A stretch of DNA of 64,000 nucleotides from Acidaminococcus hominis. Its GTDB lineage: Bacteria > Bacillota > Negativicutes > Acidaminococcales > Acidaminococcaceae. The translations under genes and the position numbers were made by a program. The stretch is from assembly GCF_900291475.1 (NCBI RefSeq), contig NZ_OLMM01000005.1, forward strand, positions 1,007,575 through 1,071,574. The letters are read 5' to 3'. The notes beneath the pieces are model-generated. The model searched no databases, was not told the DNA's origin, and saw only the letters and a list, made by a program, of their open reading frames with translations. This document shows, in pieces, positions 1 through 64,000 of this stretch. How positions within the stretch are numbered: the stretch's first letter is position 1; each line of letters starts with the position of its first letter.

Positions 1-10
1 CAAGCGTTGC

Positions 11-280
11 GCTCATATCCAATAGTCCATCAGCTTTTTAAGGGACTATTGGTTAATATGAGCCATGTGATAGCATTCCAAGAAGCGAGCTCGGAGAGCG
101 AAGCTGATTGGCATAATGCGAACCACTCAGGGGCTGGCATCCCGAAGGGATGACTGAGGAAGTTTAATCTTTTTACAGCCCCAAAGGAAGTTTCTTCACT
201 TGTCTGCTTAACGGTTCGCCGTGCTCTGCGAGCAGCCGCGCACTGCCGTGCTTGCTCCTTGGAAGGCTATCACAGGGGCC
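11..280. repeat. Nested inverted-repeat element, probably non-coding
   Basis: Several perfect or near-perfect inverted repeats are nested here. A first hairpin pairs 11-28 with 43-63, with a three-base bulge. A second long stem pairs 66-90 with 250-274, with two or three mismatches. Inside it lie 118-124 with 213-219, 130-136 with 176-182, and a tight hairpin 138-143 with 147-152. No ORF with a ribosome binding site is seen. The arrangement resembles a palindromic (MITE/REP-like) element or a structured RNA. I cannot assign it to a known RNA family, and the strand is undetermined. It ends about 120 bases before the cggR promoter. Confidence 0.45.
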
Positions 281-382
281 AATTAAGAAGAATTGACACT
301 ATTCTTATTTTCGAAAGCTGAAAATGATAATCTGTGGCAGGCTGTCCGTGCTTGCGTACTCCTGTGCCGCCCATAAAAACAG

Positions 383-410
383 TGGCAAGGCTGAAGGGAT
401 ATGATATAAT
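383..410 (+). promoter_or_regulatory. Extended -10 promoter for the cggR-glycolysis operon
   Basis: A perfect TATAAT at 405-410 is preceded by TGA, giving an extended -10 element. The matching -35 position (about 383-388, TGGCAA) is weak. Transcription would start near 417, leaving a leader of about 64 bases before cggR. The TTGACA at 293-298 has no -10 at a usable distance. Confidence 0.55.
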
Positions 411-449
411 AGAGGCGGAGCAATGTGACTTTATTTTTTTCAGTGAAGG

Positions 450-480
450 TGGGACGTAAAAAGTACCACGGGGGACAGAT
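450..480 (+). promoter_or_regulatory. Candidate CggR operator, direct GGGAC repeats
   Basis: GGGAC occurs at 451-455 and again at 472-476, a 21-base period lying between the promoter and the cggR start. In Bacillus the CggR operator is two direct repeats with CGGGAC cores about two helical turns apart, downstream of its own promoter, which is the layout here. The second repeat overlaps the purine-rich cggR ribosome binding site (GGGGGA). The assignment is by analogy only. Confidence 0.4.
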
Positions 481-1554
481 ATGAAACCAATGAGCTTGGA
501 TCAAGTAATCAATCTACAAAACAAACTGGTTCCGGAAATGGTCCAGCTGCTGATTGAGCGCTACAAGGTACTGCGCCAGATCAGCCACGACCAGCCCGTA
601 GGGCGGCGTACTTTGGCCAAGACCCTGGGAATCAGCGAACGGATCCTGCGCTCCCATGTGGATTTTCTCAAGGAGGCAGGTCTTTTGGACTTCTCCCTGA
701 CGGGGATGAGCATTACAGAAGAAGGCGCTGCCCTGCTGCAGGAATTGCAGGACTATGTGAACCGTCTGCAAAAATTGTCGTCCCTGGCCCAGCTCCTGGA
801 AGAAAAGCTCCATTTGCAGAAAGCAGTGGTGATTCCAGGAGATGCAGACCTGGATCCGGTGGGCACCCGGGAAATTGGCCGGGTGGCAGCGGGCATCCTG
901 CTGCGGCTGCTGGGGGACCACAAAGCCCATATTGTGGCGGTTACCGGGGGTACCACCATGGCGGCTCTTGCCGAAAACATCTACGGCAATGAACCCCATT
1001 GCACGGTAGTGCCTGCCCGGGGCGGACTGGGGGACAAAATGGAACTCCAGGCCAATACCATTGCCACGGTGCTGGCAGGCCGGTTGAAAACCAAGTACCT
1101 GCAGCTGTACGTTCCCGACAGCGTCAGTGAGGACGTGCTGGACAAGATTCTGGAAGAAGACGCAGGGGTGAAGCAGGTGGTGGAAACCATCAAAAGTGCT
1201 GACATCCTGGTCCATGGCATGGGACAAGCCCAGGTCATGGCCGAAAAGCGGGGCGTAGATCCCTGCATCATTGCCCGCCTGAAAGAGGAGGGGGCCGTAG
1301 GGGAAGCCCTGGGCCAATATTTTAGTTTGGATGGCAGGGTGGTCTATAGTACGGATACCCTGGGCCTGATGGTCAACGATCTGGAAAAGATTCATACGGT
1401 CATGGGCATTGCCGGGGGCCATTCCAAGGGACCGGCCATCCTTTCCGTGCTGCGCAGCGGCAAACAGGATATCCTGGTAACCGACGAGGCAGCAGCCCGG
1501 GAAATCATCAATTGTTTACAGATGGAAAACAATCATAAGCTGGATAACATTTAG
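481..1554 (+). CDS. cggR: Central glycolytic genes regulator, SorC/CggR family
   Basis: This is a 357-residue transcriptional repressor, the usual length for CggR. A helix-turn-helix lies near residues 40-70 (GRRTLAKTLGISERILRSHV). The C-terminal sugar-phosphate-binding domain carries the GGTT loop near residues 156-159. CggR proteins sense fructose-1,6-bisphosphate and control the lower glycolytic genes. Gene order supports the call, since gapA, pgk-tpi, gpmI and eno follow directly on the same strand with short gaps. The ATG at 481 sits just after a GGGGGA ribosome binding site. Control of its own operon is inferred from the operator-like repeats just upstream. Confidence 0.9.
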   Translation: MKPMSLDQVINLQNKLVPEMVQLLIERYKVLRQISHDQPVGRRTLAKTLGISERILRSHVDFLKEAGLLDFSLTGMSITEEGAALLQELQDYVNRLQKLSSLAQLLEEKLHLQKAVVIPGDADLDPVGTREIGRVAAGILLRLLGDHKAHIVAVTGGTTMAALAENIYGNEPHCTVVPARGGLGDKMELQANTIATVLAGRLKTKYLQLYVPDSVSEDVLDKILEEDAGVKQVVETIKSADILVHGMGQAQVMAEKRGVDPCIIARLKEEGAVGEALGQYFSLDGRVVYSTDTLGLMVNDLEKIHTVMGIAGGHSKGPAILSVLRSGKQDILVTDEAAAREIINCLQMENNHKLDNI

Positions 1555-1566
1555 GAGGAATGAAAA

Positions 1567-2571
1567 ATGGTAAAAGTTGGTATTAACGGTTTTGGTCGTA
1601 TTGGTCGCTGCGCTCTGCGCATTGCTGTAAAGAACCCGGAAGTAGAAGTGGTTGCAGTCAACGCCCGTTCTGGGATTGACACCTATGCCCATCTGCTGAA
1701 ATACGATTCCGTCCATGGTACCTTTGATCTGGACGTACGGGTTGACGGCGACATCATGCACGTTGGCGACAAAGCCATCAAATTCACCCATTACACCGAC
1801 CCCAAAGAAATTCCCTGGGGCGAACTGGGCGTAGATGTTGTACTGGAAACCACCGGCAAATTCAAGAGCCGTGAACAGGTACAACCCCATCTGGACAACG
1901 GCGCCAAGAAAGTCCTGATTGCCGCTCCGGCCAAAAACGAAGACATCACCATCGTACTGGGCGTTAACGAAGACCAATACGATCCGGCAAAACATAACAT
2001 CATTTCCAATGCTTCCTGCACCACCAACTGCCTGGCTCCTTTCACCAAAGTACTGCTGGACAACTTCGGCATTGAAAACGGCATGATGACCACCGTTCAC
2101 TCCTACACCAACGACCAGAAGATTCTGGACGCTGCCCATAAGGACCTGAGACGTGCCCGTGCCGGCGCCTGCTCCATCATTCCTACCACCACCGGCGCTG
2201 CCAAAGCCATCGCCCTGGTACTGCCTGAACTGAAAGGCAAACTGAACGGTATGGCCATCCGCGTCCCGACTCCGGACGTTTCCCTGACCGACCTGGTAGT
2301 GAACCTGAAGAAAGAAACCACCAAAGAAGAAATCAACGAAGCCATGAGAGTTGCTTCCGAAACCACCATGAAGGGCATTCTGGGCTACAACGAACTGCCC
2401 CTGGTTTCCAAAGACTACAGCGGCTGCCCGCTGAGCTCCATTGTTGACGGCCTGTCCACCATGATGGTTGGTCCCAAGACCGCCAAAGTAGTTTCCTGGT
2501 ACGACAACGAATGGGGTTATTCCAACCGTTTGGTTGAACTGGCCATCTTCGTAGCCAAAAAAGGTCTGTAA
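1567..2571 (+). CDS. gapA: Glyceraldehyde-3-phosphate dehydrogenase
   Basis: The 334-residue enzyme oxidises and phosphorylates glyceraldehyde-3-phosphate in the cytoplasm. The N-terminal Rossmann motif GINGFGRIGR is at 5-14 and the catalytic SNASCTTNC motif places the nucleophile at Cys151. Length is standard and the start has a strong AGGAGG site. The residue after the second beta strand, normally the NAD-specific Asp (…ND…), is replaced: the stretch reads VNARSG, with Ala33 and Arg34. That substitution is typical of GapB-like, NADP-accepting enzymes, so cofactor use may be relaxed or NADP-preferring. It is the only GAPDH gene in this window. Confidence 0.95.
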   Translation: MVKVGINGFGRIGRCALRIAVKNPEVEVVAVNARSGIDTYAHLLKYDSVHGTFDLDVRVDGDIMHVGDKAIKFTHYTDPKEIPWGELGVDVVLETTGKFKSREQVQPHLDNGAKKVLIAAPAKNEDITIVLGVNEDQYDPAKHNIISNASCTTNCLAPFTKVLLDNFGIENGMMTTVHSYTNDQKILDAAHKDLRRARAGACSIIPTTTGAAKAIALVLPELKGKLNGMAIRVPTPDVSLTDLVVNLKKETTKEEINEAMRVASETTMKGILGYNELPLVSKDYSGCPLSSIVDGLSTMMVGPKTAKVVSWYDNEWGYSNRLVELAIFVAKKGL

Positions 2572-2594
2572 GAGAAAGGCGGGTACAACCATCC

Positions 2595-4520
2595 ATGGAA
2601 AAAAAGACGGTCAAAGATATTGATCTGAAAGGGAAAAAGGCACTGGTGCGGGTGGACTATAACGTCCCCATGAACGACCAGGGGGAGATTACGGATGTGA
2701 TTCGTATCGAAGCTTCCCTGCCTACCCTGTACTACCTGCTGGACCAGGGCGCTGCAGTCATTCTGCTGGCGCATCTGGGACGGCCCAAAGGCAAGGTAAA
2801 CCCCAAATACAGCCTGAAGCCTGTGGCAGAATGCCTGTCCAACATGATCCATCGGCCGGTGAAATTTGCCGAGGACTGCATTGGACCTGTTGCCCAAAAG
2901 GCTGCTGAAGTGCTGCAGCCCGGGGATATCCTGCTTTTGGAAAACCTGCGCTTCCATCCGGAAGAAGAAAAAGATGATCTGGACTTTGCCCAGGAACTGG
3001 CTTCCCTGGGGGATGTGTACGTCAACGACGGCTTTGGCGTATCCCACCGGGCCCACGCTTCCGTAGAAGGCATCACCCATTATCTGCCGGCTGTAGCTGG
3101 CTTCCTGCTGGAAAAGGAAATTGCCTACCTGGGCAACGCTGTGGATAAACCCCAGCGTCCCTTTGCTGCCATCATCGGCGGCGCCAAGGTAGCCGACAAA
3201 ATCGGGGTTATCCGCAGCCTGATCAAAAAGGCTGACGTAATCCTCATTGGCGGCGGCATGGCCAACACCTTCCTGGCTGCCCAAGGCTATAACCTGGGCA
3301 AATCCCTGGTGGAAAAAGAAAGCCTGGGTATTGCCAAGGACCTTTTGGCCGAAGCAGCAGCCCAAAACACCAAAATGCTCCTGCCGGTGGACCTGATTAT
3401 GGCCGAGAAATTTGACAATAACGCAGAACACGAAGCAGAAGACCTGGATAAACTGAATCCGGAATACATGGCCCTGGATATCGGCCCCAAAACGGCTGAG
3501 CTGTACGCCAAGACCCTGGCCGGCATGAAGACCATTGTGTGGAACGGTCCTATGGGCGTATTCGAAATGCCCAACTACGCGGAAGGCACCCGCCGGGTGG
3601 CCGAAGCTATGGCTGCTTCCGAAGGGATTACCATTGTAGGCGGCGGCGATAGTGCTGCAGCCGTAAAACAAATGGGCCTGGACGACAAGATGAGCCACGT
3701 TTCCACGGGCGGCGGTGCTTCCCTGGAATACCTGGAAGGCAAGGTCCTGCCGGGCCTGGCTTCCCTGGATGACCTGAGAACCCCCATTGTGGCTGGCAAC
3801 TGGAAATGCAACAAGACCGTGGACGAAGCCCTGCAACTGGCACACGAAGTGCTCCACAGCACGGAAGAAGCCAGATGTGAAGTGGTGCTGTTCCCGCCCT
3901 TTACGGCGCTGGAATCCGTAGCCGCAGTAGTGGACGACGCAGGCCTGGGCTACGGCGCCCAAGACCTGTTCTACGAAGACGAAGGTGCCTACACCGGTGC
4001 CGTTTCCGGCAAGATGATTGCCGAAATCGGTTCCCAGTACGTTATCGTAGGCCATTCCGAACGGAGAAAATTCTTCGGGGAAACCAACGACCTGATTGTG
4101 AAAAAAGTGCTGGCTGCCTATCGCAACGACCTGGATCCCATCCTGTGCGTAGGGGAAGACGCTGACGAACACGAAAAAGGCTCCACCAAGGACAAGATTT
4201 TGTCCCAGCTGCTGCCCGTGCTCCAGGTACTCACCGACGAACAGGCCAAGCGCCTGCTGGTTGCCTACGAACCGGTTTGGGCCATTGGCACCGGCAAGAG
4301 CGCCGAAGTGCGTGATGCCGTAGCGGCTGCCGAACTGATCCGCAGCGAAGTGGCCAAGAAGTTTGGCAAGGACGTAGCCCGCTACACCCGTATTCTGTAC
4401 GGCGGCAGCGTGACCAGCGAAAATGCCCATGCCTTCCATGAAGACGGCATCGATGGGGTTCTGGTAGGCGGCGCCAGCCTGTCTGCCAAAGACTTCTCCG
4501 CCATTGCCAACACGTTTTGA
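2595..4520 (+). CDS. pgk-tpi: Fused phosphoglycerate kinase-triosephosphate isomerase
   Basis: One 641-residue ORF carries two complete enzymes. Residues 1-394 are phosphoglycerate kinase (RVDYNVP at 19-25, the GGAK motif near 195-198, the C-terminal GGGD nucleotide motif near 349-352). Residues 395-641 are triosephosphate isomerase, with GNWKCNK (Asn402, Lys404), His487 in VGHSER, and catalytic Glu559 in AYEPVWAIG. The isomerase would normally begin with Met before [10 protein letters not shown]. Here that position is Leu395 (codon CTG), and no stop or gap separates the domains. A Pgk-Tpi fusion is known from Thermotoga. The downstream gpmI start lies eight bases after the stop. Confidence 0.95.
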
Positions 4521-4528
4521 GGCGGCTT

Positions 4529-7356
<2,828 letters not shown>

Positions 7357-7370
7357 TCCTTCGGGATAGA

Positions 7371-7412
7371 AAAATCCCCTGCTTTGGAAAGTTCCAAGGC
7401 AGGGGATTTTTA
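7371..7412. terminator. Bidirectional intrinsic terminator
   Basis: A stem of about 19 base pairs (AAAATCCCCTGC…GCAGGGGATTTT) with a short loop is flanked by A and T runs on both sides. It serves eno on the plus strand and the converging isomerase-like gene on the minus strand. Confidence 0.85.
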
Positions 7413-7420
7413 CGTTCTAG

Positions 7421-8185
7421 TTACAGGGTGTAGCGTTTGCACAGACCGGCCAGGTGCAGGTTCATGCCTTCGGTGGGCAGGCTGGCGTATTCCAGGACCA
7501 GCCGGGCCTGGGGAGCGAACTTCTTCACGCCGCTAAAGAAGCCGGGCCAGCTGATGGTGCCGGAGCCCACAGGCAGGTGCTGGTCGCCCTGGCCATCGTT
7601 GTCGTGGACGTGGCAGCCCAAGAGCCGGGGGCCAAACTCCCGCAGCACCTCCGTCAGGTTCCAGCCGTTGACATGGGCGTGGCCCGTGTCCAGCAGGAAG
7701 AAGGCTTCCGGGAAAATTTCCTTTAGGGCGGAGAAGTGTTCCCAGTCAAACAGTACGTTGTTATAGGGCCGCAGGCCTACGTTCTCGATGACCAGGGGAA
7801 TCCCCGCTTCCTCGCTGATTTTCAGCAGGGTGGACAGCTTCCGCCAAACCCGGAGCCGCAGGGTTTCCAGGGTTTCTTCCTGGGGCAGGGCCTCGTTGGT
7901 GTGGATCACCACAAACTCCGCCTGGATTTTGGCAGCGTAGCGGAAGGTGTCCAGAAACACGTTCAGGTAATGGGTTTCGTCCGGGGCCGCCAGATTCACC
8001 TGGACGCAGGGGCCGTGGACGCTGATGCCGTTATGGCGCTGGTCGGTCATTTGGGGCAGCACCGCATCCCAGTAGGCCGGGGTGCCAAACTCGTAGAAGA
8101 ATTCCAGCCCGTAGGCCTTGTCCAATTTACAGAAGTCGTGGAAGCGGAAGCCGGCGTAGGCCAGGTCGCTGACGGACAGTTTCAT
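7421..8185 (-). CDS. Sugar phosphate isomerase/epimerase-like TIM barrel
   Basis: The 254-residue protein belongs to the AP-endonuclease-2/xylose-isomerase-like TIM-barrel superfamily. Metal-binding signatures are visible: the HTNEALPQEE region, the VIENVG strand, DTGHAHVNG and HVHDNDG. Such proteins isomerise or epimerise sugars, or cut abasic DNA. The location, overlapping the last gene of a sugar ABC importer by four bases (ATGA), favours processing of the imported compound. The substrate cannot be read from sequence. Confidence 0.75.
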   Translation of the reverse strand: MKLSVSDLAYAGFRFHDFCKLDKAYGLEFFYEFGTPAYWDAVLPQMTDQRHNGISVHGPCVQVNLAAPDETHYLNVFLDTFRYAAKIQAEFVVIHTNEALPQEETLETLRLRVWRKLSTLLKISEEAGIPLVIENVGLRPYNNVLFDWEHFSALKEIFPEAFFLLDTGHAHVNGWNLTEVLREFGPRLLGCHVHDNDGQGDQHLPVGSGTISWPGFFSGVKKFAPQARLVLEYASLPTEGMNLHLAGLCKRYTL

Positions 8186-9246
8186 AGTAGAACCTCGCTT
8201 TCTGCATCAAAGAAACAGGTATCTTCCCAGGCAAAGCTGATGCCGGGGGCATTTTCCGGCATGGGGGCGGCGGTGCTTAGCCGCAGGTCCGTACCGTCCG
8301 GCAGGGTCAGATACGTAATCCAGTGGCTGCCCAGGTTTTCGGCGTAGCTGCGGACGGCGGGGAGCATGGCGTCCGGGGCAAAATGGCATTTTTCCGGTCG
8401 GATGCCCAGGATAATTTCGTCCCGGGCGTGGAGCTTCTCCGCATAGGGGGCCGGTACCTGGAGCCGGTGCTTGCCCCAGATCAGCACATCGGTGCTGACC
8501 TTGGCCCGAATCAGGTTCATGGCCGGGGTGCCGATGAACTGGGCCACAAAGGTGTTGGCCGGCCGGTGGTACACGTCCTCTGGAGTGCCAATCTGCTGCA
8601 AGATGCCCTGGTTGATAATGGCAATCCGCTGGGCCACGGTCATGGCTTCCACCTGGTCATGGGTTACGTAGATCATGGTGGGGTGGTAGATTTCGTGGAG
8701 CTTTACCAGCTGGGTCCGGGCCTGCTGCCGGAGCTTGGCGTCCAGGTTGGACAGGGGTTCATCCAAGAGAAAGTAGGGGGACTGCTTTACCAGGGCCCGG
8801 CACAGGGCCACCCGCTGCTTCTGGCCCCCGGACAGCTCCTTGGGGTAACGCTGGGTCAGGCCCTCCAGGTCCAGCAGCTCGATAACCTGCTGGGTGCGGT
8901 TTCGGATTTCTTCTTCCGGCAGCTTTTGCAGGTGCAGGCCAAAGGTGATGTTGTCCCACACGGTCATGTGGGGGAACAGGGCGTAGCTCTGGAACACCAT
9001 GGCAATATTCCGCTTGCCGGGGGCCACGTCGTTGACCCGCTGGTCGCCCATATAAAGGTCACCGCTGGTAATGGATTCCAGACCGGCAATCATGCGCAGG
9101 GTAGTGGTTTTGCCGCAGCCGGAGGGGCCCAAAAGAATCAGCCGCTCCCCCTGGCGGATGGACAGGTTCAGGTCCCGGACCACCTGGACTTTCCCGTAGA
9201 CTTTGGATACGTGCTTAAAGGTCAAACTGTATTGGGGCTCAGACAT
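8182..9246 (-). CDS. Sugar ABC transporter ATP-binding protein, UgpC/MsmK type
   Basis: This 354-residue ATPase powers the importer. Walker A (GPSGCGKTT) is at 40-48, followed by the signature LSGGQKQR and Walker B FLLDEPLSNLD. The C-terminal OB-like regulatory region typical of carbohydrate-uptake ATPases is present. The start is the ATG at 9246, preceded by AAGGAAAG. The in-frame ORF extends upstream into the permease gene but lacks a ribosome binding site there. UgpC and MsmK relatives often serve several importers, so the substrate is not implied. Confidence 0.85.
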   Translation of the reverse strand: MSEPQYSLTFKHVSKVYGKVQVVRDLNLSIRQGERLILLGPSGCGKTTTLRMIAGLESITSGDLYMGDQRVNDVAPGKRNIAMVFQSYALFPHMTVWDNITFGLHLQKLPEEEIRNRTQQVIELLDLEGLTQRYPKELSGGQKQRVALCRALVKQSPYFLLDEPLSNLDAKLRQQARTQLVKLHEIYHPTMIYVTHDQVEAMTVAQRIAIINQGILQQIGTPEDVYHRPANTFVAQFIGTPAMNLIRAKVSTDVLIWGKHRLQVPAPYAEKLHARDEIILGIRPEKCHFAPDAMLPAVRSYAENLGSHWITYLTLPDGTDLRLSTAAPMPENAPGISFAWEDTCFFDAESEVLL

Positions 9247-9260
9247 GGAGTACTTTCCTT

Positions 9261-10091
9261 TCAGCCCTTCATGCCGGACTGCATGAAGGTATTGAGAATA
9301 AATTTTTGGCAGAACAGATACAGGATCAGGGGCGGCACGCTGGTCAGCATGGCTACGGCCATGGCGATGCCCCATTCACTGCCCCCTTCGGCGCTGATGA
9401 ACATCTGGAGGGCCAGGGGCAGGGTGTAGTTGTCCCGGTCCTGGAGAATCAAGAGGGGCCAGAAGTATTCGTTCCAGGAGTTGATGAAGAAGAAAATCCC
9501 AATGGCCAGGGCGGAGGGCTTTACCAGGGGGAAGACAATCTTCCGCAAAATGGTCAGGGCCCCGGCGTTTTCCAGCACCGCCGCTTCCAACAGTGCCTTG
9601 GGAATGCCCCGCATGGTCTGGCGCAGGAGGAAAATCCCCATGCCGTCTGCCAGGCTGGGCAGAATGACGCCCCAGGGGGTATTTAACAGCCCCAGCTGGC
9701 TCATGAGCAGGTAGTTGGGCATAATCAGCACGGTGGTGGGAATGAAAAAGGTCAGCAGCATGGCATTAAACAGGGTTTCCCGGCCCTTAAAGTCGTAGTA
9801 CACAAAGACAAAGGACGCCAGGGTACTGGTTACCAACTTGCCCACGGTGACGATGCAGGCAATGAAGAAGGTGTTTCCCAGGAAAATGAAGAAGGGAAAA
9901 CGGTCCAGCACCACCTCGTAGTTGTCCCAGGTGGGGGGCCAGGCAAAGGGGTTCAGGGATGCTGCAAAAATCTGGTTCATGCTTTTAAAGGACGTGGTAA
10001 ACATGAACAGCAGGGGGTACAGGGTCAGCAGTACGGCAAAAAGCAGCAGCAGGTTCCAAAGGGGGCTTGTGCCCGCAGATGGTTTTTTCAT
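9261..10091 (-). CDS. Sugar ABC transporter permease, UgpE/MalG type
   Basis: A 276-residue inner-membrane permease with about six transmembrane segments. The cytoplasmic coupling (EAA) loop EAAVLENAGALTILRKIVFP is near residues 165-185. It pairs with the UgpA-type permease encoded 12 bases upstream. The start ATG follows AAGGAGG with good spacing. It belongs to the CUT1 carbohydrate importer family. Confidence 0.85.
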   Translation of the reverse strand: MKKPSAGTSPLWNLLLLFAVLLTLYPLLFMFTTSFKSMNQIFAASLNPFAWPPTWDNYEVVLDRFPFFIFLGNTFFIACIVTVGKLVTSTLASFVFVYYDFKGRETLFNAMLLTFFIPTTVLIMPNYLLMSQLGLLNTPWGVILPSLADGMGIFLLRQTMRGIPKALLEAAVLENAGALTILRKIVFPLVKPSALAIGIFFFINSWNEYFWPLLILQDRDNYTLPLALQMFISAEGGSEWGIAMAVAMLTSVPPLILYLFCQKFILNTFMQSGMKG

Positions 10092-10103
10092 GGCAGCCTC
10101 CTT

Positions 10104-11009
10104 TTAGTTTTCGTAGTGGACACGTTTGTCCAGGAACCGGGTCTTCAGCGCCAGGAAAATCAAATACACTGCCATACACAGCATGGCAAAGGCTGCGGAT
10201 TTGCCTGTCTGGAAAAACACCAGGGCGTATTGGTAAACGATATAGACAATATTGGAACTTCCCTGGTCCGGACCGCCCTGGGTCAGCATATTCACCGGCA
10301 CCAGCATATACTGGAGCCCAAAGATAATGGTAATGGTGAACACGTAGAGGGCGGTGGGGGAGGTCATGGGAACGATAATCTTCCGGAAGATGGTCCAGTT
10401 GGAAGCATCTTCCAGCCGGGCGGCTTCAATCAGCTCTCGGGGTACGGCCACCATGGCGGCCAAAAGGACAATCAGGTTGTAGCCAAAGGCCTTCCAGCCG
10501 ATGATGGTGGCAATGGCAAAAATTACCAGGCCGTCTTCCTTGAACCAGCGGGGGGATTCTACGCCAAAGTAGTGGAGAATCAGGGACACCGGGCCGGCCA
10601 GGGGATTGTACATCCACAGGAAGATAATGCTGGCTACAGCCAGGGAAATGGTGCTGGGCAGGAACAGGGCGGAGCGGTAGAAGGTCTTTAACTTTTCGTT
10701 CTGCACCAGGTAGGCCAGGACGAAGGAAAAAACATAGGGCAGCAGGAAGTTGAAAATCAGGAGGAAGCCGGCCAGGGTAAAGGTATTGCCCAAAATCTTG
10801 GCAAATTCCGTGCTGGCAAAAATCTCCTGGTAGTTTTGCCCACCTACATATTTCATATCGGGACTGATCATATTCCACTGGAAGAAGCTCAGGTACGCAT
10901 TCTGCACCAGGGGCTTGTAGTAGAACAGCCCGAAAATCACCAGGGCTGGCAGCATAAACAGCAGCGCCCGGCCCAGCTGGCTTTTGGAGGATTTTACCGG
11001 AGTGTTCAT
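10104..11009 (-). CDS. Sugar ABC transporter permease, UgpA/MalF type
   Basis: This 301-residue permease has an N-terminal transmembrane helix (LGRALLFMLPALVIFGLFYY) and five more hydrophobic segments. Its EAA coupling loop reads EAARLEDASNWTIFRKIIVP. It would form the transmembrane pore with the UgpE-type partner downstream. A stable hairpin separates it from the binding-protein gene upstream, as is common where the binding protein is made in excess. Confidence 0.85.
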   Translation of the reverse strand: MNTPVKSSKSQLGRALLFMLPALVIFGLFYYKPLVQNAYLSFFQWNMISPDMKYVGGQNYQEIFASTEFAKILGNTFTLAGFLLIFNFLLPYVFSFVLAYLVQNEKLKTFYRSALFLPSTISLAVASIIFLWMYNPLAGPVSLILHYFGVESPRWFKEDGLVIFAIATIIGWKAFGYNLIVLLAAMVAVPRELIEAARLEDASNWTIFRKIIVPMTSPTALYVFTITIIFGLQYMLVPVNMLTQGGPDQGSSNIVYIVYQYALVFFQTGKSAAFAMLCMAVYLIFLALKTRFLDKRVHYEN

Positions 11010-11043
11010 AGGAACCTTCTTTCTTTGCTTAGAGATAAGGGAA

Positions 11044-11079
11044 AGGACCGGGAAGCCAGCATCCCTAGCTCCCGGTCCT
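11044..11079 (-). terminator. Intra-operon hairpin after the binding-protein gene
   Basis: AGGACCGGGA at 11044-11053 pairs perfectly with TCCCGGTCCT at 11070-11079. On the minus strand only a short T run follows, so this is likely a partial terminator or mRNA stabiliser between the binding protein and the permeases. Confidence 0.55.
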
Positions 11080-11090
11080 CAAGAGTCCTG

Positions 11091-12386
11091 CTACAGCAGG
11101 GCGTTCACTTTTTCAGCGGTTTCTTTCAAAGCATCTGCAGCGGATTCCTTACCGCTCAAGATTACATCTCGCACGTCGATCAGCAGCTGTTCCGCTTTCA
11201 GACCGTTGGCACCAGGGAAGCTGGCCCATTTAACCAGGTCAGGCATAGTGGACAGGGCGTTTTGGATGTTCTTGTTGCCGTCAATGACTTTCTTGAAGGC
11301 GGAACCTTCAGCATCCATGCCTTTGCGGGGCGGCAGGTAGCCGGTACCGGTGCTCCATTTGGTCAGGGCTTCCTTGGATTCCAGGAATTTGATGAATTCC
11401 CAGGCTGCTTTTTGCTTGGCAGGATCCTTGGAGAAGCACATCAGGAAGTTGCCGCCGGCAGGTACCTTGCGGGCTTTGCCGTCAAATACGGGGAAGGGTT
11501 CGGCAATGACCTTGAAGTTGGCGCTCTTTTCAAAGTTGGCCCGTTTGCCGATGGTGGTGCAGACCATGCCCACCTTGCCACTGATAAAGGCCTGGAAGCC
11601 TTCTTCGTTGGTGGCGTGGAGGCCGCTGCCGTTTTTCACCATATCTGCCAGCAGCTGGTAGGCTTGGGCAGCTTCGGGGCTGTCAAAGGCAGCGCGGACT
11701 TTGCCGTTTTCCTTCTTCAGCATTTGGCCGCCGTTGGATTCGATGAGCGCCTGCTGGGCCCAGTTGTCGGCGTATTCCTGCATGAAGAAGCCAGGGTCGC
11801 CGGTCTTTTCTTTAATGATGGCGGCGTCTTTGGCCACTTCCGACCAGGTCTTGGGCGGGTTGTTGGGGTCAAGGCCGGCTTTTTGGAACAGATCCGGGTT
11901 GATGTAGAGCACGGGCACGGATACGGAGTAGGGCAGACCAATCTGTTTGCCGCTTTCCGTTTGGGCCAGGGCCAGCACGTTGGGCAGGAAGTTTTCCTGG
12001 AGGTAGCCCTTGTCGTACTTGTTGGCCAGTTCGTTGATATCCGTGTACTTCAGGTTATCGTTGGCGTAGTTCAAATAGCTGTAGCCCATTTGGACCACGT
12101 CCGGGTTTTTGCCGGAAGCCAGGGCTGCCTGGAGATTCTGGGTCAGGCCCTTGTACATATCCGGATTGTATTTTTCGGTGACTTCAATATCCGGGTGGGA
12201 TTTGTTGAATTCTTCCACCAGCTGTTTCACGGTTTGTCCGCCGAAGTTTTCGGCAGCCACATGCCAGTATTCAATTTTGACTTTCTTGTCAGCCGAGCCG
12301 CCGGTGCCTGCTTGGGAGCCGCAGCCCATAATGCCCAGGGACAGTACCCCTGCCAGGGCCAAGGCCAACGTTTTGGATAATTTCAT
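11091..12386 (-). CDS. Sugar/glycerophosphate ABC transporter lipoprotein (family 1)
   Basis: The 431-residue solute-binding protein is exported and lipid-anchored: a lysine-containing n-region, a hydrophobic core and a lipobox ending at Cys22 (GIMGC). The mature part begins KIEYWHVAAENFGGQTV and resembles UgpB-like family 1 binding proteins. The start is the ATG at 12386 after AGGAGGAAC. The ORF extends upstream without support. With the two permeases, the ATPase and the isomerase-like enzyme it forms a five-gene minus-strand operon. Glycerol-3-phosphate, a glycerophosphodiester or another sugar are all possible substrates. Confidence 0.8.
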   Translation of the reverse strand: MKLSKTLALALAGVLSLGIMGCGSQAGTGGSADKKVKIEYWHVAAENFGGQTVKQLVEEFNKSHPDIEVTEKYNPDMYKGLTQNLQAALASGKNPDVVQMGYSYLNYANDNLKYTDINELANKYDKGYLQENFLPNVLALAQTESGKQIGLPYSVSVPVLYINPDLFQKAGLDPNNPPKTWSEVAKDAAIIKEKTGDPGFFMQEYADNWAQQALIESNGGQMLKKENGKVRAAFDSPEAAQAYQLLADMVKNGSGLHATNEEGFQAFISGKVGMVCTTIGKRANFEKSANFKVIAEPFPVFDGKARKVPAGGNFLMCFSKDPAKQKAAWEFIKFLESKEALTKWSTGTGYLPPRKGMDAEGSAFKKVIDGNKNIQNALSTMPDLVKWASFPGANGLKAEQLLIDVRDVILSGKESAADALKETAEKVNALL

Positions 12387-12428
12387 AGTGTTCCTCCTGT
12401 GAAATGGTTTTTGTTTTGTCACAAAGCC

Positions 12429-12464
12429 AGTATAAAAAGTTCATGTATGAAACCTGTGCACAGG
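12429..12464 (-). promoter_or_regulatory. Promoter and palindromic operators of the ABC operon
   Basis: On the minus strand a TATACT -10 lies at 12434-12429, and its -35 position is poor. Two palindromes sit directly upstream of it: TTCATGTATGAA (12440-12451) and the perfect 12-base CCTGTGCACAGG (12453-12464). They cover the spacer and -35 region, the expected place for a sugar-responsive repressor or for an activator compensating the weak -35. No regulator gene is adjacent. Confidence 0.5.
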
Positions 12465-12493
12465 GGGTAAAATTCCCGTAAAATTTCACTAGA

Positions 12494-12522
12494 TTGAAAA
12501 TTCCAAAGCGTCCTGCTATAAT
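12494..12522 (+). promoter_or_regulatory. Strong sigma-70-type promoter
   Basis: TTGAAA (12494-12499), a 17-base spacer and TATAAT (12517-12522). It points toward the 26-codon ORF at 12584 and the dipeptidase gene, diverging from the ABC operon. Confidence 0.8.
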
Positions 12523-12583
12523 AAATACAAATATGAGATAATTTTTAGCGGCATATAACGGAAACTGTTGGGAGGTTAGTCAT

Positions 12584-12664
12584 ATGAAACAACATAAATT
12601 TTGGGCTTGGGCCACCTGTTTTGCCTTTGTGATGACCATGGTAACGGGAATGAAAAGAAAATAA
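12584..12664 (+). CDS. 26-residue predicted membrane peptide
   Basis: ATG at 12584 follows GGGAGG with good spacing and opens a 26-codon ORF beginning MKQHKFWAWATCF and ending TGMKRK. The middle (residues 6-22) is hydrophobic and could span a membrane, with positive charges at both ends. It lies behind a near-consensus promoter and before its own hairpin terminator, so it is probably a real transcription unit. It resembles short 'KHKFWA…TG.K.K' peptides of Firmicutes (possibly DUF6219), from memory and unverified. No function is assigned. It lacks the repeated residues of an attenuation leader peptide. Confidence 0.6.
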   Translation: MKQHKFWAWATCFAFVMTMVTGMKRK

Positions 12665-12670
12665 TGCAGC

Positions 12671-12713
12671 AAAGGACTGACGCAGGCTAGCACCCAGCGC
12701 AGTCCTTTTGTTT
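12671..12713 (+). terminator. Intrinsic terminator or attenuator before the dipeptidase
   Basis: AAAGGACTG at 12671-12679 pairs with CAGTCCTTT at 12700-12708, with additional CGC/GCG pairing inside, and TTTTGTTT follows. It closes the 26-codon ORF unit. As no separate promoter is visible between it and the dipeptidase at 12732, partial read-through probably feeds that gene. Confidence 0.65.
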
Positions 12714-12731
12714 CTGAAAGGAGTCTTAACC

Positions 12732-14198
12732 ATGCCTTGTACAACCTTACTGGTAGGAAAGAATGTAAGCTATGACGGGTCCACCCTGATGGCCCGGAAC
12801 GAGGATTCCCCCAGCGGGCAATTTACCCCCAAAAAATTCATTACGGTGCTGCCCGAGGAGCAGCCCAAGGAATACCATGCCGTACTGTCCAAAGTGGTGA
12901 TTCCCCTGCCGGATAACCCCCTGCGCTATACGGCCATGCCCAATGCCCAGAATAACGAAGGGATTTGGGGCGAAGCCGGCATCAACGCCTGCAACGTGGC
13001 CATGAGCGAAACGGAAACCATTACTTCCAATCCCCGGGTGCTGGGAGCGGACCCCCTGGTCAAGGACGGCATCGGGGAAGAAGACCTGCTGACACTTGTC
13101 CTGCCCTATATCCGCACGGCCCGGGAAGGGGTGTTGCGGCTGGGGAAGCTGCTGGAAACCTACGGCACCTATGAAATGAACGGCATTGGCTTCCAGGACG
13201 TGAACGAAATCTGGTGGCTGGAAAGCATCGGCGGCCATCATTGGATTGCCAAACGGGTACCCGATGATGAGGTGGTAGTCATGCCAAACCAGCAGGGCAT
13301 CGACTATTTTGACCTGTGCGACGCCTTTGGGGAGCAGAAGGAACACCTGTGTTCCCAGGATCTGCTGAGCTTTATTACGGAAAACCACCTGGACCTGACC
13401 CTGAACGAGGAACGGGACGTGCCACTGGCTAAGGATACGGTGTTTGATTGCCGGCTGGCCTTTGGCAGCCACGATGATGCGGACCATACCTACAATACCC
13501 CCAGAGCCTGGTTCATGCTCCGGTATCTGGCCCCCTTCAGCTACAAATGGGAAGGGCCCGACGCCATTTTCCGCCCGGAAGATGACGACCTGCCCTGGTC
13601 CCTGGTCCCCGACCGGAAAGTGACCGTGGAAGACGTAAAATACCTGCTCAGCAGCCATTACCAGGGCACCCCTTACGACCCCTATGGCCGGGGCAGCGAA
13701 GCCCAGAAGGGCAAATACCGGCCTATCGGCATCAACCGCACCAACTTTGTGGCCCTGACCCAGCTGCGGCCCTATATGCCGCCGGAAAAAATGGCCGTGG
13801 AATGGATTGCCGAAGGCTGCAACGTGTACAATGCCTTCGTGCCCTTCTACGCCAATGTGGACCGGACCCCGGAATACCTGTCCCAAACCGGCGAGCTGCC
13901 CGATACCCACGAGTTTTATTGGGCCAACCGGCTGATCGGCGCCCTGGCAGATAGCCACCATGCGGCCACCGCCAGCGCCATTGAACGCTACCAGAACGCC
14001 GTAGCGGCCAAGGGCCGTGCCCTGCTCCAGGAAGGGGATAAGGCGGACCTGCCGGCGGACGGCGTCAGCGAAGCCCTGGCCCAGTGGAACGACAAAATTG
14101 CCTCCATGGCCCAGGAAGAAACCCAGAAAGCCCTGGGCAAGGTCCTGTACGAAGCCAGTAACGGCATGAAAAACAGCTTTGCCCGTTCCGACGCCTAA
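12732..14198 (+). CDS. C69 family dipeptidase (PepD-type)
   Basis: The 488-residue N-terminal-nucleophile peptidase starts MPCTTLLVGKNVSYDGSTL, with Cys3 as the likely nucleophile after processing, as in Lactobacillus PepD. ARNEDS follows. The ATG at 12732 is chosen because of its AAAGGAG site and because it places the Cys at the mature N-terminus; the ORF continues eight codons upstream. No signal peptide is seen, so it probably recycles dipeptides in the cytoplasm. Confidence 0.85.
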   Translation: MPCTTLLVGKNVSYDGSTLMARNEDSPSGQFTPKKFITVLPEEQPKEYHAVLSKVVIPLPDNPLRYTAMPNAQNNEGIWGEAGINACNVAMSETETITSNPRVLGADPLVKDGIGEEDLLTLVLPYIRTAREGVLRLGKLLETYGTYEMNGIGFQDVNEIWWLESIGGHHWIAKRVPDDEVVVMPNQQGIDYFDLCDAFGEQKEHLCSQDLLSFITENHLDLTLNEERDVPLAKDTVFDCRLAFGSHDDADHTYNTPRAWFMLRYLAPFSYKWEGPDAIFRPEDDDLPWSLVPDRKVTVEDVKYLLSSHYQGTPYDPYGRGSEAQKGKYRPIGINRTNFVALTQLRPYMPPEKMAVEWIAEGCNVYNAFVPFYANVDRTPEYLSQTGELPDTHEFYWANRLIGALADSHHAATASAIERYQNAVAAKGRALLQEGDKADLPADGVSEALAQWNDKIASMAQEETQKALGKVLYEASNGMKNSFARSDA

Positions 14199-14218
14199 GC
14201 AAACAGCAAAATAGACGC

Positions 14219-14267
14219 AAAAAAGCCTTCAAGTTCCAGCCCGGTGCTGGAGCCTGAAGGCTTTTTC
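14219..14267. terminator. Bidirectional terminator
   Basis: AAAAAGCCTTCA pairs with TGAAGGCTTTTT around an inner GTTCCAGC…GCTGGAGC region. A and T runs flank both sides, so it can serve the dipeptidase gene and the converging arsR-type gene. Confidence 0.85.
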
Positions 14268-14268
14268 A

Positions 14269-14661
14269 TTAATCCAGGTCGTCGTCCTTATTTTCTTTCT
14301 GTTTTTCTACCTTGGGACAGGTAATGTCAATCAGTAGTTCAATCATATGGTGGAGCAGCCGGACTTCTTCGGTATTGGCTGCCTTGTAGTAGGTTTCCTT
14401 GCCCGAACGGCGGCTGACAATCAGGCCGTTTTCCCGGAGCTGCCGCAAATGGTGGGACAGGGCAGGACTGCTCATGTGCATCAGGGCCGACAGATTGATG
14501 ACGCATTCCTCAAAATGGCACAGGAACCAGAATAACTTGATGCGATTGTTGTCGGATAAACAGCCAAACAGTGTGGAGACAGCAGAAAAATTGGTTTGGT
14601 CCGGCAGGTCCTTCAAAACGTAATTGAGATTTTCACCGTGATCATGAGGCAGAGCTTCCAT
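14269..14661 (-). CDS. ArsR/SmtB family metal-responsive repressor
   Basis: This winged-helix regulator has about 130 residues. The recognition region reads MSSPALSHHLRQLRENGLIV, preceded by LCHFEECVINLSAL, a Cys-containing segment similar to the alpha-3 metal site of CadC/SmtB proteins, and followed by a beta wing. A histidine-rich N-terminus (PHDHGEN) may add ligands. The start is uncertain: ATG at 14661 is favoured, because the ATG at 14673 abuts the AAGGG site with no spacing. It diverges from feoAB and a P1B ATPase, suggesting metal-dependent control of one or both. A TATAAT with TGG extension lies at 14712-14707 on the minus strand. Confidence 0.85.
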   Translation of the reverse strand: MEALPHDHGENLNYVLKDLPDQTNFSAVSTLFGCLSDNNRIKLFWFLCHFEECVINLSALMHMSSPALSHHLRQLRENGLIVSRRSGKETYYKAANTEEVRLLHHMIELLIDITCPKVEKQKENKDDDLD

Positions 14662-14811
14662 GCATATCTTCATCCCTTCGCTTTGATAATGGATTTGTCA
14701 GTATTCATTATACCATAATATCGTATGTTTTCTGAAAATAGCTAAAAAGAATTTTTTTCGCCGGAAGGGAAGTGCTAACAAACATTATCTTGGGTTTTTT
14801 CATCCTAACTG

Positions 14812-14840
14812 TGGACAGGTCCCCAGGTTCGTCCTATAAT
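14812..14840 (+). promoter_or_regulatory. Promoter of feoAB
   Basis: TGGACA (14812-14817), a 17-base spacer and TATAAT (14835-14840), about 45 bases before feoA. No clear Fur-box palindrome was recognised around it. Confidence 0.75.
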
Positions 14841-14883
14841 GGAAACAATGCGGAGATTCTTTATTTACACAGGGGGACTGTAC

Positions 14884-15112
14884 ATGCTGTTAAAAGATTT
14901 ACAGATTGGAGAATCTGGAATCGTACGAAAAATAAATCTTCCCTTTCAGGTGGAACGGCGGCTGCAAGCCTTGGGCATGACCCCGGGCACCCAGATCAGC
15001 GTCATCAACCGGAAGGGCAAGGGCATTATGATTATCCTGCTGCGGGGCACCCGGTTTGCCCTGGGCTACAATATGACCCGGAACATTACCGTGGAAAAGG
15101 GGGCTGCACCCC

Positions 15113-15120
<8 letters not shown>
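14884..15120 (+). CDS. feoA: Ferrous iron transport protein A
   Basis: The 78-residue SH3-like protein contains the family's ERRLQALGMTPGT and the closing GTRFALGYNMTRNITV. FeoA partners with FeoB in anaerobic ferrous iron uptake. The ATG at 14884 follows AGGGGGAC; upstream in-frame starts would lie in the promoter. It overlaps feoB by eight bases, indicating translational coupling. Confidence 0.9.
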
Positions 15121-17164
<2,044 letters not shown>

Positions 17165-17196
17165 CTTTTGTTAAAAACTAAACAGTTTATTCTAAA

Positions 17197-17233
17197 AGAG
17201 GGATTTGGGACAACTTGTTCCAAGTCCCTCTTG
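17197..17233 (+). terminator. Terminator after feoB
   Basis: AGAGGGATTTGG (17197-17208) pairs with CCAAGTCCCTCT (17220-17231), giving a strong stem with a poor T tail. The next promoter's -35 begins within its 3' edge. Confidence 0.6.
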
Positions 17234-17259
17234 ACTATTCTCTGAAAATGGCGTATAAA
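17231..17259 (+). promoter_or_regulatory. Promoter of the HMA protein and P1B ATPase
   Basis: TTGACT (17231-17236), a 17-base spacer and TATAAA (17254-17259). Because it overlaps the preceding hairpin, feoAB and the ATPase unit appear to be separately controlled. Confidence 0.7.
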
Positions 17260-17315
17260 GTAGGTAGAAACAATTAAAGAAATTTTTAATCGTTATTTCG
17301 GAGGAGGAACCCATT

Positions 17316-17534
17316 ATGAAAAAAACTTATGCAATCAAAGCGGACTGCGCCAACTGTGCAGCCAAAATGGAAGAAACCGTTAAGCAAACTGCTGGTGTGA
17401 CCGATGCTGTGGTGAATTATATGCTGCTGAAACTGAAGGTTACTTTTGCCGAAGGGGCAGACCCAAAAGCAGTAATGGCCCAAGCTCGAACCAATGTTCG
17501 GAAGATTGATGACGAGCTGGATATTGATTGTTAA
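17316..17534 (+). CDS. Free-standing heavy-metal-associated (HMA) domain protein
   Basis: The 72-residue ferredoxin-like protein has its metal-binding motif at Cys11 and Cys14 (ADCANCAAK), preceded by MKKTYAIK. It ends DIDC, adding a third Cys. The start follows GGAGGAGG. HMA proteins pass soft metals to P1B ATPases. The ATPase encoded 42 bases downstream has no N-terminal HMA domain of its own, so this looks like its detached metal-binding domain or chaperone. Which metal it binds is not determined. Confidence 0.85.
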   Translation: MKKTYAIKADCANCAAKMEETVKQTAGVTDAVVNYMLLKLKVTFAEGADPKAVMAQARTNVRKIDDELDIDC

Positions 17535-17576
17535 CAGCGTTACGATTAAATAAAACATTAATGGTAGGTGAGAATT

Positions 17577-19490
17577 ATGGAGAAGGAGCACCAGGTGATG
17601 GTGGCCCGGATTGGGGCAGCCGCTCTGCTTACTGCGGTGGGCAGTTTCTTCCTGGGGGATTTGTCCGGACCCGGTCTGGACACAGGTTCTCGGGTGCTGC
17701 ACGCGCTGCCCTATGTGCTGGGTTACATCATCATTTCCTATGATATTTTGCGCAAGGCCTGGCGAAACATCCGCAAGGGGCAGGTCTTTGACGAAAACTT
17801 TTTGATGGCTATAGCCAGTTTGGGGGCCTTGGGCCTGGCCATTTATGAAAACGGGGACTACGCGGAAGCCGTGGCCGTTATGCTGTTTTATCAAATTGGA
17901 GAAACCTTTGAAGATTATGCCGTGGACAAAAGCCGGCGCAATATCAGCGAGCTGATGGATATCCGGCCGGATTACGCCAATATTGAAAAGGACGGCAAGC
18001 TGGTTCAGGTGGACCCCGAGGACGTGGCCCCGGGTACCCGGATTGTTGTTCAGCCCGGGGAAAAGGTGCCCATTGACGGCGTGGTAGAGGCCGGTACTTC
18101 CTCCCTGGATACCGCAGCCCTTACCGGTGAAAGCCTGCCCCGTCAGGTGGCCCCCGGGGACGAAGTGGTCAGCGGCTGCATCAACCTGAATGGGGTGCTG
18201 ACGGTAACCACCAGCAAGGACTTTGGCGAATCCACCGTCAGCAAGATTTTGGAATTGGTGGAAGACGCCGGTTCCCGGAAGGCCAAGTCGGAGGTCTTTA
18301 TTTCCAAATTCGCCCGGGTCTACACCCCGGTGGTCTGCGGCAGTGCCCTGGCACTGTTCCTTTTGCCGCCTCTGGTACGGGTGGCGTTTTTGGGCCTGCC
18401 TCCTTCCTGGGAAACTTGGCTGTACCGGTCCCTGCTGTTCTTGGTTATCAGCTGCCCCTGCGCCCTGGTACTGAGCATTCCGCTAAGCTTCTTTGCCGGA
18501 ATTGGGGGCGCCAGCCGGCAGGGCATTCTAATTAAGGGTGCCAACTACATGGAAACCCTGGCCAATACGGCCTATGTGGTTATGGATAAGACCGGGACCC
18601 TGACGGAAGGGGTCTTTGAAGTCTGCGGCATCCACCATACACCCCTGGAAAAGAAACAGGTGGTGGAACTGGCCGCCCTGGCCGAAAGCGCCTCCTCCCA
18701 TCCCATCAGCAAAAGCCTTCAGAAGGCCTACGGACGGGAACTGGACCGGAGCCGGGTGAAAAACATCCAGGAGCTCAGCGGCAAAGGGGTCCTGGCAGAA
18801 GTGGACGGACACCAGATTGCAGCCGGCAACGGCAAGCTCATGGAACAATTGGGAGTTTCCTATATGGATTGCCATATGGTGGGCACCCTGGTGCATCTGG
18901 CTGTGGACGGCAAGTACGCCGGTCATATCCTCATTGCAGACAAGATTAAACCCCACGCGGCGCTGGCCATCGACAAGCTGAAGGAAGCTGGGGTGAAGGC
19001 GGTCATCATGCTCACCGGGGATTCCCGCAAGATTGCCGACGCTGTGGCTCAGCAACTGGGCATCCAAAAGGTGTACAGCGAGCTGCTTCCTGCCGGCAAG
19101 GTGGAAAAGGTGGAAGAACTGATTCAAAAGAAGAACCCCAAGGACAAGGTAGCCTTTGTGGGGGACGGCATCAACGACGCTCCGGTGCTTTCCCTGGCGG
19201 ATATTGGCATTGCCATGGGGGCCCTGGGCTCCGATGCAGCCATTGAGGCTGCAGATGTGGTGCTGATGGACGACGATCCCTTGAAAATCAGCAAAGCCAT
19301 TCGGATTGCCCGGAAGTGCGTGAGCATTGTGTACCAGAACATCGTACTTGCCATCGGCATCAAGGTTGTGGCCCTGATTTTGGGCGCCTTGGGGGTTATC
19401 AATATGTGGGTGGCCATTTTCGCCGATACCGGCGTTTTGATTTTGGCCGTGCTGAACGCCATGCGGTGTTTATTCGTAAAAGAAGCATAA
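17577..19490 (+). CDS. Zn/Cd-type P1B heavy-metal-translocating ATPase
   Basis: This 637-residue exporter has no N-terminal HMA domain. Motifs in order: the phosphatase loop TGES, the transmembrane SCPCAL (CPC metal site), the phosphorylation site DKTGTLTEG, the P1B-specific [12 protein letters not shown], and a last membrane segment with IGIKVV…FADTG, whose Lys and Asp are typical of the ZntA/CadA subclass. The start ATG at 17577 has AGGTG eight bases upstream, and an upstream in-frame GTG is less likely. Zn, Cd, Pb or Co export is inferred; iron remains possible next to feoAB. Confidence 0.9.
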   Translation: MEKEHQVMVARIGAAALLTAVGSFFLGDLSGPGLDTGSRVLHALPYVLGYIIISYDILRKAWRNIRKGQVFDENFLMAIASLGALGLAIYENGDYAEAVAVMLFYQIGETFEDYAVDKSRRNISELMDIRPDYANIEKDGKLVQVDPEDVAPGTRIVVQPGEKVPIDGVVEAGTSSLDTAALTGESLPRQVAPGDEVVSGCINLNGVLTVTTSKDFGESTVSKILELVEDAGSRKAKSEVFISKFARVYTPVVCGSALALFLLPPLVRVAFLGLPPSWETWLYRSLLFLVISCPCALVLSIPLSFFAGIGGASRQGILIKGANYMETLANTAYVVMDKTGTLTEGVFEVCGIHHTPLEKKQVVELAALAESASSHPISKSLQKAYGRELDRSRVKNIQELSGKGVLAEVDGHQIAAGNGKLMEQLGVSYMDCHMVGTLVHLAVDGKYAGHILIADKIKPHAALAIDKLKEAGVKAVIMLTGDSRKIADAVAQQLGIQKVYSELLPAGKVEKVEELIQKKNPKDKVAFVGDGINDAPVLSLADIGIAMGALGSDAAIEAADVVLMDDDPLKISKAIRIARKCVSIVYQNIVLAIGIKVVALILGALGVINMWVAIFADTGVLILAVLNAMRCLFVKEA

Positions 19491-19533
19491 AAATACAGTG
19501 GATGGGTTAATGCCTGTCCACTGTATTTTTTTG
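19490..19533 (+). terminator. Terminator after the P1B ATPase
   Basis: AAAATACAGTGGA pairs with TCCACTGTATTTT around a 14-base loop, and seven T follow. Confidence 0.85.
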
Positions 19534-19738
19534 CCCTAAATGGTAAAAAACGGTGAAAAAGTGTGAATAAACAGGGATAATTTCCCTTTGTTAAGAAATT
19601 TTTTTTCGGAATTGAGAGAGCTTTTTGAGAGAAAACGGAAAAATAATTTTGCAAAAATATACCATTTTAGGAAATTTGTGCTATAATAGGGCTACTTTCA
19701 TTTCAATAAAGAAATTACAGAGGCAAGGGGTGTGTACC

Positions 19739-20662
19739 ATGTTTAAAGTATTTATCGACGGACAAGAAGGAACTACAGGCCTGCGCCTGGCTGAGCGCCT
19801 GGCCCGCCGCAGCGATATCAAACTGCTGTCCATTGACAGCGCCCTGCGGAAGAATACCCAGGCACGGCTGGAAAAAATCAGCCAGGCGGACGTGGCCTTC
19901 CTGTGCCTGCCCGATGCGGCTTCCAAGGAAATTGTGGAGGCTGCCAAGGACTGCCCCACCAAAATCATTGATACCTCTACGGCCTTCCGCTGCAGCGACG
20001 GCTGGGCCTATGGTTTCCCGGAATTGGGCCATGCCTACGCCAGTGCCGTTGCCAATAGTTCCCGCATTGCCAATCCGGGCTGCCACGCCACTGGCTCCAT
20101 TGCCGTTTTGGCGCCCCTGGTGGCTGCTGGGCTGATTCCCGCTGACGGGCTGTATACCCTGACTTCCCTTACCGGGTATTCCGGCGGGGGCAAAAAGATG
20201 ATTGCCGAGTACGAAAATCTCCACGATCCGGAACTGGACGCTCCCCGGCTGTACGGGCTGAACCAGAAGCACAAGCACCTGCCGGAAATTGCCAAATACG
20301 CCAAACTCACCACGGCACCCATTTTCCTGCCCATTGTGGCACCCTACTACAGCGGCATGCTGGTTACCGCCGGCTTTGCCAACACCCAGGGCCTGCCCCT
20401 GGCCGCCCTGCGGAAGCTGTTTGCTGACTTTTACGGCAAGCAGCCTTTCATTCAGGTGCAGACCAGTGAAGAACTGCCCAAGATGCTGGGTTCCAACAAC
20501 CTGGCCGGTAAGGATTCCCTGAAAATCTACATTGCCGGCAATGAAGAGCGGTTCACTGTGTCCGCCCAGTTTGACAACCTGGGGAAGGGGGCCAGCGGCG
20601 CCGCCATTGAAAACATGAATATTGCTCTGGGGCTTGCCCCGGAAGAAGGCCTGGATTTATAA
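19739..20662 (+). CDS. argC: N-acetyl-gamma-glutamyl-phosphate reductase (type 2)
   Basis: This enzyme reduces N-acetylglutamyl phosphate to the semialdehyde in arginine/ornithine synthesis. At 307 residues it is the short, type 2 form. The nucleotide loop is DGQEGTTGLR (7-16) and the catalytic Cys115 lies in ANPGCHATG. The ATG at 19739 follows AAGGGG; the longer in-frame ORF starts before the promoter. An extended -10 (TGC TATAAT, 19682-19687) precedes it. No other arg gene adjoins, although an ArgR homologue is encoded at 36100. Confidence 0.9.
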   Translation: MFKVFIDGQEGTTGLRLAERLARRSDIKLLSIDSALRKNTQARLEKISQADVAFLCLPDAASKEIVEAAKDCPTKIIDTSTAFRCSDGWAYGFPELGHAYASAVANSSRIANPGCHATGSIAVLAPLVAAGLIPADGLYTLTSLTGYSGGGKKMIAEYENLHDPELDAPRLYGLNQKHKHLPEIAKYAKLTTAPIFLPIVAPYYSGMLVTAGFANTQGLPLAALRKLFADFYGKQPFIQVQTSEELPKMLGSNNLAGKDSLKIYIAGNEERFTVSAQFDNLGKGASGAAIENMNIALGLAPEEGLDL

Positions 20663-20677
20663 GCGCCAAGCCGTGAG

Positions 20678-20721
20678 CAGGACCGTTTCCTTTGCAGCAG
20701 CAGGGAAATGGTCCTGTTTTT
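20678..20721 (+). terminator. Terminator after argC
   Basis: CAGGACCGTTTCC pairs with GGAAATGGTCCTG (one G-T pair) and five T follow. Confidence 0.85.
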
Positions 20722-20816
20722 GTTCCAGTTGCAACATAATTGCTGAATTTTATAATAATTATATGTATTGTTAAAATGGTAAGAGAAAAAATAGAAAAAA
20801 ATTCTAAAAAAACCTC

Positions 20817-20844
20817 TTGCATTCGGCAGAAAAACTGCTATAAT
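20817..20844 (+). promoter_or_regulatory. Promoter of reverse rubrerythrin
   Basis: TTGCAT (20817-20822), a 16-base spacer and TATAAT (20839-20844). The transcript would carry a leader of over 100 bases containing the tandem repeats at 20891. Confidence 0.7.
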
Positions 20845-20890
20845 AAAGGTCGTAAAGGATAATAAATATCAAAAACGATTCCTTTCAAAT

Positions 20891-20930
20891 CTATGTATAG
20901 TGTTGAAGGTCTATGTATAGAGCTGAAGGG
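20891..20930 (+). promoter_or_regulatory. Tandem 20-base operator-like repeats
   Basis: CTATGTATAG occurs at 20891-20900 and again at 20911-20920. Each copy is a small palindrome (CTAT/ATAG) and is followed by a similar GTTGAAGG or GCTGAAGG tail. The period is 20 bases, two helical turns. The repeats lie in the leader of the rubrerythrin gene, downstream of its promoter, and do not match the PerR box. Confidence 0.5.
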
Positions 20931-20958
20931 AACCAAAAAATTAGGGGAGGCTTATATT

Positions 20959-21507
20959 ATGAAAAAATTCATTTGTAGAGTGTGCGGTTACATTTATGAA
21001 GGTGAAGAAGCTCCGGAAAAGTGCCCTCAATGCGGCGCTCCTAAAGACAAATTCGATGAAATGAAAGACGGCGTTAAGGAATACGCTGACGAACATAAAG
21101 TTGGCGTAGCCAAAGGCGTTGATGAAAGAGTTCTGGAAGGCCTGCGTCAAAACTTCACTGGTGAATGCTCCGAAGTTGGTATGTACCTGGCTATGTCCCG
21201 TGTAGCCGATCGTGAAGGCTATCCGGAAGTTGCAGAAGCTTATAAACGCATCGCTTTTGAAGAAGCAGAACACGCTTCCAAGTTCGCTGAACTGTTGGGC
21301 GAAGTCGTTACCGACAGCACCAAGAAGAACCTGGAAATGAGAGCTGCTGCAGAACAAGGCGCTTGCGCTGGCAAGAAAGAAATCGCTACCTTGGCTAAAC
21401 AACTGGGCTACGATGCCATCCATGATACGGTTCATGAAATGTGCAAAGACGAAGCTCGCCATGGTCGTGTATTCGATGGCCTGCTGGCTCGTTACTTCAG
21501 CAAATAA
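20959..21507 (+). CDS. Reverse rubrerythrin (rubredoxin domain first)
   Basis: The 182-residue protein starts with a rubredoxin domain (Cys6, Cys9, Cys22, Cys25). A ferritin-like four-helix bundle follows, whose di-iron ligands include the EEAEH (101-105) and DEARH (164-168) motifs. Classical rubrerythrins have the opposite order. Reverse rubrerythrins act as NADH-linked peroxide and oxygen reductases in anaerobes. The ATG at 20959 follows GGGGAGG. Codon choice is less GC-rich than in neighbours, consistent with high expression. It is monocistronic, with its own terminator. Confidence 0.92.
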
Positions 21508-21529
21508 GCCTTCCCGGCTTTGCAAAAAA

Positions 21530-21567
21530 GTCTCTGTCCTCCTGAGTGGGGACAGGGATTTTTTTTG
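21530..21567 (+). terminator. Terminator after rubrerythrin
   Basis: CTCTGTCC pairs with GGACAGGG and a run of eight T follows. Confidence 0.85.
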
Positions 21568-21708
21568 CCTTATTGGGACCTGAGGAAGTTTCCTCCCTTT
21601 TCCTTCAAGCGATTTCCGCCCCCATGCAGGGATTTGGACCTGTGTGCCGTAAAAGAATAGAAGAAGGCTTTTATGCGTTACAGGTCACAGCGGGAAGAAG
21701 GGAAGGGT

Positions 21709-22653
21709 ATGGGAAACTTTGGCATCGCATTTAACGCAGTAGCGCCTCTTTTGCTTTTTATGCTGGCGGGACTGTTTGCCCGGCACCAGCTGCACTTGGG
21801 GGACCGGGCCGTGTCGGAACTGAACCGGCTGCTGTTTGGGGTGTTCCTGCCGGCCAATATGTTTGCGTCCGTGTACTTTACCCAGGCTTCCCAGCTGATT
21901 ACCCCCAGCTTTATCCTGTACGGGGTCCTGTCCCTTTTGGCCGTCTACTGTCTGGGCTACTTTCTGGTGGTCCGTTTTGTAAAAAGCAACCGGAAACGGG
22001 GTGCCATGATCCAGGCCATCTACCGGAGCAATTTTATCCTTTTGGGGGTGCCCCTGATTGAGAATATCTACGGGGCCTACGCCGTGCCCGTACCCATGAT
22101 GCTGGCAGCCTTTGTGGTGCCCATCTACAACGTGCTGGCCATCTTTACCCTGGAGCGTTTTCGCAGCGATACCCCGGACATCCGGCCGGGACACATCTTG
22201 GCCGGAGTCCTGCACAATCCCATGGTTATCGGGGCCATTCTGGGCCTTTGCTGCAAGCTGCTGCCTTTTGACCTGCCGGCCCTGGTGGAAAAATGCATTC
22301 ACCAGCTGGCGTCCGTGACCACGCCTTTCGCCCTGGTGGTGCTGGGGGCTTCCTTTACCCTCCAGGGAGCCTACAGCGAGCTGAAGGAAGTGACCATCAG
22401 TGTGGTGGCCCGGCTGGTGCTGGCGCCGCTTTTGGTGGTAGGCGCGGGGCTTGCCCTGGGCTTTCGGGGCATTGAACTGGCCAGCCTTCTGGCCATGTCC
22501 GGGACGCCCGTTGCTGTGGCTTCCTTTGCCATGGCCCAGCAGATGGGCAGCGATGGGGAACTGGCTGGGGATACGGTGATCTTTTCCTGCGCCTTTTCCT
22601 TTATTACCCTGTTTTTGTGGATTTATGGCCTTCAGGCCCTGGGCGCACTCTAG
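21709..22653 (+). CDS. AEC family transporter, first tandem copy
   Basis: This 314-residue membrane protein of the auxin-efflux-carrier/malonate family has about ten transmembrane helices and begins MGNFGIAFNAVAPLLLFML. The first hydrophobic repeat contains LLFGVFLPANMFASVYF and the second contains a QQMGSDGELAG loop. The start ATG at 21709 follows GAAGGGAAGGG. It is the same length as the gene at 22897 and closely similar throughout. Bacterial AEC proteins move organic acids or amino acids, so the substrate is open. Confidence 0.82.
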   Translation: MGNFGIAFNAVAPLLLFMLAGLFARHQLHLGDRAVSELNRLLFGVFLPANMFASVYFTQASQLITPSFILYGVLSLLAVYCLGYFLVVRFVKSNRKRGAMIQAIYRSNFILLGVPLIENIYGAYAVPVPMMLAAFVVPIYNVLAIFTLERFRSDTPDIRPGHILAGVLHNPMVIGAILGLCCKLLPFDLPALVEKCIHQLASVTTPFALVVLGASFTLQGAYSELKEVTISVVARLVLAPLLVVGAGLALGFRGIELASLLAMSGTPVAVASFAMAQQMGSDGELAGDTVIFSCAFSFITLFLWIYGLQALGAL

Positions 22654-22720
22654 GACTCCTGGAGGGGGGCAATAGGCTGGCTTTTCTCCCTGGCAGGTTT
22701 TGGCAAAATCCGGACTCATC

Positions 22721-22786
22721 AGTCAGAAAACTGACTCTATAGTTCCTTTGTTGAACAAAATGAGAAGGAAAAGTCAGAAAACTGTC
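22721..22786 (+). promoter_or_regulatory. Paired palindromic operators upstream of the second AEC gene
   Basis: AGTCAGAAAACTGACT (22721-22736) is a perfect palindrome around AAAA. A second copy with one change, AGTCAGAAAACTGTC, lies at 22772-22786, 51 bases on. Between them TTCCTT and AAGGAA form another inverted pair. They precede a possible -10 (GATAAT near 22847). The TetR-type gene at the end of the same unit is the likely binder, which is inference. Confidence 0.5.
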
Positions 22787-22896
22787 AAATATTGTCCCAA
22801 AATCCCTATGGAAAGCCGGGGATTATTTACCTTTTTCGGAATTTGTGATAATCTTAAAAATTGAAGTGTATACCAATTGCCAAGGAGGCTTAACGT

Positions 22897-23841
22897 ATGG
22901 GAAATTTTGTGGTTGCCTTAAATGCCGTAGCCCCCTTGCTGCTTTTCATGCTGGTGGGACTCTTTGCCCGGCACGCTTTTCATTTTACGGACAAATCCGT
23001 ATCCACGTTTAACAAGCTTTTATTTGGACTGTTCCTGCCCTCCACCATGTTTTCCTCGGTGTATTTTACCAAGGCGGAAACCATGGCGGCCCCGGCCTTT
23101 ATCGCTTATGGGTTCTGCTCCGTGTTGGCGGTGGCTTTTCTGGCCTATCTGGTAGTAACCCATTTCGTCAAGGATGACAAGAAACGGGGAGCCATGATCC
23201 AGGCCATCTACCGGAGCAATTTTATCCTTTTGGGGGTTCCTCTGGTAGAAAATATCTATGGGCCAGAAGCCGTAGCCGTACCCATGCTGCTGGCGGCCTT
23301 TGTGGTGCCCCTGTACAATGTACTGGCAGTCATTATCCTGGAGACCTTCCGGGGCGGCAAAAGCACCCTGACCTTCAAAAAGCTGGTCAAGGGGGTCCTG
23401 ACCAATCCCATGATTGTAGGCGCTCTCCTGGGCCTTTTCTGCCGACTTTTGCCCTTTCCCCTGCCGGCCATGGTGGTGAAATGCGTCAAACAGATGGCAG
23501 CTACTACCACGCCCCTGGCCCTGGTGATTCTGGGAATTTCCTTTACGGTCCAGGCGGTGTTGGGAGAACTCCGCTATTTGGTCATTACCATTTTTAGCAG
23601 ACTGGTACTGGCGCCCCTTTTGGTGGTGGGCGTAGCCATTGCCCTGGGCCTTAGAGGCGTGGAACTGGCAACCCTGATCGGCATGGCGGCTACCCCCTGT
23701 GCGGTGGCGTCCTTTGCCATGGCCCAGCAGATGGACAGTGATGGGCAGCTGGCAGGAAACTGCGTAATCTTTTCTACAGCAATTTCATTTGTTACCATGT
23801 TCTTCTGGATTTTGGCGGTCCAGAGCATGGGACTCCTGTAA
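22897..23841 (+). CDS. AEC family transporter, second tandem copy
   Basis: A 314-residue paralogue of the preceding gene, starting MGNFVVALNAVAPLLLFML. Long stretches match at DNA and protein level, notably around GAMIQAIYRSNFILLGVPL, pointing to a fairly recent tandem duplication or conversion. The start follows CAAGGAGG. A TetR-type regulator follows 32 bases later on the same strand, and paired palindromes precede it, so this copy appears to be the regulated one. Confidence 0.82.
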   Translation: MGNFVVALNAVAPLLLFMLVGLFARHAFHFTDKSVSTFNKLLFGLFLPSTMFSSVYFTKAETMAAPAFIAYGFCSVLAVAFLAYLVVTHFVKDDKKRGAMIQAIYRSNFILLGVPLVENIYGPEAVAVPMLLAAFVVPLYNVLAVIILETFRGGKSTLTFKKLVKGVLTNPMIVGALLGLFCRLLPFPLPAMVVKCVKQMAATTTPLALVILGISFTVQAVLGELRYLVITIFSRLVLAPLLVVGVAIALGLRGVELATLIGMAATPCAVASFAMAQQMDSDGQLAGNCVIFSTAISFVTMFFWILAVQSMGLL

Positions 23842-23873
23842 GCAGGAATATTTTGTATGATGGAGTGAACGGT

Positions 23874-24587
23874 ATGGTCAAAATCAATCAATCCCTTTCC
23901 AAGGAAAAACGCATCTTGAAGGCGGCGGAAACGGTCTTTTCCAAAAAAGGCTATTCCCAGGCCACCCTGGATGAAGTCATCAAAATAGCCGACACGGGCA
24001 AGGGAACTGTATACAAGTATTACCAAAACAAGGAAAAACTGTTCTATACCCTGATTAGTGAAAAAAGCAGACGATTTTCCGCTTCTTTGGAAAAAGCCTA
24101 CAAGGACAATGCTTCCTTTAAAGACCAGATGACCCAGTACGCTTATACCTGCATCAAATTCTTTACCAAGCAGGAAGTGCTGTGGTCCGTGCTGCTGTTT
24201 GAAGTGCTCAACGAGCAGGGGGGCTGGCGCCTGTTGTGGGATGATACTCTCCAGGATTACAAAGTGGAAATCCGTTGGGGCAAGGGCCCTTCAGAGCAGG
24301 AAGTAGCCGTGAAAAAGCGCTACGCCGAGCTGCTGCGAGCAGAAATCATGCCCCTGCGCCAAATCCTTCATGATGCCATTGCGGCAGGCTTTATCAAACC
24401 CATTGCCAATCTGCCCATGATGACGGAAAACTTCTTCTTCTCTCTGGTGATGCTGGTGTTCCAGCATACTGTGAACCCCGAAAATATGGAAAAATCCGTG
24501 GACGAGATGCTCAATCGTTTCCTCTACGGCCATTGGCTTGGCAGCACTGCCCCTGAAGAAACGGGGACAGGAAAGACCAGCAAATAG
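23874..24587 (+). CDS. TetR/AcrR family transcriptional regulator
   Basis: The 237-residue regulator has an N-terminal helix-turn-helix near residues 12-60: RILKAAETVFSKKGYSQATL, then DEVIKIADTGKGTVYKYYQNK. The larger C-terminal ligand domain is hydrophobic and unassigned. The ATG at 23874 follows GGAG; the ORF continues seven codons upstream from a TTG without support. Its position behind the second AEC gene suggests it controls that transporter. Confidence 0.85.
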   Translation: MVKINQSLSKEKRILKAAETVFSKKGYSQATLDEVIKIADTGKGTVYKYYQNKEKLFYTLISEKSRRFSASLEKAYKDNASFKDQMTQYAYTCIKFFTKQEVLWSVLLFEVLNEQGGWRLLWDDTLQDYKVEIRWGKGPSEQEVAVKKRYAELLRAEIMPLRQILHDAIAAGFIKPIANLPMMTENFFFSLVMLVFQHTVNPENMEKSVDEMLNRFLYGHWLGSTAPEETGTGKTSK

Positions 24588-24615
24588 ACTGGTAAAATGT
24601 AAGCAATCCCAAAAG

Positions 24616-24661
24616 AAAAGCAGTCCAGCTACAGGAAAATCTGTAGCTAGACTGCTTTTTT
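24616..24661. terminator. Bidirectional terminator
   Basis: AAAAGCAGTC and GACTGCTTTT flank an inner AGCTACAG/CTGTAGCT stem, with A and T runs on either side. It separates the TetR-type gene from the converging VWA gene. Confidence 0.85.
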
Positions 24662-24682
24662 GCGTATAGGAAAACTTTTTGT

Positions 24683-25882
24683 TTAGACCTGGGTACCTTT
24701 TTTCCGCAGGGCATCCATGGACGCTTCCAGACCCTTGATGGTCATGGGGAACATATCCACCCGCTTGCGGATTTGGGCCAGGGTGTAGTAGTACCGCCAG
24801 TTCACTTCTCGCATGGGATTTAGCCAAATGGAGGCGGGGTACAGCTGCAGCAGTTCCTCCAGCCAGGAAATCCCCGGGCGGTTGTTGCCCTGGATGTAGT
24901 CGATATTGCCGTTCACATCCATGAGTTCTTCTTCCCCCATCCGGGCGTCGCCTACGATGATTACCTGGTAGCCATTTTTGTACTGGTGGAAAACCCATTC
25001 GGTGTCAATCCGGTTTTCCCAGGCGCAGTCGGGCTTGGTGAACAGGTAGTCGTAGAAGATGTTGTGGAAGTAGAAAATCTTCAGGTCCTTGAACTGGTTG
25101 TTCTTGGTTACGGCCTGAAACAGCCGCCGGCACAAATCCGCAAACCCCCACATGGAACCGCCGCTGTCCATGAGCAGCAGCAGCCGGGTCTGGTTTTTTC
25201 GGGGCCGTTTGTAGATTACGTCCAGCAGCCCGCCCCGGTTGGAGGTGGCCTTAATGGTTTCGTCAATATCCAGCTCGTCCTTGGGCTGTTCATTTTGGCT
25301 GGAAAGCCGGCGCAGCTTGCGCAGGGCTACCTGGAACTGCCGGATGTCCAGCACCGTATCATCCCGGAAATCCCGGAAATGCCGCTCCTGGGCAATGGAA
25401 AAGGCGCTGTGCCAGGTGCCCTTGCCCATAATCCGGATGCCCTTGGGAGCGTAGCCTGAATGGCCAAAGGCCGTCTGGCCCCCGGTACCCACCCAGGTGG
25501 TGCCGCCATTGTGCTGCTCCTTTTGCAGCTTGAACCGCTCCTCCAATAGGTCATTGATTTCCTCTTTGGTAAATTGGTTCCAGATCCGGTCCACTTCTTC
25601 CTTGTTGTAGGGCGTGGCGGGGGCAGCTTTTTCCAGCCACTTTTCAAAAGCCTCCGGGATAATGCCCAAATCCACCAGATTTTGGAAATACGCCGTAAAA
25701 GCCTGGTCAAAGCGGTCGTAATCTGTTTCCTTTTTGATTAAGGTGGTGCGGGCCAGATAATAGAACTCGGTAAAGCTGTTCTGGTGCAGTCCCAGGCGCA
25801 AAGCCTCCAAAAACGTATCCCATTCAATCAGACTTACTTTGACACCATAAGACCGCAGCTGGTAAAAGAAGTCCGTAAACAT
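24683..25882 (-). CDS. VWA domain protein, CoxE-like
   Basis: The 399-residue cytoplasmic protein has an N-terminal helical region and a C-terminal von Willebrand A fold, with the metal site DSGGSM at 239-244. The third MIDAS position is Gly instead of the usual Ser. It begins one base after the MoxR-type ATPase gene. MoxR-VWA pairs act as chaperones that load metals or cofactors or mature protein complexes. The client here is unknown, because no carbon monoxide dehydrogenase or other obvious target adjoins. Confidence 0.85.
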   Translation of the reverse strand: MFTDFFYQLRSYGVKVSLIEWDTFLEALRLGLHQNSFTEFYYLARTTLIKKETDYDRFDQAFTAYFQNLVDLGIIPEAFEKWLEKAAPATPYNKEEVDRIWNQFTKEEINDLLEERFKLQKEQHNGGTTWVGTGGQTAFGHSGYAPKGIRIMGKGTWHSAFSIAQERHFRDFRDDTVLDIRQFQVALRKLRRLSSQNEQPKDELDIDETIKATSNRGGLLDVIYKRPRKNQTRLLLLMDSGGSMWGFADLCRRLFQAVTKNNQFKDLKIFYFHNIFYDYLFTKPDCAWENRIDTEWVFHQYKNGYQVIIVGDARMGEEELMDVNGNIDYIQGNNRPGISWLEELLQLYPASIWLNPMREVNWRYYYTLAQIRKRVDMFPMTIKGLEASMDALRKKGTQV

Positions 25883-25883
25883 A

Positions 25884-26684
25884 TCAGTACCCCGCCCTTT
25901 GAAGGTCCTCGGTTTTCTTCAGCAGTACGCCAATGTAGGGCAGCTTCTCATTCAGTTTGTCTGCCGGCACGCCGCCGATGAGCAGGGCCTGGATCCAGTC
26001 CAGCAGCTCCGCCGTGCTGGGCTTTTTGTTGATGTCCGGCAGTTTGCGCAGCTTGTAGAAGGCAGCGGTGGCGCTCTCCAGCAGATCTTCTGCCAGGGTG
26101 GGGAACTTGGCTAGGACAATTTCCCGCATGGTGTCCGGCTCCGGGAAGGCAATGTAATGGAAAATGCAGCGGCGCAGGAATGCGTCGGGCAGCTCTTTTT
26201 CCGCATTGGAGGTAATGATGACAATGGGCTTATGAATGGCTTTCACCGTTTCCTTGGTTTCCGGAATGTAAAATTCCATTTTATCCAGTTCCCAGAGCAG
26301 GTCGTTGGGGAACTCCAGGTCCGCCTTGTCAATTTCGTCAATGAGCAGCACCGCCTGTTTCTGGGATTGGAAAGCTTCCCCCAGTTTGCCCAAATGAATG
26401 TAGCGGCTGATATCGTCCACGCCGGCTGTGCCAAATTGGCTGTCGTACAGCCGCTGTACCGCATCGTACAGGTACAGGCCGTCCTGGGCCTTGGTGGTGG
26501 ATTTGATGCTCCAAATGTACAGGGGCAGCTCCAGGGCCTTGGCCACTTCTTCGGCCAGAACAGTTTTTCCGGTGCCGGGTTCCCCCTTGACCAGCAGCGG
26601 TTTCCCCAGGGCAGCTGCAATATTCACACTGCGCAGCAAATCTTCCGACGCAATATAGGTAGAGGTTCCTTTAAATTCCTTCAT
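25884..26684 (-). CDS. MoxR-family AAA+ ATPase
   Basis: This 266-residue AAA+ protein has Walker A GEPGTGKT (34-41) and Walker B LLIDEIDKAD (113-122), followed by the sensor-1 region IVIITSNAEKELPDAFLRR. It is short, as for CoxD/MoxR members. The start follows AAAGGAG. A minus-strand promoter with TGC TATAAT near 26727-26722 precedes it. It works with the adjacent VWA protein. Confidence 0.88.
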   Translation of the reverse strand: MKEFKGTSTYIASEDLLRSVNIAAALGKPLLVKGEPGTGKTVLAEEVAKALELPLYIWSIKSTTKAQDGLYLYDAVQRLYDSQFGTAGVDDISRYIHLGKLGEAFQSQKQAVLLIDEIDKADLEFPNDLLWELDKMEFYIPETKETVKAIHKPIVIITSNAEKELPDAFLRRCIFHYIAFPEPDTMREIVLAKFPTLAEDLLESATAAFYKLRKLPDINKKPSTAELLDWIQALLIGGVPADKLNEKLPYIGVLLKKTEDLQRAGY

Positions 26685-26946
26685 AACTAAACTCCTTTGA
26701 AATATACAGAATTATCTCCATTATAGCATGGAGCGCCGGTGATTTACAGATGGGCAACGGAGAACCTTTGCGGGCGAGGCTTGCATGGGCAGTTTAACCA
26801 GGTAAAATACAGCCGCCTCTGAAAGTTTTAGCATTTACACCTTCTGGCAGAAATATCCTCAAGTCCTTGAAAATTTATGCTCCTGACCCAAAGAAAATTT
26901 GCCTCAATTGCATTTAACAGGAACTAGTTTTTACGAAATTTGCATA

Positions 26947-26976
26947 TTGAAAGAACATATGTTCGTTTGTTATACT
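26947..26976 (+). promoter_or_regulatory. Promoter overlapped by a LexA (SOS) box
   Basis: TTGAAA (26947-26952), an 18-base spacer and TATACT (26971-26976) form a good promoter. Its spacer begins with the perfect palindrome GAACATATGTTC (26953-26964) followed by G, matching the Gram-positive LexA consensus CGAAC-N4-GTTCG except for the first base. LexA bound there would block RNA polymerase. The transcript runs toward asp23 without an evident terminator. Confidence 0.65.
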
Positions 26977-27227
26977 ATAGGCAATGGGCGTGGTGGTGCA
27001 GAACGCTTCCAGCTACACAATGTATCCTTTTTCAGGCTGGGGAACCTACGCCCTTCTTCCAACAGCCGGGAAACCGCATTTTCCTGCTGACCCCGGAATC
27101 CCACGCTGCCAGGCACGGCATAGGTCAACCAAGGCAAAATTACCTATATTGACTATCATATATTGGAATGATTTGTTATAATAAAGGGATTAGAAATGTA
27201 TAAACTTGCGTTTGAGGAGAAGGTCCT
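26977..27227 (+). other. Untranslated or decayed region between SOS promoter and asp23
   Basis: The roughly 250 bases after the LexA-box promoter contain three overlapping ORFs of about 60 codons, none with a ribosome binding site or recognisable product. A second -10 (TATAAT, 27177-27182) with a poor -35 lies close before asp23. I see no hairpin terminator, so the region may be a leader of the asp23 operon or the remnant of a lost SOS gene. Confidence 0.35.
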
Positions 27228-27842
27228 ATGAACGAAGAAAATGAAAATCTAACGCCCCCCATTGATGGGGATCCGGACCAGGAGGATATGGGTGCCATCA
27301 AGGTAGCCGACGAGGTTCTGAGCATTGTGGCAGGACTGGCGGCTTCCGAGGTCACCGGAGTCTACGGCATGAGCGGCGGTATCCGGGAAGGGCTTACGGA
27401 TATGCTGGGCAAGCAGAACTTTTCCAAGGGCATCAAGGTCTATACGGAAGGGCATACCGTCCGGGTGGAAGTCCATGTGATCATTACCTATGGCTACAAC
27501 ATTCCCGATGTGGCCATTAAGCTTCAGGAAAAGGTCAAAGAGGCCGTGGAAAACATGACCGGCTATGAAGTCACCGGCGTGGACGTCCATGTGGAAGGGG
27601 TCCGCAAGAAAGAAGAAAAGCCGTTCTCCGACAAGGATTATACAGATGAACTGGTAAAGAAGTGGGAAGAACCTCCTGCTGAGCCGGCAGCCCTGCCGGA
27701 GTCCGCAGAAGGGGCAGCCAAAGAAAATAGTACTGAGGCACCGGCTCCCCAGCAGGAAGCCCCAGCGCCCCAGGCAGCTGCCACTCCCGAAACAGAAAAG
27801 GCCAAAACTGCTGAAGGCGGGACTCCGGAGGTAGAACCATGA
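27228..27842 (+). CDS. Asp23/Gls24 family envelope stress protein
   Basis: The 204-residue cytoplasmic protein has an Asp23/Gls24 domain at about 20-125 (GAIKVADEVLSIVAGLAASE, then YGYNIPDVAIKLQEKV). A long Pro-Ala-Glu-rich tail from about 145 to the end is unusual for the family. Asp23 proteins are tethered to the membrane by AmaP, encoded immediately downstream with an ATGA overlap. The start follows GAGGAGAAGG. Confidence 0.88.
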   Translation: MNEENENLTPPIDGDPDQEDMGAIKVADEVLSIVAGLAASEVTGVYGMSGGIREGLTDMLGKQNFSKGIKVYTEGHTVRVEVHVIITYGYNIPDVAIKLQEKVKEAVENMTGYEVTGVDVHVEGVRKKEEKPFSDKDYTDELVKKWEEPPAEPAALPESAEGAAKENSTEAPAPQQEAPAPQAAATPETEKAKTAEGGTPEVEP

Positions 27843-28360
27843 GCATACTGGATCGGATTATCTTAACCCTTTATACCTGCATTATGGCCGTAGTGGCCGT
27901 TTTGGTGGTGGTGGTCAGCGTCAACGGGATTCCCGTGGCGGACCTGATGGATTTTGCCGCCCAGGTGCCGGGCCGCATTGAGTATACGGTGGGCGGCCTG
28001 GTGCTGTTTTTGGTGAGCATCCGCCTGATTGTGGCCAGCTGGAGCCCCGGCGGCAGCAACGACCTGACCTTTGAAAACGACCGGGAAGGGGTCATCCATG
28101 TGAGCCAAGGAGCCATGGAAGACTACATTGCCGGCTTTACCAATGATGTGTACGGGGTGTTCGGCGCCAAGGTCCGGGTCAAGATGGCCAAGGATAACCA
28201 GCTGAATGTGCGGATCAACGCTTCCATTGAGCCGGGCATCAACATTCCCGATACCACCGACGAAGTGAAGCGCACCGTCAAAAAGAACATCAAGAATGTA
28301 ATCGGCGTGGATGTGGCCGATGTAGCACTCTATTTTAAGCATATCAAGGCGAAGGAATAG
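27839..28360 (+). CDS. amaP: Alkaline shock response membrane anchor protein
   Basis: This 173-residue protein has two N-terminal transmembrane segments (about 5-28 and 48-66). A cytoplasmic Asp23-like domain follows, containing INASIEPGINIPD. AmaP anchors Asp23 to the membrane in staphylococci. The overlap with asp23 and the DUF2273 gene that follows reproduce the standard envelope-stress trio. Confidence 0.85.
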   Translation: MSILDRIILTLYTCIMAVVAVLVVVVSVNGIPVADLMDFAAQVPGRIEYTVGGLVLFLVSIRLIVASWSPGGSNDLTFENDREGVIHVSQGAMEDYIAGFTNDVYGVFGAKVRVKMAKDNQLNVRINASIEPGINIPDTTDEVKRTVKKNIKNVIGVDVADVALYFKHIKAKE

Positions 28361-28370
28361 GGGGTTCACT

Positions 28371-28595
28371 ATGTGGCAGGAAATCCTGAAAAAATTGTTT
28401 GAAACCTCCCGCTGGCGGATTATTTGCGCTTTCACCGGACTGGTGGTAGGCGTATTATTCATCCTGTTGGGATTTTTCCGGGCGGTATTTTTATTGTTTT
28501 GTATCGGCCTGGGATTTTATATTGGAAACAAAATGGACGAAGGCGAGGATCTGGTGGATTTGCTGGATAACCTGCTGCCGCCCTATCGCAAATAG
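28371..28595 (+). CDS. DUF2273 small membrane protein
   Basis: A 74-residue protein with two hydrophobic segments, starting MWQEILKKLFETSRWRII and ending in an acidic, Asp-Leu-rich tail (DLVDLLDNLLPPYRK). This family co-occurs with Asp23 and AmaP, and its biochemical role is unknown. The start follows AGGGGG. Confidence 0.8.
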   Translation: MWQEILKKLFETSRWRIICAFTGLVVGVLFILLGFFRAVFLLFCIGLGFYIGNKMDEGEDLVDLLDNLLPPYRK

Positions 28596-28621
28596 AATAG
28601 AAAAGAACCGGAGAGAAAGAA

Positions 28622-29050
28622 ATGAGCAGAAGAGACGCACGTACCATTGCCTTAAAGAGTTTATTTGCCCTGGATTTTGACCAGGAGAAGACAGAACAAA
28701 CCGCAGCCGAAACCGTGGCTTCCTTGGCCACTGAAGAAGAATTTGCCAAGGTAGGCAAGAAGGACAGAGCCTATGCCCTGGCCCTGGTGGAAGGCACGGA
28801 AAAAAATCAGGCTGCCATTGATGCAGAGCTGGAATCCCTGTCCGGGAACTGGAAAGTGGAGCGCATGAGCGCCATTGACCGGAACCTGCTGCGGATTGCC
28901 GCTTATGAAATCCTCTATGCTCCGGAGCCCGTACCGGCCGCAGTGGCCATCAACGAGGCTGTGGAACTGGCCAAAGCCTACGGCGGAGATGATTCCCCGT
29001 CCTTTATCAACGGCCTGTTGGGACACCTGGTGAAAAAACATGGTGCCTGA
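28622..29050 (+). CDS. nusB: Transcription antitermination factor NusB
   Basis: The 142-residue all-helical RNA-binding protein begins MSRRDARTIALKSLFALDFD and contains the family's ERMSAIDRNLLRIAAYEIL near the middle and VELAKAYGGDDSPSFINGLL near the end. NusB with NusE binds boxA RNA for rRNA antitermination. The gene order DUF2273-nusB-(TsaD-like)-xseA-xseB-ispA-dxs is a typical Firmicutes arrangement. It overlaps the next gene by 11 bases. Confidence 0.93.
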   Translation: MSRRDARTIALKSLFALDFDQEKTEQTAAETVASLATEEEFAKVGKKDRAYALALVEGTEKNQAAIDAELESLSGNWKVERMSAIDRNLLRIAAYEILYAPEPVPAAVAINEAVELAKAYGGDDSPSFINGLLGHLVKKHGA

Positions 29051-29996
29051 GGAAGCCGTGCTGGGTATAGATACCAGCTGTTATACCACTTCTGTGGCTG
29101 TTCTCAGCCTGGAAGGAAAGCTGCTTGCCGATGAGCGCCGGCTGCTGAAGGTAAAACCCGGCAGACGGGGGCTCGCCCAATCGGAAATGGTCTTTCAGCA
29201 TACCCGCAACCTTCCTGAATTAATTGAAAAAATCAATCTGGCCGGCATATCTCTTAAAGCGATCGGAGTCTCGGAAAGACCCCGGCCGCTGGAAGAATCC
29301 TATATGCCGGCCTTTCTGGCAGGCTTGGGAACCGCCAGAAGCCTGGCCCATCTGCTGGGACTGCCCCTTTATACCACTACCCACCAGCATAACCATATGT
29401 ATGCCGGCCTGTGGTCCGTGGGGCAGGAGGCTCCGGAACGGTTCCTGCTGGTGCATATTTCCGGGGGAACCACGGATATGCTCCTGGCCGAAAAGACACC
29501 GGAAGGGGAAGTGCGGCTGACCCCGGAGGGCACCAGCATTGACCTGCACGCCGGTCAGTTCATTGACCGGGTGGGGGTGGCCCTGGGCCTTGCCTTTCCC
29601 GCCGGTGCTGCCCTGGAAAAGCTGGCCGAAACGGCGGCTAAGGCCTATCCGCTGCCCGTTTGGACCAAGGAGTCCCAGCTGAGCCTGTCCGGTCCCTGCA
29701 CCAAGGCCCTTAGGGCTGCCCAGCAGGGGGCAGACCCGGCGGAGCTGGCCCTGGGAGTGGAAACGGCCATTGGCCAGGGCCTTGGCAAGGTGCTGGGCTA
29801 TTTGTGCGGGAAGTACAACGTAACCAAGGTACTTCTGGCCGGCGGGGTCAGCGCCAACGGGGAAATCCGCCGGCAGGTGGGCAGCGCCTTGACCAAACAA
29901 GGCTGCCAGCTGTGGGCGCCGGAGCCCCGCTATAGTGTGGACGGTGCCGTGGGCACCGCTTGGTATACGGCCCAAAAGGAGGGACGGAAGCCATGA
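29040..29996 (+). CDS. TsaD/Gcp-like paralogue (peptidase M22 family)
   Basis: The 318-residue ASKHA-fold protein starts with the phosphate loop region LGIDTSCYTTSVAV. An H-x-x-x-H segment (HQHNH) lies near residue 115, and DRVGVALGLAFPAG and LLAGGVSANGEIR come later. True TsaD makes the t6A tRNA modification with TsaB and TsaE. This divergent, shorter version between nusB and xseA is a known Firmicutes paralogue of unknown role, so I do not name it tsaD. Its stop overlaps the xseA start. Confidence 0.75.
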   Translation: MVPEEAVLGIDTSCYTTSVAVLSLEGKLLADERRLLKVKPGRRGLAQSEMVFQHTRNLPELIEKINLAGISLKAIGVSERPRPLEESYMPAFLAGLGTARSLAHLLGLPLYTTTHQHNHMYAGLWSVGQEAPERFLLVHISGGTTDMLLAEKTPEGEVRLTPEGTSIDLHAGQFIDRVGVALGLAFPAGAALEKLAETAAKAYPLPVWTKESQLSLSGPCTKALRAAQQGADPAELALGVETAIGQGLGKVLGYLCGKYNVTKVLLAGGVSANGEIRRQVGSALTKQGCQLWAPEPRYSVDGAVGTAWYTAQKEGRKP

Positions 29997-31351
29997 TTTT
30001 TGGCAAAATCTATACAGTTACGGAAGTCAACAAGATTGTCAAAGGTCTGATCCATGAGGAACCGGAATTTGCCAATCTCCAGATTCAGGGGGAAGTGTCC
30101 AACTTCCGCCAGTATCCTTCCGGCCACTGTTATTTCAATTTAAAAGACGACCGGGGCCTTTTAAAGGCCGTGATGTTTGCCGGGGCTGCCCGGCGTCTGA
30201 AGGCCCTGCCCAAAAACGGGGATCAGGTCATGGGCGTTGGCCGCATTGACCTATACGAACGGGACGGGGTCTACCAATTTTACGTAGATATGCTGATGCC
30301 CCTGGGGGCTGGCAATCTGATGGCAGCCTTTGAGGAATTAAAGCAGAAGCTTTCCGCCGAAGGTCTGTTTGACCCGGAGAAAAAGCGCCCCCTGCCGGCC
30401 CATCCGGAAGTGGTGGGGGTCATTACCTCCTCTGCTGGAGCAGCGGTCCGGGATATTATCAACGTAGCCGGCCGCCGGGACCCGGGGGTCAAAATCCGGC
30501 TTTACCCGGTAAAGGTCCAGGGTACGGAAGCCCCCGAAGAAATTGTCCGGGGCATCCGCTTCATGAACCGGCACAAACTGGCCGACGTATTGATTGTGGG
30601 CCGGGGCGGCGGGTCCATGGAAGACCTGTGGGCCTTTAACGACGAGCGGGTGGTCCGGGCCATTGCGGCCTCCCAGATTCCTGTGGTTTCCGCAGTGGGC
30701 CACGAAATTGACTTTACCCTCAGTGACTTTGCCGCGGACCTTAGGGCGCCCACCCCGTCTGCAGCAGCAGAGCTGGCGGTGCCGGAACGCACCGGGGACC
30801 GGGAAAAGCTCCAGAACCTGACCAGACGTCTGGAACGCCAGGTCACCAGTGCCCTGGACCAGTGGGAAAACAGATTTCTGCGGGCTGCCCAGTCCCGGGT
30901 GCTGCGCCATCCGGAGGGACTGCTGAAAGACCAGCAGGAGCGGCTGGAACGGGCCGCTGCTTCCTGGGTGTTTACCCGGCCGGAACGGCTGTGGGAAAAC
31001 AAAAGCCGGCAGCTGGAACGGCTGCAAAGCTCCTGGACCTTGCGGGAACCGGAGCGGCTGTGGGAAGACCAGAGCCAGCAGCTTGATATGCTGCTCCAGC
31101 GGCTCCAGGCTTCGGCCAAACAAGCCCTGGAAATCCGGCAGCACCGGTGGGAAGTGGTAAGTTCCAAGCTGGAAGCCCTGAGCCCTTATGCGGTGCTCCA
31201 GCGGGGCTACTCGTTAACTGAAACTGACAAGGGCCAGGTTATCCGGTCCATCTCCCAGGTAGAGCCGGGCAGCCGGCTGGTTACCCATGTGGCAGATGGT
31301 ACCGTGGTATCCACGGCTCAGGAGATACAGGAGAAAAAGGAAGGACAATAA
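29993..31351 (+). CDS. xseA: Exodeoxyribonuclease VII large subunit
   Basis: The 452-residue subunit has an N-terminal OB fold (residues 10-100), then a catalytic domain with GVITSSAGAAVRDI and VGRGGGSMEDLWAFNDE. The coiled-coil arm (about 280-390) contains three similar blocks of about 25 residues, each with a (H/R/E)PE(G/R)L core. The ATG at 29993 follows AAGGAGGG and overlaps the previous stop. ExoVII degrades single-stranded DNA with XseB. Confidence 0.93.
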   Translation: MIFGKIYTVTEVNKIVKGLIHEEPEFANLQIQGEVSNFRQYPSGHCYFNLKDDRGLLKAVMFAGAARRLKALPKNGDQVMGVGRIDLYERDGVYQFYVDMLMPLGAGNLMAAFEELKQKLSAEGLFDPEKKRPLPAHPEVVGVITSSAGAAVRDIINVAGRRDPGVKIRLYPVKVQGTEAPEEIVRGIRFMNRHKLADVLIVGRGGGSMEDLWAFNDERVVRAIAASQIPVVSAVGHEIDFTLSDFAADLRAPTPSAAAELAVPERTGDREKLQNLTRRLERQVTSALDQWENRFLRAAQSRVLRHPEGLLKDQQERLERAAASWVFTRPERLWENKSRQLERLQSSWTLREPERLWEDQSQQLDMLLQRLQASAKQALEIRQHRWEVVSSKLEALSPYAVLQRGYSLTETDKGQVIRSISQVEPGSRLVTHVADGTVVSTAQEIQEKKEGQ

Positions 31352-31354
31352 ACC

Positions 31355-31600
31355 ATGGTGAGAAAAAAAGCAGAAACCCCGTCCTTTGAAGAGGGACTGA
31401 AACGGCTGGAAACCATTGTAGAACAACTGGAAAGCGGCGAACTGCCCCTGGAAGAAACCCTGGCCCTGTTCAAGGAAGGCATGGGGCTCAGCAAGCAGTG
31501 TGCAGGCCAGCTGCAGCAGGCCCAGCAGGATGTGAAGAAAATCGTGGAAGACGGCAAGGACGACTTTTCCTTAGCCCTTTTCCCGGAGGAGAAAGAATAA
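31355..31600 (+). CDS. xseB: Exodeoxyribonuclease VII small subunit
   Basis: An 81-residue helical protein with the family signature SFEEGLKRLETIVEQLESGE at 10-29, then ETLALFKEGM. It coats the XseA arm. It starts four bases after xseA and its stop shares one base with the ispA start. Confidence 0.93.
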   Translation: MVRKKAETPSFEEGLKRLETIVEQLESGELPLEETLALFKEGMGLSKQCAGQLQQAQQDVKKIVEDGKDDFSLALFPEEKE

Positions 31601-32475
31601 TGGAACTGAAAAGTTATTTGGCAGAGCGGGGCAAACTGGTAGGGGACTACCTGCACCAGCGTCTGGGCCAGGGGAGCATCTCCCCGGTAGATGAAGCCAT
31701 GGAATATTCCGTGGAAGCAGGCGGCAAGCGGCTGCGGCCTATTTTGATGATGGCAGCGGCCGATGCAGCAGGCGCCGACGGCACCAAGTTTTTGCCGGTG
31801 GCCTCCGCCCTGGAAATGATTCATACCTATTCCCTGATCCACGATGACCTGCCCTCCATGGACAACGACGACTACCGCCGGGGCCGGCTCACCAACCACA
31901 AGGTGTACGGGGACGCCATGGCGCTGCTGGCCGGGGACGGCCTTTTGACCCAGGCCTTTGAAGTCATGCTGGAACAGCCAGGCGTAGACCCTGCGGTCCT
32001 TTTGAAAGTTGTCCGGCTGGTGGCCCACTGCGCTGGCCCTGTAGGCATGGTAGGGGGGCAAGCTTTGGATATTACCTCCGAAGACAAGCACCTGTCCGCC
32101 GCCGAAATGAAACAGCTCCATGAAGCCAAAACCGGTGCCCTGTTTGTGGCAGCGGTCCGGGGCGGGGCCCTGCTGGCCGGAGCTGATGCCAAGACCCTGG
32201 AAGACCTGACCCATTTTGCCAAACTCTTTGGCCTGGCCTTCCAGATTACCGACGATATCCTGGATGTGGTAGGGGACGCAGCCGTTATGGGCAAGCCCAA
32301 GGGCTCCGATGAGAAGCTGCATAAATCCACCTACGTATCCTTGTATTCCTTAGAAAAAGCCCGGGAAATGGCTGCAGAAACCCTGCGCGAAGCCGAAGCA
32401 GTACTGGCTCCCTACGGGGAAAAGGCCGAAGTACTGTTAGAAATCACCCGGTATCTATACAATCGCAAGAAGTAA
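31600..32475 (+). CDS. ispA: Geranyl/farnesyl diphosphate synthase
   Basis: The 291-residue polyprenyl synthase makes farnesyl diphosphate for the quinone and undecaprenyl pathways. The first aspartate-rich motif DDLPSMD is at 82-88, the GGKRLRP motif at 41-47 and the second motif DDILD near 210-215. The ATG at 31600 follows GGAGGAG. It precedes dxs, linking precursor supply and chain elongation. Confidence 0.92.
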   Translation: MELKSYLAERGKLVGDYLHQRLGQGSISPVDEAMEYSVEAGGKRLRPILMMAAADAAGADGTKFLPVASALEMIHTYSLIHDDLPSMDNDDYRRGRLTNHKVYGDAMALLAGDGLLTQAFEVMLEQPGVDPAVLLKVVRLVAHCAGPVGMVGGQALDITSEDKHLSAAEMKQLHEAKTGALFVAAVRGGALLAGADAKTLEDLTHFAKLFGLAFQITDDILDVVGDAAVMGKPKGSDEKLHKSTYVSLYSLEKAREMAAETLREAEAVLAPYGEKAEVLLEITRYLYNRKK

Positions 32476-32495
32476 GTGAGAGAGGACAGGTGTTA

Positions 32496-34397
32496 ATGAG
32501 CTTACTAGAAACCATTCACACACCGTCAGACCTAAAAAAAGTACCTGTGAACAAACTACCCCAGCTGTGCCAGGAAATCCGTGACCTGCTGATCCAGGTG
32601 ACCTCCAAAAACGGCGGCCATCTGGCCCCCAACCTGGGGGTGGTGGAGCTTACCGTAGCCCTGCACCGGGTGTTTTCCATGCCCCGGGACAAGCTTGTCT
32701 GGGACGTAGGCCACCAATCCTACGTCCACAAGATTCTCACCGGGCGTCAGGACGCGTTTTCCACCCTGCGCCAGTACGGGGGCCTCTGCGGCTTTCCCAA
32801 GCGCACGGAGAGCGAATATGACTGCTTTGGCACCGGCCACTCCAGCACCTCCATTTCGGCGGCTCTGGGGATTGCCTGTGCCAGGGATCTGGCAGGGGAC
32901 GACTACAACGTGATTGCCGTCATTGGCGACGGCGCCCTTACCGGCGGCGAAGCCATGGAAGGGCTGAACAATGTAGGGGATATGCACAAAAAGCTGATTG
33001 TCATCTTAAATGACAACGAAATGTCCATTTCCAAAAACGTAGGGGCGCTGTCCACCTATCTTATCGAGCTGCGCACGGACCCCAAATATTCCCGAGTGAA
33101 AGAAGACATCGAAGGGGTGCTGAAAAGCATACCCTCCATCGGGGATTCGGTGGCCCGGCTGGCAGCCCGGCTGAAGGACAGTTTCAAATACTTTTTTGTG
33201 CCCGGTATGCTGTTTGAGGACCTGGGCTTCAAGTACCTGGGTCCGGTGGACGGCCACGACCTGGCAGCCCTGACAGAAACCCTTGAAAAAGCCAAAAATC
33301 TGGATGAACCGGTGCTCATCCATGTAATTACCACCAAAGGAAAAGGGTACAAACCGGCGGAGCAGGAACCCAACCGGTTCCACGGCACCGGCCCCTTTGA
33401 CATTGCCACCGGCAAGAAAATCGCCAAGGCGGGCACCCCCATTACCTATACCAAAGCCTTCAGCAACACCCTGGTGGAGCTGGGGGAAAAGGACAAGAAG
33501 CTGGTGGCCATTACGGCGGCCATGCCGGAAGGCACGGGCCTGGACGTGTTTGGCAAGTACTACCCGGACCGGTTCTTTGACGTGGGCATTGCCGAGCAGC
33601 ACGCCGTCACCATGGCAGCAGGGCTGGCGGCCAATGGCTACCACCCGGTAACCGCTCTGTACTCCACCTTTGCCCAGCGGGCCTTTGACCAGCTGCTCCA
33701 CGATGTGGCCATGCAGAACCTGCCCTTTATCCTATGCCTGGACCGGGCGGGACTGGTAGGGGACGACGGCGCCACCCACCACGGCAACTACGACCTTTCC
33801 TTTGTGTCCCTGCTGCCCAACTTTACGGTGATGGTACCCAAGGACGAAAACGAACTGCGGCATATGGTGAAAACCGCCGCGGCCATGAAAACCCCGGTGA
33901 TGCTCCGGTATCCCAGGGGCGCCGGGCTGGGGGTGGATATTTCGGAACCCCTGCACACCCTGCCCCTTGGCAAAAGTGAGCGGCTGGCAGAAGGTACGGA
34001 TCTGGATATCTGGGCCGTGGGCACCATGGTGGAAACTGCCCGGGAGGCCGCAGCAGAACTGGCCAAGCAGGGCATTTCCGCCGGGGTGGTGAACGCCCGG
34101 TTTGTGAAGCCCCTGGACCAGGAAGCACTGGTGAAAGCAGCCCAGCGGGTACCCCTTCTGGTTACCCTGGAAGAAAATGCCCTCCGGGGCGGCTTTGGCG
34201 CCGGAGTCCTGGACCTGCTGAACCGGCAGCAGCTGCTGAAGCGCTGCCAGGTGCTGAACCTGGGGATTCCCGACGTTTTTGTCACCCATGGCAAACGGGA
34301 CCTGCTGCTCCGGGATTTGGGCCTGGATGTTCAAGGCGTTACCCAAACCCTGACAGAAGCCTGGGCAAATCTGAGAAAAGAGAAAGAGAAGCAATGA
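32496..34397 (+). CDS. dxs: 1-deoxy-D-xylulose-5-phosphate synthase
   Basis: The 633-residue thiamine-diphosphate enzyme condenses pyruvate and glyceraldehyde-3-phosphate, the first step of the MEP pathway. The cofactor motif GDGALTGGEAMEGLNN is near residues 150-165, and the pyrimidine-domain region GIAEQHAVTMAAGLA follows later. The ATG at 32496 follows AGAGGACAGG; an in-frame GTG two codons earlier is less well placed. It overlaps tlyA by four bases. Confidence 0.95.
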   Translation: MSLLETIHTPSDLKKVPVNKLPQLCQEIRDLLIQVTSKNGGHLAPNLGVVELTVALHRVFSMPRDKLVWDVGHQSYVHKILTGRQDAFSTLRQYGGLCGFPKRTESEYDCFGTGHSSTSISAALGIACARDLAGDDYNVIAVIGDGALTGGEAMEGLNNVGDMHKKLIVILNDNEMSISKNVGALSTYLIELRTDPKYSRVKEDIEGVLKSIPSIGDSVARLAARLKDSFKYFFVPGMLFEDLGFKYLGPVDGHDLAALTETLEKAKNLDEPVLIHVITTKGKGYKPAEQEPNRFHGTGPFDIATGKKIAKAGTPITYTKAFSNTLVELGEKDKKLVAITAAMPEGTGLDVFGKYYPDRFFDVGIAEQHAVTMAAGLAANGYHPVTALYSTFAQRAFDQLLHDVAMQNLPFILCLDRAGLVGDDGATHHGNYDLSFVSLLPNFTVMVPKDENELRHMVKTAAAMKTPVMLRYPRGAGLGVDISEPLHTLPLGKSERLAEGTDLDIWAVGTMVETAREAAAELAKQGISAGVVNARFVKPLDQEALVKAAQRVPLLVTLEENALRGGFGAGVLDLLNRQQLLKRCQVLNLGIPDVFVTHGKRDLLLRDLGLDVQGVTQTLTEAWANLRKEKEKQ

Positions 34398-35197
34398 GTA
34401 AAGAACGACTGGATGTATTTTTGACCCGGGAAGGGTATTTTGAAACCCGCAGCAAGGCCCAGGCCGTAATCATGGCCGGCGAGGTCCTGGTCGACGACCA
34501 AAAGGTGGACAAGCCGGGAACCATGGTAAAGCCAGATGTGAAGATTACCCTTTTGGGCAAGAAAATGCCCTATGTAAGCCGGGGCGGCTACAAGCTGGCC
34601 AAGTCCCTGGAAGTATTTCCCATCGATTTGACGGACAAGGTTATCGCAGACCTGGGAGCTTCCACTGGGGGGTTTACAGACTGCGCCCTGCAAAACGGCG
34701 CCCGGAAGGTATTTGCCATTGACGTGGGCTACGGCCAATTGGCCTGGAAACTGCGCCAGGACCCCCGGGTGGTCAATCTGGAACGGACCAATGTCCGCTT
34801 TTTGGAAGAAGATTCCCTGGGAGAAAAGGTGGACGGCATTACCATAGATGTGGCCTTTATCTCCCTGGACAAGGTACTGCCCAGTGCCTATAAAATTTTA
34901 AAAGACGATGGCTTTCTCATTGCCCTGATCAAACCCCAGTTTGAAGCTGGCCGGGAGAAGGTGGGCAAGAAAGGGGTGGTCCGGGACCGGGCCGTCCACT
35001 TGGAGGTCATCGAAAAGGTGCTGGCCACCGCCCGGGAAATCGGGTTTGTGCCTTTGGGCCTGGATTTTTCACCCATCCGGGGACCGGAAGGCAATATAGA
35101 ATATCTATTATATGCAGGAAAACAGGGGGAAGATGCTGTTACGGAAGACCGGATTCAGGCCGTGGTTGCAGCGTCCCATGACACCCTGGAAAAATGA
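34394..35197 (+). CDS. tlyA: TlyA-type rRNA 2'-O-methyltransferase
   Basis: This 267-residue protein has an N-terminal S4 RNA-binding domain (1-60) and an FtsJ-like Rossmann domain with the SAM loop DLGASTGGFTD (86-95 region). The later KPQFEAGREKVGKKGVV is characteristic. TlyA homologues methylate ribosomal RNA riboses. The historical 'hemolysin' label is not supported as the primary role. Confidence 0.88.
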   Translation: MSKERLDVFLTREGYFETRSKAQAVIMAGEVLVDDQKVDKPGTMVKPDVKITLLGKKMPYVSRGGYKLAKSLEVFPIDLTDKVIADLGASTGGFTDCALQNGARKVFAIDVGYGQLAWKLRQDPRVVNLERTNVRFLEEDSLGEKVDGITIDVAFISLDKVLPSAYKILKDDGFLIALIKPQFEAGREKVGKKGVVRDRAVHLEVIEKVLATAREIGFVPLGLDFSPIRGPEGNIEYLLYAGKQGEDAVTEDRIQAVVAASHDTLEK

Positions 35198-35209
35198 GGG
35201 GGTAAAACT

Positions 35210-36085
35210 ATGGACGAGATGCAGATTGGTGTTTTTCCCAATTTACCCAAAGAAAAAGTACGGGATATATTGCCCAAATTGGTGGAGTTCTGCCGGAAAA
35301 ACCAGATTCAGGTGATTTTTCCCCAGGAAATTGCGGACTCCTTCGGGGTGCCCGGCTATGACCAGGACGACCCGGCCAGCCTAAGCAAGCTGGACGTGGC
35401 CCTGACCCTGGGCGGCGATGGAACCATTCTTCGGGCCGCCCGGCACGTGACGCCGCTCAATATTCCCCTTTTGGGCATTAATCTGGGAAAACTGGGCTTT
35501 TTGACCGAAGGGGAGCTGGCGGACCTGTACCCTTGCCTTTTGAAGGTGCGGGACCGGCGCTATACCATTGAAAAGCGCTCCATGCTCCAGGTCACCGTGT
35601 GGGAAGGCAAGCACCTGGTGACCAAGGCCCACTGCCTGAACGATATGGTGCTGGAAAGCGCCGACCGTTCCCGGCTCACCCGGCTGGGGGTAAAAATCGG
35701 CGGAGAACCTACCGCCAATGCGCCTTCCGACGGCCTAATCGTGGCCACCGCTACTGGCTCCACGGCCTATTCCCTGTCCGCAGGGGGCCCGGTGGTCCAT
35801 CCCAGCCTGAAGGTAGCCATTTTGACACCCATCTGCCCTCACGCCCTCCATGCCAGACCCCTGGTGATTCCCATCAAGGATCCCATTGAAATTGAACCCC
35901 GGCCGCCCTACGAAACCATCTTGATTTCCGCAGACGGCATGACGGTCAGCCACCTGGAGCCCAACCAGAAGGCTGTCATTGAAAAATGTCCCTTTGATGC
36001 CCGTTTTATCCGGACCAGCCCCTTGTCCTACTACGAAACCTGGCAGGAACGGATGCTGAAGAACGAGGGACAAACCATCAAGTAG
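35210..36085 (+). CDS. nadK: NAD kinase
   Basis: The 291-residue enzyme phosphorylates NAD to NADP. GGDGT is at 68-72, NDMVLESADRSR in the middle, and the TATGSTAYSLSAGGP substrate loop follows. It starts 12 bases after tlyA, the usual tlyA-nadK-argR-recN order of Firmicutes. Confidence 0.93.
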   Translation: MDEMQIGVFPNLPKEKVRDILPKLVEFCRKNQIQVIFPQEIADSFGVPGYDQDDPASLSKLDVALTLGGDGTILRAARHVTPLNIPLLGINLGKLGFLTEGELADLYPCLLKVRDRRYTIEKRSMLQVTVWEGKHLVTKAHCLNDMVLESADRSRLTRLGVKIGGEPTANAPSDGLIVATATGSTAYSLSAGGPVVHPSLKVAILTPICPHALHARPLVIPIKDPIEIEPRPPYETILISADGMTVSHLEPNQKAVIEKCPFDARFIRTSPLSYYETWQERMLKNEGQTIK

Positions 36086-36099
36086 GAGGTTTCCAGACC

Positions 36100-36552
36100 A
36101 TGAAACTATCAAGACAAGAAGCCATTAAAAACATTATCGCTACCCAGCATATTGAAACCCAAACGGACCTGGCCGAGGCTCTGCGGGACGCCGGCTTTAA
36201 CGTGACCCAGGCCACCGTGTCCCGGGACATCAAGGACATGATGCTCATCAAGGTCCCAGATGACAATGGCCGCTACAAGTACGGGTTCCCCACGGACAAC
36301 GGCGAGATTCTGACCCGGGAACGGCTGGAGGATACCCTCCGGCGCTACATCCTCACCATCAACTCCTCGGAAAACCTGATTGTGATCCACACCCAGCCCG
36401 GTACGGCCCAGGCCGTAGCCTATTCCCTGGACCACCTGAACTGGGGGGACCTGCTGGGTACCGTAGGCGGGGACGATACCGTCCTTTTGATTGTGGACGG
36501 CAAAGAAAATGTGGAAGCCGTGAAAAGACGGCTGATGCTGAAAAAGGTCTGA
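36100..36552 (+). CDS. argR: Arginine repressor
   Basis: A 150-residue hexameric regulator with an N-terminal winged helix (TQTDLAEALRDAGFNVTQAT at about 22-41, then VSRDIKDM) and a C-terminal arginine-binding domain containing TQPGTAQAVAYSLDHL and GDDTVLLI. Its position before recN is conserved and does not itself imply arginine control of recN. argC at 19739 is a plausible target. Confidence 0.92.
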   Translation: MKLSRQEAIKNIIATQHIETQTDLAEALRDAGFNVTQATVSRDIKDMMLIKVPDDNGRYKYGFPTDNGEILTRERLEDTLRRYILTINSSENLIVIHTQPGTAQAVAYSLDHLNWGDLLGTVGGDDTVLLIVDGKENVEAVKRRLMLKKV

Positions 36553-36556
36553 TACC

Positions 36557-38269
36557 ATGCTGACCTCACTGGAAGTACATAATTTTGCCCTGATTGACCA
36601 CCTGCGGGTGGATTTCACCCCGGGCTTCAATGTGTTTACCGGGGAAACCGGTGCCGGCAAATCCATTCTCATTGATGCCTTCAGCATTGTGCTGGGCAGC
36701 CGGGCTTCCGTGGATTATTTGCGCCAGGGGGACGATGCCTACTGGATCCAGGCCGTTTTCGATATTGAAGATCAGCCCGGGGTGCAGGCTATTTTGAAAG
36801 AACTGGACATGGACGCCGAGGACGGCATGCTGTTCCTGCGCCGGAAAGTCACGGCCCAGGGCAAGAGCCAGGCCTTTGTCAACGAACGCCAGGTGCCCGT
36901 CCACGTACTGTCCCGGCTGGCTTCCCAGCTGGCGGATATCCATGGCCAGCACGAAAACCAGACCCTTTTGGCTGCGGGCGCTGCCCTAAACATCTTGGAC
37001 AGCTACGACCCGGGCATTGGGCCCCTGCTGAAGGACTACCAGGACAGCTACCGCCAGTGGCAGCAGGCTGACCAGGAGCTCCAGCGCTGGCTGAAGAAGG
37101 ATTCCCGGCAGACCGAGGACCTGGAACGGCTGGAGGGGGAAATCAAGGAAATTGAGGACGCCCATATCCAGCTGGGCGAGGACGAAACCCTCCGGACCCA
37201 GGTGAAGAAGCTGCTGAACCAGGAAAAAATCCTGGAAGCAGTGGGGGAAGCCTATCACTACCTGAACGGCTCGGAAGAAGAAAGCAGCAGCGTCCTGGAC
37301 AGCCTGAACGCTGCCCTGGGCTCCCTGGATCGGGTGCTGGAATACGCCCCGGAGCTCAGCCGTTACCGGGAGGCCATGGATTCCTCCTGGCAGGTGCTGG
37401 AGGACGTGCGCCAGTCCCTGGGGGACCTGCTCAGCAGCGACCCGGAGGACCGGGAGCAGCTGGCCCAGGCCCAGGAACGGCTGGACCTGCTGTACCGCCT
37501 GAAACAAAAATATGGGGGCTCCCTGGAAAAGGTACTGGCCTACCAGGAAGCCGCCCAGACCGAATACCAGGGCCTCCTTTCCCTGGAATCCACCATCCGG
37601 AACTGCCGGAAAAAGGCCGATGCCCTGCGCCAGGAACTGGAGCGGAAGGCGGAGGCCCTGACGGTGGAACGGAAAAAGGCAGGGGAGTCCCTGTGCAAGG
37701 CCCTGCTGCCCCATATCCACGATTTGGCCATGCCCCAGGGGCGGGTGGAAATCGGCTTTACCAAACTGTCCCACTGCGGCCTGAAAGGCCAGGACGAAGC
37801 CGTTTTCCTGTTCTCGGCCAATGCTGGGATGCCTGTAAAGCCCCTGGCCCGGATTGCTTCCGGCGGCGAATTGTCCCGGTTTGCTTTGGCGCTGAAGACC
37901 GTCATGCTGCGGAATTTTGGGGTTCCCACCATGATCTTTGACGAAATTGATACCGGGGTGGGCGGGGTGACCGCCCAGAAAATGGCCGAAAAGATGGCCC
38001 TGATTGCCGGCGAGCGCCAGGTGCTGTGCATTACCCACCTGGCCCAGATTGCCTGCTTTGCGGACCACCACCTGTATATTCACAAATCCACCGCCGGCAG
38101 CAGCACCACCAGCCAGGTGGAAGCCCTGGACCAGGAAGGCCGGATTCAGGAAATCATGAGAATGACCGGCGGCACCAACCAATCCCAGTCGGCCCGGGAA
38201 AACGCCCGGGAGCTGCTTGCTATGGCGGCTGCCGTGAAAAAACAGAATAAGGAGCCGAAGAAAAAATGA
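36557..38269 (+). CDS. recN: DNA repair protein RecN
   Basis: The 570-residue SMC-like ATPase acts in double-strand break repair. Walker A GETGAGKS is at 29-36, a long coiled-coil hairpin (about 150-370) comes next, then the signature SGGELSRFALALK and Walker B MIFDEIDTGVGG. No LexA-type palindrome was noticed immediately upstream, since it is translated within an operon. It overlaps the nudix gene by four bases. Confidence 0.93.
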   Translation: MLTSLEVHNFALIDHLRVDFTPGFNVFTGETGAGKSILIDAFSIVLGSRASVDYLRQGDDAYWIQAVFDIEDQPGVQAILKELDMDAEDGMLFLRRKVTAQGKSQAFVNERQVPVHVLSRLASQLADIHGQHENQTLLAAGAALNILDSYDPGIGPLLKDYQDSYRQWQQADQELQRWLKKDSRQTEDLERLEGEIKEIEDAHIQLGEDETLRTQVKKLLNQEKILEAVGEAYHYLNGSEEESSSVLDSLNAALGSLDRVLEYAPELSRYREAMDSSWQVLEDVRQSLGDLLSSDPEDREQLAQAQERLDLLYRLKQKYGGSLEKVLAYQEAAQTEYQGLLSLESTIRNCRKKADALRQELERKAEALTVERKKAGESLCKALLPHIHDLAMPQGRVEIGFTKLSHCGLKGQDEAVFLFSANAGMPVKPLARIASGGELSRFALALKTVMLRNFGVPTMIFDEIDTGVGGVTAQKMAEKMALIAGERQVLCITHLAQIACFADHHLYIHKSTAGSSTTSQVEALDQEGRIQEIMRMTGGTNQSQSARENARELLAMAAAVKKQNKEPKKK

Positions 38270-38823
38270 AAATCATGCATGATCAGCGCCTGGACGAAGA
38301 AAAGCTGTCCAGTGAGCGCGGGTTTGACGGACGCCTGCTGCACGTGGATATTGACCGGGTCAAACTGCCCAGCGGACGGATTACCACCCGGGAGACCATC
38401 AAGCACCCTGGAGCAGTAGGTATACTTCCCGTGCATACCGACGGACGGATTACCTTAGTGAAACAGTATAGATACCCTGTGCACTCCGTTTTGTACGAAA
38501 TTCCCGCAGGAAAATTGGAAAACTGCGAGAATATCATCGACTGTGCCAAGCGGGAACTGTCTGAAGAAACAGGTTTGACCGCAGACGAGTGGACTTACCT
38601 GACTTCTATTGTCACTACACCTGGCTTTACCGATGAGGTAATACATTTGTACGTAGCAAAAGGACTGCATGAAGGGGCTCAGCACCCGGATCCTGACGAA
38701 TTTCTGGATGTGGAAACCTTTACCCCGGACCAAGTTCGGGAAATGGTCCTGAAAGAAGAGCTTTTTGACGCAAAATCCCTGTCCGCCCTGCTGTTATATC
38801 TGATAAAAGGGGAACATTGTTAA
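38266..38823 (+). CDS. NUDIX hydrolase, ADP-ribose pyrophosphatase-like
   Basis: The 185-residue enzyme has a complete Nudix box at 82-104 (Gly82, Glu88, then RELSEETGL). The upstream VKQYRYPV and the EIPAGKLE context are typical of ADP-ribose pyrophosphatases (NudF type). It ends the long run that begins at asp23. Confidence 0.87.
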   Translation: MKIMHDQRLDEEKLSSERGFDGRLLHVDIDRVKLPSGRITTRETIKHPGAVGILPVHTDGRITLVKQYRYPVHSVLYEIPAGKLENCENIIDCAKRELSEETGLTADEWTYLTSIVTTPGFTDEVIHLYVAKGLHEGAQHPDPDEFLDVETFTPDQVREMVLKEELFDAKSLSALLLYLIKGEHC

Positions 38824-38885
38824 AGGAATACGAAATTTCTATAGCCAAAATAAAAGATAATGTAATGCTTTTTGGGAAAATGTGT

Positions 38886-38920
38886 TATAATAACAATAAA
38901 TTTATTTTTAAATTTATTGT
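38886..38920 (+). promoter_or_regulatory. spoVS promoter -10 and AT-rich hairpin
   Basis: TATAAT at 38886-38891 is followed directly by a perfect inverted repeat, ACAATAAATTTA (38893-38904) with TAAATTTATTGT (38909-38920). It lies at the transcript's 5' end or as an operator overlapping the start site. The -35 position is not convincing. Confidence 0.5.
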
Positions 38921-38952
38921 TCATTATTGAAAAAACGAGGGGGATACACAAC

Positions 38953-39213
38953 ATGGATGTACTAAAAGTTTCTACAAAATCAAATCCGAATTCTGTAGCT
39001 GGCGCATTGGCCGGAGTTCTGCGGGAAAATGGCAAAGCAGAAATCCAAGCCATCGGTGCTGGTGCCCTGAACCAAGCTGTTAAAGCAGTGGCCATTGCCC
39101 GTGGCTTTGTGGCTCCCCACGGCATGGACCTGGTGTGTGTTCCCGCTTTCATCGACATTAATATTGATGGGGAAGAAAGAACGGCAATCAAATTGCTGGT
39201 TGAACCGCGCTGA
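38953..39213 (+). CDS. spoVS: Stage V sporulation protein S homologue
   Basis: The 86-residue Alba-like nucleic-acid-binding protein starts MDVLKVSTKSNPNSVAGALA and contains AIGAGALNQAVKAVAIARGF. SpoVS affects sporulation and septation in Bacillus but is also found in bacteria that do not sporulate. The ATG at 38953 follows GAGGGGGA; the ORF extends upstream into the promoter. It is monocistronic, with its own promoter and terminator and no sporulation neighbours. Confidence 0.92.
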   Translation: MDVLKVSTKSNPNSVAGALAGVLRENGKAEIQAIGAGALNQAVKAVAIARGFVAPHGMDLVCVPAFIDINIDGEERTAIKLLVEPR

Positions 39214-39234
39214 GTAAAATCGCTAAAAATGCAA

Positions 39235-39279
39235 AAAAATAAGGAATGGAAAACAATTGTTTTCCATTCCTTATTTTTA
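39235..39279. terminator. Bidirectional terminator after spoVS
   Basis: A near-perfect palindrome of about 20 bases per arm (AAGGAATGGAAAAC/GTTTTCCATTCCTT) with A and T runs at both ends. It also terminates the converging ABC operon. Confidence 0.9.
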
Positions 39280-39289
39280 TTTTAAACGC

Positions 39290-40258
39290 TTACTGCACGA
39301 ACAGCGCGTCCACATCGACTTTCTTCTCCATCATGCCGGATTGTACCAGGAAGTCCTGGGTCTTTTTCAGGGATTCCTTGGCTTCAGGAGTGATGGTCAT
39401 GCTGAAGTCATACAGAGGGAACATTTCCTTGACGGCTTCGGGGCTCAGGTCCGTGGCTTTGGCTGTCAGGGACAGGGCTTCGTCAGGGTTCTTCTTCATG
39501 AAGTCCAGGGTTTCTTTCTGGACGGCCAGGAAGGTGTCTACCAGGTCCTTGTGGTCCTTGTAGAACTTGCCGCTGACGGCAGTAACGGTCAGGCCGGAAA
39601 CCAGACCGTCGCCGGTGGTAACCACGTTCAGGCCTTCTTTTTCGGCGTTGTAGGCCAGAGGGCCAGCCAGCAGGGCGCAGTCAGCGCTGCCGTTTTCCAG
39701 GGCGGAGTGGGCAGCGGGCAGGCCCATGGAAACGAATTTCACATCATTCATGGTGAGCCCGGCCTTTTGCAGGTAGGCTGCCAGCAGTTCGTGAAGGATG
39801 GTGCCCTTAGGTCCGGCAATGGTTTTGCCTTTCAGGTCAGCAGCGGTCTTGATGGAGCCGTCCTTGCTGAACAGCTTGAAGGCTTTGGGAGCCTGGGAGT
39901 ATAGGCTGATAATCTTGATGTCGTTGCCATTGGCAGCGGACAGCAGGACGGAGGAGCCGCCTACACAGTTCAGGAACTGAATGTCCCCGGAAGCCAGGGC
40001 AGCAGTTTGGTCAGCCCCGGAAGTAATGGTGGAGTAGGAGGCGGTGATGCCTTTTTCCTTGAATTTCTTTTCAAAGCTCTGCTGGGCCTTTTCCACAATG
40101 GAAGGCACGTTCAGGGGAGCCTGTACATAGGTAATGCTGACTTTGTCCACAGAGGGGGCTGAGGGCTTTTGGCTGGTGGTGCTGCTGCCGCAGCCGCCCA
40201 GAAGTGCTGCCGCAGCCAGACAGCAAACGGCGAGAAACAGGGAATGGAGTTTCTTCAA
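39290..40258 (-). CDS. SsuA/NMT1-type ABC transporter substrate-binding lipoprotein
   Basis: This 322-residue exported protein has a lipobox LGGC ending at Cys23. The mature part is a type 2 binding fold of the nitrate/sulfonate/taurine/pyrimidine-precursor (NMT1) group: an SGADQTAALASGDIQFLN region and AGPKGTILHELLAAYL. The likely start is a TTG at 40258, ten bases after AGGA. An upstream in-frame TTG at 40267 is too close to that site. It is the last gene of the four-gene minus-strand operon headed by the TM1266-like gene. The substrate is unknown. Confidence 0.8.
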   Translation of the reverse strand: MKKLHSLFLAVCCLAAAALLGGCGSSTTSQKPSAPSVDKVSITYVQAPLNVPSIVEKAQQSFEKKFKEKGITASYSTITSGADQTAALASGDIQFLNCVGGSSVLLSAANGNDIKIISLYSQAPKAFKLFSKDGSIKTAADLKGKTIAGPKGTILHELLAAYLQKAGLTMNDVKFVSMGLPAAHSALENGSADCALLAGPLAYNAEKEGLNVVTTGDGLVSGLTVTAVSGKFYKDHKDLVDTFLAVQKETLDFMKKNPDEALSLTAKATDLSPEAVKEMFPLYDFSMTITPEAKESLKKTQDFLVQSGMMEKKVDVDALFVQ

Positions 40259-40287
40259 GTGAATCAAATCCTTTCTAAAGTAGAAAT

Positions 40288-40980
40288 TTATGCGAAAGCA
40301 GCCAAAATGCTGCGTTTGGCCTCAATAAAAGCAGGCGAGAGCAGGTCCCGGGGGGCTTCCTGCCGGGGGAAGGTTTCTTCGTGGGCCAGGCACCCGTCCT
40401 GGAGCACCAGGATCCGGTCCCCCAAGAGCAGGGCCTCGTCCACGTTGTGGGTGACCAGCACGTAGCCGATCCCCAGCTGCCGCTGCATCCGCAGGAGCTC
40501 CAGCTGGAGCTGGCCCCGGGTGAAATAGTCCAGGGCGGCAAAGGGCTCGTCCATGAGAATCAGGTCGGCCTGTAGGGCCAGGGTCCGGGCCAGGGCCGTG
40601 CGCTGCTGCATGCCCCCGGATAATTCGCTGGGGTAGAGCTTAGCGGCTTCCATGAGCCCCGTCAGCTTCAGCAGCTGGTCCACCTGGCCGGGCTTTTCCC
40701 CTTTTGGGAGCCCCAGGGCGATGTTTTCCCGGCAGGTGAGCCAGGGCATCAGCCGGGCCTCCTGGAACATCATGCCCAGCTTCAGCCCTTCCGGCAGGGT
40801 AATTTGGCCGGAGGTGGGGCGCTCCAACCCTGCCAGGAGCCGCAGAAAGGTGGTCTTCCCGCAGCCGCTTTTCCCCAAAAGCACCGTACAGGCGCTGGGG
40901 TCAAGGGTCAGCGTCAGGTCCCTTAGGACCGTCTTGGACCCAAAGGCTTTGGTCAAATTTTTAATGACCAGCGGTTTCAT
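40288..40980 (-). CDS. SsuB-type ABC transporter ATP-binding protein
   Basis: The 230-residue ATPase has Walker A GKSGCGKTT (near 33-41), signature LSGGMQQRTALARTLAL and Walker B LILMDEPFAALD. It belongs to the nitrate/sulfonate/taurine importer family. It overlaps the permease gene by four bases (ATGA). Confidence 0.87.
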   Translation of the reverse strand: MKPLVIKNLTKAFGSKTVLRDLTLTLDPSACTVLLGKSGCGKTTFLRLLAGLERPTSGQITLPEGLKLGMMFQEARLMPWLTCRENIALGLPKGEKPGQVDQLLKLTGLMEAAKLYPSELSGGMQQRTALARTLALQADLILMDEPFAALDYFTRGQLQLELLRMQRQLGIGYVLVTHNVDEALLLGDRILVLQDGCLAHEETFPRQEAPRDLLSPAFIEAKRSILAAFA

Positions 40981-41729
40981 AGGCGCCTCCTTTCCCAGGG
41001 CAGGCAGAGCCAGGTCAGCAGGGTAAAGGCCCCGTCCAGCACCAGCCCCAGGGCTCCAATGGTGAGAATGCCGATAATGACCTTGTCGCTGCGGCTCATG
41101 GCTTGGGCGTCCAGAATCAGATACCCCAGCCCGCTGTCGGCGGCAATCATTTCCGCCCCGATAATGGCCCGGAGACTGTAACCCATGCCCACTTTCATGC
41201 CTGTGAGAATCCCCGGCAGAGCAGCCGGCAGACGGATTTTCCGCAGCTGGGTCCAGCGGTTCATGCCCAAAATCCGGCCTACCTCTAACAGCTTGGGGTC
41301 GCAGCGCCGGAACCCGTCATCCATATTCAGATAGATGGGGAAAAAAGACGCCAGGATAATGACGATGGCCTTGGGCACCTCCCCGATGCCAAACCAGAGA
41401 ATCAGGAGCGGAATCAGGGATAGAGGGGGTACATGGCGAAACACTTCCAAAAGCCCGCTGTAGGCCGCCCGGAGCCGGGGGAAAAGCAGCCCTACCGCAC
41501 TAAACAGGCAGGACAGCCCAAAGGCGCAGACAAAGCCCAAAAGAATTCGGCGCAGGCTGATGGCCGTATGCTTTGCCAGCTCCCCGGATTGGAGCAGTTT
41601 CTGGGCCGTGGCGCATACCCGCTCCGGAGAGGGGAGAATGTAGCTGCTCCACAGACCCAGCTGGGTCACCAGCTGCCACAGGGCCAGTACCACCAAAAAA
41701 GGCAGCAGGTAGGAAATTGCCTTCTTCAT
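40977..41729 (-). CDS. SsuC-type ABC transporter permease
   Basis: A 250-residue membrane protein with about six helices and a coupling loop containing EVGRILGMNRWTQLRKIRLP. The later VGMGYSLRAIIGAEMIAADS is typical of SsuC/TauC permeases. It overlaps both neighbours by four bases, so all four genes are translated together. Confidence 0.87.
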   Translation of the reverse strand: MKKAISYLLPFLVVLALWQLVTQLGLWSSYILPSPERVCATAQKLLQSGELAKHTAISLRRILLGFVCAFGLSCLFSAVGLLFPRLRAAYSGLLEVFRHVPPLSLIPLLILWFGIGEVPKAIVIILASFFPIYLNMDDGFRRCDPKLLEVGRILGMNRWTQLRKIRLPAALPGILTGMKVGMGYSLRAIIGAEMIAADSGLGYLILDAQAMSRSDKVIIGILTIGALGLVLDGAFTLLTWLCLPWERRRL

Positions 41730-41980
41730 TTCTTTTCCGCCTTGGCATAGGCGGTTTTAGCGGATACTCCGTCTAGTTTGCCAATCCGGCCGGACAGGGT
41801 GCTGATTGCGTCCTGGGGCGCGTCCACCACTACGCTGATGATGTTCATGTTCCGGGCGTGGTAGGGAATGCCCATCCGGCCGATAATATAGGGGCTGAAC
41901 TGATGGAGCAGTTGGTTCAGCGCCTGGATGGAATCCGGATTTTCTACAATAATGCCGATAATGGCCACACGGGTTTCCAT
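41726..41980 (-). CDS. TM1266-family protein (hydrogenase-system putative regulator)
   Basis: This 84-residue ACT-like ferredoxin-fold protein starts METRVAIIGIIVENPDSIQA and contains YIIGRMGIPYHARNMNIISV and VVVDAP. The family is annotated as an iron-only hydrogenase system putative regulator because it often sits with HydEFG or [FeFe]-hydrogenase genes; its true function is unproven. Here it heads an ABC importer operon, with ATGA overlap, and lies behind a structured leader. It starts after AAGGAGG. Confidence 0.8.
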   Translation of the reverse strand: METRVAIIGIIVENPDSIQALNQLLHQFSPYIIGRMGIPYHARNMNIISVVVDAPQDAISTLSGRIGKLDGVSAKTAYAKAEKK

Positions 41981-41999
41981 GGGAACCTCCTTGTATCAT

Positions 42000-42192
42000 A
42001 AAAAAAGCCGCACCTGGGACAGATGCGGCGCAAAAAGACTATGCGAAAAACGTGGCATCTTCCATCGCAAGAAACTTTTGATGTGAGAGCAGGGCTTGGG
42101 CGGCCAGGGGATACCTTTTGCAGGAAGCACTTCCTGCGGCAGGACAATCCGCAGCCTTTAATGAGTATACGCCCGGACCGATGCTTTGTAAA
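42000..42192 (-). promoter_or_regulatory. Promoter and unassigned terminator-containing leader
   Basis: Minus strand: TTTACA (42192-42187), a 17-base spacer and TATACT (42169-42164) start a leader of about 175 bases before the TM1266-like gene. It ends in an intrinsic terminator (GCCGCA…TGCGGC plus a T run, 42023-42001) only about 20 bases before the start codon. Upstream, two hairpins share 42134-42137 and so exclude each other: GCAGGAA/TTCCTGC (42120-42137) and CTGCGG/CCGCAG (42134-42154). The CTGCGG-type arm could also pair with the terminator's CCGCA. This is riboswitch-like, but I recognise no known aptamer. Confidence 0.55.
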
Positions 42193-42410
42193 GACTTTGA
42201 CACTTTTCCAAGAGGACTCGGAAGAATCTGACAACAGTTTTCCGTAGAGAAAAAATAATATTAACTGCCTCTATATTTATAGTAAACTGCTATGTATCCA
42301 TGCTATAATAAGAAAGCAAAAATGTGATTTTTTATACAATATATATGTGAGGCGGGATTTCTACGGACAGTTCAACGCGTAAAGAAAAAGAGAATGCGAA
42401 ACTCCACAAG

Positions 42411-43754
42411 ATGCTGGAAACGCCGGTACGCAAGCTCATTGCTTCCCTGGCCCTTCCTTCCATCGTCAGTATGCTTTGTACCAGCTTTTACAATACGGCT
42501 GATACGTACTTTGTCAGTAAGATTGATACCAGTTCCACCGCAGCGGTAGGGGTTACCTTTGCCAGCATGGCCATTATCCAGGCCATTGCCTTCTTCTTCG
42601 GCATCGGTTCCGGCAACTCCATTTCCCGGCTGCTGGGGGCCAAGGAGCGGGAAAAGGCCCATGTGATGGCTTCTACCAGCTTTTTTTATGCCTTTATCTG
42701 CGGCTGCCTGGTGGCCCTTGTGGGGAATCTGTTTGTGTCCCAGATTGCCACGGCCATCGGCTCCACACCCACCATTTTGCCCTACGCCATTGCGTACCTC
42801 AGCGTTATCCTGTGGGGGGCGCCCATAATGATGTGCTCCCTGGTGATGAACAACCACCTGCGGTTCCAGGGCAGCGCTGCCTTTGCCATGGTAGGCATTA
42901 CCGCCGGGGGCTTTCTGAACGTGTTCCTGGACCCAATCTTTATCTTCAAATTCCACCTGGGGGTGGCCGGGGCGGCCTACGCCACCATCCTCAGCCAGTT
43001 TGTCAGCTTCTGCATCCTGTTTAAGATGACCCGGACCGGGGGCAACATTCCCATCCGGCTGAAGGATATCCATCCTTCTCGGCGGCTTTTCCAGGAAATC
43101 GCCGCCGGGGGCGCACCTTCCCTGGTGCGGCAGGGTACCACCAGCGCTGCCACCATTTTCCTGAACGTGGCCGCCGGCGCCTTTGGGGACGCCGCCATTG
43201 CCGCCATGTCCATTGTGACCCGGCTGAACTTCTTTGCTGCCGCCGTGATCATCGGCTTTGGCCAGGGCTTCCAGCCCGTGTGCGGCTTCAGCTATGGGGC
43301 TCGGAAATTTGCCCGGCTGCGGAAGGGCTTTACCTTTGCCCTGGAGTTCACCACCTGTTTTGGCATTGTGGTTTCCATTGTAGGGGCCATCTTTGCCCGG
43401 GAAATCATGGTGCTGTTCCGGGATGACCCAGCGGTAATCACCACCGGTATTTGGGCCCTGCGGGCCCAGTGCCTGACCTTCCCCCTGTCGGCCCTGGTGG
43501 TCATGACCAATATGACCCTCCAGACCACCAGGCATACCCTGGGCGCCATGATGGTGGCGGCCGGCCGCAGCGGGGTCTTCCTGATTCCACCCCTTTTGGT
43601 GCTGCCCCGGCTGTTCGGCCTGGGTGGACTGGTATGGTGTCAGGCTATATCGGACGTGCTGTCCTTTATTCTTGCTGTAGCCTGGATTCGGGCGTTTTTC
43701 CGGGAAATTCCCAAGCAAAACCTGGTATTAAACACCGATTCCACCATAAAATAA
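42411..43754 (+). CDS. MATE family efflux transporter
   Basis: The 447-residue (or longer) multidrug/toxin exporter has about twelve transmembrane segments in two similar halves, starting MLETPVRKLIASLALPSIVS. Family members usually have 10-15 residues before this MLETP-like motif. The frame is open upstream to 42351 and encodes a plausible hydrophilic extension (…TRKEKENAKLHK), but it has no ATG, GTG or TTG. The only ribosome-binding-like sequence (GAGGCGGG) lies at 42350-42356, and ACG at 42363 or ATT at 42357 would be the start. The ATG at 42411 has no such site. A TGC TATAAT -10 is at 42304-42309. Confidence 0.85.
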   Translation: MLETPVRKLIASLALPSIVSMLCTSFYNTADTYFVSKIDTSSTAAVGVTFASMAIIQAIAFFFGIGSGNSISRLLGAKEREKAHVMASTSFFYAFICGCLVALVGNLFVSQIATAIGSTPTILPYAIAYLSVILWGAPIMMCSLVMNNHLRFQGSAAFAMVGITAGGFLNVFLDPIFIFKFHLGVAGAAYATILSQFVSFCILFKMTRTGGNIPIRLKDIHPSRRLFQEIAAGGAPSLVRQGTTSAATIFLNVAAGAFGDAAIAAMSIVTRLNFFAAAVIIGFGQGFQPVCGFSYGARKFARLRKGFTFALEFTTCFGIVVSIVGAIFAREIMVLFRDDPAVITTGIWALRAQCLTFPLSALVVMTNMTLQTTRHTLGAMMVAAGRSGVFLIPPLLVLPRLFGLGGLVWCQAISDVLSFILAVAWIRAFFREIPKQNLVLNTDSTIK

Positions 43755-43760
43755 AACCAT

Positions 43761-43789
43761 TTGACAGTCCACGCCAAAATGACTATACT
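43761..43789 (+). promoter_or_regulatory. Promoter of the M-box-mgtA unit
   Basis: Perfect TTGACA (43761-43766), a 17-base spacer and TATACT (43784-43789). Confidence 0.85.
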
Positions 43790-43799
43790 AAGTATGCAA

Positions 43800-44013
43800 T
43801 TGAATAGCTCCGGTAGGTAAGGCTACTACAGGGATATGGGCTGCTGCCGCAACAGGATGGAGACATCCCGCGTAGGTCTGAACAGGCTGCATCAAATCGA
43901 AGGTGCAGCATAATGCAGTTACACCGCCCTGCAGAGTTAAAGCTCGTACGGCGGCAGAGTTAAATCGTTTTTCTGTGTTTTCGCCGTTCGGGTTTTCCCG
44001 GACGGCTTTTTTA
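43800..44013 (+). ncRNA. M-box (ykoK) magnesium riboswitch with terminator
   Basis: The leader contains the conserved M-box segments GCTCCGGTAGGTAAGGCTAC, GGGATATGGGCTGCTGCC and CAACAGG-type elements. A GCTGCATC…GGTGCAGC stem follows, then TAATGCAGTTACACC. A strong terminator (GCCGTTCGGG/CCCGGACGGC plus six T, 43983-44012) follows, 24 bases before the magnesium ATPase start. High magnesium should stabilise the aptamer and allow termination. A GCAGAGTTAAA repeat (43931, 43954) lies in the switching region. Confidence 0.93.
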
Positions 44014-44036
44014 TTGTATTGACAAGGAGGTGCACC

Positions 44037-46790
44037 ATGAACAAGAACACTATGGAAAAGAAAAATCAGGCAGCCGCTGCTGCTACCCAGGCTGCCCTGC
44101 AAAAGGAAGCAGCCCTGACCGCAGAAGCCCTGCTCCAGCAGTTGGGAAGCTCAGCCCAGGGCCTCACCGCCGACCAGGTGGAAAAGAACCGGGAAACCTA
44201 TGGAGAAAACAAGGTTACCCAGGAAAAGAAAAAGTCCGTGGGGGTGCGCCTGGCCGAAGCCTTTATCAACCCCTTTACGGTAATCCTGTTTGTGCTGGCC
44301 GGGGTATCGGCGGTCACCGATATTATACTGCCTCTCATGCAGAACCGGCTGGACGACTACAACCCGGCCACCGTTATCATCATTACCGTGCTGGTGCTCC
44401 TGTCCGGGTCCCTGCGCTTTATCCAGGAAACCCGCAGCGGGGACGCCGCCGCCAAGCTCCTGGAACTGATTACCACCACCTGCACGGTCATCCGCCAGCC
44501 GGAGGGCCAGACGGAAATCCCCCTGGAAGACGTGGTGGTAGGGGACCTGGTATTCCTGTCCGCCGGGGACATGGTTCCTGCGGACCTGAGAATTTTGGAA
44601 GCCAAGGACCTGTTCGTCAGCCAGGCCTCCCTTACCGGGGAAAGCGCGCCCCAGGAAAAGGTGCCGGCAGTGGCTGCCACTTCTGACAAAGCCGTGACCG
44701 AGCTCAGCAACCTAGCCTTTATGGGCACCAACGTCATCAGCGGTTCTGCCACCGGCCTGGTGCTCCGCAGCGGGGACCACACCCTGTTTGGCAGTCTGGC
44801 CAGCTCCATGGCCCAGGAAGCTCCGGAAACCAACTTTACCAAGGGCGTCAACGCCGTATCCTGGATTCTGATCCGCTTTATGATGGCCATGGTGCCCATC
44901 GTCTTTGTAGTCAACGGCCTGACCAAAGGGGACTGGCTCAACGCCTTCCTGTTTGGGATTTCCGTAGCCGTGGGCCTGACCCCGGAAATGCTGCCCATGA
45001 TTGTTACCACCTGCCTGGCCAAGGGCGCCGTTTCCATGAGCGAGAAAAAGACCGTGGTGAAAAGCCTGAACTCCATCCAGAGCTTTGGAGCCATGGACGT
45101 GCTGTGTACGGATAAGACAGGGACCCTGACCCAGGACCGGGTAGCCCTGGAATACCACCTGGATGCCTTTGGCAAGCCCAGCCAGCGGGTGCTGCGTTAT
45201 GCGTACCTGAACAGCTACTTCCAGACCGGCTACAAGAACTTTATGGACCGGGCCATCATCGCCCGGACGGAGCGGGAAGAAACCGAAGACCCCAAGCTCC
45301 AGGACCTGTCCGAAACCTACACCAAGGTGGACGAGATTCCCTTTGACTTCTCCCGCCGGCGCCTGTCGGTGCTGGTAATGGGCCACGACCACAGCACCCG
45401 GATGATTACCAAAGGGGCCGTGGAAGAAATGCTTTCCATCTGCAAATATACCGAGCAGGGCGCGGAAGACGTGCCCATGACCGACGAATTGCGCAAAACC
45501 ATCCTGGCCGTGGCTGACCGGCTCAACGACGAAGGCATGCGGGTTATCGGCCTGGCCCGGAAGAACGACCCCTCTCCGGTAGGCGCCTTTGGGGCCAAGG
45601 ACGAAACGGACATGATCTTCATGGGCTACCTGGCCTTCCTGGATCCGCCTAAGGATACCGCCATGGCCGCCATCAAGGCCCTGAAGGACCACGGGGTTTC
45701 CACCAAGGTGCTCACCGGGGATAACGAAAAGACCACCCGGTGCATCTGCCGCCAGGTGGGCCTGCCGGTGGACCACATCCTCCTGGGCAGTGACCTGGAA
45801 CACATGGACGACGCCACCCTCCAGAAGGAAGCCGAAACCACCACCGTCTTTGCCAAACTGTCCCCGGACCAGAAAGCCCGGGTAGTGGAAGCCCTCCAGG
45901 CCGCCGGTCATACCGTGGGCTTTATGGGGGACGGCATCAACGACGCCCCGGCTCTGAAGATTGCCGATATTGGCATTTCCGTGGACAGCGCCGTGGATAT
46001 TGCCAAGGAATCCGCCGACATCATCCTGCTGGAAAAGAGCCTTATGGTGCTGGAGCAGGGGATTGTGGAAGGCCGGAAGACCTACGCCAACATGATCAAG
46101 TACATCAAGATGACCGCCTCCTCCAACTTCGGGAACATGTTCTCCGTCCTGGCAGCCAGTGCCCTTTTGCCCTTCCTGCCCATGATGAGTCTGCAATTAA
46201 TCATCTTGAACCTGGTGTACGAAATCTCCTGCATCGCCATTCCCTGGGACAACGTGGACGAGGAATTCCTCAAGGTGCCCCGGAACTGGGACGCTTCCAC
46301 CATTGGCAGCTTCATGATCTGGATGGGGCCCACCAGTTCGGTGTTCGACTGGATTACCTATCTGGTGCTGTACTTTGTGATTTGTCCCCAGTTTGTGTCC
46401 GGCGGCCTGACCTACAACCAGATTCCCACTACGGCGATGCTTACCTCCGGCCCCATGGCCGGCCTCACCGTCCGGGACGCCTACGAAGCCATGTTCCAGG
46501 CCGGCTGGTTTGTGGAATCCATGTGGACCCAGACCCTGGTTATCCACATGATCCGCACCCCCAAGATTCCCTTCCTGCAAAGTCATGCGTCGGCTACCCT
46601 GACCACGCTCACCTGCGCCGACATTGCCGTGCTGACGGCTCTGCCCTTTACGGGAATCGCCCGGGACCTGGGTTTCGTGCCCCTGCCGGGAAAGTACTTC
46701 TACTTCCTGGCCCTGGTGGTCATTGCCTATATGCTGCTGGCCACCAGCGTAAAGAAAGCGTATATCCGGCATTACGGCACCCTGCTGTAG
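44037..46790 (+). CDS. mgtA: Magnesium-translocating P-type ATPase
   Basis: This 917-residue P3B ATPase imports magnesium. Visible motifs: LTGES (phosphatase loop), [12 protein letters not shown] (phosphorylated Asp), [11 protein letters not shown] and [13 protein letters not shown], with about ten transmembrane segments. The ATG at 44037 follows AAGGAGG. It lies directly behind the M-box, so expression should rise at low magnesium. MgtA and MgtB cannot be separated reliably by eye. A 37-codon membrane-peptide gene follows. Confidence 0.93.
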
Positions 46791-46832
46791 TGCTTAGCCT
46801 ATAGACAGCCTGGAAGAAGGGAGGGGAGCGCC

Positions 46833-46946
46833 ATGCTGCATATTGAACCGATTTTTTGGCTGGGCATGGGAGCCATTGCGGTGGTCGTCTGCGTTATGCA
46901 GATTGTCTGCTGGAACCTGACTCCGAAAGCGCCGCGTCATGACTGA
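46833..46946 (+). CDS. 37-residue single-pass membrane peptide after mgtA
   Basis: ATG at 46833 follows an excellent site (AAGGGAGGGGAG, about seven bases away) and opens 37 codons. The peptide starts MLHIEPIFWLGMGAIAVVV, and residues 8-27 form one strongly hydrophobic helix. The C-terminus is polar and basic (NLTPKAPRHD). It lies 42 bases after mgtA, before the first terminator, so it should be co-transcribed under the M-box. By position it recalls enterobacterial MgtS, a small peptide that stabilises MgtA, but no sequence relationship is claimed. It could also be a KdpF-like accessory subunit. Confidence 0.65.
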   Translation: MLHIEPIFWLGMGAIAVVVCVMQIVCWNLTPKAPRHD

Positions 46947-47023
46947 CCGATCGTGCCTGAAAAAACAAGAAGACCCCCCTCCTGGTGAGCGGGGCCGCGT
47001 GGGCTGGAAATAGCCAGCCTGAA

Positions 47024-47066
47024 AAAAATGCCTTGTGAGCGGTAATTGCGTTCACAAGGCATTTTT
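47024..47066. terminator. Terminator of the mgtA unit
   Basis: AAAAATGCCTTGTGA pairs with TTCACAAGGCATTTTT, with A and T runs on both sides. It also serves the converging gene at 47086. Confidence 0.85.
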
Positions 47067-47085
47067 GCGTTAAGAAGACTGGTGG

Positions 47086-47682
47086 TCAGCGGTTTTCTGA
47101 CGGAAAAGTTTTATCGTAGGCCGTCAGGCGAATATAAAATACCTTGTCCGAGATGGACGCGGGACCGTGGGAAATGACCAGGTTGCGCTGCGCCCAATGG
47201 TTCCAGACCGCCACCTCAAAGGGCACCCGGCGGGCCTTCAGGTACCCCATGAGCCTCTTGGCCTTGGTGTCTTCGATACCCACTACGCCCAATAGGGCAT
47301 ATTCCGCAGCGTAGGCGTCCTGAAGCGCTTCCCCATTGCTGACAGGGACCGCAAGGGCCACCTTGGAAACATACCCGGCCTTGTTGGCATAGGCTGTGAT
47401 GAAGACCCCGTGCTGGCCGGGAACTCCCTTCCGCACAGCCCCAAAAACATAGGCGTCGTACAGCTTCCCCGGAATGGGCTCAGCAGGCGGTTTGTCAAAT
47501 GTAAGCCCCGTACCCTTTGCCGCACTGTGAGCCTCTAGCAGCTGAAAAAACTCAGGAAAAGACATATCCGTCAGCTGCACCAATTCCGGCGCAGCAGCCC
47601 CGGCAGCAGAACAAACCGGCAGGGGAACAAACCCCAGACTCACGGTACAGAGTAGGAACAAAATCGCTAAAAATTTGCGCAT
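47086..47682 (-). CDS. Exported protein of unknown function
   Basis: A 198-residue protein with a clear signal peptide (MRKFLAILFLLCTVSLGFVP, cleavage probably after the CSAAGA region near 24-28). The mature part shows a GVFITAYANKAGYVSKVALAV strand segment and no motif I recognise. It starts after AAAGGAGG. It is the last of three minus-strand genes for exported or membrane-anchored proteins, each with its own terminator, so they are neighbours and not one operon. Confidence 0.7.
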   Translation of the reverse strand: MRKFLAILFLLCTVSLGFVPLPVCSAAGAAAPELVQLTDMSFPEFFQLLEAHSAAKGTGLTFDKPPAEPIPGKLYDAYVFGAVRKGVPGQHGVFITAYANKAGYVSKVALAVPVSNGEALQDAYAAEYALLGVVGIEDTKAKRLMGYLKARRVPFEVAVWNHWAQRNLVISHGPASISDKVFYIRLTAYDKTFPSENR

Positions 47683-47948
47683 GAAAAACCTCCTTTACTT
47701 GGGAGCACTTGCGTAGCCTAGAGAGCGCCAGCAGCCTAAAACAGAGGAGCCAGCGAAAGTCGTATGCTTATGGTATTCAACAAAGGAGAGAAAATTCCTT
47801 TATTGGGAAAAAGGAGAGTGGGGAGTGAAGGCTGGGGTTCACAGCCAAGCAGACCCCGAGAGCCCACAACCCAGCCGTCCCCACACAAAAAGCCTTGCCG
47901 ACGTTTTTGCGTCCGCAAGGCTTTTTCACACCGCTTTTCAGCGCTTCT
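47683..47948. other. Intergenic region with a terminator
   Basis: No convincing gene. AAAAAGCCTTGC (47887-47898) pairs with GCAAGGCTTTTT (47915-47926), forming the terminator of the minus-strand gene at 47949. The rest (about 47700-47885) shows no ribosome binding site or coding signal. Confidence 0.6.
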
Positions 47949-49040
47949 TCAATTGGGAAACTGCAAAGTAAACAGCTTGATATCAATCAGCTTGGTCTGG
48001 GGATTCCGTACGTAGGCCAGGATACCCAGGGTTTTGCTGTCCATGGCAGTAAGCTTGGCGCAGTTCAGGTTGTTATCCAGCAGCTTGGAACTGTTGAACG
48101 CCCCCAAATAATGGCCGTCACGGTTCCAAATCTTCAGTGTGAAGCCGTCAATGACCACCACGTAATGGTCCAGTACCGCCAGGTCCACCAGGTTGTAGAT
48201 GGAATCCTTGTCCGTCTGGATGTAGCTGCCGTAGGTTTGCAGCTGCTTGCCCTGGGGGGAGAAGGAGGCCACGATATTAAAGTCGTTGGTCTTGATCCGG
48301 CCGCCCCCAAACACCGTGCCGTCCGGGGCAATCCGCACCAGGGTCAGGCCCCCGGCAAAGGGCTTCGCCCGGTTGTGGAGGAAGGCCGGGTGGTTGTTGT
48401 CAAAGGACCCGTCATGGATATCCGCCAGGGTAAAGTTGTCGTTGCCGTACAGGTAGGCCTGCTGGTCTCCGGGGAGCAGGGCCACCCGGGTGGCAGTGGT
48501 GCTGCCCTTCAGGCTGATGATGTCGTTGCCGTCCTTCAGGGTATGGATGCCATTGCGCACGTAGTAGACTTCCCCTTTGCTGCCCACGTTGACGCTGAGA
48601 ATCATCTTTTCGTGGATGGTGAACACCCCGTCTTCCCCGAAGGAACGGTGGGCGAACAAGCTGCCGTTTTTCACGTCAAAGGCGTCAATATGGGTGCTTT
48701 CCCCGTCCTGGCTGCGCAGGGCCAGGTAGAATACCTCGTCCCGGTAGTGGAAGCTGAGAATCTTGTCCACATCGTAGCTGGTCAGCTCCGGCGTGTTGAT
48801 TTCCTGGAGGTTCAGATTGGTGTTGGCAATGGTTACCGTCTTCACCGGCTGGGGCTTGTAGTGCATAATGTGCATCTTGATGTCCGCCCGGTAGTTGTAG
48901 GCCATGACCCCCAGAATCACCAGGGCCGTCAGCAGCAGAAAATACAGGGTGGAATGATTTTTCTTGGGAGGCTTCCGCCGGGCCTGCCCAAAAGCAACGG
49001 GCTGGGGCCGGGTAGGCCGTTTTCTATGGAATAGCGCCAA
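47949..49040 (-). CDS. Membrane-anchored protein with extracytoplasmic beta-rich domain
   Basis: The 363-residue protein has a basic, proline-rich N-terminus (about 28 residues) and one transmembrane segment at about 30-48 (STLYFLLLTALVILGVMAYN). A long outside domain rich in short beta-strand-like repeats follows (GEVYYVRNG, DGTVFGGGRI, DHYVVVIDG, LKIWNRDGHYLGAF), suggesting a beta-propeller. No catalytic motif is seen. The translation start is not precisely supported. Function unknown. Confidence 0.65.
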   Translation of the reverse strand: MALFHRKRPTRPQPVAFGQARRKPPKKNHSTLYFLLLTALVILGVMAYNYRADIKMHIMHYKPQPVKTVTIANTNLNLQEINTPELTSYDVDKILSFHYRDEVFYLALRSQDGESTHIDAFDVKNGSLFAHRSFGEDGVFTIHEKMILSVNVGSKGEVYYVRNGIHTLKDGNDIISLKGSTTATRVALLPGDQQAYLYGNDNFTLADIHDGSFDNNHPAFLHNRAKPFAGGLTLVRIAPDGTVFGGGRIKTNDFNIVASFSPQGKQLQTYGSYIQTDKDSIYNLVDLAVLDHYVVVIDGFTLKIWNRDGHYLGAFNSSKLLDNNLNCAKLTAMDSKTLGILAYVRNPQTKLIDIKLFTLQFPN

Positions 49041-49084
49041 GGGTTTGCGCTCCTTTCATTATGGTCAAAACCTAGTATAGCATG

Positions 49085-49124
49085 AAAAAAAGCGTTTTAC
49101 CAAGAGATTTGGCAAAACGCTTTG
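49085..49124 (-). terminator. Terminator of the gene at 49133
   Basis: On the minus strand AAAGCGTTTTGCCAA pairs with TTGGTAAAACGCTTT and a T run follows. Confidence 0.85.
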
Positions 49125-49132
49125 TCCCGGCC

Positions 49133-49585
49133 TTACGCTCCGGGGAAATTCTTGCTGAAATACATATTGTAGGCTTTGTGGAAAATCAGGTTTCCCACGT
49201 AGTAGCCCTGACTGTAGGGCAGAATGTCCAGGGCCGTGCCGTCCACCTTGCCAGGGGCCTGGTTTAACAGTTTGCCTTCCTCATCGCAGGGCAGGGCAGC
49301 CTTGAAGGTCAGCTTCATGGTCTGGTCCTTGTAATTGTAGGTGTACAGCTGGGTGTATTGGAAGCCGCTGTGGTTTACATAGTCCAAAGTGTAGGTGACC
49401 ACCGAAAGCTGGTAGGCCGGGGGAGCGTACTGGACCACCTGTACCGAATCCAGGTCCACATACCGTCTGCCCTTTTGGGACGTATCCACGCAGACAAAGC
49501 GCTGGGGCTGCTGGTCAAAGGAATTGGCAAAGCCCGGCACTGCAAACGAGCACAGCAGCATCAGCACCAAAAAGAATTTCTTCAT
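49133..49585 (-). CDS. Exported protein of unknown function
   Basis: This 150-residue protein has a signal peptide (MKKFFLVLMLLCSFAVPGFA, cleavage near residue 20). The mature protein contains RRYVDLDSVQVV and many Tyr residues (YTQLYTYNYKDQTM), and resembles small secreted proteins found in Negativicutes that I cannot assign to a function. The start follows GAGGCGAGAC. Two further exported-protein genes lie downstream on the same strand. Confidence 0.7.
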   Translation of the reverse strand: MKKFFLVLMLLCSFAVPGFANSFDQQPQRFVCVDTSQKGRRYVDLDSVQVVQYAPPAYQLSVVTYTLDYVNHSGFQYTQLYTYNYKDQTMKLTFKAALPCDEEGKLLNQAPGKVDGTALDILPYSQGYYVGNLIFHKAYNMYFSKNFPGA

Positions 49586-49690
49586 AAGTCTCGCCTCCTC
49601 AAATGTGAATAAGGTGTATTTTTATTATAGCATAGAATTGCAAGAAAATTCCTGGGATTTATCGCTGCCAAAAGGGAGCAGGGGGAACAC

Positions 49691-49719
49691 AAAAAAATGC
49701 ACCAGCCGCAGCTGGTGCA
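49691..49719 (-). terminator. Terminator of metNI
   Basis: TGCACCAGC pairs perfectly with GCTGGTGCA around a four-base loop, followed on the minus strand by seven T. Confidence 0.9.
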
Positions 49720-49742
49720 CCAAAAATCCCTACTTACAATCC

Positions 49743-50405
49743 TTATTTAATTTTATTCTTGTTCAGCTTGCTGGAGAACCGGTTGCCGCAGGACTGCACC
49801 AACTGCACCAGGGCAATCAGCACGATAACCGTGGCCAGCATGGTGTCGGCCTGGAACCGCTGATACCCGTAGCGGATGGCCAGGTCCCCCAGACCGCCGC
49901 CGCCCAGGGCGCCGGCCATAGCCGAGCTGCCGATCAGGCTGATGATGGCCAGGGTAATCCCCAGCACGATGGAGTGCATGGCTTCCGGCAGCAGCACCTT
50001 CCAGATGATTTGCAGGGGAGAGGCCCCTACAGACAGGGCTGCTTCAATAACCCCGTGGTCCACTTCCAAAAGGGAGGACTCAATAATCCGGGAAATAAAC
50101 GGAGTGCAGGAAATGGTCAGGGGCACAATGGCTGCGGTGGTCCCGATAGAAGACCCGACAATAATACGGGTCAGGGGAATAATGGCAACCATCAAAATGA
50201 TAAAAGGCGTGGAACGGGTGGCGTTGACAATGGCGCCCAAAATCCGGTTCACCACTTTGTTTTCCATAATATGGCCCTTGCCGGTCACCGTCAGGATAAC
50301 CCCCAAAGGAATCCCAAACAACGTAGCCAGAGCGGCGGAAACCACCACCATGTAGCAGGTTTCCCCCAGAGCCTTGATTAGCAGATTCATCATATTAGGA
50401 GACAT
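49743..50405 (-). CDS. metI: Methionine ABC transporter permease
   Basis: The 220-residue permease has five or six transmembrane helices and the coupling loop EAALSVGASPLQIIWKVLLP. It includes the family's NATRSTPFIILMVAIIPLTR. The ATG at 50405 is preferred because GGAGGTGATT lies nine bases upstream; the ORF starts two codons earlier with TTG. It overlaps metN by 11 bases. Confidence 0.9.
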   Translation of the reverse strand: MSPNMMNLLIKALGETCYMVVVSAALATLFGIPLGVILTVTGKGHIMENKVVNRILGAIVNATRSTPFIILMVAIIPLTRIIVGSSIGTTAAIVPLTISCTPFISRIIESSLLEVDHGVIEAALSVGASPLQIIWKVLLPEAMHSIVLGITLAIISLIGSSAMAGALGGGGLGDLAIRYGYQRFQADTMLATVIVLIALVQLVQSCGNRFSSKLNKNKIK

Positions 50406-51435
50406 AGCCAATCACCTCCACCTTCAATTGCTGCTTGGCCTGGAGATAATCCAGGGCCTCCTTCATATGCACCTCGTCGCCTTCCAGCTCTACCAGCAGC
50501 GTCCCGTAGGGGGTGTTCTGGAGGCTTTCAATGTTGGCGGTGAGGATGTTCACGTCAATATCAAACTGCTTGATCAGCACGGAAATCACCGGTTCTCCGG
50601 CGCTTTCCCCAATAAAGGACAAGCTGACCAGCGCCTTGTTTCCCGGCTGGTAGACCTTTTGGATGTTCATCTGTTTTACGAAATCCGGCAGGTCGTTGTG
50701 CTGGATGCTGGCCACAAATTCCTTGGTGGTGGCCTTCTGGGGATTGGTGAACAGGTCGAACATGGTGCCTTCTTCAATGATTTCCCCGTTTTCAATAACG
50801 GCAACCCGGTCGCAGATTTCCTTCACCACATTCATCTGGTGGGTAATCATCACGATGGTAATGTGCAGCCGCTTGTTGATGTTCCGGAGCAGGTCCAGAA
50901 TGGATTCCGTGGTTTGGGGGTCCAGGGCGGAGGTGGCTTCATCGCACAGCAGCACCGTAGGGTCGGAAGACAGGGCCCGGGCAATGCCTACCCGCTGCTT
51001 CTGGCCGCCGGACAGCTGGGACGGATAATGGTCCGCCCGGTCGGTGAGGCCCACCAGTTCCAGCAGGGGATCCACCTTCTTTTTGATGGCAGCCTTGTCC
51101 AGCCCTTGGATTTCCAGGGGGAAGGCAATGTTGCCGTAAACGGTCCGGCTGCTCAGCAGGTTAAAATGCTGGAAAATCATGCCGATGTTCTGCCGGGCTT
51201 TCCGCAGTTCCACCGGGCTCATGGCCGTAATGTCCTGGCCGTCCACAATCACCTTGCCGCTGGTGGGTTCCTCCAGCCGGTTGATGCAGCGGACCAGGGT
51301 GCTTTTGCCGGCCCCGGACAAACCGATGATGCCGAAAATTTCACCTTCATTAATAGACAAGTTGATATCTTTCAGGGCGTGCAGGTCCCCGGAGCTCGTG
51401 TGATAGATCTTGTCAATGTGCTGCAGCTCTATCAT
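50395..51435 (-). CDS. metN: Methionine ABC transporter ATP-binding protein
   Basis: The 346-residue ATPase has Walker A GLSGAGKST (near 38-46), signature LSGGQKQRVGIARAL and Walker B VLLCDEATSALDPQT. A C-terminal NIL regulatory domain (about 265-346) binds methionine and inhibits transport. It is preceded by a SAM-I riboswitch, which confirms the methionine role. The partner MetQ lipoprotein is not encoded next to it. Confidence 0.93.
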   Translation of the reverse strand: MIELQHIDKIYHTSSGDLHALKDINLSINEGEIFGIIGLSGAGKSTLVRCINRLEEPTSGKVIVDGQDITAMSPVELRKARQNIGMIFQHFNLLSSRTVYGNIAFPLEIQGLDKAAIKKKVDPLLELVGLTDRADHYPSQLSGGQKQRVGIARALSSDPTVLLCDEATSALDPQTTESILDLLRNINKRLHITIVMITHQMNVVKEICDRVAVIENGEIIEEGTMFDLFTNPQKATTKEFVASIQHNDLPDFVKQMNIQKVYQPGNKALVSLSFIGESAGEPVISVLIKQFDIDVNILTANIESLQNTPYGTLLVELEGDEVHMKEALDYLQAKQQLKVEVIGYVS

Positions 51436-51458
51436 AAAATATGTCCACCTCCATACAA

Positions 51459-51612
51459 TAAAAAAACCTCTTCACTCAATATGAAGAGGAATGCGTTTGG
51501 CTTAATCATCTTCATCTTTCAGGCTGCACCTGATGGACTTAGCACCGTTCACAAAGTGATGGTTGCCGTAACATCATCGGGCCAGTCCCTCCGTTACTCT
51601 TGATGAATCCGT
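51459..51612 (-). ncRNA. SAM-I (S-box) riboswitch with terminator
   Basis: Minus strand, from about 51612: TCAAGAGTAACGGAGGGACT, GGCCCGATGATGTTACGGCA, GGTGCTAAGTCCATCAG and CTGAAAGATGAAGA are the hallmark SAM-I segments. An intrinsic terminator (CCTCTTCA/TGAAGAGG, 51489-51467, plus seven T) lies 24 bases before metN. SAM binding should switch the metNI operon off. Confidence 0.95.
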
Positions 51613-51717
51613 GTGGATAAATGATACTCTGTTATGTACAGTTTGTCAATGTGTTTTGGCAAAAAAAGCCTCCAAAGTGGAAAAATGTCAAAGTTTGGTA
51701 AAAACTAGAAAAAATAC

Positions 51718-51770
51718 TTGACTTTATTACTTCATCGGAGTAAAGTACTAAATCAGTAAAGAGGTAAAGC
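51718..51770 (+). promoter_or_regulatory. his operon promoter with repeated GTAAAG motifs
   Basis: TTGACT (51718-51723), a 17-base spacer and TAAAGT (51741-51746) form a promoter with a weak -10. TTACT…AGTAA (51727-51743) is an inverted repeat in its spacer. GTAAAG occurs at 51740, 51756 and 51764. These are candidate sites for the YerC/HisR-type regulator encoded first in the operon. Confidence 0.5.
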
Positions 51771-51832
51771 AAGATCGGCATTCGGTCCATTTCATAAACC
51801 AAACCTGGAAACACCTAGAAAGGGGTACCAAC

Positions 51833-52141
51833 ATGATTATTCAAGCAGGTTACAACAAAAAAGAACTTCTGCAGCTGGCTGACGCGTTCCTCACCCTGGA
51901 GAACAAGGAAATGTGCCTGGCCTTCCTGGAAGACATCTGCACCCCCAACGAGCTCAAGGCCCTGGGCCAGCGGCTGGAAGTGGCGGTGCGTCTTCATCGC
52001 GGCGAAAATTATGCCAAGATTGTCAAGGATACGGGCGCCAGCAGCACCACCGTTTCCCGGGTTAATCGCTGTTTAAACTATGGGGCAGGCGGCTACCAAA
52101 CCGTCATTCCCCGTATTACCAAAGGAGAAGAAAACGCATGA
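51833..52141 (+). CDS. YerC/YecD TrpR-related regulator, probable histidine repressor
   Basis: The 102-residue TrpR-fold protein contains FLEDICTPNELKALGQRLEV and a helix-turn-helix ending DTGASSTTVSRVNRCLNYG. Members of this family located before hisZ have been predicted to be histidine-responsive repressors (HisR). Here it overlaps hisZ by four bases, and the promoter carries operator-like repeats. The histidine role is by context. Confidence 0.82.
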   Translation: MIIQAGYNKKELLQLADAFLTLENKEMCLAFLEDICTPNELKALGQRLEVAVRLHRGENYAKIVKDTGASSTTVSRVNRCLNYGAGGYQTVIPRITKGEENA

Positions 52142-53310
52142 GTACCAACATTTTGAGAATTCCCTATGGAACCAAAGATATCCTGCCGGGAGAAGCCCGG
52201 CTGAAGCGGAAAATGGAGGACCAGATTGCAGACAATTTTCTGTCCTGGGGCTATGACGAAGCCATTACCCCCACCTTTGAATACGCAGACACCTTTGCCC
52301 TAAGCGGCGCCGGCATTACGGAAGAAAGCATGAAGTTCATGGACCGGGAAAGCCGCACCATGATCCTGCGCACGGAAATGACCACCCCGCTGGCCCGGAT
52401 GGTAGCCACCCGGCTCAAGGCTGACAAGGGCATCAAACGGCTGTTCTACATTGCCAACGTGTTCCGCCACGAACAGACCCAGGCCGGCCGCCAATGCGAA
52501 TTCAGCCAGGCAGGCATCGAGCTCATCGGGGCAGCGGCTCCCATGGCGGACGCCGAAGTCCTGGCCCTGGCCGTCAGCAGCCTGAGGGCCGCCGGCCTGA
52601 CGGATTTTCTCCTGAGCGTCGGCCACAGCGGCTTTTTGGCAGGGCTCATGGAAGAAGCGGAGCTTACCGGCACCCGGGCCGAATTTGTCAAGCACATGGT
52701 GCTGAGCCACAACGCCGTGGGCCTGAAGGAAGCTGCGGATTCCTACATCCGCAAGCCCGTGAAGGAACTGTTCCGGGAGCTGCTCTACCTCCAGGGCGGC
52801 GTGGACCTTTTGGACCAGCTGGAACGCCAGGTTTCCAATGAAAAGAGCAAGGAAGCCCTGCGGAACCTGAAAGCCATCTACCAACTGGCTTCCGCCTACG
52901 GCGTAGGGGACTACCTGTCCTTTGACCTGTCCCTGATTCGTGACTTTGATTACTATACCGGCATGGTGTTTGAGGCTTATGCGCCCCATATCGGTTTCAA
53001 TATCTGCGGCGGCGGCCGCTACGACAAGATGATGGAGAACTTCGGGGCTCCGGCACCGGCCACGGGCTTTGCCATGGGCATCGACCGGATCATCCTCAGC
53101 CTCCAGCGGGAAGGCAAGTTCAACCAGGAATCCAAATGGGATATTTACGTAGCCTGGGCCCCCGGTCATCAGCAGCAGGCCATTGCCAAAGCCATGTCCC
53201 TGCGCGCAGACGGCAAGAACGTGAAGGTTGCCACCGACGCCCTGACCCCGGAAGAAGCGGACAAGGCCTGTGCAGCTAACCGCTGCGAAGCTGTAGCATA
53301 CGTACGATAG
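52138..53310 (+). CDS. hisZ: ATP phosphoribosyltransferase regulatory subunit
   Basis: This 390-residue protein is a histidyl-tRNA-synthetase paralogue without tRNA-charging function. Class II motifs remain: GTKDILPGEARLKRKMEDQI, RTEMTTPLARMVATRL, and FRHEQTQAGRQCEFSQAG. A catalytically short HisG follows, which needs HisZ for activity and histidine feedback. Confidence 0.92.
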   Translation: MSTNILRIPYGTKDILPGEARLKRKMEDQIADNFLSWGYDEAITPTFEYADTFALSGAGITEESMKFMDRESRTMILRTEMTTPLARMVATRLKADKGIKRLFYIANVFRHEQTQAGRQCEFSQAGIELIGAAAPMADAEVLALAVSSLRAAGLTDFLLSVGHSGFLAGLMEEAELTGTRAEFVKHMVLSHNAVGLKEAADSYIRKPVKELFRELLYLQGGVDLLDQLERQVSNEKSKEALRNLKAIYQLASAYGVGDYLSFDLSLIRDFDYYTGMVFEAYAPHIGFNICGGGRYDKMMENFGAPAPATGFAMGIDRIILSLQREGKFNQESKWDIYVAWAPGHQQQAIAKAMSLRADGKNVKVATDALTPEEADKACAANRCEAVAYVR

Positions 53311-53322
53311 GAGAGCTGTGAA

Positions 53323-53967
53323 ATGGACTATTTAACGATTGCATTGCCCAAGGGCAAACTGTTTGCCAAATCCGTGGACTTGCTGGCCAAGGTAGGCTAC
53401 GCCGCCGAAAACGTGGTGGAAAATTCCCGGAAACTGGTGATTACCAATGAAGAAACCAAAGTAAAATTCATCATCGTGAAAACCGTGGACTTGCCCACCT
53501 ACGTGGAATACGGGGCCGCCGATATCGGCATCATCGGCAAGGACGTGCTGCGGGAAGAACAAAAAGATATCTACGAACTGCTGGATATGGGCTACGGCGC
53601 CTGCCATTTGATGATGGCCGTGCCCGAAGCCAAGCAGCTGCCCAACCTGACCGACTACGCCCATATGCGGGTGGCCACCAAATACCCCCATTCTGCCTCC
53701 GAGTTTTTCGAAAAGCTGGGCATGCAGATGGAAATCGTCAAGCTCAACGGCTCCATCGAGCTGGCCCCCATTGTGGGCCTTAGCGAACTGATTGTGGATA
53801 TTGTCGAAACCGGCCGCACCCTCCGGGAAAACAAACTGAAGGAAATTGCTACCGTGTACCCCAGCTCCGCCCGGCTCATTGCCAATAAGGTCAGCTTCAA
53901 AATGCAGTATGACCGGATCAAGAAACTGGTGGAAGACCTGGAAACCGTACTCAAGGAGGAAGAATAA
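53323..53967 (+). CDS. hisG: ATP phosphoribosyltransferase, short form
   Basis: At 214 residues this is the HisZ-dependent short HisG, lacking the C-terminal regulatory domain. It starts MDYLTIALPKGKLFAKSVDL, and the phosphoribosyl-diphosphate loop IVDIVETGRTLREN is at about 150-165. It catalyses the first step of histidine synthesis. The start follows AGGAGAG. Confidence 0.93.
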   Translation: MDYLTIALPKGKLFAKSVDLLAKVGYAAENVVENSRKLVITNEETKVKFIIVKTVDLPTYVEYGAADIGIIGKDVLREEQKDIYELLDMGYGACHLMMAVPEAKQLPNLTDYAHMRVATKYPHSASEFFEKLGMQMEIVKLNGSIELAPIVGLSELIVDIVETGRTLRENKLKEIATVYPSSARLIANKVSFKMQYDRIKKLVEDLETVLKEEE

Positions 53968-55317
53968 ATGAAAGTATTGGATGAAAGAAAAAGCACTGCG
54001 GCCGAGATCAGCCGTTTACTGGAAAAGAAATCCTTTGATGAAGTAGAACTGTCCCCGAAAGTCAAGGCTGCCGTAGAAAAACTCTTTGGCCGGCCTCTTA
54101 CGGCGGCAGAAGAAGTGGATATGATCGTAAACGACATCCGCAAGGAAGGGGACGCCAAGCTGTTCGCCTACACCAAAATGCTGGATGGGGCGGACTTGAA
54201 TCCTGAGACAATCAAGGTCAGCGAAGCCGAATTTGCCGAAGCCGAAAAGGCCGTGGACCCCAAGACCATGGGTGCCATCAACCGGGCCATTGCCAACGTG
54301 CGCAAGTTCCACGAAGAACAGCTGCCCAAAACCTGGCTGACCCCCCGGGCCTATGGCTCCTTCCTGGGCCAGAAAATGACCCCGGTGGACTCCGTGGGCA
54401 TCTACGTGCCCGGCGGCACCGCAGCCTATCCTTCCTCCGTGATTATGAACGCCGTTCCTGCCAAGGTAGCCGGCGTGCCCCGGATTGTCATGGCAGCCCC
54501 GGCTGGCCGGGATGGGAAAATGAACCCCTACGTACTGGCCACCGCCAAAGCCATCGGCATCACCGAAATCTACAAAATGGGCGGCGCCCAGGCAGTAGCG
54601 GCCCTGGCCTTTGGGACGGAAACCGTGCCCAAGGTGGAAAAAATTACCGGCCCTGGGAACATCTTCGTGACCCTGGCCAAGAAAGCCGTCTACGGCCACG
54701 TGGATATCGACATGCTGGCTGGCCCCAGTGAAATCCTGATTGTAGCCGACAAAACCGCCGACTACCAATACCTGGCTGCGGACCTGCTGAGCCAGGCCGA
54801 ACACGACCCCCTGGCCTGCGCCATCCTGATTACCGACGATGAAAAGCTGGCTAATCAGGTAGCCGAAGAAGTGGAAGTCCAGCTGGCCCGGCTGCCCCGG
54901 CGGGAAATTGCCGCCCAGTCCCTGGCCGCCCAAGGCAAGATCATCCTGGCCAAGGATATGGAAACCGTGGTGGAAATGGCTAACCTGTCCGCCCCGGAAC
55001 ACATGGAAATCAACACCAAGGAACCCTTTGCCCTGGTACCCTATATCCGCAACGCCGGCGCCATCTTCCTGGGAGCCTACTCTCCGGAACCCCTGGGCGA
55101 CTACTATGCCGGCCCCAACCACATTCTGCCCACCGGCGGCACTGCCAGATTCTATTCGGTACTGAATGTGGAAACCTTCATGAAAAAGACCAGCATCATT
55201 TCCTATACCAAGGAAGCGCTTTCTGAAGCCGCCGATGACATTATTGCCATGGCCGAAGCCGAAGGGCTCCAGGCACACGCCAATGCCATCCGCATCAGAA
55301 AGGAAAAACAACTGTAA
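53968..55317 (+). CDS. hisD: Histidinol dehydrogenase
   Basis: The 449-residue zinc enzyme oxidises histidinol to histidine in two NAD-linked steps. Conserved stretches include GIYVPGGTAAYPSSVIMNA, KITGPGNIFVTLAKK, DMLAGPSEILI and the zinc/catalytic AEHDP and PNHILPTGGTARF. It begins immediately after the hisG stop. Confidence 0.95.
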   Translation: MKVLDERKSTAAEISRLLEKKSFDEVELSPKVKAAVEKLFGRPLTAAEEVDMIVNDIRKEGDAKLFAYTKMLDGADLNPETIKVSEAEFAEAEKAVDPKTMGAINRAIANVRKFHEEQLPKTWLTPRAYGSFLGQKMTPVDSVGIYVPGGTAAYPSSVIMNAVPAKVAGVPRIVMAAPAGRDGKMNPYVLATAKAIGITEIYKMGGAQAVAALAFGTETVPKVEKITGPGNIFVTLAKKAVYGHVDIDMLAGPSEILIVADKTADYQYLAADLLSQAEHDPLACAILITDDEKLANQVAEEVEVQLARLPRREIAAQSLAAQGKIILAKDMETVVEMANLSAPEHMEINTKEPFALVPYIRNAGAIFLGAYSPEPLGDYYAGPNHILPTGGTARFYSVLNVETFMKKTSIISYTKEALSEAADDIIAMAEAEGLQAHANAIRIRKEKQL

Positions 55318-55359
55318 GAACCTGGCTCAAAAAGTTTAGAAATATTGGGAGGAAGTATT

Positions 55360-56523
55360 ATGACGGAAATCAAGGCACGGGCATGCTTGTCCAAATTTGA
55401 AGATTATCAGGTAGAAACGGTACCTGATGCAGATATTATCGTAAACGCCAACGAAACCAACTGGGACCTGACCCCGGAGCTCCGGGTAGAGCTCCAGACC
55501 CGGATCAGCGAAAACGCCTTTAACCGGTACCCTACCATGCACGGGGAAGAATTGTCTGAGCAGATTGCCAAGGCCCTGGGCGTAGACCCGGCCACGGTGG
55601 TCATTGGCAACGGTTCCAGCGAACTGTTGGAAAAAGCCTGCTTTGCCTTTGGCGGTGCCGGCACGAAAATTGCCTATCCGTCCCCGTCCTTTTCCATGTA
55701 CGAAACCTACGCCGTACTGGGGGACGCAGAGCCCATCGCCTTTGCCCTGACCCCGGAAGGCTTCATTGACCCGGACGCGGTCATCGCCTTCTGCCAAAAG
55801 GAAAAGCCCAATGCGCTGATCATCTGCAACCCCAATAACCCCACCGGGAACTTTAACCCCCGCAGCGACATGGAAAAAATCATCCGCAATGTGGACTGCC
55901 TGGTGATTATGGACGAAGCCTACCTGGAATTTTCCAAGGAAGACGGCCAGGTGCTGGCCAACTCCACCTTGGAGCTCACCAAGGAAGTGGACAACCTGCT
56001 GGTGCTGCGCACCTTCTCCAAAGCCTACGGCCTGGCCAACCTGCGGATTGGCTACGGCATTGGGAGCCCGGCAGTGATGCGGGTACTCAAGAAAGTGCTG
56101 CTGCCCTATACGGTAAACGGCGTGTCCATCCTGACCGCCGGCCTGGTCTATGCCAAGCCGGAAGTGCTGGCCCAGCGGGTGCGGGCCGTGGTCAAGGGCC
56201 GGGAATACCTGCGGGAGCAGTTTACCGCCCTGGGCTTTAAGGTCCTGCCCTCTGCCACCAACTTCATTCTGGTGCTGCCCCAGGGCAAGGTACTGGACAA
56301 CCTGGCTGCCCAGGCTGGCAAAAGCGGTGCAGAACCCGCTGCCAAAGCCAAGGCCGCTGGCTCCTACCTGTTCAAGCAGTTATTGAAACGGAAAATCCTC
56401 ATCCGGGACTTCTCCCAAAAGGACCAGCTGCCGGGAGGCCTGCGGATTTCCATTGGCACCGCCCAGGAAAATCCGGAAATTATTGCAGGCGTCAAAGCCA
56501 TTTTGGCCCAAGGGGAGGCATAA
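55360..56523 (+). CDS. hisC: Histidinol-phosphate aminotransferase
   Basis: The 387-residue pyridoxal-phosphate class I/II aminotransferase has NANETNWDL near 30 and NRYPTMHG. The cofactor lysine lies in RTFSKAYGLANLRIGYG near residue 225. The ATG at 55360 follows GGGAGGAAG. An unusual Ala/Lys-rich insert lies near residues 315-335 (AQAGKSGAEPAAKAKAAG). Confidence 0.92.
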   Translation: MTEIKARACLSKFEDYQVETVPDADIIVNANETNWDLTPELRVELQTRISENAFNRYPTMHGEELSEQIAKALGVDPATVVIGNGSSELLEKACFAFGGAGTKIAYPSPSFSMYETYAVLGDAEPIAFALTPEGFIDPDAVIAFCQKEKPNALIICNPNNPTGNFNPRSDMEKIIRNVDCLVIMDEAYLEFSKEDGQVLANSTLELTKEVDNLLVLRTFSKAYGLANLRIGYGIGSPAVMRVLKKVLLPYTVNGVSILTAGLVYAKPEVLAQRVRAVVKGREYLREQFTALGFKVLPSATNFILVLPQGKVLDNLAAQAGKSGAEPAAKAKAAGSYLFKQLLKRKILIRDFSQKDQLPGGLRISIGTAQENPEIIAGVKAILAQGEA

Positions 56524-56526
56524 ATC

Positions 56527-57111
56527 ATGCGGGAAGGTTTGGTGGAACGCAGTACCAAAGAAACCCAGGTGAAGGTCCAGGTGAACCTGGACGGCTCCGG
56601 GAAAGCAGATATTTCTACAGGCATTGGCTTTTTTGACCATATGCTGACCCTTTTGGCGGTCCATTCCTTTATGGACCTGCGCATTGAGGCCCACGGGGAC
56701 CTGGAAGTAGATTCCCACCACACCGTGGAGGACGTAGGCCTCTCCCTGGGCAAGGCCCTGCGCCAGGCCCTGGGGGACAAGGCGGGCATCCACCGCTACG
56801 GCAGCTGCCTGCTGCCCATGGACGAAACCCTGGCCCAGGTAGCCCTGGACTTCAGCGGCCGCCCGTTCCTGGTGTGGAACGCCGAGATTCCCCGGGTCAA
56901 GCTGGGCAATTTCGATACCGAAATGGGAGAGGAGTTCTTCCGGGCCGTAGCCGTGGAAAGCGGCCTGACCCTCCACGTGAACGTGCCCTACGGCAAGAAC
57001 ACCCACCATATGCTGGAAGCCATTTTTAAAGGATTTGCTCGGGCCGTGGCAGAAGCCGTGGCCAAGGATCCCCGGGTCCACGGGGTCATGAGCAGCAAGG
57101 GGGCATTATGA
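56527..57111 (+). CDS. hisB: Imidazoleglycerol-phosphate dehydratase
   Basis: This 194-residue monofunctional dehydratase lacks the histidinol-phosphatase domain of the enterobacterial HisB fusion. Metal-binding motifs are FFDHML, DSHHTVEDVGL and the C-terminal NTHHMLEAIFK. It overlaps hisH by four bases. Confidence 0.94.
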   Translation: MREGLVERSTKETQVKVQVNLDGSGKADISTGIGFFDHMLTLLAVHSFMDLRIEAHGDLEVDSHHTVEDVGLSLGKALRQALGDKAGIHRYGSCLLPMDETLAQVALDFSGRPFLVWNAEIPRVKLGNFDTEMGEEFFRAVAVESGLTLHVNVPYGKNTHHMLEAIFKGFARAVAEAVAKDPRVHGVMSSKGAL

Positions 57112-57719
57112 GCGAGCAAGTGGTCATCATCGATTACGGCAGGGGCAACCTGCACTCAGTATATAACGGCCTGGTAAAGGTCGGCGCAAAACCCGTGATT
57201 TCTTCGGACCCCAAGGTCATTGCGGACGCCCAGCGGGTAATCCTCCCGGGCGTAGGCTCCTTTGGGGACTGCATGCACACCCTGGAAAACCGGGGTCTGG
57301 TGCCGGTGATCCAGGAAGCCCTCCACAGCGGCAAGCCCTTTTTGGGCATCTGCCTGGGCGAGCAGCTGCTGTTTGAAGGCAGCGAGGAAGCCCCCGGCGT
57401 CAAGGGCCTGGGCTTTTTCAAGGGCCAGGTGAAGAAAATCGTCACCCCCTTTAAGATTCCCCACATGGGCTGGAACCAGATTCAGGTAGTGAATCCTTCT
57501 CCTCTCCTGACGGAAGCAGACGGCCAGTACGTGTACTTCGTCCACAGCTACCATGCAGTGCCCGAGGACCCCAGCATCATTACCGCCGTGTGCGATTACG
57601 GCGCCCAGATTACGGCTTCTGTAGGGAAGGGCAGTGTCCAGGCCTTCCAGTTCCACCCGGAAAAATCTTCTTTTGCGGGTCTTGCCATGCTGAAAGCCTT
57701 TAAGGAGTGGAAATTATGA
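57108..57719 (+). CDS. hisH: Imidazole glycerol phosphate synthase glutamine amidotransferase
   Basis: The 203-residue class I glutaminase has its nucleophile Cys82 in GICLGEQLLF (Gln-Met variants are more usual at the sixth position), and the His/Glu pair in FQFHPEKSSF. It passes ammonia to HisF. It overlaps the hisA start region by four bases. Confidence 0.94.
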   Translation: MSEQVVIIDYGRGNLHSVYNGLVKVGAKPVISSDPKVIADAQRVILPGVGSFGDCMHTLENRGLVPVIQEALHSGKPFLGICLGEQLLFEGSEEAPGVKGLGFFKGQVKKIVTPFKIPHMGWNQIQVVNPSPLLTEADGQYVYFVHSYHAVPEDPSIITAVCDYGAQITASVGKGSVQAFQFHPEKSSFAGLAMLKAFKEWKL

Positions 57720-58444
57720 ACATTTATCCTGCCATCGACCTAAGGGGCGGCAACTGCGTCCGCCTGGTAAAGGGCGATTTTTCCAAGGAAACCATCTACA
57801 GCAATAACCCCGGTGAAATGGCCGCCAAATGGGCCAAGCTGGGAGCCTCCTGCATCCACGTGGTGGATCTGGACGGCGCCCTGGCCGGAGAAAGCAAGAA
57901 CCTGGCCTCCATCGACGCCATTATCGCCCAGGGGAAGATTCCCATTGAGGTGGGCGGCGGCATCCGCACCCTGGAACATATTGACCGACTGCTCTCCCGG
58001 GGCGTTCACCAGGTGATCCTGGGCTCCGTGGCCGTCAAGAACCCGGCCCTTGTAAAGGAAGCCTGCGCCAAGTATCCCGGCCGGATTGTGGCCGGTATTG
58101 ACGCCAAGGCCGGCATCGTAGCCGTGGAAGGCTGGGAAGCCAGCGGCCATATGCGGGCCGAAGACCTGGCCAAGGCCATGGCAGACGCCGGCGTCAGCCG
58201 CATCATCTTTACGGACATTGCCCGGGACGGCATGCTTACCGGCGTCAACGTGGAAGCCACCGTGCAGATTGCTAAGGCATCCGGCCTGCCTGTTACCGCT
58301 TCCGGCGGGGTGGGCAGCCTGGAAGATTTGCGGGAACTAAAAAAAAGAGAAGCAGCAGGCATAGAAGGGTGTATTATAGGTAAGGCGTTATATACTGGCG
58401 CCATTGACCTTCGCCAGGCTGTGGCAATCGCAAAGGAGGCCTGA
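57716..58444 (+). CDS. hisA: ProFAR isomerase
   Basis: The 242-residue TIM barrel has catalytic Asp8 ([12 protein letters not shown]), the second acid in [12 protein letters not shown], and a phosphate-binding GGVGS loop. The ATG at 57716 follows AAGGAG; the in-frame GTG three codons upstream overlaps this site. Confidence 0.94.
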
Positions 58445-58446
58445 GC

Positions 58447-59205
58447 ATGCATACGAAACGGATCATTCCCTGCCTGGACGTAAAAGACGGCAGGGTGGTA
58501 AAGGGCACAAATTTTGTTAGTCTCAGAGACGCAGGGGACCCGGTGGAACTGGCTTCCCTGTACGAAAAGGAACAGGCGGACGAGCTGGTATTTTTGGATA
58601 TCACCGCCTCCCTGGAAAAACGCAAATCCATGGTGGACGTCATCGAGCGCACTGCCCGGGAAGTGTTCATGCCCCTGACCGTTGGCGGCGGCATTACCTC
58701 TATTGAGGATATGCGGGCCGTACTCATGGCCGGTGCGGACAAAACTTCCCTGAACAGCGCTGCGGTCAAAAATCCGGACCTAATCCGGCAGGGGGCCGAA
58801 GCCTTCGGCAACCAATGCGTGGTACTGGCCGTAGATGCCAAAAAACGCGGCGAAAACTCCTGGGAAGTCTACATCCATGGGGGCCATACCCCTACGGGCC
58901 TGGACGTGCTGGAATGGGTGAAACGGGCAGTGGACCTGGGCGCTGGGGAGATACTTCTCACCAGCATGGACGCCGACGGCACCAAGGACGGCTTTGATAT
59001 CCCCCTGACCCGGGCCGTGGCCGACGCCGTTCCCGTCCCGGTAATTGCTTCCGGCGGGGCCGGCTCCCTGGACGACTTTTACAAGGTGCTCACTGCCGGC
59101 GGTGCTGACGCTGCCCTGGCTGCCTCCGTGTTCCATTACGGGACCTTTACGGTGCGGCAGGTGAAGGAATATTTGCGCAGCAAAGGAGTGGAAGTTAGAC
59201 TATGA
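58447..59205 (+). CDS. hisF: Imidazole glycerol phosphate synthase cyclase
   Basis: A 252-residue TIM barrel beginning [20 protein letters not shown] (catalytic Asp11). The second acid lies in [13 protein letters not shown], and the phosphate loop ASGGAGS follows. It makes imidazole glycerol phosphate and AICAR with HisH. Its stop overlaps the hisIE start. Confidence 0.95.
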
Positions 59206-59834
59206 AAATTGATGTAAGTCATTTGAAGTTTGACGACCGGGGACTGATTCCTGCCATTGTTCAGGACTACAAGACCAACCAGGTGCTGATGCTGGCCTAT
59301 ATGAACGGAGAATCCCTGGCCCGGACCGTAGAAACCGGCTATACCTGGTTCTGGAGCCGCAGCCGGCAGGAACTGTGGAACAAGGGCGCCACTAGCGGTC
59401 ATACACAGCGGGTGCTCAGCATTACCTACGACTGCGACGGGGATACCCTGCTGGTGAAGGTGGAGCAAAAGGGCGCCGCCTGCCATACCGGCAGCTACTC
59501 CTGCTTCTTTAACCCCCTGTGGAACAGCGGCTCCGGCGAAAGCCTGCCGGTCACCGAAAAGAACCTGCCCCAGGTGCTGGACCAGATGTATGCCCTGATT
59601 CAGCAAAAACAACTGGCCCGGACCCCGGACAAACCGGCCCAGGGCCAGCAGGACTGGATTCTGAAGAAACTGGGTGAAGAATGCACCCGGACCCTCCTAG
59701 CCTCCAAAAACGACAGCCGTGACCAGGTTGTTTACGAGATGGGCGATTTATGGTATCATTGCTTAGTGCTGTTGGCCTTCCACAACATTACCTCGGAACA
59801 AATGCTGGCGGAAATGGGCGGGAAAAAGGAATAA
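59202..59834 (+). CDS. hisIE: Bifunctional phosphoribosyl-AMP cyclohydrolase/-ATP pyrophosphatase
   Basis: The 210-residue fusion has an N-terminal cyclohydrolase (residues 1-110, with metal ligands in [20 protein letters not shown]) and a C-terminal pyrophosphatase (about 125-210, [30 protein letters not shown]). With this gene every step except histidinol-phosphate phosphatase is encoded in the operon. Confidence 0.94.
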
Positions 59835-59863
59835 CAGCAAATCTCTAGGCTGGAGGCTGTTAA

Positions 59864-61207
59864 ATGGCTAGATTGTTTGGTACGGACGGCGTCCGCGGCG
59901 TTGCCAATGGCAAGGTCCTGAACGCAGAACTGGCATATAAATTAGGACGTGCAGCTGCACAATATTTCGGGCGGGAAGTAAAAAGCCCCAAAATTATCAT
60001 CGGACGAGATACCCGCCTGTCCGGCACCATGCTGGAAGCTGCCCTGGCAGCAGGCATCTGCTCCGCAGGGGGCAACGCCCACCTTTTGGGCGTGATTCCC
60101 ACCCCGGCTGTTTCCTTCCTGACGGAACCCCTGGGGGCCAACGCAGGCGTAGTCATCTCCGCCTCCCACAACCCCTTTGAGGACAACGGCATCAAATTCT
60201 TTGCCCACAGCGGCTTCAAGCTGCCCGATGCAGTAGAAGATGAAATCGAAGCCATTGTCAACCGTCCCATCGACTACGACAATACCCTGACCGGGTCCTC
60301 CCTGGGCAGAGTGTACACCGAAGAAGACAAGAGTAACCTGTACGTGCAGCACGTGGTAAAAAGCGCCGACTGCAAGCTCAACGGCCTGAAAGTGGTCATG
60401 GACTGCGCCAACGGCGCCAACAGCGAAATCGCTCCTATGATCCTGCGCCTGTTGGGCGCCCAGGTTATTCCCATCTTCAATAACCCCAACGGCATCAACA
60501 TCAATAACGGCTGCGGCTCCACCCATCTGGAAGCCCTCCAGCAAAAAGTCTTGGAAGAAGGCGCCGACGTGGGCATTGCCAACGACGGTGACGCAGATCG
60601 CTGCCTGGCAGTGGACGAAAACGGCCAGGTACTGGACGGCGACCAGATTATGCTGATCTGTGCCCTGGACCTGCTTAAGCGCGGCAAACTCAAGGACAAC
60701 GTCCTGGTAACCACCGTCATGAGCAACGTAGGCCTGCAAAAAGCCATGAAAGAACATGGCGGCAGCACCGTGAAAACCGGAGTAGGCGACCGCTACGTCC
60801 TGGAAGAAATGCTGAAACACGACTACAAACTGGGCGGCGAACAATCCGGCCACATCATCTTTGGCGACCTGGCCCGGACCGGCGACGGCATGATGACCGC
60901 CGTGAAGCTTCTGAGCTCCCTGGTCCGCCATAACCAGACCCTGTCCCAGCTGGGCAGCCTGATGGTCAAGTATCCCCAGACCCTGCTGAACGTCCGCGTC
61001 AAGGACAAAAACGGCTGGGAAGAAAACCAGGCCATCGCCGAAGTAGTCAAGAAATATACTGAGGAACTGGGTGACGATGGCCAAGTACTGGTCCGCGCCT
61101 CCGGTACCGAACCCCTGATCCGCATCATGGCCCAGGGCCCCAACCAGGCCGAACTGGACGCCATCACCGACGCCATTGCCGAAGTGGTACGCAAAGAACT
61201 GGCGTAA
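59864..61207 (+). CDS. glmM: Phosphoglucosamine mutase
   Basis: The 447-residue enzyme interconverts glucosamine-6- and -1-phosphate for cell-wall precursors. The phosphorylated Ser101 is in VISASHNPFEDNGIKFF, the metal loop is NDGDADRCLAV near 240-248, and the RASGTEPLIRIM motif is near the end. It starts 29 bases after hisIE with no visible promoter between, so the his transcript may include it. Small inverted repeats (AACAGC/GCTGTT) flank its GGAGG site. Confidence 0.95.
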   Translation: MARLFGTDGVRGVANGKVLNAELAYKLGRAAAQYFGREVKSPKIIIGRDTRLSGTMLEAALAAGICSAGGNAHLLGVIPTPAVSFLTEPLGANAGVVISASHNPFEDNGIKFFAHSGFKLPDAVEDEIEAIVNRPIDYDNTLTGSSLGRVYTEEDKSNLYVQHVVKSADCKLNGLKVVMDCANGANSEIAPMILRLLGAQVIPIFNNPNGININNGCGSTHLEALQQKVLEEGADVGIANDGDADRCLAVDENGQVLDGDQIMLICALDLLKRGKLKDNVLVTTVMSNVGLQKAMKEHGGSTVKTGVGDRYVLEEMLKHDYKLGGEQSGHIIFGDLARTGDGMMTAVKLLSSLVRHNQTLSQLGSLMVKYPQTLLNVRVKDKNGWEENQAIAEVVKKYTEELGDDGQVLVRASGTEPLIRIMAQGPNQAELDAITDAIAEVVRKELA

Positions 61208-61237
61208 GCGCAGGGTGTAGGGGAATCAAGGTAAGCT

Positions 61238-61279
61238 AAAAATGACTTGTGAACGAGAACGCTCACAAGTCATTTTTTT
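61238..61279 (+). terminator. Terminator after glmM
   Basis: AAAATGACTTGTGA pairs with TCACAAGTCATTTT (one interruption) and seven T follow. Confidence 0.88.
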
Positions 61280-61706
61280 CATATATCCTATGCCTTCCCC
61301 GCTTTCTGCGCCCCCTCTGTGCCTCCAGTAGATTTGGAATAGGCGCATTTTCCCCATTTCAGTTGGGTTTACGGCAAAATGGAGATGACGAGGGGAGGAG
61401 AAGGCAAGCGGCAGTTGGTCGCAGAATACCTAGTTGAGAATCGTATAACCCGGCCCACAGACCGTATGCCTTCTTCTTACCAGTGCACTGCTTGGCATGC
61501 ACTGGTAAGGGGAAGGAATGTTCCGCCCTTTTTCCTTATTTACCTTCATCAAGCGTGAGGAAGGTGGCCTGCCGTAAGGCAGGACGGAAAGAGTTTCCAT
61601 TCAGCGGAACAAGGATGGGGGTTCAAATCCAGGATGTTCGCGGACCGCACCGACAAACTACCACCCCCTCTCCCTGGGACAAAAACGTCTCCAGCCCCCT
61701 TCGTAG
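61280..61706. repeat. Intergenic region with inverted repeats
   Basis: No gene is supported. A perfect 12-base inverted repeat pairs CTTACCAGTGCA (61476-61487) with TGCACTGGTAAG (61498-61509). CCTGCCGTAAGGCAGG near 61568 is a second tight hairpin. A segment containing GGACCGCACCGACAAA (near 61641) recurs with two or three changes near 63911, after glmS. It looks like decayed mobile or palindromic repeat sequence. Confidence 0.4.
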
Positions 61707-61735
61707 TTGACCAACCTGCCAAAAAATAGTATGAT
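61707..61735 (+). promoter_or_regulatory. glmS promoter
   Basis: TTGACC (61707-61712), a 17-base spacer and TATGAT (61730-61735). It gives a leader of about 260 bases containing the ribozyme. Confidence 0.75.
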
Positions 61736-61832
61736 AGACACGCTACAAAAACATGCCGCCCGGGTATACCGGTCTGGCCGGTCAGCAAAGGGCTTGAGGG
61801 GGACCTTTGCAAAGAGATTTGCGTAGTGGATC

Positions 61833-61980
61833 AGCGCACGTGCCGGGATTCCCGGCAGACGAGGAAGAGGTTTATCGAAACGTCAGCGGATGCCTCTCGG
61901 TAAGCTGCAAACCGTAAGCAGACCTACAAACCCCTTTGGTAACAAAGGAACACAGAAGGGCCTGCGGCAGACGGTAAGTA
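61833..61980 (+). ncRNA. glmS self-cleaving ribozyme
   Basis: The leader matches the glmS ribozyme. The cleavage site A-GCGC lies between 61833 and 61834, followed by a P2 hairpin (TGCCGGGATTCCCGGCA) and the core GACGAGGAAGAGGTTTATCG. Then come GCGGATGCCTCTCGG and the accessory P3-P4 domain with CCTTTGGTAACAAAGG. Glucosamine-6-phosphate triggers cleavage and mRNA decay, lowering GlmS. It ends about 25 bases before the glmS start. Confidence 0.92.
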
Positions 61981-62001
61981 CAAATTCAGGAGGGCACAAC
62001 T

Positions 62002-63831
62002 ATGTGCGGAATCGTAGGATATATCGGCAGAAAACAGGCAACCCCATTTTTGATGGAGGGCCTGAGCAAACTGGAATACAGAGGCTATGACTCTGCCGGC
62101 ATCGCAGTATACAATGACGGAAAAATTACCGTAGAAAAATGCGTGGGCCGTTTGGACGCCCTGCGTCAAAAAATCGTAGGCAAAGAACCCGTGGGTACCC
62201 TGGGCATTGGCCATACCCGCTGGGCTACCCATGGGAAACCCAGTGACGTAAACGCCCATCCCCATACGGATGAAAAGAACGAATTTGCCGTGGTCCATAA
62301 CGGCATCATCGAAAACTACATGCCCTTAAAGCAAAGCCTGCTGAAAAAGGGCTACCACTTCCGTTCCGATACGGATACCGAAGTGGTGGCACATTTGATG
62401 GCCGACCTGTACACCGGGGACTTTGAAGAAACCGTGCGCAAAGTGCTGCACGTAATCCAAGGCTCCTATTCCCTGGTATTCATGACCACCAAGGACCCCA
62501 GCAAGCTCATCTGCGCCAAGAAGAACAATCCCCTGGTCATCGGTCTGGGCAAAGGCGAAAACTACATCGCCTCCGATATCCCCGCCATCATCAGCAAGAC
62601 CCGGGATACCTATATTTTAAGTGACGGCGAAATGGCCGTCATCACCCCGGATTCCGTAGCAGTCAAGGATCTGGAAGGCAACCCCATCGACAAGAAAGTC
62701 TTCCGGGTAACCTGGGATGCCGAAGCAGCCGAAAAAGGCGGCTTTGAACACTTCATGCTGAAGGAAATCTACGAACAGCCCAAAGCCGTCCGGGATACCC
62801 TCCGCAGCCGGGTCAGCAAGGACAGCGACACCGTTACCTTTAACGAACTCCAATGGACCCCAGAAACCCTGAAGGACATCAACAAGATCTTTATCGTAGC
62901 CTGCGGCACCGCCTATCACGCCGGCATTGTGGGCAAGTACTATATTGAAAAAATGGCCCGGATTCCCGTAGAAGTCGATATTGCCAGCGAATTCCGCTAC
63001 CGGAACCCCATCATCGATGAACACTGCCTGTGCATCGTGGTCAGCCAGTCCGGCGAAACCAGCGATACCCTGGAAGCCCTGAAAGAAGCCAAACGCCGCG
63101 GCGCCAAAACCCTGGCCGTTACCAACGTGGTGGGCTCCTCCATTTCCCGGGAAGCCGAGCAGACCGTGTACACCTACGCTGGCCCCGAAATCGCCGTAGC
63201 CTCCACCAAAGCCTACACCACCCAGCTGATTGTTATGCTGCTGCTGGCCATGTACATCTCCTCCCTGAAGGGGACCCTGGACCAGGAACGGCTCCACCAG
63301 CTGATTCAAGGCGTTCTGGCCGTGCCGGAACAAATGCATGATATCCTGGACCATGTGGACCAGATTAAAGCCTTTGCCGCCAATTACGGCGATTGTGAAG
63401 ACGCCTTCTTCCTGGGTCGCTCCCTGGACTACGCCGTAGCCCTGGAAGGCGCCCTGAAACTGAAGGAAATCTCCTACATCCACGCAGAAGCCTATGCTGC
63501 CGGCGAACTGAAACACGGCACCCTGGCCCTGATTGAGGAAGGCGTACCCGTCATCGTACTTGCCACCCAGTCCTCCATCTATGACAAAACCATCAGCAAC
63601 TTGCAGGAAGTCAAGACCCGCGGCGCCATCGTTATCGGCATCGGCATGGAAGGCGATACCGAGCTGGCCAAACACGCCAACTCCGTTATCATCATTCCCA
63701 AAGCCGATGAAGACCTGGCACCCATCTTGGCCGTCATTCCCCTCCAGCTGCTGGCCTATTACGCCGCCCTGGTTCGCGGCTGCGACGTAGATAAACCCCG
63801 CAACCTGGCCAAATCCGTAACCGTAGAATAA
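62002..63831 (+). CDS. glmS: Glutamine-fructose-6-phosphate aminotransferase
   Basis: The 609-residue enzyme makes glucosamine-6-phosphate. The glutaminase nucleophile is Cys2 (MCGIVGYIGRKQ), with HTRWATHGKPS at about 72-82. Two SIS domains follow (CGTAYHAGIVGKYYIEK, SQSGETSDTLEALKEA), and the C-terminus is the conserved PRNLAKSVTVE. The start follows CAGGAGGG. Together with glmM upstream it supplies aminosugar for peptidoglycan, and the ribozyme gives product feedback. Confidence 0.96.
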   Translation: MCGIVGYIGRKQATPFLMEGLSKLEYRGYDSAGIAVYNDGKITVEKCVGRLDALRQKIVGKEPVGTLGIGHTRWATHGKPSDVNAHPHTDEKNEFAVVHNGIIENYMPLKQSLLKKGYHFRSDTDTEVVAHLMADLYTGDFEETVRKVLHVIQGSYSLVFMTTKDPSKLICAKKNNPLVIGLGKGENYIASDIPAIISKTRDTYILSDGEMAVITPDSVAVKDLEGNPIDKKVFRVTWDAEAAEKGGFEHFMLKEIYEQPKAVRDTLRSRVSKDSDTVTFNELQWTPETLKDINKIFIVACGTAYHAGIVGKYYIEKMARIPVEVDIASEFRYRNPIIDEHCLCIVVSQSGETSDTLEALKEAKRRGAKTLAVTNVVGSSISREAEQTVYTYAGPEIAVASTKAYTTQLIVMLLLAMYISSLKGTLDQERLHQLIQGVLAVPEQMHDILDHVDQIKAFAANYGDCEDAFFLGRSLDYAVALEGALKLKEISYIHAEAYAAGELKHGTLALIEEGVPVIVLATQSSIYDKTISNLQEVKTRGAIVIGIGMEGDTELAKHANSVIIIPKADEDLAPILAVIPLQLLAYYAALVRGCDVDKPRNLAKSVTVE

Positions 63832-63850
63832 AATGGGAAAGAAGTACCGT

Positions 63851-63878
63851 AAGGAGGCTGCCTTGGCAGCCTCCTTTA
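63851..63878 (+). terminator. Terminator-like hairpin after glmS
   Basis: AAGGAGGCTGCC pairs perfectly with GGCAGCCTCCTT around a two-base loop; the T tail is short. From here to the window end only repeat-like sequence similar to 61641-61660 is seen. Confidence 0.65.
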
Positions 63879-64000
63879 ACCTTATTAGGGCGGCCCGCAC
63901 TACACCCCGCAGACCGCACCAACAAAATCACCATTGGGAAAATACCGCAAGGCGGCAATAGGGGAAAATGGCAAAACTACCAAACTCCTTGTACTAGCCT

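Follow-up and report, generated by a model that had tools for sequence, protein, structure and literature searches.

The window analysed here is a stretch of 64,000 nucleotides from Acidaminococcus hominis. It contains an mgtA gene, for which both family matches (TIGR01524 and PRK15122) exceed the cut-off, followed on the same strand by a small gene encoding the product MLHIEPIFWLGMGAIAVVVCVMQIVCWNLTPKAPRHD (37 aa). The features of the locus are listed in Table 1. mgtA ends at position 46790 and the small ORF starts at 46833, leaving a spacer of 42 nt. The first-pass annotation had placed a well-initiated ORF of 37 codons 42 bases after mgtA; the ORF proved real, and its coordinates and spacer were confirmed. 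The core of its Shine-Dalgarno sequence lies 8 nt 5′ of the ATG, and no alternative ATG, GTG or TTG was found in frame between the mgtA stop and the start of the small gene.

Table 1. Features of the mgtA locus, in window coordinates
Feature	Position	Strand	Remarks
Sigma-70-type promoter-like site TTGACA-17-TATACT	43761..43789	+	11/12 matches; consensus match only
M-box (Mg2+) riboswitch aptamer	43802..43963	+	RF00380, 87.3 bits, gathering score 44
Terminator hairpin of M-box expression platform, then T-run	43983..44006	+	
mgtA, Mg2+-importing P-type ATPase, 917 aa	44037..46790	+	TIGR01524 1106.7 bits, PRK15122 1144 bits
Candidate docking face, MgtA codons 904-912 (Ser904, Ala908, His912), last transmembrane helix	46746..46772	+	inferred
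Shine-Dalgarno region of the small gene	46817..46828	+	GGAGG at 46820-46824, read from sequence
Small membrane protein gene	46833..46946	+	37 aa, ATG start, TGA stop, one predicted transmembrane helix
Strong intrinsic terminator closing the unit, probably bidirectional	47024..47066		18-bp stem, 7-nt loop, -27.6 kcal/mol

Between mgtA and the small ORF, the terminator scan reported nothing on the + strand. The hairpin at 47024-47066 is the first strong terminator noticed 3′ of the small ORF, so that the ORF lies ahead of it as had been proposed, and the ORF beyond this hairpin is convergent. The hairpin itself was absent from the scan list, perhaps since the stem contains an A-run with which the T-run pairs. 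With a promoter match and an M-box upstream and a closing hairpin downstream, mgtA and the small gene should be expected on a single M-box-gated transcript. Elsewhere in the window, a SAM riboswitch (51509-51609, - strand) and a glmS ribozyme (61822-61974, + strand) were found above their gathering scores.

Because 80 mechanical ORFs of at least 25 aa overlap the 42.5-50 kb region of the window, ORF length alone is no evidence for a gene. What sets the small ORF apart from chance is conservation. Nine genomes of the genus were surveyed. Five carry mgtA (E <= 1e-150), and all five have the peptide behind it; the other four are without both. The peptides of the four relatives are 55-64% identical to that of the window. 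Conservation of start, frame or length behind mgtA in close relatives was the test that the first-pass annotation had set for its proposal, and the proposal withstood it; the synonymous bias that it had also called for was observed. In 13 hand-picked, disjoint close pairs, pN/pS was 0.23 (79.3 synonymous changes over 221 sites and 67.7 nonsynonymous changes over 832 sites; binomial p 3e-18), with nonsynonymous changes exceeding synonymous ones in three change-rich pairs (L018/L019, L028/L029, and L053/L076). Within the genus, the proposed frame had the lowest pN/pS (0.35); the two others gave 0.81 and 1.64. The small gene is under purifying selection.

Outside the genus but within the class, some mgtA genes are followed by longer relatives that share a core, and others (e.g., L021-L023) lack the peptide. 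A wide scan with a nine-member MgtA alignment confirmed 476 loci, of which the 80 best named ones were kept. A profile grown from the peptides was searched against all ORFs of at least 20 codons in the MgtA loci. It gave 54 matches at E 1e-10 or better, and the next best match had an E-value of 0.38. The small gene is present in 54 of 107 MgtA loci (105 different MgtA proteins; L065 is a duplicate of L018, and L075 of L019), in every case as the next gene after mgtA on the same strand, with a gap of 11-381 nt. At L047, the contig ends 78 nt after mgtA, and the peptide is found on another contig of this genome, 84 nt from its end. Among the best 80 named loci (of 476) there were 43 carriers, 42 from Bacillota and one from Actinomycetota (Collinsella), with Clostridia contributing 37 of the 43. 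The carrier lineages are Clostridia, Negativicutes, Erysipelotrichia, and the one Collinsella. Three Lactococcus loci (L103, L109, and L116; none from L. lactis itself) are without the small gene.

All 54 carriers fell into one branch of 67 rows (SH-aLRT 88) in the MgtA tree (107 rows, 105 different; L036, whose MgtA match stops at residue 632, was left out). This branch also holds 13 non-carriers, and the remaining 40 rows contain no carrier. The carrier label requires 10 changes on the tree versus 35.9 in shuffles. For nine in-clade genomes without the peptide beside mgtA, none was found anywhere in the genome at E <= 0.1, indicating that the small gene is not essential to the pump there. 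The peptide profile was also searched against 678 whole genomes. These comprised 379 Negativicutes, which gave 11 strong matches, and 299 genomes of the Blautia family, which gave 9. Each of the 20 lies directly behind mgtA; at L136, where the contig end cuts mgtA, the last 51 MgtA residues still match. Twelve of the 20 (the 11 from Negativicutes and L066) were already known from the MgtA-first search and eight were new, so this test mainly shows that there is no strong copy elsewhere. The count leaves out three weak matches (G347, G512, and G582; E 4e-4 to 7e-4): two have an internal stop, one lies in a 143-codon frame, and none adjoins mgtA. Both the gene and its exclusive link to MgtA have good support.

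The family has a median length of 51 aa. With positions numbered from a phenylalanine at 0, F(0) and W(+19) are present in all 54 members, D/N/E(-3) in 53, W(+1) in 52, M(+14) in 51, and N/Q/H(+15) in 48. The mean Kyte–Doolittle value is 2.3 over 20 residues, and K+R is higher on the C side than on the N side in 54/54 members. This excess points to an N-out/C-in orientation, and a single transmembrane helix, as read from the window at first pass, is predicted with that orientation in all 54. The start codon is ATG in 54/54 and the Shine-Dalgarno match is at least 5 in 52/54, both under a start-choice script that favours ATG plus Shine-Dalgarno. In one Phascolarctobacterium lineage, the peptide frame is extended to 86 aa (L019 82-339, - strand; L075 5679-5936, + strand). 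A chance ORF, or codons kept only for an RNA element, would fit the very short length and the varying gap to mgtA within the genus; however, the purifying selection is frame-specific, and the start, Shine-Dalgarno sequence and core residues are conserved across two phyla, which makes a non-functional ORF highly improbable.

Two subtypes were distinguished. The 7 short forms (37-42 aa, gap 36-381 nt) come from the genus of the window and two Oscillospiraceae loci. The 47 long forms have a median of 52 aa and a gap of 11-30 nt, and mostly carry an N-terminal MNWxxIWxxLFGTT-like segment. The size of 37 aa reported at first pass is therefore real for the window but represents a minority, 7 of 54 members. 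Given the gap of 36-381 nt, coupling to mgtA is loose in the genus of the window. An M-box at the Rfam gathering score was found at all seven short-form loci (L083, L085, L014-L017, and the window) and at 0/47 long-form loci, a few of which had little upstream DNA scanned (410 bases at L087 and 677 at L059). It was also found in 6 of 17 scanned loci without the peptide. Since the short forms represent about three lineages, the counts are not independent of the tree. M-box control, as suggested by the window, thus holds for the short subtype but is not general. In the long form, Mg2+ control seems to have been replaced by another kind.

Upstream of mgtA, a Shine-Dalgarno-led short ORF starting with MDSDGSPRRQR or similar was observed at L044, L046, L049, L052, L061, L063, L066, L076, L082, and others. 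It lies about 110 nt ahead of the start assigned to mgtA, or about 263 nt at L082. Some loci without the peptide have upstream ORFs such as MEPESSNGSNPDEAR, MDPESISSPDPIR and the like. Of 79 upstream regions, 22 had an acidic ORF start, and of 79 control stretches taken downstream none did; this count is descriptive, because the pattern was chosen after inspecting the upstream ORFs. We take these acidic leader ORFs to resemble the E. coli MgtL leader, and by analogy they may be Mg2+-sensing leader peptides in Firmicutes.

The MgtA residues of the 54 carriers were compared with those of 12 in-clade losers, with 771 of 917 columns passing the filter; the distant MgtA rows L025, L026, L035, and L037-L040 were omitted and L047 was set aside. 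The strongest differences were at columns 904, 908, 902, 706, 912, 415, and 905. The changes in losers thus cluster at the end of the last MgtA helix. Column 853 also ranks high, and 706, 415 and 853 lie away from that end. Ser904, Ala908 and His912 are one turn apart on one face, within 80 degrees of the helical wheel. S/C/T904 and A908 are present in 54/54 carriers. S904, A908 and H912 occur in 1, 5 and 3 of the 12 losers, and in 0, 2 and 0 of 33 rows outside the clade. On that face, 897 and 911 change too, and 898, 899, 903, 906 and 909 are unchanged. Losers also differ at the off-face columns 902, 910, 913 and 916 (p 1e-6 to 6e-4), and a general relaxation of the C-terminus may therefore account for some of the signal. 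In tree-independent pairs, 4.7 of 6 linked Ser904 to the peptide in the same way and about 0 in the opposite way (median p 0.06), which is only suggestive; 908 (2.7/6) and 912 (2.4/6) were weaker.

A further 28 MgtA loci of the Blautia family were inspected. Ser904 was accompanied by the peptide in 8/9 loci and other residues in 0/19. Absence of the peptide is expected in most of the 19 because they are outside the peptide clade, and the telling negatives are only L155 and L157, which are close to it. Two of the 28 loci had been known before (L152 = L066 and L157 = L098); which genomes held the peptide was known beforehand, residue 904 was not. At L149, MgtA has S904 and A908 without the peptide, and an unrelated ORF follows; a recent loss of the small gene is possible.

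Ser904 co-occurs with N/Q/H at peptide position +15 in 48/48 rows, and Cys/Thr904 with I/V in 6/6 (4 distinct pairs). In a plain covariation scan, 904 ranks 17th for peptide +15, and MgtA column 426 divides the rows just as 904 does. Contact calls by mutual information were dominated by relatedness, and no contact is claimed from them. The Ser904 codon is AGY in all 48, which makes a nucleotide-level constraint at 904 possible; Ala908 uses all four codons. The predicted depths agree, the peptide and MgtA segments both lying in the cytoplasmic half of the membrane. An AlphaFold2 model of MgtA with a read-through peptide (20 sequences; pLDDT 57.7, pTM 0.32) was too poor for docking, and only a helix over peptide residues 6-29 was legible in it. 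A fair reading of these comparisons is that the small protein would bind at the end of the last MgtA helix.

The small protein might instead act on another target, such as a sensor or membrane protein, and share the mgtA transcript without binding MgtA. Co-expression alone would account for the gene position, the contact residue evidence is not decisive once corrected for relatedness, and E. coli MgtS also acts on PitA, according to the available part of PMC10710835. However, no strong match was found away from mgtA in the 678 genomes, and the MgtA last-helix end changes where the gene is lost. We consider another target quite unlikely.

Among known systems, the closest arrangement to mgtA plus the small gene is that of MgtU (28 aa) and MgtR (30 aa) of Salmonella with MgtB. 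As described in the accessible part of PMC10710835, both are made with this Mg2+ P-type ATPase in low Mg2+. The present family differs from them in being mostly about 50 aa long, with the core F-W, M-N, F-W-x-x-K-P, and in occurring almost only in Bacillota. No profile match was obtained for MgtR (1.6 bits, E 15 at Z=1000), taken in the sequence printed in PMC13174805. MgtS of E. coli (31 aa) is likewise a small membrane protein and binds and stabilises MgtA (PMC10710835, available part); the MgtA-MgtS complex survived in the mild detergent GDN but came apart in DDM and LMNG (PMC10925321). The mgtS gene, on the other hand, is flanked by ydeE and mgtT, and the 4.5 kb inspected contain no mgtA. 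Neither MgtS (1.4 bits, E 18 at Z=1000) nor E. coli MgtT matched the profile. KdpF (29 aa) is encoded in the operon of its K+ P-type ATPase and is a reported complex stabiliser (PMC10925321, accessible part). kdpF precedes kdpA, whereas the small gene follows mgtA (54/54) and is not in a kdpFABC operon; KdpF gave no profile match (0.0 bits, E 48 at Z=1000). Sarcolipin and phospholamban are also small regulators of a P-type ATPase (SERCA) but are eukaryotic, and the SERCA-regulator sites differ from the site predicted for MgtA (PMC10925321, a preprint, available part). The comparison detected no homology to MgtS, MgtT, KdpF or MgtR, with sequences too short to exclude remote kinship. The small protein would act like the class of small P-type ATPase partners and, by the tests run, appears to lie outside the MgtS, MgtT, KdpF and MgtR families. 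It is best read as a putative Firmicutes counterpart of MgtS, MgtU and KdpF without detectable homology to those compared (MgtS and KdpF), which fits the independent counterpart suggested by the first-pass annotation.

Searched at E up to 10, the window peptide matched no family of Pfam or NCBIfam, and Pfam, NCBIfam and PHROGs gave no credible match for it or the relatives scanned. For 42 of the 54 members, matches at E up to 0.01 were to six Pfam and two NCBIfam families, scattered and weak. OATP (one member, E 7e-4), DUF4212 (five members, E 0.0012) and LIC_13387 (two members, E 0.0018) were set aside as such. The best PDB profile match, V-ATPase subunit e (PDB 6m0r chain M, E 0.011, FWxMxPK), is probably due to chance; this subunit is another small subunit of an ion pump. 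Because the family libraries used hold no credible model, such genes may stay unannotated or hypothetical. Literature searches found no description of the small family, small-protein catalogue supplements, where it is possibly listed unnamed, being outside the search. No account of it was found in the accessible parts of PMC10710835, PMC10903887, PMC10925321, PMC7903761, PMC13209247, PMC13174805, and PMC11364881.

Taken jointly, we think it rather probable that the gene encodes a single-pass microprotein that serves as a dedicated partner, most likely a stabilising subunit, of one MgtA clade. The small protein would be made from the same mRNA as mgtA and would insert into the membrane N-out/C-in. 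The cytoplasmic half of its helix (M-N/Q-x-x-x-W) would pack on S904/A908/H912 at the end of the MgtA last helix. As a stabilising or assembly subunit resembling KdpF or MgtU, it would keep MgtA folded, active or protected when the cell is starved of Mg2+. We infer that it is translated and physically binds the pump, which face it uses, and that its effect is stabilising; the stabilising role is a choice among open options, and probably the right one.

The opposite direction was also considered, in which the small protein would be an MgtR-like negative regulator that binds MgtA and inhibits it or delivers it to FtsH, making uptake self-limiting. Size and co-expression agree with this, and the small gene can be lost while mgtA is kept. 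In the available parts of the sources, MgtR is made beside MgtB when Mg2+ is low and promotes the breakdown of both MgtA and MgtB (PMC10710835), and L. lactis MgtA has a lower Vmax with MgtR (PMC13174805). However, the long forms lie close 3′ of mgtA with a strong Shine-Dalgarno sequence, which suggests steady co-production, and MgtR is without a profile match. In L. lactis MgtA, contacts of M7-M10 hold antiparallel oligomers, and an ambiguous density, possibly MgtR, lies beside M3, not the last helix (PMC13174805, accessible part); the last-helix site proposed here would therefore differ from the MgtR site. A negative regulator appears unlikely, if less so than action on another target.

For the history of the stabilising partner, a tentative reading, to which we give slightly less than even weight, is an old and undescribed accessory-subunit family that would have been gained with the S904/A908/H912 face, moved with the pump from one gut lineage to another as a two-gene cassette, and been lost with the face. 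It would comprise the short M-box-linked subtype and the long subtype without an M-box, often with an acidic leader ORF. If true, the pump of these bacteria would be a two-subunit machine. In the literature found, as far as its accessible parts go, small proteins controlling Mg2+ pumps are from enterobacteria only; the present family would add one that is conserved among common members of the gut flora (Blautia, Phascolarctobacterium, Collinsella, and Oscillospiraceae). It also points to a candidate docking site on MgtA, and pumps that occur in nature with the partner can be compared with others that lack it.

Some further arrangements were noticed around mgtA. A second, more distant MgtA (45-49% identical) was found 0.7-7.3 kb upstream on the same strand at G027:C5, G303:C1, G295:C1, G340:C52, G427:C82, G598:C23, and G390:C20. 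At L026 and L037-L039, an ORF behind the second mgtA contains an OmpR-type winged-helix-like stretch, and the likely gene order is mgtA2, wHTH, mgtA1, small gene. At L041 (3001-6900, Enterocloster), the MgtA match spans 3900 nt for 917 residues, as if there were an insertion inside mgtA. At L049, a group II intron domain (RF02003, 92.4 bits; 6988-7128, - strand) lies downstream of mgtA and the small gene.
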